From the IMG/VR virus record IMGVR_UViG_3300035189_000011, positions 1-26,070 of that record: a DNA stretch of 26,070 nt; one strand, given 5' to 3'. Source of the DNA: a virus. The notes beneath the pieces were generated by a model. That model saw nothing but the letters and a program-made list of their open reading frames with translations. It did not search any database and was not told where the DNA came from. This document shows positions 1-26,070 of the stretch, piece by piece. Numbering within the stretch: the first letter of the stretch is position 1; every line of letters begins with the position of its first letter. Made by a program: the position numbers and the translations under genes.

Positions 1-64
1 TGGCGTTCCAGTTGTCGACCTGCTTTTGCAGCTGTGCAGCGGTAGGGCGTTTAGGTGCTGGCAT
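1..64 (-). CDS. Leftward early gene, 5' part only
   Basis: Twenty-one codons of a leftward gene are visible, starting at ATG 64-62 and running off the window. The peptide begins MPAPKRPTAAQLQKQ, basic and likely helical. The start is supported by a strong Shine-Dalgarno (GGAGGAA on the minus strand, bases 71-77) about seven bases upstream. It is the first gene after the long structured leader of the leftward promoter, so by position it is an early, repressor-controlled gene. The family is not recognised and too little is present to infer a function. Confidence 0.75.
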   Translation of the reverse strand, partial: MPAPKRPTAAQLQKQVDNWNA

Positions 65-615
65 TTCTGTTTCCTCCGTTGATTTCCAAAGCGCCCGGTC
101 TCCCAGGCGCTTCAGTAAATCTGTGGGCCCGGTCCCGCAACTGGCGTCAGACCGGGTTTACTGCATCAGCGGTGTGCCGGTGACCCGCTACTGATTGCAG
201 GCTCGACGGTCGTCTTCGGGGTGGCTACGGGGCTTCCTGTTCACCCGGCTCGATCAGCGTTGCCGGGTGGTCATAGGTCTTACAACATGCGACGTACAGC
301 CCCTAGGCGCCTGGTTAAGTAGGCACATCGCATGAGGTCCGGCGCTCCTCATAGCCGAGGCTCGGAGCGCTAATTCTGTTCGGTGAATCTCCCTTCATCC
401 GCTGGGATTCGCGGTGCGCACTGCTTGCCGGGTCGTTCTCGCGGTTCTGGCATGTCGCCATCGTCAGCCGTACAGGGTGTTCCCTGTCGTGGGCAGCCTT
501 TCGGGGCTGTCTGATCGCCGGTCGCCGGTAGAGGCAATGCGGTCTGTTGTTTGTTGCGCTGATTGTTAAAGAGCAGCGGGTCTTGTTAGGCCCTGGCGCC
601 AGTTGCTGCGGCGAT
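65..615 (-). ncRNA. Long structured leader RNA of the leftward early operon
   Basis: About 550 nt without a credible gene on either strand lie between the leftward promoter and the first leftward start codon. The stretch holds many perfect or nearly perfect inverted repeats: 89-95/106-112, 114-119/157-162 enclosing 128-134/150-156, 242-249/262-269, 342-348/364-370, 385-393/404-410 (one bulge), 472-477/482-487 and 494-498/505-509. A boxA-type antitermination element lies near its predicted 5' end (561-576). These repeats are read directly; that the stretch is transcribed as one leader, and that it folds, is inference from promoter position. It could act as an antitermination (nut/put-like) leader, a regulatory leader or a separate small RNA. 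The hairpin at 89-112 has only a short U run, so it would be a weak terminator. Confidence 0.6.
561..576 (-). promoter_or_regulatory. rRNA-type boxA antitermination element
   Basis: Read on the minus strand the bases are CTGCTCTTTAACAATC. This matches the boxA of bacterial rRNA operon leaders and spacers (TGCTCTTTAACAAT) and resembles lambdoid boxA elements. It lies about 40 nt downstream of the predicted leftward start point, the expected place for NusB/NusE recruitment. I do not see a lambda-like boxB with a GNRA-like loop right after it, so the element may work as in rRNA operons or with a different partner. Confidence 0.7.
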
Positions 616-621
616 GAGGTA

Positions 622-650
622 AATATGTACTAATGGTTCACAGTGGTCAA
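622..650 (-). promoter_or_regulatory. Leftward early promoter (PL-like)
   Basis: On the minus strand TTGACC (650-645) and CATATT (627-622) are separated by 17 bp, a good sigma-70 match. Predicted start is near 615. The core is overlapped by two copies of the 13-bp operator also found at the repressor/cro promoters, so it should be silent in a lysogen. Confidence 0.7.
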
Positions 651-663
651 GTACCAAAAGTAC
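627..663. promoter_or_regulatory. Left operator pair (OL)
   Basis: Two 13-bp near-palindromes: GTACTAATGGTTC (627-639) and GTACCAAAAGTAC (651-663). Both fit GWACYNNNRGTWC (the second on either strand), the motif seen three times at 2831-2900. Centre-to-centre spacing is 24 bp, the same as between the two sites inside the cro promoter. They cover the spacer and the -35 flank of the leftward promoter. Binding by the repressor at 2088-2837 is inferred. Confidence 0.65.
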
Positions 664-680
664 ATATTTTTTCTATGGGC

Positions 681-707
681 GAAAAAAAGCCCGCTCAACG
701 GCAGGCT
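681..707 (-). terminator. Leftward terminator, strand-specific
   Basis: In leftward RNA a seven-pair stem (707-701 with 694-688, including one G-U pair) is followed by seven U (687-681). On the plus strand the G-U becomes a C-A mismatch and no U run follows, so it should work only leftward. It stops transcripts from the repressor operon before the leftward promoter. Confidence 0.65.
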
Positions 708-747
708 CATGGATCAGATCAGGCGTGGAAGGTGAATCTCAGGAATG

Positions 748-773
748 AAAAAGCCCGGCGCTGGGCCGGGCTT
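748..773 (-). terminator. Terminator of the repressor-PIN operon
   Basis: A nine-bp perfect stem (751-759 with 765-773, five-base loop) followed leftward by a U run. It lies 20 bp beyond the PIN gene stop and is the first of two tandem leftward terminators. Confidence 0.8.
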
Positions 774-793
774 ATGCGGGGACTGCCGATGTG

Positions 794-1321
794 TCAGGGC
801 TCTATTTCGCCATGGAAATTAAGCTGCTCTGGATTGGCCTCTATGCTCGCGAGGGACCTTGCCAGGATGCCGACTGTACCTGCTCGCCTATATATCTGCT
901 TATCGTGAGTCCATATTTCTTTTGCGCCGGCCGCGACCGAAATGGCAAGAATTTGCCGGTCGTACTTGAGTTTTGCCATCGTAGAATCAGGATCGAGCAT
1001 CTTCATTTCCTGATTGCTGACGAGCATCGCACATTCAATTGCGGCCAACTGATCAAATGGGGATATTTCGACGCATTTGACGCTGTTAATGATGTCGAGG
1101 TGCTTCTGGTAGCTATCCCTGCGAATGCCTATCAGGTACTCGGCCAGAACCGGTGCCGGCAGCACCACGACACCTTTTATCGCTTCGATCCTCTCTACAA
1201 GCGCCTGAGCTCGCATAAATGCATTGTCAACGATCTTGTCAGTCTCTGGATCTCGAAGGTCTTTGGCTCCTTCGTTTTGCATGATCTGGACTAGGACATT
1301 TGTATCTATGACGATCTTCAA
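794..1321 (-). CDS. PIN-domain nuclease (VapC-like fold)
   Basis: A 175-aa protein opening with the PIN signature MKIVIDTNVL. The acidic set expected for a metal-dependent PIN ribonuclease is present: D6, E61 (LAEYL), D121 (KYDRQIL) and D140 (WTHDKQ), so catalysis is plausible. It is longer than a typical VapC (about 130 aa). It is the last gene of a leftward operon repressor - 246-aa protein - PIN, with a 2-nt gap to the gene before it and strong terminators after it. Expression with the repressor suggests a role in the lysogen: toxin, superinfection exclusion or anti-phage defence by RNA cleavage. PIN family membership is clear; the biological role is inference. No classical short VapB-like antitoxin is next to it. 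Confidence 0.85.
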   Translation of the reverse strand: MKIVIDTNVLVQIMQNEGAKDLRDPETDKIVDNAFMRAQALVERIEAIKGVVVLPAPVLAEYLIGIRRDSYQKHLDIINSVKCVEISPFDQLAAIECAMLVSNQEMKMLDPDSTMAKLKYDRQILAISVAAGAKEIWTHDKQIYRRAGTVGILARSLASIEANPEQLNFHGEIEP

Positions 1322-1323
1322 TC

Positions 1324-2064
1324 CTAACCCCTAGTTTCCAAAATACTGGAATGGGTGCTAGACATATCATTCCAGTCCACCCCTCCCGCGGCTTTGAGCC
1401 TGGCTATAGCTTCCTTGAAGCCAATATCTTCCAGTCTGATGAACGAGCTGATCTTCAGCTTTACCAGCTTCCAAGCGCCATCACTGGAGCGCACCCATTC
1501 TCCATCTCCATGCAGGCGCACCGGCTTAAAGAGTAGTTGAGCGAGCCGCTCCGCAACTGCGACATCCGCCTCACAAAGAAGGCTTTCATTATCAGCGCCC
1601 TCAATTCTGACCGGCACCGTCTCATCCTTGCCGCCAACACTATAAAGCCGCCCCTGAATACTGGATGGCTTGATTATCCTCAGGGGCGGATCTTCAAGCT
1701 TGACGCTGGGGAACTGAAATATTTTAGCTCCTTCAGATCTGATTGATCCGCCAGTGCAGTCGGCGGACATAAATTCAGAAAGCGTCTTATAGGCAGAGAT
1801 CGCCGTCTTCTTCCCCAGTCCGCCAGAAACTTCCCGGACCTGATTCATAACCAGCGGGAAAGCTTTTTCCTCGATATAAGATTTCAGTTGGGCTGACCCG
1901 GCCTCAACGCAGTCAAAATGAACCGAGTCCTCGCAGCCATAGAAGGCGGACAGGGCCCGCAGGTAGTCCGCAAGCCGCTTCATGGAGAGTTGGCCGGGAG
2001 TCAGGTCGTCGAGGTAAAGCGTTAACTCTTTCATGGCTTGATTATAGTCATGCGTCCATTTCAA
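1324..2064 (-). CDS. Unknown 246-aa protein paired with the PIN nuclease
   Basis: A 246-aa soluble protein with no signal peptide or membrane segment and no family I recognise. The N-terminal half looks helical (LSMKRLADYLRALSAFYG region); the centre and C-terminus look beta-rich and charged. The start ATG at 2064 has no clear Shine-Dalgarno, which fits co-transcription with the repressor gene ending 23 nt upstream. The stop is 2 nt before the PIN gene, so the two are probably translationally linked. By position it could be an antitoxin, sensor or partner of the PIN nuclease, as lambda rexA/rexB follow cI, but nothing in the sequence proves that. Confidence 0.75.
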   Translation of the reverse strand: MKWTHDYNQAMKELTLYLDDLTPGQLSMKRLADYLRALSAFYGCEDSVHFDCVEAGSAQLKSYIEEKAFPLVMNQVREVSGGLGKKTAISAYKTLSEFMSADCTGGSIRSEGAKIFQFPSVKLEDPPLRIIKPSSIQGRLYSVGGKDETVPVRIEGADNESLLCEADVAVAERLAQLLFKPVRLHGDGEWVRSSDGAWKLVKLKISSFIRLEDIGFKEAIARLKAAGGVDWNDMSSTHSSILETRG

Positions 2065-2087
2065 TCACTATAGACAATCGTCAGTCC

Positions 2088-2837
2088 CTACAAATCCCCG
2101 CCGCGCCAGATAACCCGGCCCAAGATACGGTGCTCATAGATCTCGCCGTCAGGCAGGCGCTCGTCGGCGTATTTGATTTTGTCCGGATTGTCGCTACGGA
2201 TGATCCAGCCATCGAAGTCGGATTTCACCAGGCGCTTGACGATCGTCCCTCGGTCCTGGCTCTCAATGACAAATATGTGCCCATCTGCCGGCTCGATGCG
2301 AGACTCGTCAACGAGCAGCACATCATGATGGGTGATTGTCGGCCACATGCTGTCTCCATCGGCGTAGATGATCTTCAGGTTCTTCGGCTTCGCGCCTTTA
2401 ATGCGCAACCATTCACGCTTGAAAGCCAGGCCGCCGCGCAGCGACACATGCGGGTTGTCGTGGCCTGAACCGGCGGCGGCATAAGCGTAGTACTGCGGGA
2501 TTATGACGTGGGTGTCTTCATTGACGTCCGCTTTCTCCAGCGCCCCGGTCAGCTCTGGAGTCGCGGCCGGTGGCTGAGGGGCGGCAGGAGCATCCTGAAC
2601 ATCCCCACGACCGTACTCCAGCCACTCCACACGAACCCTCAGCGCCGTAGCCACCGCGAGCATCTTGGCGCCGCCTGGCATTGATTCGCCGTTCAGCCAT
2701 TTACTGCTGGCCTTTGGCGTCACTCCAGCCATTTTTGCCAGGCGAGCGCCAGCGCCCCATTCCTGGATTTCATTCAGCGCAAGCGCCTGCTTGAGCCTCG
2801 CGACAAAAGCATTTCGTATTTCTTCGATATGAACCAT
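2088..2837 (-). CDS. Phage repressor (C2/CI type, S24 autoprotease)
   Basis: A 249-aa repressor that should hold the prophage silent. An N-terminal XRE-like helix-turn-helix lies around residues 10-70 (ARLAKMAGVTPKASSKWLNG). An Ala/Pro-rich linker follows, then a LexA/S24 C-terminal domain with cleavage pair A122-G123 (YAYAAAGSG), nucleophile S163 (DGDSMWP) and general-base K201 (TIVKRL). This is the RecA-stimulated self-cleavage design, implying SOS induction. The chosen start at 2837 has no Shine-Dalgarno but lies downstream of a plausible promoter (-10 TATTAT at 2886-2881). The upstream in-frame ATG at 2882 overlaps that -10 and is rejected. A 13-bp operator covers the chosen start codon, suggesting autorepression. 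Two accessory genes follow in the same operon. Confidence 0.9.
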   Translation of the reverse strand: MVHIEEIRNAFVARLKQALALNEIQEWGAGARLAKMAGVTPKASSKWLNGESMPGGAKMLAVATALRVRVEWLEYGRGDVQDAPAAPQPPAATPELTGALEKADVNEDTHVIIPQYYAYAAAGSGHDNPHVSLRGGLAFKREWLRIKGAKPKNLKIIYADGDSMWPTITHHDVLLVDESRIEPADGHIFVIESQDRGTIVKRLVKSDFDGWIIRSDNPDKIKYADERLPDGEIYEHRILGRVIWRGGDL

Positions 2838-2900
2838 GGGTTCATTAACGCATGGGCTTGCATGTACTTTCAGTTCCGACATAATATGTACTGTAAGTTC
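2831..2900. promoter_or_regulatory. Right operators (OR), three sites
   Basis: Three 13-bp sites: GAACCATGGGTTC (2831-2843, a perfect palindrome containing the repressor start codon), GTACTTTCAGTTC (2864-2876) and GTACTGTAAGTTC (2888-2900). The last two are 24 bp apart centre to centre and flank the overlapping -10 elements of the divergent promoters. All match GWACYNNNRGTWC. Which of repressor or Cro binds each site is not visible. Confidence 0.7.
2858..2885 (+). promoter_or_regulatory. Rightward early promoter (PR-like)
   Basis: TTGCAT (2858-2863), 16-bp spacer, CATAAT (2880-2885), start near 2892. The spacer contains one operator and a second lies at the start point. It drives cro and the early rightward genes. 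Confidence 0.55.
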
Positions 2901-2908
2901 ATATTTAA
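2881..2908 (-). promoter_or_regulatory. Repressor promoter (PRM-like)
   Basis: On the minus strand TTAAAT (2908-2903), 16-bp spacer, TATTAT (2886-2881). Its -10 uses nearly the same bases as the -10 of the rightward promoter, so the two promoters should exclude each other. Confidence 0.45.
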
Positions 2909-2921
2909 TCCCGGAGGCCTT

Positions 2922-3161
2922 ATGCGGCCGCTCAAAAAATCGATTGATGATGCTGGCGGCGTTCCTGCCGTGGCCCTGGCCTGCGGCAAGACTCCGAGAG
3001 CTATTTACAAGTGGCTTGTTGCCGACGCTTTGCCGCGCACCGAGTACACGGGCGAAACCCAATACGCCAAGAAAATTTCAGAACTGGCTGCCTCAAAGGG
3101 CAATCCGTTCGATCCCGCCTGGCTGCTTGCCGAGGCGCACCCAAGAAAATCAGCCGCTTAA
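2922..3161 (+). CDS. Cro-like regulator (YdaS/Cro HTH)
   Basis: A 79-aa helix-turn-helix protein starting MRPLKKSIDDAGG. The HTH covers about residues 8-35 (GGVPAVALACGKTPRAIYKW), as in Cro/YdaS-type phage proteins. The start is set by GGAGG at 2913-2917, five bases before the ATG. It is the first gene rightward of the divergent operator region, opposite the repressor, which is the standard place for Cro. It should bind the same 13-bp operators and favour lytic growth. Confidence 0.85.
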   Translation: MRPLKKSIDDAGGVPAVALACGKTPRAIYKWLVADALPRTEYTGETQYAKKISELAASKGNPFDPAWLLAEAHPRKSAA

Positions 3162-3191
3162 CCAATTCCCATAGCAAGGAGCATCACCCCT

Positions 3192-3407
3192 ATGCACGCA
3201 GACCCATCCAACAAACGTGACGCCGTTTGCAAGCTTCGGTTCACCCAGCGCACCAAGCGCCAGCTCCAGATGGAAGCAAAGATGGCTGGCATGCAGCTGG
3301 CCACCTATCTGTTTGAGTTGGCACAGCTTGGCCGAGCTCACCGCGCCGCCGAAGTTGTTCGTGAAATCCATGGGGTGCGTGACCAAGACAATCATAAGAC
3401 GGCTTGA
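3192..3407 (+). CDS. Small early protein, possible DNA-binding regulator
   Basis: A 71-aa basic protein. The segment KLRFTQRTKRQLQMEAK followed by an amphipathic helix (MQLATYLFELAQL) resembles a ribbon-helix-helix layout, a beta strand then two helices. AAGGAG at 3176-3181 supports the ATG. By position directly after cro it could be a CII-like or other early regulator, but no CII signature is seen. The RHH assignment is tentative. Confidence 0.7.
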   Translation: MHADPSNKRDAVCKLRFTQRTKRQLQMEAKMAGMQLATYLFELAQLGRAHRAAEVVREIHGVRDQDNHKTA

Positions 3408-3425
3408 AGGCCCTCAGGAGGGGCT

Positions 3426-3644
3426 ATGCCCGAATTTGACTGCGAATTTAGTTCGCTCCCCGAGGAGGCCCAGCAAGAGATTCGAGAATTAGCCCGAGAG
3501 CTTGGATGGAGCCTTGATTTGGCGACTGAAGAGTACCTGTTGGCAGCCAGCTCAATAGCTGCATCAGGACGGGTTGTTCAGAGCTCACGCAAAGCACCAG
3601 TACTGGAGCTTGTGAACCACAAAAAGGCCCTCGTTAAGGGCTAA
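3426..3644 (+). CDS. Small acidic hypothetical protein
   Basis: A 72-aa protein preceded by a strong AGGAGG (3416-3421). The first half is acidic and helical (LPEEAQQEIRELARELGW), with a short basic C-terminus. It lies 18 nt after the previous gene, so probably in the same early operon. Not recognised. Confidence 0.7.
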   Translation: MPEFDCEFSSLPEEAQQEIRELARELGWSLDLATEEYLLAASSIAASGRVVQSSRKAPVLELVNHKKALVKG

Positions 3645-3662
3645 TTGCTACCGGAGAAGATC

Positions 3663-4082
3663 ATGAATTTGACACCCAGAGAGCGTGAAATCGCAATTCA
3701 GGCCATCGCAGCTCGCGCGACTGGCACACCCACCCAGGCTGCCGAGCAGATCCTGAAAGGGATATCCGCGCTCGACCACCACGGGAAACCCTTCGTGGTT
3801 TGGCCCGCGTGTCTGCCATTTGACGAAAAGGTCGAGGCTCTTGAATCAGAGCTGAAAAAAATCCGCCACGCCGAAAAGGAAATGGCGGATTACCGGACTA
3901 AGTGGGAGTCAATGGATTCAGCTGCAAATCCCGAATCCCAAGGAAAGAAAAGTCCTTCTGAAGCTTCTCGTAAGCCTGGGAAGGCAGACGAAAGTCCACA
4001 AGCTCTCGGTGAAGAAGCAGCAGAAGCGCCTGCTCAGTTAGTGAAAACGCCTGCTCTGGGGTCCAGTGATGCTTATCAATAA
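3663..4082 (+). CDS. Hypothetical early protein with antisense-overlapped C-terminus
   Basis: A 139-aa protein; ATG 3663 follows GGAGAAG at 3652-3658, preferred over the TTG-like start at 3645. Residues 1-85 look like an ordinary helical protein with a coiled-coil-like stretch (VEALESELKKIRHAEKEM). Residues after about 85 are Ala/Glu/Ser/Pro-rich and low in complexity. From 3898 on, the sequence is also the 3' half of a leftward gene, so the tail composition may be forced by that gene. A leftward terminator is embedded in the coding region at 3854-3891. Function unknown. Confidence 0.65.
   Translation: MNLTPREREIAIQAIAARATGTPTQAAEQILKGISALDHHGKPFVVWPACLPFDEKVEALESELKKIRHAEKEMADYRTKWESMDSAANPESQGKKSPSEASRKPGKADESPQALGEEAAEAPAQLVKTPALGSSDAYQ
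3854..3891 (-). terminator. Leftward terminator embedded in a rightward gene
   Basis: A perfect nine-bp stem (3860-3868 with 3883-3891) followed leftward by seven U. It lies 7 bp beyond the stop of the leftward gene 3898-4314, so it is the expected end of that transcript. Rightward there is no U run. Confidence 0.75.
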
Positions 4083-4314
4083 GGTAAAGCTGAGCAGGCA
4101 TCAACCCTTCGAGCTTTTGCCAGTGAGTGGCGTACTGCTGTCGGTACTTTTCGCAGAAGCAGAAGAGCAAGTAGCCAGGATAAGCCTTGTAAGCAGCCTC
4201 CCTAAAGTCTTGGTCGGTAACACTGCCCCCCTCTGGAAGCGCTTTGTGCGCCTCAGCATCCATGCGATCTCGCCACTCGCTCTCGTAACTAATTGCTTTC
4301 GTCGTGAAATTCAT
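3898..4314 (-). CDS. Leftward hypothetical gene inside the rightward early operon
   Basis: A 138-aa protein starting at ATG 4314, with GGAGG on the minus strand eight to nine bases upstream, chosen over the longer reading from 4479. The protein is aromatic- and Leu-rich (AYKAYPGYLLFCFCEKYRQQ; then a Leu-rich helix) with normal amino-acid balance, unlike a shadow frame. A good terminator follows the stop. It overlaps the end of the rightward gene by 185 nt. Leftward orientation within a rightward early region suggests a lysogen-expressed accessory gene or an antisense control. No family recognised; no convincing promoter found. Confidence 0.7.
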   Translation of the reverse strand: MNFTTKAISYESEWRDRMDAEAHKALPEGGSVTDQDFREAAYKAYPGYLLFCFCEKYRQQYATHWQKLEGLMPAQLYLIDKHHWTPEQAFSLTEQALLLLLHRELVDFRLPSQAYEKLQKDFSFLGIRDLQLNPLTPT

Positions 4315-4407
4315 ATGCCCGGCCTCCGAGGCCTTTTCGTGTGGAAGCCAAAAGCTACCACGGATGCGCTGGGCACCCAATTCAAGCGAAACACCAAACC
4401 GCAGGCG

Positions 4408-4437
4408 AAAAAAAACCACCTGGCCGGGTGGTTTCTT
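4408..4437. terminator. Hairpin with U run leftward, tR1-like rightward
   Basis: Stem AACCACC/GGTGGTT (4414-4420 with 4427-4433). Leftward it is followed by U8; rightward by UUUCUUC. It sits between the leftward gene and the antirepressor gene, and can stop leftward antisense transcripts and attenuate rightward early ones. Confidence 0.6.
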
Positions 4438-4471
4438 CAACTGCATTCGTAACAACACTGTGAGGTCGATT

Positions 4472-5221
4472 ATGCACACGTCTAATACCCACGTCCAGAA
4501 CCAAGTTAATCCCGCGACACGATTTCAGATTCAGCAGAACGTGTCGCGTCACACCATGTCGTCACGCGAGATCGCAGAGCTTGTCGGTTCTCGCCATGAC
4601 AAGGTGAAGCAGTCCATCGAACGCCTTGTCGAGCGAGGCGTAATTGCCCAGCCCCCAATGGGGGACGGGCCAAAATCCGCAAACGGCGTTGTGATTCAGG
4701 AATACCTGGTAAACAAGCGCGACAGTTTTGTTGTGGTCGCCCAGCTCAGCCCTGAATTTACCGCCGCCCTGGTAGATCGCTGGCAGGAACTGGAAAACGC
4801 ATCCGGCCGAGTCATCGCCACACTTCCCGACTTCTCCAACCCCGCAGCCGCCGCCCGTGCCTGGGCCGAACAGTTCGAACTGCAACAAGCCGCCAATCAG
4901 GCCCTGGCCATCGCCGCTCCGAAAGTCGAGTTCGTGGACCGCTACGTCGAATCGACCGGACTCAAGGGCTTTCGCCAAACCGCAAAATTGCTCGGCGCTA
5001 ATGAGGCCCGCTTCCGCGAATTCCTCATGGACAAAAAAATCATGTACCGCATGGGCGGCGAGTGGCAGGCCTACCAGCCGCATATCGACGCTGGGCGCTT
5101 CGACGTGAAGACCGGCACCAGCGACAGCGGTCATGCATTCAATCAGGCCAAATTCACCCCCAAGGGCGTCAACTGGGTTGCTGGCCTGTGGGCTCAATAC
5201 AACCTGCAGGAGGCTATGTAA
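4472..5221 (+). CDS. Rha-family antirepressor with KilAC domain
   Basis: A 249-aa two-domain protein. Residues about 28-110 match the Rha-type phage regulatory domain (MSSREIAELVGSRHDKVKQS ... SPEFTAALVDRW). Residues about 150-240 match the KilAC/ANT C-terminal domain (KLLGANEARFREFLMDKKI ... FTPKGVNWVAGLW). Such proteins oppose phage repressors or act in early regulation. ATG 4472 follows GAGG at 4461-4464; the earlier in-frame starts lie in the intergenic hairpin. The stop overlaps the next start by 1 nt (TAATG). This is the first of two Rha-type proteins in the window (see 24878-25729). Confidence 0.88.
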   Translation: MHTSNTHVQNQVNPATRFQIQQNVSRHTMSSREIAELVGSRHDKVKQSIERLVERGVIAQPPMGDGPKSANGVVIQEYLVNKRDSFVVVAQLSPEFTAALVDRWQELENASGRVIATLPDFSNPAAAARAWAEQFELQQAANQALAIAAPKVEFVDRYVESTGLKGFRQTAKLLGANEARFREFLMDKKIMYRMGGEWQAYQPHIDAGRFDVKTGTSDSGHAFNQAKFTPKGVNWVAGLWAQYNLQEAM

Positions 5222-5454
5222 TGGCCTACCTCAATTGGAGTGACGCGCCGGACTGGGCCACACACATCGTTGGCGACTCTGATATCCCCTGCATCCAGTG
5301 CTGGGCAAAAAAGGTCGGCAACAACTACTACAACGAGACTTTCCAGCAAAGCCTGGTCGCCTCATTCCATATGGTGAATGACGATATTGATGACGAGCCA
5401 GGTATCTGGATGGTCGTCAGTGCTCGCCCTGTATCTTTGAAGGAGGGTGAGTAA
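5221..5454 (+). CDS. Small hypothetical phage protein
   Basis: A 77-aa protein with many Trp and Asp residues (MAYLNWSDAPDWATH; CIQCWAKK). The start is set by GGAGG at 5208-5212 and a 1-nt overlap with the antirepressor stop; it overlaps the next gene by 1 nt too. Both junctions imply translational coupling. It may be a host-takeover or replication accessory protein, but it is not recognised. Confidence 0.75.
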   Translation: MAYLNWSDAPDWATHIVGDSDIPCIQCWAKKVGNNYYNETFQQSLVASFHMVNDDIDDEPGIWMVVSARPVSLKEGE

Positions 5455-6263
5455 TGGCCCGCATACGCACGATAAAGCCCGAGTTCTGGTCCAGTGAGCA
5501 GGTTATGGAAAGTCAGCCTATGGCGCGCCTGCTGTTCATTGGCCTCTGGAACTTCTGCGACGACGGTGGCAATCACCCTCTGGCGCCTCGCACGATCAAG
5601 GCCTTGGTGTTCCCCGGCGACAGCATCACCTCTGATGAGGTCAACGTATTGCTGGGCGAGCTGGAAGGCGTCGGCCTGACCCGGAGCTACATCGTCGACG
5701 GCAAGCACTACGTTCACGTTGTTGGCTGGAAACATCAAAAAATTGAGAAAAAGAACTTCAAGTACCCAGCGCCTCCGCAACCAGTCAACGACCTTACACC
5801 GAATGATCACCAACCAGTCAGCGACGAGTCGTCGAATGGTCGTCGACCGATAGACCCCGTAATGGATGTAGATGTAGATCTGGAAGGGAATGGAGAAGAT
5901 CAACACAACTCACATGGTGCGCATGAGCAAGGTTCTCCAGATACAGAAGGCACCGTCGACCCAAAGGTACCGAGCGAAATGTCACTGGATTGGATTCCTG
6001 ATGACAAGCTGCTGAAGGCGTACGCGTTTCGCACGGCAATCCCTGTCAGCGCCTTTACCAATGAAGCCACTGCCTCTTTTGTCTGCCATTACTCGGCATC
6101 TGGCCGCTTCGAAACTCAAGCCTCTTGGGTGAGCCTTCTGGTCAAGTGGGTGAAGCGCGACACAGCCACCGCCAGCAACGTCCGCCAGTTCCCGATGAAG
6201 AAGCAGGTCAACGGCCCTGACTTCGACGACAACGCTTGGGCTAACGACATGGGTGATCTATGA
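5454..6263 (+). CDS. Replication protein, O-like N-terminus with DnaT-like C-terminus
   Basis: A 269-aa protein. The N-terminus (MARIRTIKPEFWSSEQV, then RLLFIGLWNFCDDGG) is the winged-helix-like domain of phage replication initiators. The middle (about 105-180) is an acidic, low-complexity linker. Residues about 185-240 (WIPDDKLLKAYAFRTAIP ... FETQASWVSLLVKWVKRD) match the primosomal DnaT-type domain. It most likely binds the phage origin or primosome and works with the P-like protein encoded next. GGAGGG before the ATG and a 1-nt overlap upstream support the start. An origin, if internal as in lambda O, would be in the linker; I saw no clear iteron array there. Confidence 0.8.
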   Translation: MARIRTIKPEFWSSEQVMESQPMARLLFIGLWNFCDDGGNHPLAPRTIKALVFPGDSITSDEVNVLLGELEGVGLTRSYIVDGKHYVHVVGWKHQKIEKKNFKYPAPPQPVNDLTPNDHQPVSDESSNGRRPIDPVMDVDVDLEGNGEDQHNSHGAHEQGSPDTEGTVDPKVPSEMSLDWIPDDKLLKAYAFRTAIPVSAFTNEATASFVCHYSASGRFETQASWVSLLVKWVKRDTATASNVRQFPMKKQVNGPDFDDNAWANDMGDL

Positions 6264-7006
6264 CCCAGGCCAAGCCAAAGGCACCGCAGAGCGCAAGCAA
6301 GCTTCTCAGCACCATGGGCAACTTGCCGCCAGTTGTCCCCGTCATCCCGAAACAACTCCCTCCCGGCACCGTGGACGTCGTCAACGCTCTGTTCAAGGAA
6401 TTGCAGGCGATCTTCCCGGCGTGGAAACAGGCATGGCCCACCGACGACGCTCTTGGCGCTGCGAAGCGGAGCTGGGTCAAGGCGTTCATCGTCGCCGAGA
6501 TCAATACCCTGGAACAGATCCGGTACGGCCTGCAGAACTGCCGTCAGCACGGTAGCGACTTCGCTCCAAGCGTTGGCAAGTTCATCAAGTGGTGCCTGCC
6601 AACACCGGAGATGCTGAACATCCCATCACACGACAAGGCGTTTCGCGAAGCCCTGCTGAATCTGCACCCGGCCCGCGCCACGTCCCGCGAATGGTCGCAC
6701 CCTGCGGTTCGCCATGCGGCCCTGCAATGCGAGATGCACAACCTTGCAGACCTGGTATCGGACAAGGCCAGCAAGATCTTCGACCGCGCCTACGACATCA
6801 CCATTCGGATGCTGGTCAACGGCCTGCCGCTGGAAGACATCGCGATCGGCATCGGCCATGACGGCCAGAAGAGCGAAGTCGAACTGGCCGACGAGCACGC
6901 TTCGCGGTTCCAGGCGCGAGTTATGGAATATCAGGGAATCCCCGCTGACGGCGCTTCGGCGCGCGCTCTTCTGATGGCGAAGTTTGGAAAGAGGGCTTCG
7001 TCATGA
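6260..7006 (+). CDS. Lambda P-like replication protein
   Basis: A 248-aa protein matching the replication P family: conserved VNALFKELQAIFPAWKQAW near residues 40-60, AKRSWVKAFIVAEI, and KFIKWCLP near 110-120. Family members bring host DnaB helicase to the phage initiator. The gene overlaps the initiator gene by 4 nt (ATGA), the O-P order of lambdoid phages. Length is close to lambda P (233 aa). Confidence 0.85.
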   Translation: MTQAKPKAPQSASKLLSTMGNLPPVVPVIPKQLPPGTVDVVNALFKELQAIFPAWKQAWPTDDALGAAKRSWVKAFIVAEINTLEQIRYGLQNCRQHGSDFAPSVGKFIKWCLPTPEMLNIPSHDKAFREALLNLHPARATSREWSHPAVRHAALQCEMHNLADLVSDKASKIFDRAYDITIRMLVNGLPLEDIAIGIGHDGQKSEVELADEHASRFQARVMEYQGIPADGASARALLMAKFGKRASS

Positions 7007-7173
7007 CCGACGCTCAGCGCAACACCGTCAACCAACTCGTCGCCGAAGGCTTCAGCGTCGTCCTTGCAGCCAAAGACATCGTTCGCCTGATCAAAGGCGC
7101 CGACAAGCGCGTGGTCATGCAGGACGGCAGCCAGAAACGAGCCCACCACGTTACTCGCAAGGAGCGCATCTGA
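7003..7173 (+). CDS. Small hypothetical protein in the nin-like region
   Basis: A 56-aa basic protein (MTDAQRNTVNQLVAEGFSV ... HHVTRKERI), too short for a routine ORF list. It starts in the ATGA overlap with the P-like gene and its TGA overlaps the next start by 1 nt. Helix followed by beta and a His/Arg-rich tail suggests nucleic-acid binding. Family not recognised. Confidence 0.7.
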   Translation: MTDAQRNTVNQLVAEGFSVVLAAKDIVRLIKGADKRVVMQDGSQKRAHHVTRKERI

Positions 7174-7388
7174 TGCCCGACTTCATCGACGAAACCCAAG
7201 AGCGCATGGATGCCGAGCTGGCATCACGCATTGCCTCTCGGACGATCTACACCGGCCAAAGCGCCCATGAGTGCGACTGCGGCGATTCCATCCCCGAGGC
7301 GCGGCGTCTGGCTGTACCGGGCGTGAAAACCTGCGTGGCATGTGCTGAGCGCGGCGAGATCAAGCGCAGGAGTGTGGGTCATGACTAA
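7173..7388 (+). CDS. TraR/DksA-type zinc-finger protein
   Basis: A 71-aa protein with the C4 zinc finger of phage TraR/DksA proteins: C34 and C36 (ECDCGDSIPEARR), then C54 and C57 (KTCVACAER). The acidic N-terminal helix (DETQERMDAELASR) is where TraR reaches into the RNA polymerase secondary channel. It should tune host transcription, mimicking DksA/ppGpp. AAGGAG precedes the start, which overlaps the previous stop by 1 nt. Confidence 0.9.
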   Translation: MPDFIDETQERMDAELASRIASRTIYTGQSAHECDCGDSIPEARRLAVPGVKTCVACAERGEIKRRSVGHD

Positions 7389-7500
7389 TCGAATCTGGGT
7401 CGCAATCGCTCTCATCGTCGTTTTCATGGCCGCCATTGGCGTTAGCGGTCCTGTGCATCGTGTTCCGGCGCCGGTTCAAACAGGGGAGTTGTTCCGATGA
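7381..7500 (+). CDS. 39-aa single-pass membrane peptide
   Basis: Starts at 7381 within the 3' end of the TraR gene (8-nt overlap) and ends in an ATGA junction with the next gene. Residues 5-21 (IWVAIALIVVFMAAIGV) form one membrane helix, followed by a short polar tail. Placement inside a coupled gene chain supports translation. No homologue recognised; a role at the inner membrane is all that can be inferred. Confidence 0.6.
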   Translation: MTNRIWVAIALIVVFMAAIGVSGPVHRVPAPVQTGELFR

Positions 7501-7763
7501 GCGAAATCACAAGATGTGTGATTGGAATGCCTTTCCATCTGGCCATGTCCAGCGAGCTTTCCCGTCGCCAGTTCTACAGCATCGCCCAAGCGCTGTTTGC
7601 CGAGAACGAAACCCTTCGCCAAAACGCCGCCCGCTACCTCCACATCCGCGAACACAGCTACGTCGAAGTGGTATGTGAATCACCCCGTGTCAGCCGGTGG
7701 GCACCTGAGCGTCTGGATGCGCTGGTGGATGCTGAGATGGCGAAGGGGGTGAATCATGGCTGA
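7497..7763 (+). CDS. Hypothetical phage protein, 88 aa
   Basis: Starts in an ATGA overlap and overlaps ninB by 8 nt. The protein is helical (FYSIAQALFAENETLRQNAA) and probably cytoplasmic, with a leucine/asparagine coiled-coil-like segment. GGGGAG at 7483-7488 is the ribosome-binding site. Function unknown; its neighbours are nin-region genes. Confidence 0.75.
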   Translation: MSEITRCVIGMPFHLAMSSELSRRQFYSIAQALFAENETLRQNAARYLHIREHSYVEVVCESPRVSRWAPERLDALVDAEMAKGVNHG

Positions 7764-8226
7764 CAAAATCAGCGTCAACTGCCCGACAAAGCTCTCAGAG
7801 GCGATTACCAAACTGACCGCCATGTACCGCGAGAAGAAGTTTGTCGTCGTCTCTCTGCGTCCCGGCAAGGATCGCACCCTGGATCAGAACGCCCTGTGGT
7901 TCGCGTTCTACAAACGCATTTCCGAGATGACCGAGATCGGCGACCCGAGTGATGCCCGCAAGTACTGCAAGTTGCACTTTGGCGTGCAGATCCTGCTGAA
8001 CGATGACTCCGGGTTTCAAGCCGCCTGGTACCGGGTCATGCGCCATCTGCCCTACGAGGAAAAGCTGAACATGATGGGCGACTGCAAGCTGTTCGGTCCG
8101 GACGGTTTCCCAGTGACCAGCCTGTTCAATCGCGCCCAGGGCATCCAGTACACCGACCGCATCGTCGCCTACTTCACGGGGCACGGTGTGTTCTTCAGCG
8201 ATTTGTTGGGGGAGAAGGCAGCATGA
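7756..8226 (+). CDS. ninB: NinB-like recombination protein
   Basis: A 156-aa protein of the NinB (lambda Orf) family: KKFVVVSLRPGKDRTLDQN near 28-46, LWFAFYKRISE, and the C-terminal block TDRIVAYFTGHGV. Lambda Orf helps load recombinase by binding SSB-coated single-stranded DNA. Length matches lambda NinB (146 aa). It lies in the nin-like cluster between replication genes and the late antiterminator, as in lambdoid phages. Confidence 0.88.
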   Translation: MADKISVNCPTKLSEAITKLTAMYREKKFVVVSLRPGKDRTLDQNALWFAFYKRISEMTEIGDPSDARKYCKLHFGVQILLNDDSGFQAAWYRVMRHLPYEEKLNMMGDCKLFGPDGFPVTSLFNRAQGIQYTDRIVAYFTGHGVFFSDLLGEKAA

Positions 8227-8381
8227 AAACGGGTGATTTGATCCTGTATCTGGCAATTGTCGTCCCATGGGTAATTGGTATCGCTATAGCCAAGGGTTTC
8301 TGGATGGTACTGGGCTGCGTGGTGCTTGCGCCCATGGCCTGGGTGCTCACTGCTCAGCACTTCTTGGGGTTGCCAGCATGA
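8223..8381 (+). CDS. 52-aa two-helix membrane protein
   Basis: Starts in the ATGA overlap with ninB. Two hydrophobic segments (LILYLAIVVPWVIGIAIA and FWMVLGCVVLAPMAWVL) are joined by a short Lys-Gly turn, a hairpin membrane protein. GGGGGAGAAGG upstream is a good ribosome-binding site. It ends in an overlap with the next small gene. Unrecognised. Confidence 0.65.
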   Translation: MKTGDLILYLAIVVPWVIGIAIAKGFWMVLGCVVLAPMAWVLTAQHFLGLPA

Positions 8382-8485
8382 AAACCCTAAAGGCCCTGAA
8401 AAGGGTAGCTCTCTGCCTCGCCGCCTTCATCGTCGCGGGGCAGTACCAGCACGTCATTGACTATCAGTTCGGTGGCTGGCTGTGA
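8378..8485 (+). CDS. 35-aa peptide with a short hydrophobic segment
   Basis: MKTLKALKRVALCLAAFIVA forms a basic N-terminus and a hydrophobic stretch, like a signal anchor, followed by an aromatic tail. It overlaps the genes before and after by 4 nt each, which is the main support. It may be a true peptide or a coupling ORF. Confidence 0.5.
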   Translation: MKTLKALKRVALCLAAFIVAGQYQHVIDYQFGGWL

Positions 8486-8781
8486 GCAAACAAACCAAAT
8501 TGACCAAAGCGGCGCGTGGCCGGGATTGCCAAGTCCGTTTGCCAGGGTGTCCCAACAACACCGACACCACCGTGCTCGCCCATTACCGGCTGGCCGGCAC
8601 CTGCGGCATGGGCATCAAGCCGAACAACCTGCAGGGCGCGTGGTGCTGTGTTTGGTGTCACGACCGCATCGACGGCCGGGCCAAGTACGACATGCCCCGC
8701 GACGAGATGCGCCTGTACCACGCCGAGGGCGTACTGCGGACCAACGACATCCTGGTGAGCGAAGGCAAGGTGGCCGCATGA
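8482..8781 (+). CDS. DUF1364 (YbcO-like) putative nuclease
   Basis: A 99-aa protein starting with GTG in a GTGA overlap. It has the DUF1364/YbcO pattern: KAARGRDCQVRLPGC, then TVLAHYRLAG and CCVWCHDRIDGR. The cysteines and histidines fit a zinc-bound, HNH-like fold. YbcO-type proteins sit in lambdoid nin regions and are thought to be endonucleases acting in recombination. Family call firm; activity inferred. Confidence 0.85.
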   Translation: MSKQTKLTKAARGRDCQVRLPGCPNNTDTTVLAHYRLAGTCGMGIKPNNLQGAWCCVWCHDRIDGRAKYDMPRDEMRLYHAEGVLRTNDILVSEGKVAA

Positions 8782-9167
8782 GGGCTGCCACCAAAGCCGC
8801 GCTCCCGGTCCCGGCCGAGCATGAAGAGCAGAAGGCGCTGATCAAGTGGTTCGCCATGCAGTACCCAAAGATCGGTAACAGGCTGGTGGCGGTGCCCAAC
8901 GGCGGCGACCGCGATCCACGGGTAGGCAAGAAGCTCAAGGCCGAGGGTGTCCGTTCTGGCTTTCCCGATTTGATGCTGCTAATCCCGCGCGGCGCCTTCA
9001 TGGGCCTGATCATCGAAATGAAGCGGGTGAAGGGCAGCAAGCTTGAGCCAGAGCAGGCCGAATGGCTCGACTGGCTGAATACGCAAGGTTTCATGGCAGT
9101 GATTTGTAAAGGCGCCCAGGCGGCGCGCGACACTATTAAGTCTTACCTTGGGGAGGGTGCACTATGA
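8778..9167 (+). CDS. VRR-NUC domain nuclease
   Basis: A 129-aa protein made of one VRR-NUC (PD-D/EXK) domain. Motifs: AVPNGGDRDPRVGKKLKAEG near 38-57, GFPDLMLLIP with D64, and IIEMKR with E80 and K82. Stand-alone phage VRR-NUC proteins are nucleases, some acting on Holliday junctions. It follows the YbcO-like gene with a 4-nt overlap, forming a recombination/repair pair in place of the usual Rus/RusA resolvase. Confidence 0.9.
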   Translation: MRAATKAALPVPAEHEEQKALIKWFAMQYPKIGNRLVAVPNGGDRDPRVGKKLKAEGVRSGFPDLMLLIPRGAFMGLIIEMKRVKGSKLEPEQAEWLDWLNTQGFMAVICKGAQAARDTIKSYLGEGAL

Positions 9168-9841
9168 AACTCATCGGAGCACGTCAGGCTTGGGCTGACA
9201 GCCAGCACGAATCGAACATGTCGATCAGCGCGGTAGCGGCGGAGAGCGCCCAGACCGAAAAGCAGGTCAAGCGATCCCGGTCAGCGCGCCGGGAGGTGAT
9301 CTTTGCCGCCCAGGGTGAAGACAAAGAAGCGCGCATCCGCGTGGTGCGTAAGCGCATCAATATCGCCGAGACGCGCCGCACACCCATCGGGCGCTCGACA
9401 GCTCGCGCCGCGCACCTGATGACCATGGGCAAGATCCAGGCTGCAATCGAAACGCTTCCCTTCCAGGTCCAGCAGTTCGGTCACTACCTGTATCACCCCT
9501 GCATGACAGCCATTCACCTGCTCAACGCTGAAAAGCTGATCTGGGCTGACACGGATTTCTCTGCGCTCACAGACGCCAAGGCGGAGAAGGCGCATTGCCT
9601 GATCACCATCGCCCTTCAGTCCTATAAGTCCGAGGTGCACGGCGGTGCTGAGTACGGCCCGGCCCGTGTCGCCGACGGCATGAAGAAGATCTACGGCATC
9701 AACATCGACCCAGGTAACTGGGATCGGGATTGGTTGAGCATTTGGAACATCATCCGTGACGCCATTGAAGAAGTGGATATTCAGGCGCAACAGCCTGTCT
9801 GGCAGGTGATTCACGCGGAAAGAGAGGAAGATGCGGCATAA
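9164..9841 (+). CDS. Probable late antiterminator (Q-like)
   Basis: A 225-aa basic protein, last gene of the early operon. It begins MKLIGARQAWADSQHESN and has an Arg/Lys-rich N-terminal third (EKQVKRSRSARREV; EARIRVVRKRIN). I do not see the lambda Q zinc-finger cysteines and the family is not certain. The position is telling: a consensus-like promoter immediately followed by a terminator lies just downstream, as with lambda Q and pR'-tR', and the late region contains many intrinsic terminators that need antitermination. Function by context. Confidence 0.6.
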   Translation: MKLIGARQAWADSQHESNMSISAVAAESAQTEKQVKRSRSARREVIFAAQGEDKEARIRVVRKRINIAETRRTPIGRSTARAAHLMTMGKIQAAIETLPFQVQQFGHYLYHPCMTAIHLLNAEKLIWADTDFSALTDAKAEKAHCLITIALQSYKSEVHGGAEYGPARVADGMKKIYGINIDPGNWDRDWLSIWNIIRDAIEEVDIQAQQPVWQVIHAEREEDAA

Positions 9842-9844
9842 AAG

Positions 9845-9873
9845 TTGACATGAAGGGATTTTGTCAGTACTTT
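9845..9873 (+). promoter_or_regulatory. Late promoter (PR'-like)
   Basis: TTGACA (9845-9850), 17-bp spacer, TACTTT (9868-9873); start near 9880. The -35 is a perfect consensus. The terminator 35 nt after the start makes it a pR'-tR' style late promoter. Confidence 0.75.
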
Positions 9874-9914
9874 TGCCATAGTGCGCAACTTACCACTGAC
9901 GCACAGGTACAATG

Positions 9915-9943
9915 AAAAGCCCGGCCATCGTGTTGGGCTTTTT
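9915..9943 (+). terminator. tR'-like terminator
   Basis: Stem AAGCCC/GGGCTT (9917-9922 with 9935-9940) with a short extra pairing inside and U5. It would end the late transcript after about 65 nt unless antiterminated. Confidence 0.75.
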
Positions 9944-9972
9944 GCTATGTGGGTGAATGCGTAGGCTGATAC

Positions 9973-10112
9973 GAACGAGTGGCGGAACTGGTATACGCTG
10001 GGGAGAGGTCCGAAAGGATAGGACGAAATCCTCGATCCCCTTGTCCCTGAATTAACAGGGACTGCGCGCAAGGCGTGGCGAAAGCTCTGCCGGTTCAAGT
10101 CCGGCCTCTTGG
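9973..10112 (+). ncRNA. tRNA-like structured RNA with expanded anticodon and variable regions
   Basis: A leucine/serine-type tRNA frame is visible. TG at 9980-9981 leads into a D-arm with stem GCG/CGC (9982-9984/9996-9998) and a GG-containing loop. The T-arm is canonical: GCCGG TTCAAGT CCGGC (10089-10105). Where the anticodon arm belongs there is a five-bp stem GGGGA/TCCCC (10000-10004/10036-10040), but the loop is 31 nt and has its own stem (10005-10008/10030-10033) and a TCC-GAAA-GGA hairpin. The variable region is 48 nt with a seven-bp hairpin (10043-10049/10056-10062). The acceptor is degenerate (9977-9979 pairs with 10106-10108, few other pairs) and CCA is not encoded. It is probably not a working tRNA. 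It could be a regulatory or decoy tRNA-like domain. Confidence 0.6.
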
Positions 10113-10294
10113 AAAACTTGCAATGCCGGGATCAGCTCCGGCCACCCGCACCCTTTATGTTGGCGCAGCCCAAGCGGGATGATGCTCTGAATCGGATGAA
10201 GTAGAGCCCGGCGGCCCCGGACCGAAGCCAAAATGCAGGTAGCGCTGCACGCCGACACCCAATTTCAAGACCCGCCCACCGAGGCGGGTTTTTC
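10113..10294 (+). other. Gene-free structured stretch after the tRNA-like domain
   Basis: No credible gene. Hairpins include GCCGG/CCGGC (10125-10129/10138-10142) and a five-bp TGCAG/CTGCA stem near 10233-10250. The stretch ends in a strong terminator at 10268-10294. It may be the 3' part of one RNA that starts at the late promoter or contains the tRNA-like domain. Confidence 0.5.
10268..10294 (+). terminator. Terminator after the tRNA-like RNA
   Basis: Stem ACCCGCC/GGCGGGT (10270-10276 with 10283-10289), six-base loop, then U5. Confidence 0.8.
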
Positions 10295-10396
10295 GTTTTC
10301 AGCTCCTCCACGCCCATTGCTTCGGCTGGGAGTGCCGCAGGGGCTGATTCAATCCGCAAGCGCTACGCCAACCCTTGATCTTCCGGAGATCTCCCC

Positions 10397-10684
10397 ATGA
10401 TGCGATTCATCAAGTTCTGCGCGCTCGCGCTGAGTTTTTGTTTTGGTTGTGCGTTCCATGCTGCCGTTGAGCGGCCAGCGCATTACCTGGCTTTCGTGCT
10501 CGGCCGCGTCTGTGAGTTGTACGGCGTCAGCGTGACCCGCATGCACCTCACGCTCGCTTTGTGGCGAACAGGTAGTCAATCTACCGACGAAACCCTGAAA
10601 TCCAATCTGCGCGCCTCCAGCAATCACTTCGTGATGACCTCCGCCAAGCCAATGCCCGAAAGCTACGGCTTGTCTCCCTGCTGA
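10397..10684 (+). CDS. Small secreted or membrane-anchored protein, lysis region
   Basis: A 95-aa reading frame, start at 10397 (or 10400) after GGAG at 10383-10386. The N-terminus MMRFIKFCALALSFCFGC is a signal-peptide-like or lipoprotein-like hydrophobic stretch ending in cysteine. The remainder is unremarkable. It is isolated between terminators and lies just before the holin-like genes. A spanin or antiholin role is possible but not shown. Confidence 0.5.
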   Translation: MMRFIKFCALALSFCFGCAFHAAVERPAHYLAFVLGRVCELYGVSVTRMHLTLALWRTGSQSTDETLKSNLRASSNHFVMTSAKPMPESYGLSPC

Positions 10685-10703
10685 ATACGCCTGGTTGCGA
10701 TAG

Positions 10704-10734
10704 AAAAAGCCCGGGCACATGCTCCGGGCTTTTT
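10704..10734 (+). terminator. Intrinsic terminator
   Basis: Nine-bp stem AAAGCCCGG/CCGGGCTTT (10706-10714 with 10724-10732) with a U run; 20 bp after the previous stop. Confidence 0.8.
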
Positions 10735-10811
10735 GATTGTCGTCGAGGAAAGCGCCTGTTCTGACGTTTTCCCGAACACATTCGAATCCCTGTGCTGCTC
10801 CCCGCAACACT

Positions 10812-10838
10812 TTGGCCGTCATGCTGCGGCCTTTTTTA
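10812..10838 (+). terminator. Second intrinsic terminator before the holin gene
   Basis: Stem GGCCG/CGGCC (10814-10818 with 10827-10831), eight-base loop, U6. Confidence 0.65.
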
Positions 10839-10868
10839 TTCGCACATGCCCAAGCAAGAGGTCCGAGC

Positions 10869-11192
10869 ATGGAATTCTTTCATCGCCTGCTCGACAAGAC
10901 TGACTTGTTCTTTGCGGGCCTCATTGGGGCCATTGTCGCAAGCTGGTGGCACAAGGACGATCTAACGGACTGGCGAGCATGGATGATCTTTCTCGTCACT
11001 GGGGTAGCCTGCTCGCTGTACCTGACTGGAATGGTCAGTGAGCGCCTCGGCATCATCGAGCCCAACAACGTCGCCGGCGTCGGCTTCCTCCTGGGCACAT
11101 TCGGCGGCTCTCTCATGGCTGCCATTAACCGAGCCATCAAAGCCGCTGACCTTTGGGCGCTAATCCGCTCCAAGTTCGGGGGAGGTACGTGA
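10869..11192 (+). CDS. Holin-like membrane protein
   Basis: A 107-aa protein with three hydrophobic segments: about 13-27 (LFFAGLIGAIVASWW), 40-60 (AWMIFLVTGVACSLYLTGMV) and 70-88 (VAGVGFLLGTFGGSLMAA). Size, charged N-terminus and three spans fit a class I phage holin. Start chosen at 10869 after AAGAGG; the longer reading begins in a terminator. It overlaps the next gene by 1 nt, another small membrane protein. Endolysin is not found nearby. Confidence 0.75.
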   Translation: MEFFHRLLDKTDLFFAGLIGAIVASWWHKDDLTDWRAWMIFLVTGVACSLYLTGMVSERLGIIEPNNVAGVGFLLGTFGGSLMAAINRAIKAADLWALIRSKFGGGT

Positions 11193-11530
11193 TGAACCTC
11201 GAATTTATGAGCACCCTCACCATCGGCATCATCTCTGCGTGGGCTGTCTGGTGCGCCCTGAGTCACAAGGTCAAGGACGGCATCGTGGGCAAGCTGATCT
11301 ACGCGGTCATCGCCATTTCCGGCTACGCGATCGTCACCCGCACCGAGACGATGTTCTTCACTCCCTCGGTCGCTGGCGTGACCTTTCATGCAGGCCTGGC
11401 CATGGCCGGATTGCGTCATTACTTCATCGTCAACCACTGGTCGACGGTCAAGGTATGGCTCTGCAAGTACCTGCACTGCGAACACTGCCTCAGCCAAGCC
11501 GAGCAGATCGCGAGCAAGGAGTCGAAATGA
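11192..11530 (+). CDS. Second small membrane protein (holin/antiholin candidate)
   Basis: A 112-aa protein with three hydrophobic stretches (IGIISAWAVWCAL; LIYAVIAISGYAIV; and a weaker GVTFHAGLAMAGL). A cysteine-rich C-terminal tail (WLCKYLHCEHCLSQ) could bind metal or form disulfides. Coupled to the holin-like gene by TGATG overlap, with GGGGGAGG upstream. Paired membrane genes at this place often encode holin and antiholin; that assignment is inference. Confidence 0.7.
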   Translation: MNLEFMSTLTIGIISAWAVWCALSHKVKDGIVGKLIYAVIAISGYAIVTRTETMFFTPSVAGVTFHAGLAMAGLRHYFIVNHWSTVKVWLCKYLHCEHCLSQAEQIASKESK

Positions 11531-11886
11531 AGCTCCCCAAATTCCTGAAATCCTTCATCGCACGGATTGCGAAATATCTGACTGAGGTATCCGCCGTGAC
11601 TGATGAAACCCTGATTGGTTCTGATGGTGCTGCCGCATTGGTTGTGGCTGCTCCGGCTGCAACGCCTGCAGCTGTTGATGTCGCCGTGTTCACTCAGGGC
11701 GCAGCAGAAGGTCCCACCTACCCAATGCCAGCACCAGTCGCGCCTGCGCCTGTCCTTGCGCCAGAGCCAGCCAAGCCCACCGCCAGCGCGCTGATCGCCA
11801 AACTGGAAGCTGCCCTGACCGCTATGGGCCATGAGCTCCCAGTGTTCTGGGATGAAGCTGTGGCACTCGCCAAAAAAGCCGTTTAG
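11527..11886 (+). CDS. Ala/Pro-rich protein, first of a related pair
   Basis: A 119-aa protein: basic amphipathic N-terminus (MKLPKFLKSFIARIAKYL), Ala-rich middle, a Pro/Ala linker (PMPAPVAPAPVLAPEPAKP), and a C-terminal helix (LIAKLEAALTAMG ... DEAVALAKKAV). The C-terminal motif recurs in the next gene. Starts in an ATGA overlap with AAGGAG upstream. Function unknown; linker and helix suggest a tethered accessory or virion protein. Confidence 0.75.
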   Translation: MKLPKFLKSFIARIAKYLTEVSAVTDETLIGSDGAAALVVAAPAATPAAVDVAVFTQGAAEGPTYPMPAPVAPAPVLAPEPAKPTASALIAKLEAALTAMGHELPVFWDEAVALAKKAV

Positions 11887-11895
11887 GAGATCACC

Positions 11896-12114
11896 ATGAG
11901 CAATACCGATAACGACGTTGGTCTCGACCAGCCTGTAGACCTGCCTGCCGATCAAGTCGAGCAGCCAGCACCCGCGCCAGTCCAGGCGCCAATCGTCGAG
12001 CCTGCGTTCAACACCGACAAGCTCAAGGCCGTCCTCACTGCTCTGGGTGCATTCACCGGCAACGTCGAGAAGTATTTCGATGATGCGGTAGCGCTGGTGA
12101 AGAAGTCGCAGTAA
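11896..12114 (+). CDS. Ala/Pro-rich protein, second of the pair
   Basis: A 72-aa acidic protein: Pro/Ala linker (QPAPAPVQAPIVEP) then a C-terminal motif (LKAVLTALGAFTG ... FDDAVALVKKSQ) that matches the C-terminus of the previous gene. The pair probably arose by tandem duplication, keeping only linker and C-terminal module here. AGGAG before the ATG. Unknown function. Confidence 0.75.
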   Translation: MSNTDNDVGLDQPVDLPADQVEQPAPAPVQAPIVEPAFNTDKLKAVLTALGAFTGNVEKYFDDAVALVKKSQ

Positions 12115-12140
12115 CCATTCCCTCAGGTGGGTGACTCCCA

Positions 12141-12365
12141 ATGAAACTGCTACTGAAACGCCAGGGCGATAAATCCCCCATGGTTGATGACGCTCACTCG
12201 ACCGGCGCCGACCGGATGGACTTCCGTCCGCTCACGCTTCATACCGAGGACGGTGAGCCGTTGCCATCCCAGAAGAGCGTGATTATGAACAGTGGCCCAG
12301 AAGGCTCTACGGTCACTGTCACTTTCTTCCTCGACGGGAAAGACGTCGTGGTCGTCGGTGATTAG
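12141..12365 (+). CDS. Hypothetical protein before terminase
   Basis: A 74-aa protein, beta-rich (STVTVTFFLDGKDVVVVGD at the C-terminus). GGTGG about ten bases before the ATG. It stands between the Ala/Pro-rich pair and the terminase small subunit. Not recognised. Confidence 0.65.
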   Translation: MKLLLKRQGDKSPMVDDAHSTGADRMDFRPLTLHTEDGEPLPSQKSVIMNSGPEGSTVTVTFFLDGKDVVVVGD

Positions 12366-12385
12366 TTCGATAGTCAGGAACCCCT

Positions 12386-12994
12386 ATGACAGCCAAGCAA
12401 ACCGACTGGGAGGCAATCGAACGCGCCTACCGGGCCGGATTGCTTTCCATCCGCGAGATCGCATCAACGCAGGGCATCACCCATGGCGCTATCAACAAGC
12501 GCGCCAAGCGGGATGGCTGGGAGCGAGACCTCAAGGCAAAGATCCAGGCCAAGGCCGATTCACTGGTATCCAAGCGCACGGTATCCACTGAGGTATCCAC
12601 CAAACAGGCGGATACCGAGAGGGAGATCATTGAGGTCAACGCCGAGGTCATCGCCAATGTGCGGATGGCCCACCGCGGCGACATCTCACGCGGCCGGCGG
12701 CTCACGAATAAGCTACTCGACGAACTGGAAGGCCTGACCGATAACCGGGAGCTGTTCGAAGAGTTGGGCGAGCTAATGCGCGACCCTGACGACAACGGCT
12801 TCGACAAGCGCAATGACCTGTACGGTAAGGTAATCAGCCTGCTGGGTCGCTCCAAGACGATGAAGGAGATGGCCGAGACGCTGAAGACTCTGATCTCCCT
12901 GGAGCGCCAAGCCTACGACCTCGACACCAAACCTGGCGGCAACGACGCCGACGAGCTATCAAAACTGATGGACGATCTATCGAAGGAAGCCTGA
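12386..12994 (+). CDS. Terminase small subunit
   Basis: A 202-aa protein. The N-terminal helix-turn-helix (AGLLSIREIASTQGITHGAI, residues about 15-34; then KRAKRDGWERDLKAKI) is the DNA-recognition domain of phage small terminases. The remainder is helical, for oligomerisation, with an acidic C-terminus for large-subunit contact. It lies 3 nt before the large subunit gene. It should recognise the packaging start on phage DNA. Confidence 0.85.
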   Translation: MTAKQTDWEAIERAYRAGLLSIREIASTQGITHGAINKRAKRDGWERDLKAKIQAKADSLVSKRTVSTEVSTKQADTEREIIEVNAEVIANVRMAHRGDISRGRRLTNKLLDELEGLTDNRELFEELGELMRDPDDNGFDKRNDLYGKVISLLGRSKTMKEMAETLKTLISLERQAYDLDTKPGGNDADELSKLMDDLSKEA

Positions 12995-12997
12995 CGC

Positions 12998-14482
12998 ATG
13001 AAGCCCGAGCATCTAAAGCTGCTCCGGGATAAGCGTTGGAGGCTGAACAATCTCTACTTCATCACCGACAAGCAGGGCAAGAAAGTCCGCTTCCGGATGA
13101 CGGACGAGCAGATTGAATACTTCGATGGGATGCACACCCGCAACATCATCCTGAAGGCTCGTCAGCTTGGTTTCACGACCGAGTGCTGCATCATCCAGCT
13201 CGACGCCGCGCTTTTCGAATCGGCGAAGTGCGCCCTGATTGCTCACACCCTGAACGACGCCAAGCGCCTGTTCCGGGAGAAAGTGAAGTTCGCCTACGAC
13301 AATCTGCCTGCCGAGATCAAAGCGGCCAACCCTGCGAGCAACGATGCCGCGGGTGAGTTAGTTTTCAGCAAGGGCGGATCGATCTACGTTTCCACCTCTT
13401 TCCGGGGCGGCACGCTGCGTTACCTGCATGTGTCCGAGTTCGGGAAGATCTGCGCCAAGTTCCCGCACAAGGCCCGCGAGATCGTCACCGGCGCCTTCGA
13501 GGCCGTGGCCGCTGATTGCTTCGTCACCATTGAGTCGACGGCAGAAGGCCGGGCCGGGTACTTCTTCGACTACTCGCAAAATGCCGAGCGGCAACAGCTG
13601 GCCGGGTCAGTCCTGGGCTTGCTCGACTGGAAATTCTTCTTCTTCAGTTGGTGGAAGAATAAAGAATACCGGCTTGACCCGGATGGCGTGACCATCCCGC
13701 AGCGCCTGACCGACTATTTCAACGAACTGCACGCCAAGCACGGGATCGTCACGAGCGACGGCCAGCGTGCCTGGTACGCAGCCAAGGAAAAGACACTCGG
13801 CGCGGACATGAAGCGGGAATATCCGTCGATTCCGGCCGAGGCATTCCAGCAGTCGATTGAGGGCGCGTACTACGCCCAGCAGTTCACCAAGCTTTATGCC
13901 GCTCAACGTATTGGCGTGATCCCGGACAACAGTCACCAGCCGGTGATGACCTTCTGGGACATCGGTGTCGGCGACTCAACGGCTATCTGGTTCGTTCGGC
14001 AGATCGGCACCCAATACCACGTCATTGACTACTACGAGAACTCAGGCGAAGGCCTGCGGCACTACATGAAGGTGCTCAAGGATCGTGGCTACACGTACTC
14101 GGAGCACTGGGGGCCTCACGACATCGAGAACCGCGAGTTCGGCAGCGATGCCAAGAGCCGTAAGGATATTGCCGAAGAGGGCTACGAAATCGACGGCGCG
14201 AAATACTCCATACGATTCCAGGTTGTGCCAAGGACCGGCGTGGATGATGGCATCGAGGCAGCGCGGGAGATCCTCCCGCTTTGCGTGTTCGATCAGTCCA
14301 AGTGCGAAGAGGGTATCGGCCACCTTGAGAGCTATCGCAAGGAATGGGATGACAACCGCGGATGCTGGAAAGACAAGCCGCTGCACGACAAGTCATCTCA
14401 CGGCGCCGATGGTTTCCGATATTTCGCAGTGGCGAAGACCAAGCGCGTGCGCAAAACAACCATCCGCCCATTCTCCGGATAA
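12998..14482 (+). CDS. Terminase large subunit
   Basis: A 494-aa packaging motor. ATPase: Walker-A-like KARQLGFTT (residues 53-61) and Walker B YLHVSE (142-147). Nuclease (RNase H-like): D321 and D326 (FWDIGVGDSTAIW) and D471 (HGADGFRY). The variant Walker A lacking the classical GKS is common in this terminase group. Length is typical. Cleaves concatemers and pumps DNA into the prohead through the portal encoded next. Confidence 0.93.
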   Translation: MKPEHLKLLRDKRWRLNNLYFITDKQGKKVRFRMTDEQIEYFDGMHTRNIILKARQLGFTTECCIIQLDAALFESAKCALIAHTLNDAKRLFREKVKFAYDNLPAEIKAANPASNDAAGELVFSKGGSIYVSTSFRGGTLRYLHVSEFGKICAKFPHKAREIVTGAFEAVAADCFVTIESTAEGRAGYFFDYSQNAERQQLAGSVLGLLDWKFFFFSWWKNKEYRLDPDGVTIPQRLTDYFNELHAKHGIVTSDGQRAWYAAKEKTLGADMKREYPSIPAEAFQQSIEGAYYAQQFTKLYAAQRIGVIPDNSHQPVMTFWDIGVGDSTAIWFVRQIGTQYHVIDYYENSGEGLRHYMKVLKDRGYTYSEHWGPHDIENREFGSDAKSRKDIAEEGYEIDGAKYSIRFQVVPRTGVDDGIEAAREILPLCVFDQSKCEEGIGHLESYRKEWDDNRGCWKDKPLHDKSSHGADGFRYFAVAKTKRVRKTTIRPFSG

Positions 14483-14494
14483 CTGGAATAAGCC

Positions 14495-15880
14495 ATGAGC
14501 AATGCAGTCCGCAAGCGCTCCGCCAAAATCGAAGCGATGGCGGAGTGCTGGCCCATGATCACTGCCCTGTTGGGCGGTACCGGGAAAATGAGAGCGGCCG
14601 GTGCATCCTACCTGCCGCAATGGCCAAACGAAGATTGCGGGTTTTATGCCAATCGCCTTGGCACAGCGACACTGTTTCCGGCTTTCGCCCGGACCGTCGA
14701 CGTGCTTTGCGGCAAGCCCTTCTCACGGCCGATCACCTACGGCGACGACACGCCGAAAAAGATCGTCGAATACTGCGAGAACATCGACCTGCAAGGCAGG
14801 AACATGCACTCGTTCGCCGCCAGCATCATGGAAGAGGCGATGGCCTACGGGATTTGCGGCATTCTTGTCGATTACCCGCAGGTTAAAGGGGTTAAGACAA
14901 AAGCCGACGAAGTGAAGGCCGGCGTCAGGCCCTATTTCGTCCAGATCACCGCCGAAAGCCTCCTTGATTACGACTCAGAACGCGTCAATGGCGTTGAAAC
15001 CTTCACGCTTTTGCGGTTTCTGGAGTGCGTGACCGAAAAGACCGGACCTTTCGAAGAGGAAATCGTTGAACAGGTCCGCGTTCTTTACCCTGGCCGTTGG
15101 GAAACCTACCGCGAGAAAAAGAACGAGACGGGCGAGCTTGAATGGGTTCTCCATGACGGGGATAAAACAACCCTGAGCAAGATCCCTTTCGTGCCCGTCT
15201 ACGGCAAGCGTCTCGGCTTCATGCAGGCCATGCCGCCCTTGCGCGAACTGGCCTTCATGAACGTCGAGCACTGGCAATCGAAGTCTGACCAGCAAACGAT
15301 ATTGCACGTCGCCCGGGTTCCCATCCTATTCGGCGTTGGGTTTTCCGAAGATGACGACCTGACGGTGGGTGCCGCTACCGCCATCACCTCTGACAAGATT
15401 GGAGCCACGCTCACCTACGTCGAGCACACCGGCAAAGCCATCGAATCGGGCCGCCTGTCGATTCTCGACATCGAAGATCGCATGCGCCAGGTCGGCGCCG
15501 AGCTGCTCGTCATCAAGCCGGGCAAGATCACCGTGGCGCAGACCCTCTCTGACAACGAGCCAGGCATGTGCGCGCTACAGCGGATCGCGCAGGACGTTGA
15601 GGACTCGCTCGATCAGGCCATGCAGCTCATGGCCGAATGGATCAAAGAGAAGGAAGGCGGCCATCTGTCTATCTATAAGGACTTCGGCGCCGCGTCACTT
15701 GCCGAGGCATCCGCCGACCTTCTCCTCGAAATGAACGTTGCGGGCGTGCTCTCCAACGAAACCCTGTTCGGCGAGATTCAGCGCCGCGGCATGGTCAAGG
15801 ACGGCATAACCTGGGAGCAGGAAGACCTCCGCATCAAATCTCAACCAATCAAGCAAGGCGTGACGCTTCCGGGCGTTTAG
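14495..15880 (+). CDS. Portal protein, DUF4055 type
   Basis: A 461-aa protein matching the DUF4055 portal-like family: ARTVDVLCGKPFSRP near 67-81, AYGICGILVDYP near 116-127, PFVPVYGKRLGF, and LLVIKPGKITVAQTLSD. Immediate placement after terminase and before scaffold and coat genes fits the portal role, the dodecameric DNA entry ring. A terminator follows the stop. Confidence 0.88.
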   Translation: MSNAVRKRSAKIEAMAECWPMITALLGGTGKMRAAGASYLPQWPNEDCGFYANRLGTATLFPAFARTVDVLCGKPFSRPITYGDDTPKKIVEYCENIDLQGRNMHSFAASIMEEAMAYGICGILVDYPQVKGVKTKADEVKAGVRPYFVQITAESLLDYDSERVNGVETFTLLRFLECVTEKTGPFEEEIVEQVRVLYPGRWETYREKKNETGELEWVLHDGDKTTLSKIPFVPVYGKRLGFMQAMPPLRELAFMNVEHWQSKSDQQTILHVARVPILFGVGFSEDDDLTVGAATAITSDKIGATLTYVEHTGKAIESGRLSILDIEDRMRQVGAELLVIKPGKITVAQTLSDNEPGMCALQRIAQDVEDSLDQAMQLMAEWIKEKEGGHLSIYKDFGAASLAEASADLLLEMNVAGVLSNETLFGEIQRRGMVKDGITWEQEDLRIKSQPIKQGVTLPGV

Positions 15881-15895
15881 CCGAACACCTACACC

Positions 15896-15922
15896 AGCCC
15901 TGGCAATCGTCGGGGCTTTTTT
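15896..15922 (+). terminator. Intrinsic terminator after the portal gene
   Basis: Seven-pair stem AGCCCTG/CGGGGCT (15896-15902 with 15911-15917, one G-U) and U6. Confidence 0.75.
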
Positions 15923-15982
15923 ATGGGTGCGATTCCGGATGGATAGCGCCGCGCCGGGCCGGATGGCCTACCTCAGGGTTGG

Positions 15983-16747
15983 ATGACCAGCATGAAATTG
16001 AAAATCGACGAGAACGGCCACGTAGTTGTTTCCGAAGGCAAGCCTGTTTACGTGAACGATGACGGCAAAGAGATCGCTTTCGATGCCGCTGGCACCGTGG
16101 CGACTATCAGCCGGCTGAACGCTGAGGCCAAGACGAACCGCGAGCGCGCAGAGACGGCCGAAACTGGCCTGAAAGCATTCGAAGGCATCACCGACCCTGC
16201 CGAGGCCAAAAAAGCCATGGAGACGGTGAAGAACTTCGACGCCAAGAAGCTGGTGGATGCCGGCGAGGTCGACAAGGTTCGCGCAGAAGCCATTAAGGCA
16301 GTTGAAGACAAGTACGCACCTGTCATCGCCGAGCGCGATGCGCTGAATGCGGCCTTGGTCACCGAGAAAGTCGGCGGCAGCTTCGACCGCTCCAAGTTCA
16401 TCACCGACAAGCTGGCAATCCCCTCCGACATGGTGCGCGCCCGCTTCGGCGAGCAGTTCAAGGTCGAGGGCGGCGAAGTCGTTGCATACGACAAGGCGGG
16501 GAACAAGCTTTTCAGCCAAAGCAACCCTGGCGAACTCGCCAAGTTTGACGAGGCGCTGGAACTACTCGTCGAGAGCTACCCCTACCGAGACCAAATCCTC
16601 AAGGCATCCGGCGCCAATGGCGGCGGGGCTCAAGGTGGCGGGACGGCAGCGGCTGGCAGCAAAACACTCTCTCGCGCTCAGCTAGAAGCACTCCCTCCTG
16701 CCAAGCAGATGGAGGCAATCAAGTCTGGCGTCACGCTTACTGATTAA
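15983..16747 (+). CDS. Scaffold-like protein
   Basis: A 254-aa acidic, helical protein. Residues about 40-120 are coiled-coil-like (RLNAEAKTNRERAETAETGL; AEAIKAVEDKYAPVIAERDA), followed by a Gly/Ala linker (GGGAQGGGTAAAG) and a small C-terminal helical tail that could bind coat. Composition and position between portal and coat fit a capsid assembly scaffold. ATG 15983 follows CAGGG; an ATG three codons on (15992) is an alternative. Confidence 0.78.
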   Translation: MTSMKLKIDENGHVVVSEGKPVYVNDDGKEIAFDAAGTVATISRLNAEAKTNRERAETAETGLKAFEGITDPAEAKKAMETVKNFDAKKLVDAGEVDKVRAEAIKAVEDKYAPVIAERDALNAALVTEKVGGSFDRSKFITDKLAIPSDMVRARFGEQFKVEGGEVVAYDKAGNKLFSQSNPGELAKFDEALELLVESYPYRDQILKASGANGGGAQGGGTAAAGSKTLSRAQLEALPPAKQMEAIKSGVTLTD

Positions 16748-16761
16748 AGGAATTCATCCAA

Positions 16762-17886
16762 ATGGCCAACACCCTTACCAGCCTGGCGCCCGACCTGTTC
16801 GAGTCGCTCGACATCGTTTCGCGCGAAATGGCAGGCTTCATCCCGTCCGTGACGCTGGATGCCACTGCTGAGCGCGCCGCGCTCAATCAGGCGATCCGAA
16901 TCCCGGTCACTCCTGCCCAGCCTGCCGAGAACGTCACTCCAGGTCAACTGCCGCCTGATGATGGTGACCAGAACATCGGCAACACACCGTTCAGCATCAC
17001 CAAATCCCGGATGGTTCCATTCCGCTGGACCGGTGAAGAGCAAAAAGGCGTGAACACTGGTCCCGGCTACGCGAATATTCGCCTCGACCAAGTGACCCAG
17101 GCCGTGCGTACGCTGGTCAACGAAATGGAAGTCGACCTGGGCAACCTGGCATCCGCTGCATCGCGGGCGTCTGGCACTGCGGGTACCACGCCATTTGCTT
17201 CGACCCTGGGTGATACCGCTCAGGTGCTCAAGATCCTGAAAGACAACGGCGCCCCTGGAAGCGATTTGCAATGCGTCATCGACACCACTTCGGGCGCTTC
17301 GCTGCGCACCTTGGCTCAACTGACCAAGGCGAACGAGGCGGGCACCACTGCTGTTCGTGCGCAAGGCACCCTGATCGAATTGCACGGCTTCAAAATCCGT
17401 GAGTCGGCCGGTGTTCAACTCCATGCCCCGGGTACTGGCGCCAGTTACGTGACTAACGGTGCTCTGGCTGTTGGTGCTACCACCATCCCTGCGCAAACCG
17501 GTACCGGGACTATCATCGCTGGCGATGTGGTCGCCATCGGCGCCTTCAAGTACGTCGTGGCCACCGCGCTGTCTGGCGGTTCGTTCACCATCGGCGCCCC
17601 AGGCCTGCGTGCGGCGGTCAACACCGGCTCGACCATCACCGTGGCTTCCGCCTTCACGGCCAACTTCGCGTTCTCGCGCTCCGCCATCATCCTGGCAACT
17701 CGCGCTCCAGCGCTGCCGGAAGAAGGCGACATGGCCGATGACCGCATGATGATCACCGACCCTCGTACCGGCATGACCTTCGAGTTCGCGATGTACAAGC
17801 AATACCGTCGCGTCCGTTACGAGGTGTCTGTCGCCTGGGGCTGCGTGAACGCCAAGCCGGCTCACACCGCAATCATGCTGGGCTAA
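16762..17886 (+). CDS. Major capsid protein, P22 coat type
   Basis: A 374-aa coat protein in the P22 gp5-like family: N-terminal MANTLTSLAPDLFESLDIVSRE, then TPFSITKSRMVPFRWTGEEQ. Residues about 225-295 hold a beta-rich, Gly/Thr-rich insertion (TIPAQTGTGTIIAGDV ... FTIGAPGLR) like the gp5 insertion domain. The C-terminal RVRYEVSVAWGCVNAKPA is typical. Forms the icosahedral HK97-fold shell. Confidence 0.92.
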   Translation: MANTLTSLAPDLFESLDIVSREMAGFIPSVTLDATAERAALNQAIRIPVTPAQPAENVTPGQLPPDDGDQNIGNTPFSITKSRMVPFRWTGEEQKGVNTGPGYANIRLDQVTQAVRTLVNEMEVDLGNLASAASRASGTAGTTPFASTLGDTAQVLKILKDNGAPGSDLQCVIDTTSGASLRTLAQLTKANEAGTTAVRAQGTLIELHGFKIRESAGVQLHAPGTGASYVTNGALAVGATTIPAQTGTGTIIAGDVVAIGAFKYVVATALSGGSFTIGAPGLRAAVNTGSTITVASAFTANFAFSRSAIILATRAPALPEEGDMADDRMMITDPRTGMTFEFAMYKQYRRVRYEVSVAWGCVNAKPAHTAIMLG

Positions 17887-17893
17887 TCGAATA

Positions 17894-17917
17894 GGCCGCC
17901 GGGCAACTGGCGGCCTT
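17894..17917 (+). terminator. Hairpin after the coat gene, weak terminator
   Basis: Perfect seven-bp stem GGCCGCC/GGCGGCC (17894-17900 with 17909-17915) followed by UUCCU only. May protect the coat mRNA 3' end or attenuate downstream genes. Confidence 0.45.
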
Positions 17918-17930
17918 CCTGGAGAGAATC

Positions 17931-18116
17931 ATGGCTAAAAAAGAAGACGGCACCGACGATGGCGCTGCACAAGCTGCAGAGCCCATTGCTTTCGTGGCAA
18001 TGGAGCGCGACCCGCGTACCTACGATGCACCGCACACCGCACAGGTCCATCCTGACGAAGTGCAGAACTACTACTCCGGCGGCTGGGTCCCAGCCAAAGA
18101 GAAAGAGGCTCAGTAA
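17931..18116 (+). CDS. Small head-region hypothetical protein
   Basis: A 61-aa acidic protein (MAKKEDGTDDGAAQAAEP ... YYSGGWVPAKEKEAQ). GGAGAG precedes the ATG. The next gene starts directly after its stop. It may be a small head decoration or connector accessory; not recognised. Confidence 0.7.
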   Translation: MAKKEDGTDDGAAQAAEPIAFVAMERDPRTYDAPHTAQVHPDEVQNYYSGGWVPAKEKEAQ

Positions 18117-18509
18117 ATGCTAACTGATCAGCAGCTGGCCGACGTTCGGCGCTTCATTGGCTACCCAATGCTGGGCGACACCATTGCTGACAACAGCCGC
18201 GACCTGGCTTACGGCTGGGTATCGCCTGGCACATGGCAGACGCTGTATCACCGGCTTTCAACGCTTCGACCCGAAGAAGAGGCCAGGATCGTCACGTTTC
18301 TGGCCACGCTTTCGGTGCTGGAAACGGCAGTGACAGATTCTACCGACAACCTCGATACGGATCAGGCCGCCGTTTGGTTTCACAACAAGAATGAAGTGTC
18401 GGACCGCATGAAGCTTTATCGGCTTTGGCGGCGAGAACTCTGCTCCTTCATTGGCATCGCGCCAGGCCCAAGCCTTGGAAAGGGCGGAAGCCGTATATCC
18501 AGGAGCTGA
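18117..18509 (+). CDS. Head-tail connector candidate
   Basis: A 130-aa helical protein (MLTDQQLADVRRFIGYPM at the start, KLYRLWRRELCSFIGI near the end). It begins immediately after the previous stop. Size, helical makeup and position after the coat gene fit a head completion/adaptor protein. Assignment by context. Confidence 0.65.
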   Translation: MLTDQQLADVRRFIGYPMLGDTIADNSRDLAYGWVSPGTWQTLYHRLSTLRPEEEARIVTFLATLSVLETAVTDSTDNLDTDQAAVWFHNKNEVSDRMKLYRLWRRELCSFIGIAPGPSLGKGGSRISRS

Positions 18510-18510
18510 C

Positions 18511-19149
18511 ATGGACGGCGCAACACTCCAATCCAAGATCTACAAAGGCTACGGACAGGCCGCCAAGCGCATCGGCTTCGACTATCAGCAGTTCCGCGCC
18601 ACCAGCGCGTTCTTTCCGCTGAATGCCAACCCGATGCAGACGATTTCCGCGTCCTTCACCACGAATTTCGCTTACAGCGCGCCGAACAAATACGGTCAGG
18701 CAACATGGCTTGGCCTGTTTGACGCGCGCACGTTCGCCCCCGGTGATTATCTGGTTGGGCCGGGCGGCACGTTCTTCATCGCTGCCATGCAGGCCACGCT
18801 GCCGATCTACTGCGTGCAGACCAACCGCATGGTTGACGTGCTGCGCGTCGGTATGGATACCAGCGTTGGCCTCGGTGGATGGGCTGGCGATACCGCTGCC
18901 AATGAGGCGCCAATCATGCAGGGCTGGCCCGCCAGCATCCTGCAGGGTACGAAAGGCGAGGCGAACCCAGCACAGCTACCGGGCGATGTACGCACCCCGT
19001 GGTGGCTGATCCTGCTTCCGGCATGGCCTGGCGTGATTTTCCGCACCAGTGACATCGTGCGCGACGAGCTGGGCCGCAAATACGTGATTTCGAGTGCTGA
19101 GCTGACCGATATGGGGTGGCGGTGCACGGCGATGCAAGTACAGGTGTGA
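18511..19149 (+). CDS. Conserved-looking head-tail joining region protein
   Basis: A 212-aa protein, start at 18511 after AGGAG (18501-18505); a longer reading would overlap the previous gene. Mixed alpha/beta with many aromatic residues (TWLGLFDARTFAPGDYLVG; PWWLILLPAWPGVIF). Neither signal peptide nor definite membrane span. Position suggests a connector, stopper or tail-terminator role; no family recognised. Confidence 0.65.
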   Translation: MDGATLQSKIYKGYGQAAKRIGFDYQQFRATSAFFPLNANPMQTISASFTTNFAYSAPNKYGQATWLGLFDARTFAPGDYLVGPGGTFFIAAMQATLPIYCVQTNRMVDVLRVGMDTSVGLGGWAGDTAANEAPIMQGWPASILQGTKGEANPAQLPGDVRTPWWLILLPAWPGVIFRTSDIVRDELGRKYVISSAELTDMGWRCTAMQVQV

Positions 19150-19151
19150 AG

Positions 19152-19973
19152 ATGGCGAGCCTAACCGATGTAATTAAGCAACTCGCCGCGCAGATCGCAG
19201 CTATCGCCTACCCAAGCGGCTACGGGCAACCCAGCGCCGCTGGAATCCCGGTGAAAATTTACCCTGGCTGGCCGGTACCGAACGTGCTCGACGCCGATTT
19301 GGCTGCCGGAAAGGCGCATGTCAGCGTCTATCCAGCCGGCAAGGACCGAAAGACCACGCGCAACATCGGCCGCAACTGGGTGCCGCTGGTAGCACCGACA
19401 CATACGGTTGTGATGACGGTTGTCGGTGCAGTCGTGACGCTCTCCGGCACGATCAGCGCGCAAAACCTGATGATCAGCCTGAACGGCACCAGCTACGTCT
19501 ATGCCATGCAGCCATCCGACACGCTGACAACGGCCGCAACCGCGCTGGCGTCTATGATCCCTGGCGCATCCAGTAGCGGCCCAGTCATCACGCTGACAGG
19601 CGCAAGCAGCGTATTCGCCCGAGTCGGCGGCTTCGGCACCGCCTACAAGGAGACGAAGCGCCAGGAACAGTCGGTGCAGATCATCATCTGGGCCGCAACA
19701 CCCGATGCGCGTGATGCAGTGTCCAGCCCGATCGATTCGGCGCTGTCCGACGGCAACACCATCAATTTCACGGATGGCTCCTTCGGGATCGTCCGCTCGG
19801 CCGGGTCGCTGATGACCGACCAACTCCAGAAAGCGGGGCTGTACCGCCTCGACCTGTTCTACACGATCGACTACGCCACGACCCAGATTCAACAAGCTGC
19901 CGAGGTGATCGCCCCGGCGCTGAACGTCGTCAACGCCCAGACCGGGCTTTCTGAAATCACTCGAAACCCCTGA
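19152..19973 (+). CDS. Structural protein with Ig-like insertion, neck/tail region
   Basis: A 273-aa protein; start at 19152 follows AGGTGTGA of the preceding stop. Residues about 1-80 and 170-273 look like one globular domain (LTDVIKQLAAQIAAIAYP ... KETKRQEQSVQIIIWAA; DLFYTIDYATTQIQQA). Residues about 80-165 are a Ser/Thr/Gly-rich beta segment (VVMTVVGAVVTLSGTI; GPVITLTGASSVFARVG) that looks inserted. Similar inserted beta segments occur in the coat and sheath here. Probably a virion component; function unknown. Confidence 0.65.
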   Translation: MASLTDVIKQLAAQIAAIAYPSGYGQPSAAGIPVKIYPGWPVPNVLDADLAAGKAHVSVYPAGKDRKTTRNIGRNWVPLVAPTHTVVMTVVGAVVTLSGTISAQNLMISLNGTSYVYAMQPSDTLTTAATALASMIPGASSSGPVITLTGASSVFARVGGFGTAYKETKRQEQSVQIIIWAATPDARDAVSSPIDSALSDGNTINFTDGSFGIVRSAGSLMTDQLQKAGLYRLDLFYTIDYATTQIQQAAEVIAPALNVVNAQTGLSEITRNP

Positions 19974-19981
19974 GGCCTGAC

Positions 19982-20191
19982 ATGGATTCCACTGATCAAG
20001 ATTCTGCCGCAGCGCCGGCCCCGACTCCCGTACCGGTAGTCACCACCAAGGCCAAGACATCGCCGTTTTCGCTGACGGTGAAGTTCGCCTTCGCTGACTA
20101 CCAGGTCGGCCAGAGCATCACAGACCCAGCCGAAGTGGCTGCCGTGCTGGCCGGCGAGTGCGCCGCAAACGTGCTCAAAACTTCCGCCTAA
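19982..20191 (+). CDS. Small hypothetical protein before the sheath gene
   Basis: A 69-aa protein: Pro/Ala linker (AAPAPTPVPVVTTK) and a short domain (FAFADYQVGQSITDPAEVAAVL). GAGG precedes the ATG. Ends before a strong terminator. Not recognised. Confidence 0.65.
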   Translation: MDSTDQDSAAAPAPTPVPVVTTKAKTSPFSLTVKFAFADYQVGQSITDPAEVAAVLAGECAANVLKTSA

Positions 20192-20213
20192 ACCGCGAAA
20201 ATCACACACCAAG

Positions 20214-20238
20214 AAACCGCCCTAGAGGCGGTTTTTTC
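20214..20238 (+). terminator. Intrinsic terminator before the sheath gene
   Basis: Eight-bp stem AAACCGCC/GGCGGTTT (20214-20221 with 20227-20234), five-base loop, U run. Confidence 0.8.
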
Positions 20239-20251
20239 ATTGGAGGAAGCC

Positions 20252-21805
20252 ATGCCCATCTATCAGGCAGGCAGTTTGAACCCTACGGCACTGGCCGCAC
20301 CTGATATCTACGTCGGGATCGTCCCGCCCAAGACCAGGTACATAAACGGTGTGCCGACTGACATTCTCGGCATCGTGGGCGTGGCTTCGTGGGGTGCGGT
20401 TAACGCGCCAATGCTGATCGGCTCGCCCGGCGACCTGGCACAGAAAATTGGTTCGCAGCAGGTCAGAAAGTACGATTTGGCCACCGCCTGCGCGGTATCG
20501 ATCCAGCTCGGCGCAACCAACATCCGCGCCGTGCGCGTGACCGACGGTACCGACACCGCAGCCACTTCGACGCTGAAAGACACTGCCGCCGCAATCGGTG
20601 CCACATTGACCGCGTACTGCACCGGCACCCTGGGTAACTCGCTCGGTGCAATTCTGGCCGCAGGCACTGCTGCTGCAAGCTGGAAGTTGACTATCTCGCT
20701 GCCAGGCTTCACGCCAGAGGTGTTCGACAACATCACCGGCACCGCTGGTGCGCTGTGGGCAAACATCGTCAGCGCAGTAAACAACGGTCAGTCCGGCGTT
20801 CGCGGCCCATCGCAATTGGTGATCGCTACCGTGGGTGCCTCGATCCTGGCCCCGACGACAACCCAGACGATCACCTTCACGTCGGGTACTGACGGCGCTA
20901 CCACCATCACTGACTCGGTACTGATCGGTGTCGATGGCGTAATCGGCTCCGCACGCAAAGGCATGTACGCGCTGCGCGGCACTAACGCCCAAGTGACCAA
21001 TCTCGTCGATCTGACCGACGCGACGCAATGGCCGACCATGCTGAACTACGGGCTGTCCGAAGGCTCATACATGATCACGCAGGGGCCTGCCGGAGCTTCG
21101 TACTCCACGGTCGCAACAAGTCTTGCCACTGCTGGCTGCGACAGCTACGCGCTGAAAGTGCTGGTGGGCGACTGGACCTACTGGAATGACCAGCCGAACG
21201 GCCAAATTCGGATGCTGGCACCGGCCACTTTCTCCGCGGCGAAATGTGCAGCCCTTTCGCCAAACCAGTCGCTGCTGAACAAGCCGCTGACCAATGCTGT
21301 ATCGACGCAGCGAAATCTTTCGCAGCAGCCGTACAGCATCGCCGAGATTGGCGCTATCAACCAGGCGCGCCTGGACGTGATCACCAACCCTATCCCGGCT
21401 GGCAATGCCTTCGGTCATCGCTCGGGACTGAACACATCCAGCAACCAGTCCGTCAACGGTGACAACTACACCCGCATGACGAACTACCTGTCCCTGACCA
21501 TGGGCGCCTCGTTCGGCGGCGAGGTTGGCAAGCTACAAACGCAAGATCAGCGCCGGCAAGCACGAAGCACCATGTCTGCATGGCTTCAAGGTCTCAGCGA
21601 CGCCGGAATGATCGGTGACGTCAATGGCGGACCGGCGTTCTCGGTGCAGCTCGACTCCACCAACAACTCGGACGCCCGCGTCGCCCAGGGATACGAGCAG
21701 GCCGACGTGCAGGTCAAGTACCTGTCCGTCATCCGCTACTTCCTGATCAACCTGGAAGCAGGGCAGTCGGTCACCGTGACCGTCTCCGCAAACCCGCGCT
21801 CGTAA
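20252..21805 (+). CDS. Contractile tail sheath protein
   Basis: A 517-aa sheath protein. The N-terminus (MPIYQAGSLNPTALAAPDIYVGIVPP) and the C-terminal core (KYLSVIRYFLINLEAGQSVT) are typical of the family, with LIGSPGDLAQKIG in domain one. GGAGGAAG at 20242-20249 sets the ATG at 20252. Its presence shows that the phage is a myovirus. Residues about 100-230 form a Thr/Ala/Gly-rich outer domain. Contracts around the tube on infection. Confidence 0.92.
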   Translation: MPIYQAGSLNPTALAAPDIYVGIVPPKTRYINGVPTDILGIVGVASWGAVNAPMLIGSPGDLAQKIGSQQVRKYDLATACAVSIQLGATNIRAVRVTDGTDTAATSTLKDTAAAIGATLTAYCTGTLGNSLGAILAAGTAAASWKLTISLPGFTPEVFDNITGTAGALWANIVSAVNNGQSGVRGPSQLVIATVGASILAPTTTQTITFTSGTDGATTITDSVLIGVDGVIGSARKGMYALRGTNAQVTNLVDLTDATQWPTMLNYGLSEGSYMITQGPAGASYSTVATSLATAGCDSYALKVLVGDWTYWNDQPNGQIRMLAPATFSAAKCAALSPNQSLLNKPLTNAVSTQRNLSQQPYSIAEIGAINQARLDVITNPIPAGNAFGHRSGLNTSSNQSVNGDNYTRMTNYLSLTMGASFGGEVGKLQTQDQRRQARSTMSAWLQGLSDAGMIGDVNGGPAFSVQLDSTNNSDARVAQGYEQADVQVKYLSVIRYFLINLEAGQSVTVTVSANPRS

Positions 21806-21819
21806 GAGCAAGCCCAAAT

Positions 21820-21848
21820 AAGCCCATCGCATTGATGGGCTTTCTTTT
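21820..21848 (+). terminator. Intrinsic terminator after the sheath gene
   Basis: Eight-bp stem AGCCCATC/GATGGGCT (21821-21828 with 21834-21841) followed by UUUCUUUU. Confidence 0.8.
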
Positions 21849-21862
21849 ACGGAGCATCAGTT

Positions 21863-22294
21863 ATGCCACTCAACGGCTATTCGATGGGCAAGGACGTGTC
21901 GATAGACATCAACACGCCAAATGGCCCGCTTCGACTCCCCAAAGTAACAAAGTTCACCGCCGAGCCGGTTCTCGGCAACATCAGTGTGACCCCACTCAAT
22001 GGTCCCACTGAAGAAGCTCAATTTCCCAAGAGCTGGAAAGGGACTATCAGTCTTGAGCGGACAGACTCGACCGCTGATGACTACCAAGCTCAATGGGAGG
22101 CAGATTACTTCAACGGGGTGACGCGCGCGCCATCGACCATCACCGAAACCATCCAGGAAGTAAACGGCAGCCTCAGCACCTACCGTCTCACGTCCGTCCA
22201 GCTTCAGCTTATGAAAGCTGGCGACAAGGCTGGCGATAAGACCATTGATCAAGAGTTCAGCTGGACAGCCCAGCGCCGACTGAAAGTCTCCTGA
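21863..22294 (+). CDS. Tail tube protein
   Basis: A 143-aa beta-rich protein following the sheath gene, the standard sheath-tube order. ISLERTDSTADDYQAQWEAD and STYRLTSVQLQLMKAGD fit small tail tube proteins of contractile tails (Mu M / P2 FII-like size). GGAG precedes the ATG. It stacks as hexamers to form the inner tube. Confidence 0.8.
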   Translation: MPLNGYSMGKDVSIDINTPNGPLRLPKVTKFTAEPVLGNISVTPLNGPTEEAQFPKSWKGTISLERTDSTADDYQAQWEADYFNGVTRAPSTITETIQEVNGSLSTYRLTSVQLQLMKAGDKAGDKTIDQEFSWTAQRRLKVS

Positions 22295-22383
22295 CCCTAT
22301 TTGCATGGCAGCCCGGCAGGGCGCGGGACTCGTCACCCCGCACGCCATGCTCCTTGACGACTCAATGACCAGAGGAAATTCCC

Positions 22384-22779
22384 GTGACCAAAGTTACCGT
22401 GAAAGAGACCGCCGAACAGGTCGAGGCGCCGAAAAAGCCGAAGTTCGAAACGATCACCGACAGCCGCGGGCGCACGATTCAGTTGCGAAAGCTCGATCCG
22501 CTGCAACAGGCGCGGCTGGTTATCGCCGTCGGCGGCGAGATCTCCATGAACAGCGTTTTCATGAATGGTTTCGCGCTGCCTGCAGCAATGGTGGTCTTTA
22601 TCGATGATGTCGGTTTTGGATTGCCTGCGACTCTCAAACAGATCGAGTCGATGCTGTCCGAACTGGGTGAAGAGGGCATGGCAGCCATCACTGATAGCAT
22701 GATCGCCAAACACAAACTGGCAGAAGCTGAAGCAATCGCCACTGCCGAAAGCGCAGAGCAGGCCGCCGCAAAAAACTAG
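22384..22779 (+). CDS. Tail assembly chaperone, short (G-like) form
   Basis: A 131-aa product starting with GTG 22384 after AGAGGAA (22372-22378). It is acidic and helical, with a typical chaperone motif (RTIQLRKLDPLQQARLVI) near 30-48. It lies after the tail tube gene, the position of lambda G or P2 E. The last sense codons AAA AAC form a slippery heptamer directly before the TAG stop, so a share of ribosomes should continue into a 63-codon extension. Confidence 0.85.
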   Translation: MTKVTVKETAEQVEAPKKPKFETITDSRGRTIQLRKLDPLQQARLVIAVGGEISMNSVFMNGFALPAAMVVFIDDVGFGLPATLKQIESMLSELGEEGMAAITDSMIAKHKLAEAEAIATAESAEQAAAKN

Positions 22780-22967
22780 TAGAGAACCCCGGTTTTCGCA
22801 GCGATTGTTGGCTGATGAAAAACGGGGTTCCCTTCAGCGTGCTGTTCGAATGCGAAACGCTTGAAAGTTATGAGCGAATGGCCTTCTCGGTAACTTTTTC
22901 TGAGCTGGAAGGCTACAAGTACAACTGGCAGACCGGTCAATTTGACGAGGTGAAGAGTGGAGCTTAA
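22384..22967 (+). CDS. Tail assembly chaperone, frameshifted (GT-like) fusion
   Basis: Product of -1 frameshifting at 22770-22776; reading joins 22384-22776 to 22776-22967, giving about 194 aa. The extension begins LVENPGFRSDCWLMKNGV and ends KSGA, with normal composition (LESYERMAFSVTFSELEGY) and no good start of its own. In the lambda G/GT and P2 E/E' systems such a fusion links tail tube and tape measure during assembly. The tape measure gene is not next in line here; it probably lies beyond the window, past the inserted control island. Confidence 0.82.
22770..22830 (+). promoter_or_regulatory. -1 programmed frameshift signal
   Basis: Slippery heptamer A AAA AAC (22770-22776) in the correct phase, stop TAG at 22777, seven-nt spacer, then a 14-bp stem with one mismatch (22784-22797 with 22817-22830) and a 19-nt loop. 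Heptamer, spacing and stem match known -1 frameshift sites. Confidence 0.85.
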
Positions 22968-23448
22968 AAGCCTGGGCGATCTCGCTCTGCATCTCGTGTC
23001 TACTGAAGCAGGGATGCTAAAACACCTACACGAAGGCCTCGAAAAGTGCGCCGTGCGCATTGAGAAGACAGCCAAGGAAGAGATCGGGCATTACCAGTCG
23101 GCGGTTGGCCCATTCGTTGCCTGGGATCGACTCGCCGACTCCACGGAAGAGCACAAGGCCAAGATGGGTTACCCAGCCGATGCGCCGCTTGAGGCCTCCG
23201 GTGAGATGCGCGACAGCATCACGCACGAATCACACGGGCTTGAGGCAATCATCGGTTCGACTGACGAGAAGATGGCGTATCACGAATTCGGCACGCCGAA
23301 GATGCCGGCGCGCCCCGTGATGGGGCCGGCAGTGTTCCGGAACAAGGAATATATCCGCCGTTTGATCGGCGAGGCGGCAATCAGTGGCCTGGTTGGCGGC
23401 AGCCGGATTCATGCTTCACTTGGCTACGACACCACGACTGGAGAGTGA
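22957..23448 (+). CDS. HK97 gp10-like / virion morphogenesis protein candidate
   Basis: A 163-aa protein starting with GTG 22957, which overlaps the frameshift extension by 11 nt; GAGGTGAAGA upstream is the ribosome-binding site. The block MAYHEFGTPKMPARPVMGPA (about 107-126) is the hallmark of gp10-like or virion morphogenesis proteins, which work in head-tail joining or tail completion. The N-terminal half is helical. Family call moderate. Confidence 0.72.
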   Translation: MELKSLGDLALHLVSTEAGMLKHLHEGLEKCAVRIEKTAKEEIGHYQSAVGPFVAWDRLADSTEEHKAKMGYPADAPLEASGEMRDSITHESHGLEAIIGSTDEKMAYHEFGTPKMPARPVMGPAVFRNKEYIRRLIGEAAISGLVGGSRIHASLGYDTTTGE

Positions 23449-23450
23449 GC

Positions 23451-23801
23451 ATGAGGCGCGACTGGGACTTAATCAGAGTGTTACTCGTTGAGCTTGAAAG
23501 CTCCGAGGGCGCTCTATGTACACGCGACGTTGAGGGCTACCCGGAAGAGGCCATCAATTACCACATGGATCTACTGATCGGTGCCGGGCTTGCTGATGGC
23601 GAGTGCAGAACCGGCATCGGCAGCGCAGGGACCACCTGCCATCTGAAAAGGCTGACCTGGGCAGGGCATGAATTTCTAGACGGCATTCGCAGCAAAAACG
23701 CCTGGAACGCAATCAAGAAGGTCGCGCAGGAGAAGGGGCTTTCGCTCTCCTTCGAAGTGGTGAAGCTGGCTGCTGCGCATGCCATCAAGGCGATGTTCTA
23801 G
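23451..23801 (+). CDS. DUF2513 protein
   Basis: A 116-aa protein starting MRRDWDLIRVLLVELE, the DUF2513 signature, with INYHMDLLIGAGLADG and LTWAGHEFLDGIR. ATG 23451 preferred over GTG 23445 because the family starts at M-R/K-R-D. The C-terminus (KGLSLSFEVVKLAAAHAIK) is also typical. The fold resembles a winged helix. DUF2513 proteins are phage accessory proteins of unknown role; here it borders the regulatory island in the tail region. Confidence 0.85.
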   Translation: MRRDWDLIRVLLVELESSEGALCTRDVEGYPEEAINYHMDLLIGAGLADGECRTGIGSAGTTCHLKRLTWAGHEFLDGIRSKNAWNAIKKVAQEKGLSLSFEVVKLAAAHAIKAMF

Positions 23802-23827
23802 AGCGTCCGATGGCAGGGCTTGAATAC

Positions 23828-24505
23828 CTAAAGCTTTTTGGATTTTATTTTTTCAATAAACTCGGAAAGCGGAGGAACCTCGTCCAGATTTACGCCTATG
23901 GCCGCAGCCTCTCTAAACACGATCGCGCTCATTAGCTCTCCTGGAGTTACCCCGAGCCCATCTGCAATGGCGGCGAACCGGCGGTACGAATCGGGGGGTA
24001 CTGGAGCCAGAGTCTTTCTGCTGCCAACTGAGTTATCTCCAGGCTCTACGAAATGAAGCAGTACAGACTCCTCCTCATCTTTGGTGCCAGCCAGCGAGCT
24101 AACGCTTATGCCCAGAGCTTGAGCAATCTTAAGAACGTCATCTGGCGACGGAAGGAGCACGCCAAGCTCCATGTCAGCCAAATCATCTTTAGGTATACCC
24201 GTAGCTTCGGAGAGTTTCTTCTTGCTAATCAGCGCGTCAGTCCTGACTGCTACTAAGCGAGAAGAAAACCCTTCGTAGATTTTTAATTTATTGGGTTTCT
24301 TAGATAGCGCGCGCTGAAGATCATCAACGCTGAGGTCTAGCGCCTCGGCCAGCTTCATGATGACTTTGAGCCTTGGGCTTGCCTGGTCCGACTCGTAACG
24401 GGATATCTGGCTCCATGAAACACCAGATTTTTCGGCTAGCTCGCGCTGCGTCAAGCCAAGCTCTGCGCGGCGCGTGGCTATGCGCGAGCCAAAGGAATCA
24501 GTCAT
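23828..24505 (-). CDS. Second repressor, two XRE helix-turn-helix domains
   Basis: A 225-aa leftward regulator. HTH 1 spans about residues 8-62 (SRIATRRAELGLTQRELAEK ... SQISRYESD). A second HTH-like domain spans about 80-140 (LISKKKLSEATGIPKDDLAD ... VLKIAQALGISVSSL). No S24 protease motif is present, so it should not self-cleave in SOS. Start at 24505 fits family length; the earlier start would cross the promoter. It is opposite to its tail-gene neighbours and diverges from an Arc-like gene and an antirepressor gene. A 20-bp palindrome over its -10 suggests autorepression. It lowers the local GC content. Confidence 0.85.
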   Translation of the reverse strand: MTDSFGSRIATRRAELGLTQRELAEKSGVSWSQISRYESDQASPRLKVIMKLAEALDLSVDDLQRALSKKPNKLKIYEGFSSRLVAVRTDALISKKKLSEATGIPKDDLADMELGVLLPSPDDVLKIAQALGISVSSLAGTKDEEESVLLHFVEPGDNSVGSRKTLAPVPPDSYRRFAAIADGLGVTPGELMSAIVFREAAAIGVNLDEVPPLSEFIEKIKSKKL

Positions 24506-24541
24506 GGGAGTTGTCAATATATGGCTAAAACAATAGAGGAA

Positions 24542-24570
24542 ATTATACGGTAAAGCGTATAAACGCAACA
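24542..24570 (-). promoter_or_regulatory. Promoter and operator of the second repressor
   Basis: On the minus strand a perfect -10 TATAAT (24547-24542) follows a weak -35 around 24563-24570. A 20-bp palindrome, TTATACG-6-CGTATAA (24543-24562), overlaps this -10 and is the best operator candidate for the XRE repressor. Confidence 0.6.
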
Positions 24571-24629
24571 AAGACAACAAATGAGTTGACAGCGACAACA
24601 AACGCAACGAAACTCATAAAACGCAACAA
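24562..24629 (+). repeat. Direct repeats before the Arc-like gene
   Basis: AACGCAACRA occurs three times: 24562-24571, 24601-24610, 24620-24629 (39 and 19 bp apart, about 2:1). GACAACAAA occurs at 24573-24581 and 24594-24602. A TTGACA box lies at 24586-24591 with only a weak -10. Likely regulator sites, perhaps for the Arc-like protein. Confidence 0.5.
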
Positions 24630-24645
24630 GATAAGAGGATGCATC

Positions 24646-24813
24646 ATGCAGGCAGCAGAGAAAAAGGTAGTGGGTGTGCGGCTAGAGGATCTGATGCGAA
24701 CCGCCTTAGCGATTAAGGCTAAGCAAAACGATCGCAGCCTTAGCAAGGAAATCGTTTCGCGCCTTAGGAAATCCCTTGAGCAGGAGATGGATAATGGAAA
24801 GCAGCAGGCATAA
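24646..24813 (+). CDS. Arc-like ribbon-helix-helix protein
   Basis: A 55-aa protein: beta strand KKVVGVRLED, helix one, then NDRSLSKEIVSRLRKSLEQE, closely resembling the second helix region of P22 Arc. AAGAGGATG before the ATG. Arc-type dimers bind DNA through the strand. It lies between the XRE repressor and a Rha antirepressor, exactly the P22 immI arrangement, where Arc limits antirepressor expression. Confidence 0.85.
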   Translation: MQAAEKKVVGVRLEDLMRTALAIKAKQNDRSLSKEIVSRLRKSLEQEMDNGKQQA

Positions 24814-24845
24814 AAAAACCCCTACGCTGGCAGGCGACGGGGCTT
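24812..24845 (-). terminator. Leftward terminator / leader hairpin before the antirepressor
   Basis: CCCC/GGGG (24819-24822 with 24839-24842) extended by CGC/GCG inside and by A-U and G-U pairs outside in leftward RNA, followed leftward by U7. Rightward it forms a weaker hairpin without U run, between two possible antirepressor starts. Confidence 0.5.
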
Positions 24846-24877
24846 CGGGTGTGAAAACTTTGGACGGAGTTCACGAG

Positions 24878-25729
24878 ATGAATAGTAGCACAGTGGTTGA
24901 CATACGCAAATTTGTGGAAGCGCGCAACGGACTGCCTTTCACCACAACTCAAAGCGTCGCCGAGGCCTTCGGAAAACAGCACCAGCATGTCACTCAAAAG
25001 ATCGAATCGCTTGAGTGTTCTGAGCAATTTTTAACCAGCAACTTTTCGCTGGTTGGATTCGAGCATCGCGGGAACAGCTACAAATCCTACGAAATGACCA
25101 AGGACGGTTTTATGTTCCTGGTCATGGGCTTCACCGGTCAGAAAGCGGCCGCCATCAAGGAAGCGTATATCTGCGCCTTCAACTGGATGGCAGAGCAGCT
25201 GGGGCTTTCGAGCAAGATGCTGGTAGCGAAGGCAGTCCATGAAGCGCTCGGCGCCGATGGTGCCAGAATCATCAGCAACGTGATCCGCTGTCGCGTAGCT
25301 CGGCTTGATGTCGAGCACCAGCGCAGCGCCTCGATGAAAATGTCATCAGCTCTGCATGCGCGCTTCGGCGTACCTCGCACTGAGCTGATCCCGGCCGACC
25401 AAATGGACAGCGCCTGCAACTTCATCGCCGCTTACGCGATTGAGGGCGAGTATCTGCCGAAGCAGGAAGAGGGTGGCCTGCATTTCAGCAGGTACGAGGT
25501 CAGCGCTGTTTACATAATGATGTCGCGGATATCGTCCATGCAGAAGCATCGGGAATGCCTATTCGCGGCAGGGAGAGCGCTTGGCGCTGACCCACTCAAG
25601 GCAGTTGCTGATCAGATCCGTGAGTCATACTTTTCGTTTTCGACACTAGACAAGCGTCGCGACGAAATTTACGGCATGTATCGCTCGCTGGGCAGTGACG
25701 GCGGTTACGCCATGGGGAGTGCAGCATGA
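24878..25729 (+). CDS. Second Rha-family antirepressor
   Basis: A 283-aa protein. Residues about 10-115 are a Rha-type domain (TTQSVAEAFGKQHQHVTQKI; FEHRGNSYKSYEMTKDGFMF; KEAYICAFNWM). The C-terminal part is helical and differs from the KilAC domain of the first Rha protein. Start 24878 has GGAG eight bases upstream; an in-frame ATG at 24794, also with GGAG, would add 28 residues and overlap the Arc-like gene. Expected to counter a repressor, here probably under Arc-like or XRE control. Ends in an ATGA overlap with the next gene. Confidence 0.8.
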   Translation: MNSSTVVDIRKFVEARNGLPFTTTQSVAEAFGKQHQHVTQKIESLECSEQFLTSNFSLVGFEHRGNSYKSYEMTKDGFMFLVMGFTGQKAAAIKEAYICAFNWMAEQLGLSSKMLVAKAVHEALGADGARIISNVIRCRVARLDVEHQRSASMKMSSALHARFGVPRTELIPADQMDSACNFIAAYAIEGEYLPKQEEGGLHFSRYEVSAVYIMMSRISSMQKHRECLFAAGRALGADPLKAVADQIRESYFSFSTLDKRRDEIYGMYRSLGSDGGYAMGSAA

Positions 25730-26070
25730 GCATGGAACTCCTGACCCTGAGTATTACCGGTTCTTCGCCTCTCATGATGCATAGCGACCGACTGGCTAAC
25801 CCGTTGCTGCCCGAGACTAAGGCGCATAAGGAGCTGACCGGCAAGCGCAAGAAAACAGATGACGACCACTTGGCTATCGCGCGCTCCGAGTTCATTGCCG
25901 GCGCGTACCACGATGAGAAGACTGGGTTCTTCATTCCGGGCCAGAACTTCGACGCTACCTTCTGGGCTGGCGCCAAGCTGCAAAAGCTCGGCGTCCACTG
26001 GAAGCGCGGCGCGATGGTGATGACCGACAAGGCAAAGCTGGTGTTCGACGGCCCAACTAACCCAGCCAAT
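25726..26070 (+). CDS. Unknown phage protein, 5' part
   Basis: The first 115 codons of a gene open to the window end. Start ATG 25726 overlaps the antirepressor stop (ATGA); ATG 25732 is an alternative. The N-terminus MELLTLSITGSSPLMMHSDR, then GKRKKTDDDHLAIAR and FFIPGQNFDATFWAGAKLQ, look like a conserved phage protein of unknown role. I know of similar N-termini in unrelated phages but cannot name a function. The opposite strand also stays open here but is a shadow frame. Confidence 0.75.
   Translation, partial: MSMELLTLSITGSSPLMMHSDRLANPLLPETKAHKELTGKRKKTDDDHLAIARSEFIAGAYHDEKTGFFIPGQNFDATFWAGAKLQKLGVHWKRGAMVMTDKAKLVFDGPTNPAN

Follow-up and report, generated by a model that had tools for sequence, protein, structure and literature searches.

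How do temperate phages of Pseudomonas that have no obvious N gene transcribe their early left operon? We found no description of this process, and the locus analyzed here provides a concrete, widespread candidate for the element involved. It lies in a 26,070-base virus record, the whole of which is referred to below as the window, with a lambda-like gene layout around the repressor region. The original prediction had singled out a long gene-free stretch behind a repressor-controlled leftward promoter, rich in stem-loops and carrying an rRNA-type boxA, as a possible antitermination leader, either RNA-directed like HK022 put or borrowed from rRNA operons. Our analysis confirms that this observation is real and extends it beyond what was claimed: the stretch belongs to a modular family of structured phage leader RNAs and forms the 5' leader of the early left (pL) transcript.

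An untranslated, structured leader behind the left promoter

The sole sigma-70-like promoter match within positions 1-1000 of the window is TTGACC-17-CATATT at 650-622 on the minus strand. We identify it as pL because the operator-like repeat ATGTACTNNNNGTWC is found both here and on the pR side, with four exact copies at 625-639 and 651-665 (pL) and at 2862-2876 and 2886-2900 (pR). Within the window, the repeat is confined to these two sites, with 0.2 copies expected by chance; a fifth match, with one mismatch, is the same pR site on the other strand. Sizeable reading frames within 615-64 on the minus strand have no ribosome-binding site, and indels interrupt them in homologues; this rules out a coding leader and bears out the description of the stretch as gene-free (Table 1).

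The leader folds more strongly than shuffled sequences (z -4.1). It contains nine inverted repeats, compared with the seven or more stem-loops noted in the original prediction, but the conserved structure is not a mere list of the stems visible in the single sequence, as the closing helix of module 1 pairs positions 541-534 with 424-417. The boxA noted about 40 nt from the start is present in exact form at 575-564, which places it 41 nt from the predicted start. A lambda-type boxB, not obvious to the original prediction, is absent: the A/C-rich linker behind boxA contains no conserved hairpin.

Table 1. Coordinates of the leader, its parts and the surrounding control region in the window
Feature	Position	Strand	Remarks
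CI-type repressor (HTH and peptidase S24)	2088..2834	-	
Cro-like repressor of the right operon	2922..3161	+	
Two intrinsic terminators	773-751 and 708-687	-	close the cI-side operon that precedes pL
Repressor-operator-like repeats over pL	625-639, 651-665	+, -	same repeat at the pR side
Left promoter pL, TTGACC-17-CATATT	622..650	-	predicted transcript start about 615
Leader (untranslated, structured)	about 615 to 64	-	best boundaries; behind the repressor-operated promoter
boxA TGCTCTTTAACA	564..575	-	exact gamma-proteobacterial boxA, 41 nt from predicted start
A/C-rich linker, boxA to module 1	545..563	-	mostly unpaired
Module 1, covarying seven-helix RNA	415..544	-	
Module 1 helices P1; P1b; P6	541-534/424-417; 528-525/431-428; 520-518/444-442		
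Module 1 helices P2; P3; P4; P5	517-511/467-462; 509-505/498-494; 487-482/477-472; 460-456/452-448		
Module 2, second conserved structured RNA	77..412	-	core about 412-125, then terminal hairpin 112-89
First left-operon gene, start	1..63	-	ATG 63-61, preceded by GGAGG; truncated at the window edge

In lambda, the interval between CI and pL is occupied by rexAB. On the minus strand of the window, this interval encodes a PIN-domain protein (794-1321) adjoining a 246-aa protein of unknown function (1324-2064), possibly an exclusion or toxin-antitoxin pair, whereas LESphi3 (L250) carries BrnT and a small regulator there. At the other end, many leaders terminate just before the first gene in a recurring hairpin with the flanks TTCACTGA...TTGGRA, exemplified by positions 89-119 (-) of the window.

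A host-type boxA is the constant part of the leader

The sequence TGCTCTTTAACA, which is exact and unique in the window as a boxA, lies near the transcript start and fits the gamma-proteobacterial consensus GYTCTTTAANA (PMC5725501). Because one match with up to two mismatches is expected by chance in 26 kb, the weight of the element rests on its conservation. Of 187 distinct loci, 178 have a boxA or a near variant no more than 165 nt upstream of module 1, and 135 have the exact GCTCTTTAACA, the boxA of the host 16S leader. When loci were gathered with a model that excludes boxA, a perfect consensus boxA was found upstream of module 1 in 64 of the 71 distinct new loci, with only 65 such matches in total over 463 kb, both strands included. 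Columns unused for anchoring are conserved as well (G in 155 of 159 loci, A in 146, A in 151, C in 138 and A in 151), whereas the 5' flank is for the most part close to random. Directly 5' of boxA, a hairpin occurs in 79 of 159 loci versus about 36 after shuffling, and is thus enriched, not universal. Overall, boxA is far more constant than any single folded module.

The window and six of the eight isolated phages each have a single boxA consensus in the genome, always in the leader; the other two phages, phi2 and AUS531phi, have the variant GCTCTTTCACA. No boxA was detected at the right operon of the window or the eight isolated phages, none of which carries the consensus more than once. Within a single complete Pseudomonas chromosome, the 11-mer GCTCTTTAACA occupies six rRNA-type positions and occurs once more in the phage element; Rfam confirmed two of the six as 16S leaders and a third as a 16S-23S spacer. 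The host rRNA leader reads CCGCTCTTTAACAACT. The phage boxA equals that of the host 16S leader, which fits the suggestion that the element was borrowed from rRNA operons.

Covariation defines the fold of module 1

The fold of module 1 was derived from an alignment of 45 distinct sequences (A3, the training set). A closing helix joins CGCATTGC to GCAATGCG, some 110 nt further on, and encloses an inner stack (CCGG/CCGG, CGG/CCG and CGATCAG/CTGATCG) and hairpins. Across A3, 94.8% of the cells pair and both sides have changed in 19 of the 37 pairs, an extent of covariation reached by 0 of 500 shuffles; sliding the partners against each other destroys the pairing. Applied to A3, RNAalifold recovers the majority of the inner helices and misses the long-range closing helix, which is supported by the pair counts and is also seen when the window core is folded as a single sequence. 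The pattern by which the set was gathered accounts for part of the invariance of GCCTCT and GGCGACCGGCGA in A3, whereas the covariation does not arise by construction.

The covariance model (R1) built on this fold recovers PseuP_222, which is outside the training set, at an E-value of 4e-19. For 26 loci that the training set did not include, the share of pairing cells is 95.6% and both sides have changed in 23 of 37 pairs, in an alignment that was fitted to the model and hence leans towards it. The closing helix has been independently rewritten as CGCGCAGC/GCTGCGCG, CGCTAAGC/GCTTAGCG and CATGCAGC/GCTGCATG. Covariation among homologues is strong in both module 1 and module 2, which decisively disposes of the refuting outcome named in the original prediction, namely that homologues would not covary. 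There is one strong module 1 copy per phage genome, and the right operon (pR) has neither a second copy nor a boxA.

Several loci depart from the standard arrangement. In L007, L028, L020, L229 and similar loci, a hairpin block of ~65 nt (GCGCCATGAACGACTACCCGGC...) is located between boxA and module 1. At L232:600-1900 (-), an HNH-endonuclease-like gene lies inside the module 1 leader, preceded by a full divergent module 1 and followed by the 3' portion of another copy, suggesting that the gene was inserted into the structured RNA. A very divergent module 1 (E about 1e-9) is found in L233 and L234, with the boxA GCTCTTTAAAA lying upstream at a distance of more than 100 nt; one genome (G049) has four copies on separate contigs.

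Module 2, a pseudoknot and mosaic leaders

Behind module 1, the region from 412 to about 77 of the window is conserved in about 30 loci. In the alignment of this module 2, with the structure from RNAalifold, 38 of 78 pairs have changed on both sides, a level reached by 0 of 500 shuffles. The module 2 pattern matches in at least 119 contigs. Among the matches listed, about 101 are distinct real cases, of which 41 have module 1 in front, 24 have no boxA within 700 nt and 36 have a boxA followed directly by something else, although a few of these 36 (e.g., L318) contain a divergent module 1 missed by the strict pattern.

The commonest alternative among the matches listed is a pseudoknot directly after boxA (type B), in which the helix CTCGC/GCGAG crosses a seven-pair helix with 7 of 7 pairs changed on both sides (18 sequences). 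Its carriers (alignment A6) include L256, L263, L265, L089 and L108. Two more types of module that look conserved lie in the interval from boxA to module 2, type C (L255, L281, L288 and L349) and type D (L251 and L340). Since the modules differ behind a constant boxA, the leaders are mosaics of exchangeable folded modules.

None of the Rfam 15 covariance models matches the leader at E-values up to 5, so that no known Rfam RNA accounts for it. Searches of the open-access literature on boxA and antitermination RNAs of Pseudomonas phages turned up no description of the element, although publication without an Rfam entry is possible. Modules 1, 2 and B look like uncatalogued RNA families, the Rfam scan having covered modules 1 and 2; they would add covarying folds, one of them a pseudoknot, to the known repertoire.

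Distribution and genomic context

Module 1 is present in more than 180 distinct phage or prophage loci, and the pattern for its most conserved stretch matches at least 120 IMG/VR contigs and 68 stretches in the GTDB species set, mostly from Pseudomonas. Among the sampled genomes, module 1 was found in 32 of 249 from Pseudomonas (about 13%), in 1 of 369 at the class level (the Pseudomonas centre genome itself) and in 2 of 392 at the order level, counts that are lower bounds because stricter filters apply with many genomes. The class- and order-level figures count against a wide taxonomic spread. Pattern matches in genome contigs from outside Pseudomonas mostly lack a covariance model match, and BLAST retrieved the leader only from Pseudomonas phages, apart from unassigned faecal phage contigs. 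Isolated phages with the element include LESphi3 and phiPSA1; carriage by plasmids was considered and yielded no match. A divergent, lower-GC module 1 with boxA at L141:4-126 (-) resides on a contig binned as a Bacteroidales MAG, which is probably a misbinned phage contig.

The location of the leader is strictly maintained. In annotated phages, it lies between the repressor region and the left operon, SC_8 being unannotated there. In 107 of 156 distinct loci, a sigma-70-like promoter with at least 9 of 12 matching positions precedes boxA by no more than 110 nt, compared with 1 of 156 for the control region, and the median distance from the -10 element to boxA in homologous loci is 49 nt. A same-strand intrinsic terminator 60-300 nt upstream of boxA was detected in 79 of 156 loci, versus 5 of 156 after shuffling and 22 of 156 on the opposite strand. 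Between the leader and the first gene, terminators are not enriched (10 of 155 versus 21 of 155 on the opposite strand).

The genes behind the leader are highly variable: the first genes of 154 loci, chosen by a simple ribosome-binding-site rule that leaves some of them doubtful, fall into 92 clusters, the largest with 11 members, and therefore no conserved N-like partner adjoins the leader. Examples include sigma-factor-like, tellurite-resistance-like, CsrA-like and HNH proteins. No N-like protein was recognized among ten first-gene examples scanned against PHROG. In UFJF_PfDIW6, a hypothetical protein annotated antisense across the leader (L002:4030-4545 (-)) is probably spurious; similar protein calls overlap the element in phi2, TC7 and BUCT566.

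Relation to known antitermination systems

The leader resembles the rRNA leaders (boxB-boxA-boxC, with NusA/B/E/G, SuhB and S4) in its boxA, which is identical to that of the host 16S leader. Neither has an adjoining phage N protein; the boxB-like hairpin directly 5' of boxA is enriched among the phage loci but not universal. The phage leader, however, drives an early phage operon, and its boxA is followed by folded modules rather than by boxC and the rRNA leader-trailer helix. With lambda nutL/N it has its place in common, an early left leader behind a repressor-controlled pL with boxA near the start; it differs in that boxA is followed not by boxB but by an A/C-rich linker of about 20-35 nt, in that no conserved N-like gene adjoins it and in that there is no second site at pR.

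HK022 has putL and putR, whereas the Pseudomonas phages carry one copy only. Put RNA works directly on RNA polymerase, at the beta' zinc-binding domain, and needs no Nus factors. Both systems place a folded RNA in an early phage leader, seemingly without a phage protein. In the Pseudomonas phage leaders, boxA is the constant part, whereas the paper on the solved structure of put, a 73-nt two-stem RNA, does not mention boxA (PMC9378689). HK022 gave no match to the module 1 covariance model, which rules out a relative of put, and the likeness to put is a functional analogy at most.

The EAR/epsC RNA, which works with LoaP in Bacillales, is likewise a large structured cis RNA, and is linked to processive antitermination (PMC2864571, PMC12691694); its hosts and genes are different, no boxA appears in the EAR description found, and its covariance model (RF01735) does not match the leader. 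In boxA-led CRISPR arrays, boxA precedes a long untranslated transcript (PMC7862264), a boxA-first layout shared with the phage leaders, although the arrays consist of repeats and spacers, unlike the folded phage leaders.

Function of the leader

We consider it probable that the stretch is a cis-acting antitermination leader that replaces nutL and N and recruits host Nus factors, a reading that leaves the contribution of the fold unspecified. On rRNA, boxA and Nus factors suppress Rho termination (PMC4807359, PMC5725501): NusB-S10 bind boxA and, together with NusA, NusG and SuhB, give rise to a Rho-resistant polymerase (PMC4807359, PMC5725501, PMC10250234). BoxA also raises expression along a long CRISPR array, favoring the completion of long untranslated transcripts (PMC7862264). 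In the phages, the order seen is pL, boxA about 40 nt into the transcript, at least one conserved folded module and, with no terminator in between, the left-operon genes that vary among phages. As boxA emerges from RNA polymerase, host NusB-NusE(S10), NusA and NusG would assemble as they do on rRNA leaders, probably joined by SuhB, and the complex would make the polymerase Rho-resistant, such that leader and operon could be transcribed without a phage N protein. More speculatively, the folded module next to boxA might help in cis by touching the Nus complex or the polymerase. It counts against this reading that, by a simple scan, intrinsic terminators are not clearly in excess in the left operons, so that the termination to be overcome would have to be Rho-dependent.

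That no terminator precedes the first gene and that the leader sits strictly at pL speak for a cis leader, whereas the absence of boxA or a module at pR speaks against a full lambda-like or HK022-like scheme. The original prediction is correct in its anatomy, a structured boxA leader on a repressor-controlled pL, and its mechanism is partly supported. Tentatively, Pseudomonas temperate phages might even possess a new class of RNA-directed processive antitermination, in which a host-type boxA and exchangeable modules replace N and which is mosaic by module exchange. The leader family as such would carry boxA control over to early phage operons beyond the lambda N system, and it makes N-independent antitermination testable by point mutations.

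Other readings assign the fold a different role. BoxA could serve the leader itself, the folded RNA being a non-coding RNA with a separate job (trans-acting, anti-defence or scaffold) processed from the leader, and boxA protecting this long untranslated transcript from Rho as in rRNA and CRISPR arrays. The length, the elaborate exchangeable modules including a pseudoknot, the single copy per phage with none at pR, and the precedent of boxA preceding long non-coding RNAs elsewhere (PMC7862264) favor such a role; yet the RNA is always at pL, is always the operon's own leader in annotated phages and is not separated from the first gene by a terminator, and we regard this reading, the main rival, as rather unlikely. 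A stand-alone RNA with its own terminator is rejected, there being no terminator enrichment before the first gene. It is improbable that antitermination is effected by RNA alone, as in HK022 (PMC9378689), with the folded module binding RNA polymerase and boxA being auxiliary: a conserved folded RNA does occur immediately after an early phage promoter with no adjoining phage protein partner, but it has no similarity to HK022, is present in a single copy per phage and is far less constant in any one of its modules than boxA. As for a 5'-UTR that governs mRNA stability or first-gene translation, perhaps by serving as an RsmA/CsrA target, the hairpins do end just before the ribosome-binding site (89-112) and CsrA-like first genes occur in a few phages. 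The RNA, however, stays constant while the first genes differ in nearly every phage, and GGA motifs are not enriched (11 versus 12.2 expected), which rules out an RsmA/CsrA sponge and leaves 5'-UTR control very improbable.

Elsewhere in the window, the protein encoded at 9164-9841 (+) belongs to phrog_3373 and weakly matches Q-like antitermination proteins (E 1.3e-4), making it a candidate late antiterminator.

What the first reader, a model, noticed from the sequence alone, without database searches (positions are those of the whole stretch)
794..2064. Repressor-linked PIN nuclease plus unknown protein: candidate prophage defence or toxin module
Two genes follow the repressor in the same orientation, 23 nt and 2 nt apart, and end at tandem terminators. 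This is the rexAB-like slot expressed in lysogens. The PIN protein keeps all four acidic residues; the 246-aa partner has no recognised domain and no VapB-like features, so it is not a standard VapBC pair.
Basis: partly seen in the sequence, partly recalled or inferred. Interest (0 to 1): 0.7.

Follow-up and report, generated by a model that had tools for sequence, protein, structure and literature searches.

The report
Phage cassette: PIN toxin, unusual antitoxin
Next to a prophage's repressor sits a two-gene mobile cassette, also found on plasmids and chromosomes, that most likely makes an RNA-cutting toxin and an unusual large protein whose tail plugs it, probably to guard against other phages or to keep the element in its host.

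Summary
In detail: a PIN-nuclease gene (794-1321, minus) follows a 246-aa gene (1324-2064) that follows a CI/S24 repressor, with gaps of 2 and 23 nt and two terminators. The pair is real: 74 fetched loci and 14 genomes from unselected samples show the PIN gene directly after the partner wherever both ends are present, bar two decayed copies, and the two proteins diverge together (Mantel r 0.83). It is a mobile cassette, not a repressor-slot gene: the same roughly 1.28-kb unit lies beside repressors, at prophage ends, on plasmids and on chromosomes. The partner is not featureless. It is predicted to have an N-terminal alpha/beta domain, an OB-fold (SSB/PriB-like) and a C-terminal tail with Trp-x13-Arg; the Arg is invariant in 48 of 48 relatives. 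That is the tail logic by which VapB antitoxins plug PIN active sites. A read-through AlphaFold model raises tail confidence when the PIN domain is present. Best reading: a toxin-antitoxin module with a VapC-like toxin and a new type of antitoxin. Toxicity, neutralisation and phage defence are untested. In one genome it sits directly behind the anti-phage DarTG system. The start codon is probably ATG 2034, behind a conserved -10 element.

The parts
2088..2891 (-). CI-like repressor, HTH + S24 peptidase domain (start codon not fixed; neighbour, not part of the mobile cassette)
   Evidence: Pfam S24 4.9e-14, HTH_3 1.8e-5; PHROG 4 transcriptional repressor 3e-42
2035..2083 (-). Regulatory DNA of the cassette: similarity to relatives in other contexts starts here; TATAAT (2041-2046) lies 6 nt before ATG 2034, suggesting a leaderless or near-leaderless mRNA
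   Evidence: blastn edges 2081-2083 in five unrelated contexts; -10 at 5-8 nt from start in 11 of 50 distinct loci at >=5/6 matches versus 0.72 +/- 0.84 in shuffles; codons 1-10 almost unchanged while the coding part has dS above 1.2
1324..2064 (-). Partner / proposed antitoxin, 246 aa from TTG 2064; probably 236 aa from ATG 2034
   Evidence: (PHROG 19868 unknown function, 1.7e-59)
1714..2034 (-). Partner N-terminal alpha/beta domain (residues 11-117), conserved Y34, G43, G56-S57; no known family found
   Evidence: AlphaFold model pLDDT mostly 75-92; alignment
1429..1677 (-). Partner OB-fold domain (residues 130-212), most conserved motif GGKDET (144-149) and W190/W198
   Evidence: VIA-align Z 8.5-9.5 to SSB and PriB chains over residues 130-213; invariant columns
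1327..1428 (-). Partner C-terminal tail (residues 213-246): helix, Trp231, helix, invariant Arg245; proposed plug of the PIN active site
   Evidence: R in 48/48, W in 44/48, spacing 14 in 47/48; tail pLDDT 76/68/57/51 alone versus 91/89/82/55 in the read-through partner-PIN model
794..1321 (-). PIN-domain nuclease / proposed toxin, 175 aa; acidic site D6, E61, D121, D140
   Evidence: Pfam PIN 2.4e-8; PHROG 21691 unknown function 3e-36; fold match of a relative to VapC/FitB, Z 11-12.7
751..773 (-). First intrinsic-terminator-like hairpin after the PIN gene
687..708 (-). Second intrinsic-terminator-like hairpin

Best explanation
A mobile two-gene toxin-antitoxin-like module. Shown: the two genes form a strictly linked, co-diverging pair, the PIN nuclease keeps its acidic active site, and the cassette moves between prophage sites, plasmids and chromosomes. 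Inferred: the downstream PIN protein is an RNase toxin; the upstream partner is made first, and its C-terminal tail (helix, Trp, helix, invariant Arg) wraps the PIN domain so that the Arg sits among the catalytic acids, as in VapB/FitA-type antitoxins; the start codon of PIN abuts or overlaps the partner's stop, so toxin is made by translational coupling in the presence of its inhibitor. Speculative: the partner's OB-fold and N-domain replace the usual DNA-binding domain of antitoxins and act as a sensor or nucleic-acid-binding platform; when it is engaged or lost (phage infection, loss of the element), PIN is released, cuts RNA and stops growth, giving abortive infection or addiction.
For: Pairing: PIN directly downstream of partner in all fetched loci with enough sequence, except two decayed ones (L021, L060); 14/14 intact partners in unselected Proteobacteria and Pseudomonas samples; PIN subfamily (E < 1e-46) only next to the partner, other PINs much weaker (best 9e-7). 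Co-divergence: Mantel r 0.83, 32 non-redundant pairs, null maximum 0.22. Tail: R245 invariant 48/48 (4.32 bits; rest of the tail averages 1.79), W231 44/48, constant spacing; VapB11 uses a buried Trp and a conserved Arg salt-bridged to Asp5/Glu44/Asp116 of VapC11 (PMC6265470). Read-through model of L025: pTM 0.78 versus 0.49 for the window's partner alone, tail confidence rises. PIN fold VapC/FitB-like, Z 11-12.7. Decay is one-sided: PIN broken or lost with partner intact or nearly so in L075, L021, L060; no case of a broken partner with an intact PIN. Mobility: same cassette in unrelated contexts. Defence neighbourhood: directly downstream of DarTG in L023; type I RM specificity genes near L036.
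Against: No toxicity, neutralisation or phage data exist. No coordinates were available, so the Arg-to-active-site contact was not measured; R245 itself lies in a low-confidence block (55) of the model, which is a forced fusion with a short linker, and the two models are of different sequences. The partner lacks any recognised DNA-binding domain, so classical autoregulation is unsupported. The decay asymmetry rests on three cases. Only a few neighbourhoods are defence-like; several are housekeeping.
Confidence: 0.72

Rival explanations
1. Sensor-effector defence complex rather than an addiction-type pair: partner and PIN form a stable two-protein machine in which the OB-fold recognises phage ssDNA, RNA or SSB and switches on PIN, the Arg tail acting as a releasable safety catch. 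It differs from the best explanation in that no antitoxin turnover is needed (the two overlap).
For: Antitoxin is unusually large with an OB-fold Z 9.5 to SSB/PriB and a highly conserved GGKDET loop; carried by temperate phages near the repressor; next to DarTG in L023.
Against: No sensing data; OB-folds are common and a fold shows no function; many copies lie in non-defence contexts.
Confidence: 0.45
2. Plain addiction (stabilisation) module of prophages and plasmids without a role in defence.
For: Found on plasmids of Methylobacterium, Cupriavidus and Pleomorphomonas and in several prophage contexts; toxin-antitoxin logic.
Against: Also on chromosomes beside housekeeping genes; no stabilisation data; does not explain the OB-fold.
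Confidence: 0.3
3. PIN is not toxic: the pair is an RNA-processing or regulatory nuclease with a substrate-binding OB subunit that targets it, used for lysogeny control.
For: OB-fold partner could bind RNA; repressor-adjacent position in the window and several relatives.
Against: Invariant Arg tail argues for inhibition; cassette is independent of the repressor; PIN is the gene lost first.
Confidence: 0.12
4. A rexAB-type lysogenic exclusion gene pair.
For: Position directly behind the repressor, before terminators.
Against: RexB is a membrane protein and RexA a DNA-binding protein (P. putida RexAB, PMC12894663); here a PIN nuclease and an OB-fold protein; the cassette also occurs away from repressors.
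Confidence: 0.03

Closest known systems
VapBC / FitAB (PIN toxin-antitoxin)
   Same: VapC/FitB-like PIN fold with four acidic residues; antitoxin gene upstream, overlapping or abutting; antitoxin C-terminal tail with Trp and a conserved Arg
   Different: Antitoxin is about 236-246 aa with an alpha/beta domain and an OB-fold instead of a small RHH/AbrB/HTH domain; Trp-Arg spacing 14 instead of 8 in VapB11; PIN about 175 aa, longer than the roughly 130-aa VapC chains matched
Predicted PIN-associated antitoxins of Makarova et al. 2009 (COG2442, COG2886, COG2880, COG1753, MerR-like)
   Same: Gene pairs with PIN toxins found by neighbourhood analysis
   Different: Those antitoxins are small DNA-binding proteins; none described there has an OB-fold (PMC2701414)
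DarTG
   Same: Mobile anti-phage toxin-antitoxin with a large, non-DNA-binding-type antitoxin; a copy of our pair sits 54 nt behind DarTG in L023
   Different: Unrelated domains (ADP-ribosyltransferase and macro domain)
RexAB (lambda, Pseudomonas putida)
   Same: Two genes behind a prophage repressor
   Different: RexA DNA-binding, RexB membrane effector; no PIN (PMC12894663)
PD-T4-10 and other TA-like systems of Vassallo et al. 2022
   Same: Two overlapping ORFs, upstream antitoxin, downstream toxin, phage defence shown for those
   Different: No sequence link was tested; the partner had no PADLOC match at a convincing E-value

Membership tests
VapBC | Toxin with PIN fold and acidic catalytic residues | tested here: met
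   Pfam PIN 2.4e-8; D6, D121, D140 invariant and E61 nearly invariant; fold of a relative matches VapC/FitB at Z 11-12.7
VapBC | Antitoxin small with RHH, AbrB, HTH or Phd-type DNA-binding domain | tested here: not met
   246 aa; no such Pfam/NCBIfam match in the protein, no such Pfam match in its 48 relatives; predicted alpha/beta domain plus OB-fold
VapBC | Antitoxin C-terminal tail with Arg that contacts the PIN active site | tested here: inconclusive
   Invariant Arg and conserved Trp in the tail; model supports docking of the tail but the contact was not measured
Type II toxin-antitoxin | Two co-directional, tightly linked genes, antitoxin usually first, mobile distribution | tested here: met
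Type II toxin-antitoxin | Toxin arrests growth and the partner neutralises it by binding | not testable with these tools
   Needs expression assays
Type II toxin-antitoxin | Antitoxin autoregulates its promoter | tested here: inconclusive
   Conserved regulatory DNA and -10 element; inverted repeat TATAGT-N18-ACTATA not beyond chance (0.13)
RexAB | RexB-like membrane effector | tested here: not met
   Second gene is a PIN nuclease; RexB is a membrane protein (PMC12894663)
Known anti-phage defence systems (PADLOC 2.0.0) | Match to a PADLOC model | tested here: inconclusive
   PIN only weakly to PDC-M11A, E 0.0019, the PIN part of a 486-position model; partner and relatives at best 0.0018 in single members
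DUF6575 proteins | DUF6575 domain (PF20215) | tested here: inconclusive
   Foldseek top viral match is a protein named after DUF6575, E 4e-9 over 260 columns, but Pfam finds no DUF6575 in the partner or relatives, nor in five genomes or records carrying the pair

The most novel reading that the evidence does not exclude
An uncharacterised class of phage-borne immunity: an antitoxin-sensor whose OB-fold detects phage single-stranded nucleic acid or replication protein and, by pulling its Arg tail out of a PIN RNase, triggers abortive infection; antitoxin platform, trigger and leaderless expression all new.
Probability: 0.3. Interest if true: 0.8.

Novelty: new variant of a known kind. Interest (0 to 1): 0.6.

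Why it matters
About 2% of sampled Proteobacteria and Pseudomonas genomes carry this pair (9 of 398 and 6 of 298), and both halves are filed as unknown function in PHROGs. It suggests that the VapB plug (Trp...Arg tail) can be attached to a completely different platform with a nucleic-acid-binding type fold, which would give a PIN toxin a sensor rather than a repressor. It makes direct predictions: one Arg and one Trp should decide neutralisation, and the OB loop should decide triggering. As a compact 1.3-kb cassette that travels among temperate phages and plasmids, it is a good candidate for an overlooked inter-phage defence.

Tried and rejected
Natural fusion of partner and PIN (L073): rejected, sequencing errors against its near-identical copy L072. 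N-terminal extensions in L092/L093: no domain found, probably over-long ORFs. DUF6575 as the parent family: three genomes with DUF6575 were examined, proteins unlike the partner; inconclusive. Inverted-repeat operator overlapping the -10: not beyond shuffles. Partner hits in L096 and L103: chance matches (for L096 the local match lies in a methyltransferase-like protein). E. coli homologue for easy testing: none by DNA search with the Proteus copy. Literature: no paper found describing a PIN pair with an OB-fold antitoxin; absence in an open-access library is weak evidence. Matelska 2017 PIN classification not held.

Full report
Observation. The window is a 26-kb IMG/VR virus record with anti-repressor, replication, terminase, portal, head and tail-sheath genes. 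On the minus strand a CI/S24 repressor (2088 to about 2891) is followed after 23 nt by a 246-aa ORF (1324-2064), after 2 nt by a 175-aa PIN protein (794-1321), and by two terminator-like hairpins. dN/dS of 0.02-0.07 (where dS could be computed) against relatives with dS above 1.2 shows both are selected proteins. PHROGs has both as unknown function: 19868 (partner) and 21691 (PIN).

Linkage. Searches of viral contigs, bacterial genome contigs, phages and plasmids gave 74 loci (some contigs fetched twice), plus plasmid copies, down to about 20% identity, from Pseudomonas, Halomonas, beta- and alphaproteobacteria and an acidobacterial genome. In every locus with enough downstream sequence the PIN gene starts within a few bases of the partner's stop, often overlapping, except L021 (PIN remnant) and L060 (an HNH gene instead). 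In samples not chosen for the pair, 9 of 398 Proteobacteria and 6 of 298 Pseudomonas genomes carry an intact partner (one genome, G001, is in both and was the centre of the samples), and all 14 genomes have the PIN gene behind it. The reverse search in 149 Pseudomonas genomes found this PIN subfamily twice, both with partner; all other PIN proteins score far lower. Distances of the two proteins correlate at r 0.83 over 32 non-redundant pairs (null maximum 0.22), so they have stayed together.

Mobility. At 77-81% DNA identity the similarity to relatives covers window about 748-804 to 2081-2083 and stops at both ends (one pair of relatives extends to 2112), while the flanks are unrelated: behind repressors (L012, L016, L017, L015), divergent from a repressor (L019), at a prophage end near tail and lysis genes (L014), on a chromosome beside a gamma-glutamyltranspeptidase gene (L018); the more distant L038 (64%) lies beside an integrase-like gene. 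Plasmid copies stand alone in Methylobacterium, Cupriavidus and Pleomorphomonas. In Herbaspirillum (L023) the pair lies 54 nt behind DarT-DarG, a known anti-phage system; L036 lies near type I restriction specificity genes. The 'repressor slot' is thus one landing site among several.

Expression. In 11 of 50 distinct upstream regions a -10 hexamer with at least 5 of 6 matches sits 5-8 nt before the start codon (shuffles 0.72 +/- 0.84, maximum 4). In the window this is TATAAT at 2041-2046, 6 nt before ATG 2034. The first ten codons of the TTG-started ORF hardly change between relatives whose coding sequence is saturated at synonymous sites, as expected of regulatory DNA. Inference: the partner starts at ATG 2034, on a leaderless or nearly leaderless mRNA of the cassette's own promoter. 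No good -35 was seen, so this stays a prediction. Some other lineages have Shine-Dalgarno-like sites instead.

The partner. No Pfam family. AlphaFold2 with 48 relatives (pLDDT 82.9) gives an alpha/beta domain (11-117), a five-strand barrel (129-210) and a low-confidence tail. The barrel is an OB-fold: Z up to 9.5 to SSB and PriB chains over residues 130-213. The viral library's best match is a protein named after DUF6575 (E 4e-9); DUF6575 is reported in a defence system (PMC9519451), but the domain itself was not detected here, so this link is open.

The tail. Arg245 is identical in all 48 relatives although neighbouring columns are variable (4.32 bits against a tail mean of 1.79), Trp231 is kept in 44, and the spacing is 14 in 47. 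VapB11 inhibits VapC11 with a tail in which a conserved Trp is buried in the PIN domain and a conserved Arg forms salt bridges with Asp5, Glu44 and Asp116 (PMC6265470). The same order, helix-Trp-helix-Arg, occurs here. A model of L025, where partner and PIN are in frame and the stop was read as Gly, gave pTM 0.78 and raised tail confidence from 76/68/57 (window's partner alone) to 91/89/82. Coordinates could not be read, the Arg block has 55, and the two models are of different sequences, so the exact contact is inferred.

Mechanism. Most likely the PIN protein is an RNase toxin restrained by the partner's tail; coupling of the two start/stop codons keeps synthesis balanced. Consistent with this, PIN is the gene that decays first: L075 (frameshift), L021 (truncated), L060 (lost) retain the partner, whereas no intact PIN beside a broken partner was seen. 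What frees the PIN is unknown; the OB-fold makes nucleic-acid or replication-protein sensing the most attractive guess. Anti-phage defence is plausible (about one half), addiction is the main alternative.

Comparison. By membership the PIN half meets the VapC definition; the partner does not meet the VapB definition (no small DNA-binding domain). It works like a VapBC pair but is not filed as one. It is not RexAB and has no convincing PADLOC match. I know of no description of a PIN toxin with an OB-fold antitoxin, and the held literature showed none.

Noticed in passing
window 2041-2046 and 2035-2083: TATAAT fixed 6 nt before ATG 2034 and DNA-level conservation of the upstream 50 bases: probable leaderless promoter shared by Pseudomonas copies.
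   Followed up: partly
L023:3233-6253: DarT-DarG operon followed after 54 nt, same strand, by the partner-PIN pair: tandem toxin-antitoxin modules in Herbaspirillum.
   Followed up: partly
L060:4989-6362: Partner copy with altered C-terminus followed by an HNH-type gene instead of PIN: possible displacement of the toxin gene.
   Followed up: no
L075:5705-6263 (Sinorhizobium megaplasmid): PIN gene split by a frameshift while the partner is intact; partner matches of the same identity in three related isolates.
   Followed up: partly
L102:1513-1872: Stand-alone OB-fold plus tail fragment of the partner without N-domain or PIN in a Pseudomonas genome: remnant or possible free antitoxin.
   Followed up: no
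L035:3629-4870: A different PIN protein (PIN_12 family) directly upstream of the pair.
   Followed up: no
L072/L073: Two near-identical contigs of one genome differ by many single-base indels near a contig end; apparent gene fusion is an assembly or sequencing error.
   Followed up: yes

Follow-up and report, generated by a model that had tools for sequence, protein, structure and literature searches.

The window analysed here is the whole stretch of the virus record IMGVR_UViG_3300035189_000011, 26,070 bases in length, and the RNA locus of interest lies on its + strand. Upstream is a Q-like late antitermination gene and downstream are two holin genes, as assigned by PHROG profiles. The features of the locus are given below; L followed by a number denotes another locus used in the comparisons, and "frame" denotes the outer RNA domain set out further on.

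9164..9841, + strand: Q-like late antitermination gene, 225 aa (phrog_3373, E 3.5e-72, unknown function; phrog_304, 'anti-termination protein Q-like', E 1.3e-4)
9915..9943, + strand: terminator-like hairpin (tR'-like), directly 5′ of the RNA (sequence; equivalent hairpin in the same place in the relatives compared)
9948..9955, + strand: frame closing stem, 5′ strand, pairing with 10143-10150 (8 bp including one G-U; the stem covaries in the family)
9960..9973, + strand: frame hairpin A, stem CGU/ACG, loop AGGCUGAU (family comparison)
9974..10124, + strand: variable middle arm, 151 nt, here a tRNA-Leu-like RNA (frame comparison)
9977..9979, + strand: acceptor remnant GAG, pairing with CUC at 10106-10108 (4/7 acceptor pairs overall)
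9980..9998, + strand: tRNA-Leu-like D-arm TGGCGGAACTGGTATACGC (sequence; Leu-type and L388 comparison)
10000..10040, + strand: anticodon-position stem GGGGA/UCCCC with a 31-nt structured loop (fold; the L388 stem is GCCC/GGGC)
10043..10062, + strand: hairpin with an AAUUAA hexaloop (recurs in L376, L379, L380/L382, L381 and L383; covaried stem in L388 and L385)
10077..10086, + strand: short hairpin GGC[GAAA]GCU, putatively variable-arm-like (fold; analogy with the variable arm of L376)
10089..10105, + strand: T-arm GCCGGTTCAAGTCCGGC, GCCGG[UUCAAGU]CCGGC (sequence; L388 comparison)
10125..10142, + strand: frame hairpin C, stem GCCGG/CCGGC, loop GAUCAGCU (GF-2/EPP-1 identity; family comparison)
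10143..10150, + strand: frame closing stem, 3′ strand, pairing with 9948..9955
10267..10292, + strand: intrinsic terminator 3′ of the RNA (terminator scan)
10869..11189, + strand: holin (phrog_2359, E 4.4e-36)

The Q-like gene has no Pfam match. A sequence-only reading of this DNA had placed the RNA just behind pR'-tR'. The late promoter is only partly supported: 9840-9945 is conserved among relatives and the gene upstream is Q-like, whereas a sigma-70 promoter scan gave no site. The tR'-like hairpin at 9915-9943 was unflagged by the terminator scanner, which has a loop limit of 8. The same reading had the RNA followed by a terminator of its own, and the scan located this at 10267-10292. Between the RNA and that terminator (10152-10266) inverted repeats can be seen by eye. 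Further downstream, 10397-10684 is a small late-leader ORF for which PHROG and Pfam searches gave no match; by eye, an ORF at about 4563-4863 of L037 resembles it.

The middle arm of the RNA carries a D-arm and a T-arm of class II, Leu-type, with 93 nt between them; in E. coli tRNA-Leu the two are separated by 36 nt. Retention of both arms, a rebuilt anticodon position and poor acceptor pairing had all been proposed from the sequence, and each was recovered: the D-arm at 9980-9998 and the T-arm at 10089-10105, a 31-nt loop on the GGGGA/TCCCC stem (10000-10004/10036-10040), and 4/7 acceptor pairs. Thus the canonical D-arm and T-arm are present and the 7-bp acceptor is absent. An anticodon arm of 5 bp and 7 nt is likewise absent from the window RNA by ARAGORN, by folding and by a segment-removal test, and ARAGORN reports no tRNA and no tmRNA in the window. 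Rfam at gathering threshold gave no match in the window, and a permissive scan of 9800-10400 gave weak terminator-type matches only. Similarity searches against phages with 9840-10330 and against plasmids with 9960-10145 returned nothing. The single-fold energy of 9965-10125 (z -1.74) is not decisive.

Homologues of this arm are more informative. The string CTGAATTAACAG, 5′ of the T-arm, was found at 6 viral loci, two of which (L380 and L382) are identical over the stretch compared, and at each of the 6 a tRNA-like D-arm and T-arm surround the AAUUAA hairpin. A relaxed search added L388 and L385; four of its eight loci (L384, L386, L387 and L389) were judged by eye to be chance matches. L388 shares with the window the upstream GTGAATGCGNAGGCTGATNCGAA, the D-arm, the AAUUAA loop (its stem covaried), the T-arm and, further downstream, GCCGG..GATCAGC..GGCCACC; outside the RNA the two have no detectable similarity. 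It is the one close homologue of the whole composite. The T stem is GCCGG/CCGGC in the window, GCTGG/CCAGC in L388 and GAAGG/CCTTC in L383; the stem of the AAUUAA hairpin is CCCUG in the window and UUGGG in L388, and the anticodon-like stem GGGGA and GCCC, respectively. That the T stem and the AAUUAA stem are kept by compensation in L388 argues against a decaying tRNA, and the occurrence of the same composite there indicates that the window composite is more than chance. Drift had been set against conservation as a test by the earlier reading, and what the T stems of the homologues show is compensatory change rather than random drift. The reality of the tRNA-Leu-like piece, as a non-decoding, tRNA-derived RNA that keeps its elbow, is therefore supported.

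The flanks of this piece (9948-9975 and 10125-10150), left uninterpreted in the sequence-only reading, form a second, outer RNA domain. A permissive phage search gave tRNA-Leu D-arms together with the identity that led to this frame: 10122-10145 matches 24 nt of the Edwardsiella phage GF-2, and a second Edwardsiella phage, EPP-1, shares 25 nt. The GF-2 copy of these flanks lies immediately 5′ of gene N and encloses a simple hairpin; its fold comprises a closing stem and hairpins A, B and C, with loops A and C complementary (z -2.83). In general, the closing stem of the frame has 7-9 bp; a linker of 2-3 nt leads from it to a hairpin of 3-4 bp with 8 nt in the loop, then comes the variable arm, and on the 3′ side stands a 5-bp hairpin whose loop is mostly 8-9 nt and which has no linker to the closing stem. 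In the window the closing stem of 8 bp with one G-U falls within this range, hairpin C (10125-10142) has a CAG core in its loop and likewise no linker, and AUCAGC of hairpin C (10131-10136) is complementary over 6 nt to GCUGAU of hairpin A (9965-9970). The 5′-half pattern GTGAATNCGNAGGCTGATNCG (hairpin A) is exact at 9953-9973, the window having helped to define it. From the lengths and the complementarity we infer that the frame has a tRNA-like wiring, in which loops A and C would pair as a D-loop and T-loop do. On this comparison the window RNA is a larger, predicted composite spanning 9948-10150, of which the tRNA-like piece is only the middle arm. The earlier view of a tRNA mimic or remnant that kept its elbow stands in so far as the piece is non-decoding and tRNA-derived with the elbow kept, but it missed that this part is the swapped arm of a widespread outer RNA. 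The roles it put forward, as a decoy for tRNases, a substrate of RNase P or a control of the late leader, are candidate functions.

The 5′ half of the frame alone was found at at least 120 viral loci. We assembled 125 frame elements, 117 from the listed 5′-half loci and the remainder from the window, L388, GF-2 and annotated phages; among the matches listed, the 3′ half was recovered in 122/125 and the CAG core of loop C in 114 of these 122. The 8 candidates without the loop-C CAG were dropped, as were arms of 170 nt or more for the arm and shuffle counts and near-duplicates by shared k-mers for the arm count. At the fourth pair of the closing stem, which the pattern leaves unfixed, the matches listed (n=114) have GC in 72, TA in 19, AT in 17, GT in 3, CG in 2 and TG in 1. 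Since pairs outside the fixed search pattern vary by compensation, the closing stem of the frame covaries. Across 86 distinct top halves among the matches listed, the closing stem and the hairpins are paired in 98.8% of cells, compared with 85.4% (sd 0.5) after shuffling, and both sides of a pair have changed in 139 cases where shuffles give 28.8 (maximum 40). In a MAFFT alignment of 32 members 95.7% are paired against 87.9%, with 53 both-side cells against 14.1 and 0/500 shuffles as high; in both counts the percentage paired is inflated, because the elements were chosen partly by pairing. The alignment excludes the window, L388 and L037, as well as L419 (coordinates not recovered) and L475. 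Changes in the loop A/loop C pairs are one-sided only and do not covary, loop A having been fixed by the scan pattern. Covariation thus supports the stems of the frame and not the kiss between loops A and C.

A covariance model built from the 32 aligned members (R1), with phage P01 in the model and the window, L388 and L037 outside it, scores 47.9 bits for L388, which it matches whole, 58.9 for L037, 69.4 for GF-2, 80.3 for HK620, 54.0 for PAJU2 and 45.7 for Aurca01; P1 gives 59.6, 69.0 and 21.3 bits, and mEp460, EPP-1 and HC6 are also matched. R1 does not span the 151-nt arm of the window, where it gives just two half matches (19.1 bits, E 0.02; 20.2 bits, E 0.01). On a further 64 loci, three of which (L426, L434 and L450) were part of R1, it gave 71 matches at E <=0.1, some long-armed members again as two halves. 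At gathering threshold, Rfam has no match over the frame in the frame loci scanned except its tRNA model in the L475 arm, and a permissive Rfam scan of six further frame loci gave weak or tRNA matches only. Neither a description of the frame nor six frame sequence strings were found in the literature searched, most subscription journals lying outside it.

The arms are diverse. Among the matches listed there are 92 distinct arms, in a range of 25-220 nt, and against mononucleotide shuffles they are only slightly more stable (mean z -0.84; 15/92 below -2). Four tRNA-derived arms were seen: those of the window and L388, both Leu-like, that of L475, which has an Rfam tRNA match of 34.2 bits and is without an anticodon arm, and that of L037, an acceptor/T-arm minihelix in which a 9-bp stem encloses the T-arm. 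As judged from sequence, the outer frame is widespread among phages and unannotated, and its arm is hypervariable and replaced wholesale between phages. We hold the composite structure and its family to be very probably real.

The HK620 frame lies between pR'/qut and the terminator tQ and precedes holin S, a position comparable to that of the window frame between the Q-like gene and the holins; those of GF-2, PAJU2 and mEp460 lie in the leader region downstream of cI. The frames of Taipeivirus P01 and HC6 are near tRNA genes, and P1 has two clear copies and one weak copy after tRNA-Asn and tRNA-Thr and before tciA (L513:2400-3360, equivalent to OP279344.1 at about 65534-66494). In the weak third copy both loops are changed and their complementarity is lost. 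Between the P1 frames are other T-arm-bearing stems, for example GGTAAGGGTA..AGGGTTCGAATCCCT..TACCCTTACC. An ARAGORN tRNA was found within 600 nt of 12/119 frame elements among the matches listed, on the same strand in 12/12. One arm variant was found in 838/5426 E. coli genomes. In other sets of chromosomes the 5′ pattern was found in 1/390, 2/394, 1/289 and 0/295 genomes, and the single match among the 289 is doubtful (R1 24.9 bits).

Among 80 phages found by their Q-like protein the frame is clear in one, L037, within its late leader. R1 was run on 76 of these relatives and the remaining four (L006, L012, L030 and L070) were scanned with it separately; weak matches in L044, L034 and L047 were dropped as not frame-like (the sequences of L044 and L034 were inspected). 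At L006:3856-3931 and L070:1636-1711 a tRNA (Met and Ser, respectively, by ARAGORN) lies just behind the equivalent terminator-like hairpin. A hairpin motif resembling GACAGCTCGGAAAGACGAGC is common to L006, L037, L380 and L388, in non-coding stretches near these RNAs.

The Leu-like arm also has a wider context. A window-arm pattern with the acceptor left free and Leu-type D-arm and T-arm 76-106 nt apart matched at least 120 viral loci (L082-L201), 10 of the 120 listed being removed because an ARAGORN tRNA was present. The 93-nt gap of the window fits this long-gap set. Among the matches listed, a perfect 7-bp acceptor is found in 96/110, against 4/7 pairs in the window, the following base is A in 81 of these 96, and the T stem is perfect in 107/111 with the window included; of 66 distinct acceptor combinations, 54 are perfect compared with 2.6 when shuffled. 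These matches show that phages commonly carry putative tRNA-like RNAs in which no anticodon arm can be recognised. None of the 110 listed sits in the outer frame. In L082-L201 a middle domain of 73-103 nt replaces the anticodon arm, and a long helix often ends 2 nt before the T stem, giving pseudoknot potential. An H-type pseudoknot reaches a score of >=24 in 36/72 of the middle domains among the matches listed, once near-duplicates were dropped by shared k-mers, against 15.9 in mononucleotide shuffles, and is absent from the window.

Could the window RNA be a phage tRNA with an intron, spliced to yield an ordinary tRNA-Leu? We deleted each contiguous stretch of suitable length in turn and scored the resulting anticodon arm, near-duplicates being dropped by shared k-mers. 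Phage tRNAs with inserts are indeed common, in that a good anticodon arm (score >=15) is restored in 31/72 of the class-I controls against 0.55 in shuffles (matches listed). However, the Leu-type set yields only 4/72 at score >=17 against 1.5 expected (matches listed), and the window, for which the test gives the anticodon GCA, reaches 6.2 where shuffles of the set average 8.75. The window is therefore not an intron-containing tRNA on this evidence: removing one segment restores no decoding anticodon arm, and we consider this model barely credible. In the class-I tRNA genes of phages in L249-L368 the anticodon stem is interrupted by 40-56 nt, in most cases at 28/29 or 29/30. ACAGCAA is found in many of these inserts and GUUACUU at the end of others; they may be micro-introns. 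Leu-type tRNA-like genes with gaps of 87-88 nt are also present on cyanobacterial genome contigs (L202, L208 and L230), and L230 can be read as tRNA-Leu(UAA) in which about 50 nt are inserted 3′ of the anticodon loop. The group I intron of cyanobacterial tRNA-Leu(UAA) is longer than this insert. A different account would have the arm as a decayed phage tRNA-Leu, inserted into the frame and without function of its own. The weak acceptor and the missing decoding arm suit this, and so do L006 and L070 with a tRNA in the equivalent site, most relatives having neither; yet in L388, dissimilar outside the RNA, the composite is complete and its stem changes are compensatory, and the AAUUAA hairpin recurs in unrelated phages. 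We thus think decay distinctly improbable.

Two further explanations concern the frame as a whole. It may be a cis-acting late-leader element: folding in the nascent transcript, it would control antitermination, RNase processing or mRNA stability in the stretch from pR' to the lysis genes, with the arm a tolerated spacer. The leader positions in GF-2, PAJU2, mEp460, HK620 and the window are as expected of such an element, and a hypervariable arm of such range suits a spacer, but the frames in the tRNA clusters of P1, Taipeivirus P01 and HC6 lie outside such leaders, and compensatory conservation of the inner tRNA-like part is unexpected for a spacer. We regard this explanation as unlikely, though it is, with the assembly model that follows, one of the two main rivals. 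We rate as quite unlikely that the frame is an RNA-only assembly of the GOLLD/ROOL type, its loops pairing between molecules and its arm an enclosed or displayed cargo. GOLLD and ROOL are described as phage RNAs often near tRNA islands that assemble via kissing loops, and the same-strand tRNA genes near 12 of the 119 listed frame loci are in keeping with this. Against it, the frame is built of few elements, its loops are just as well accounted for by a kiss within one molecule, and neither the window nor the frame loci scanned match GOLLD or ROOL in Rfam at gathering threshold.

The explanation that we tentatively prefer is a composite, non-decoding RNA whose arm would bind or decoy a tRNA-handling factor. 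What the comparisons have shown is a locus that encodes such a composite (9948-10150) in a putative cloverleaf-like junction, with loops A and C as a likely kissing pair, analogous to the D-loop/T-loop contact of tRNA; its arm carries the D-arm, the T-arm and, where a decoding anticodon arm would stand, a conserved AAUUAA hairpin. The RNA would be transcribed from the Q-dependent late leader, would probably be stable owing to its tRNA-like fold, and would act in trans. The frame may serve as a constant scaffold, leaving contact with a host factor to the fast-changing arm. The arm here being a tRNA elbow, the most likely partner would be a tRNA-handling protein (a defence nuclease directed at tRNA, an elbow-binding enzyme or RNase P), and the composite RNA would keep it occupied as a decoy. 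According to PMC11555353, defences that degrade tRNA are countered by phage tRNAs. The decoy mechanism itself is possible but doubtful, and because only four of the arms seen are tRNA-derived, a tRNA-targeted role cannot hold for the whole frame family. More speculative, and in our view unlikely in its full extent, is a phage-wide RNA class uncatalogued in Rfam: a tRNA-shaped scaffold, made of the closing stem and of D-like and T-like hairpins joined by a 6-bp kiss, would display a hypervariable arm that has evolved in an arms race against RNA-binding defences of the host, and in the window and L388 a second tRNA mimic would be nested in the first as a decoy. The frame RNA spans P1, HK620 and phages of Klebsiella, Pseudomonas and Edwardsiella, and is thus experimentally accessible in laboratory phages. 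A constant scaffold with a swapped arm would give a handle on the host factor being evaded, and, given the tRNA-derived arms, defences directed at tRNA would be the natural starting point.

Several known systems resemble parts of this RNA. tRNA-Leu and phage tRNAs share its class II D-arm and T-arm, whereas the window RNA has no 7-nt anticodon loop, a weak acceptor and a negative ARAGORN result. In tmRNA (PMC3985003, PMC3929946) a tRNA-like top half is similarly retained and the anticodon half replaced; the window has no tmRNA match by ARAGORN or by Rfam at threshold. The tRNAs of Lak phages with 'enigmatic introns' (PMC6784885) likewise combine a phage tRNA with an insert, but removal of the insert restores no anticodon arm in the window RNA. 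Proteo-phage-1 RNA (RF03044) is a phage sRNA in the same late leader as the L037 frame, at 4975-5053 of L037; it is a separate element upstream of that frame and was not found in the window by Rfam. GOLLD and ROOL (PMC12286853) are phage-borne like the frame, with complementary loops and a variable linker. GOLLD is often >800 nt, against about 60 conserved nt in the frame, which has no Rfam match. GOLLD is the closest precedent, because its linker sometimes holds phage tRNAs (PMC12286853).
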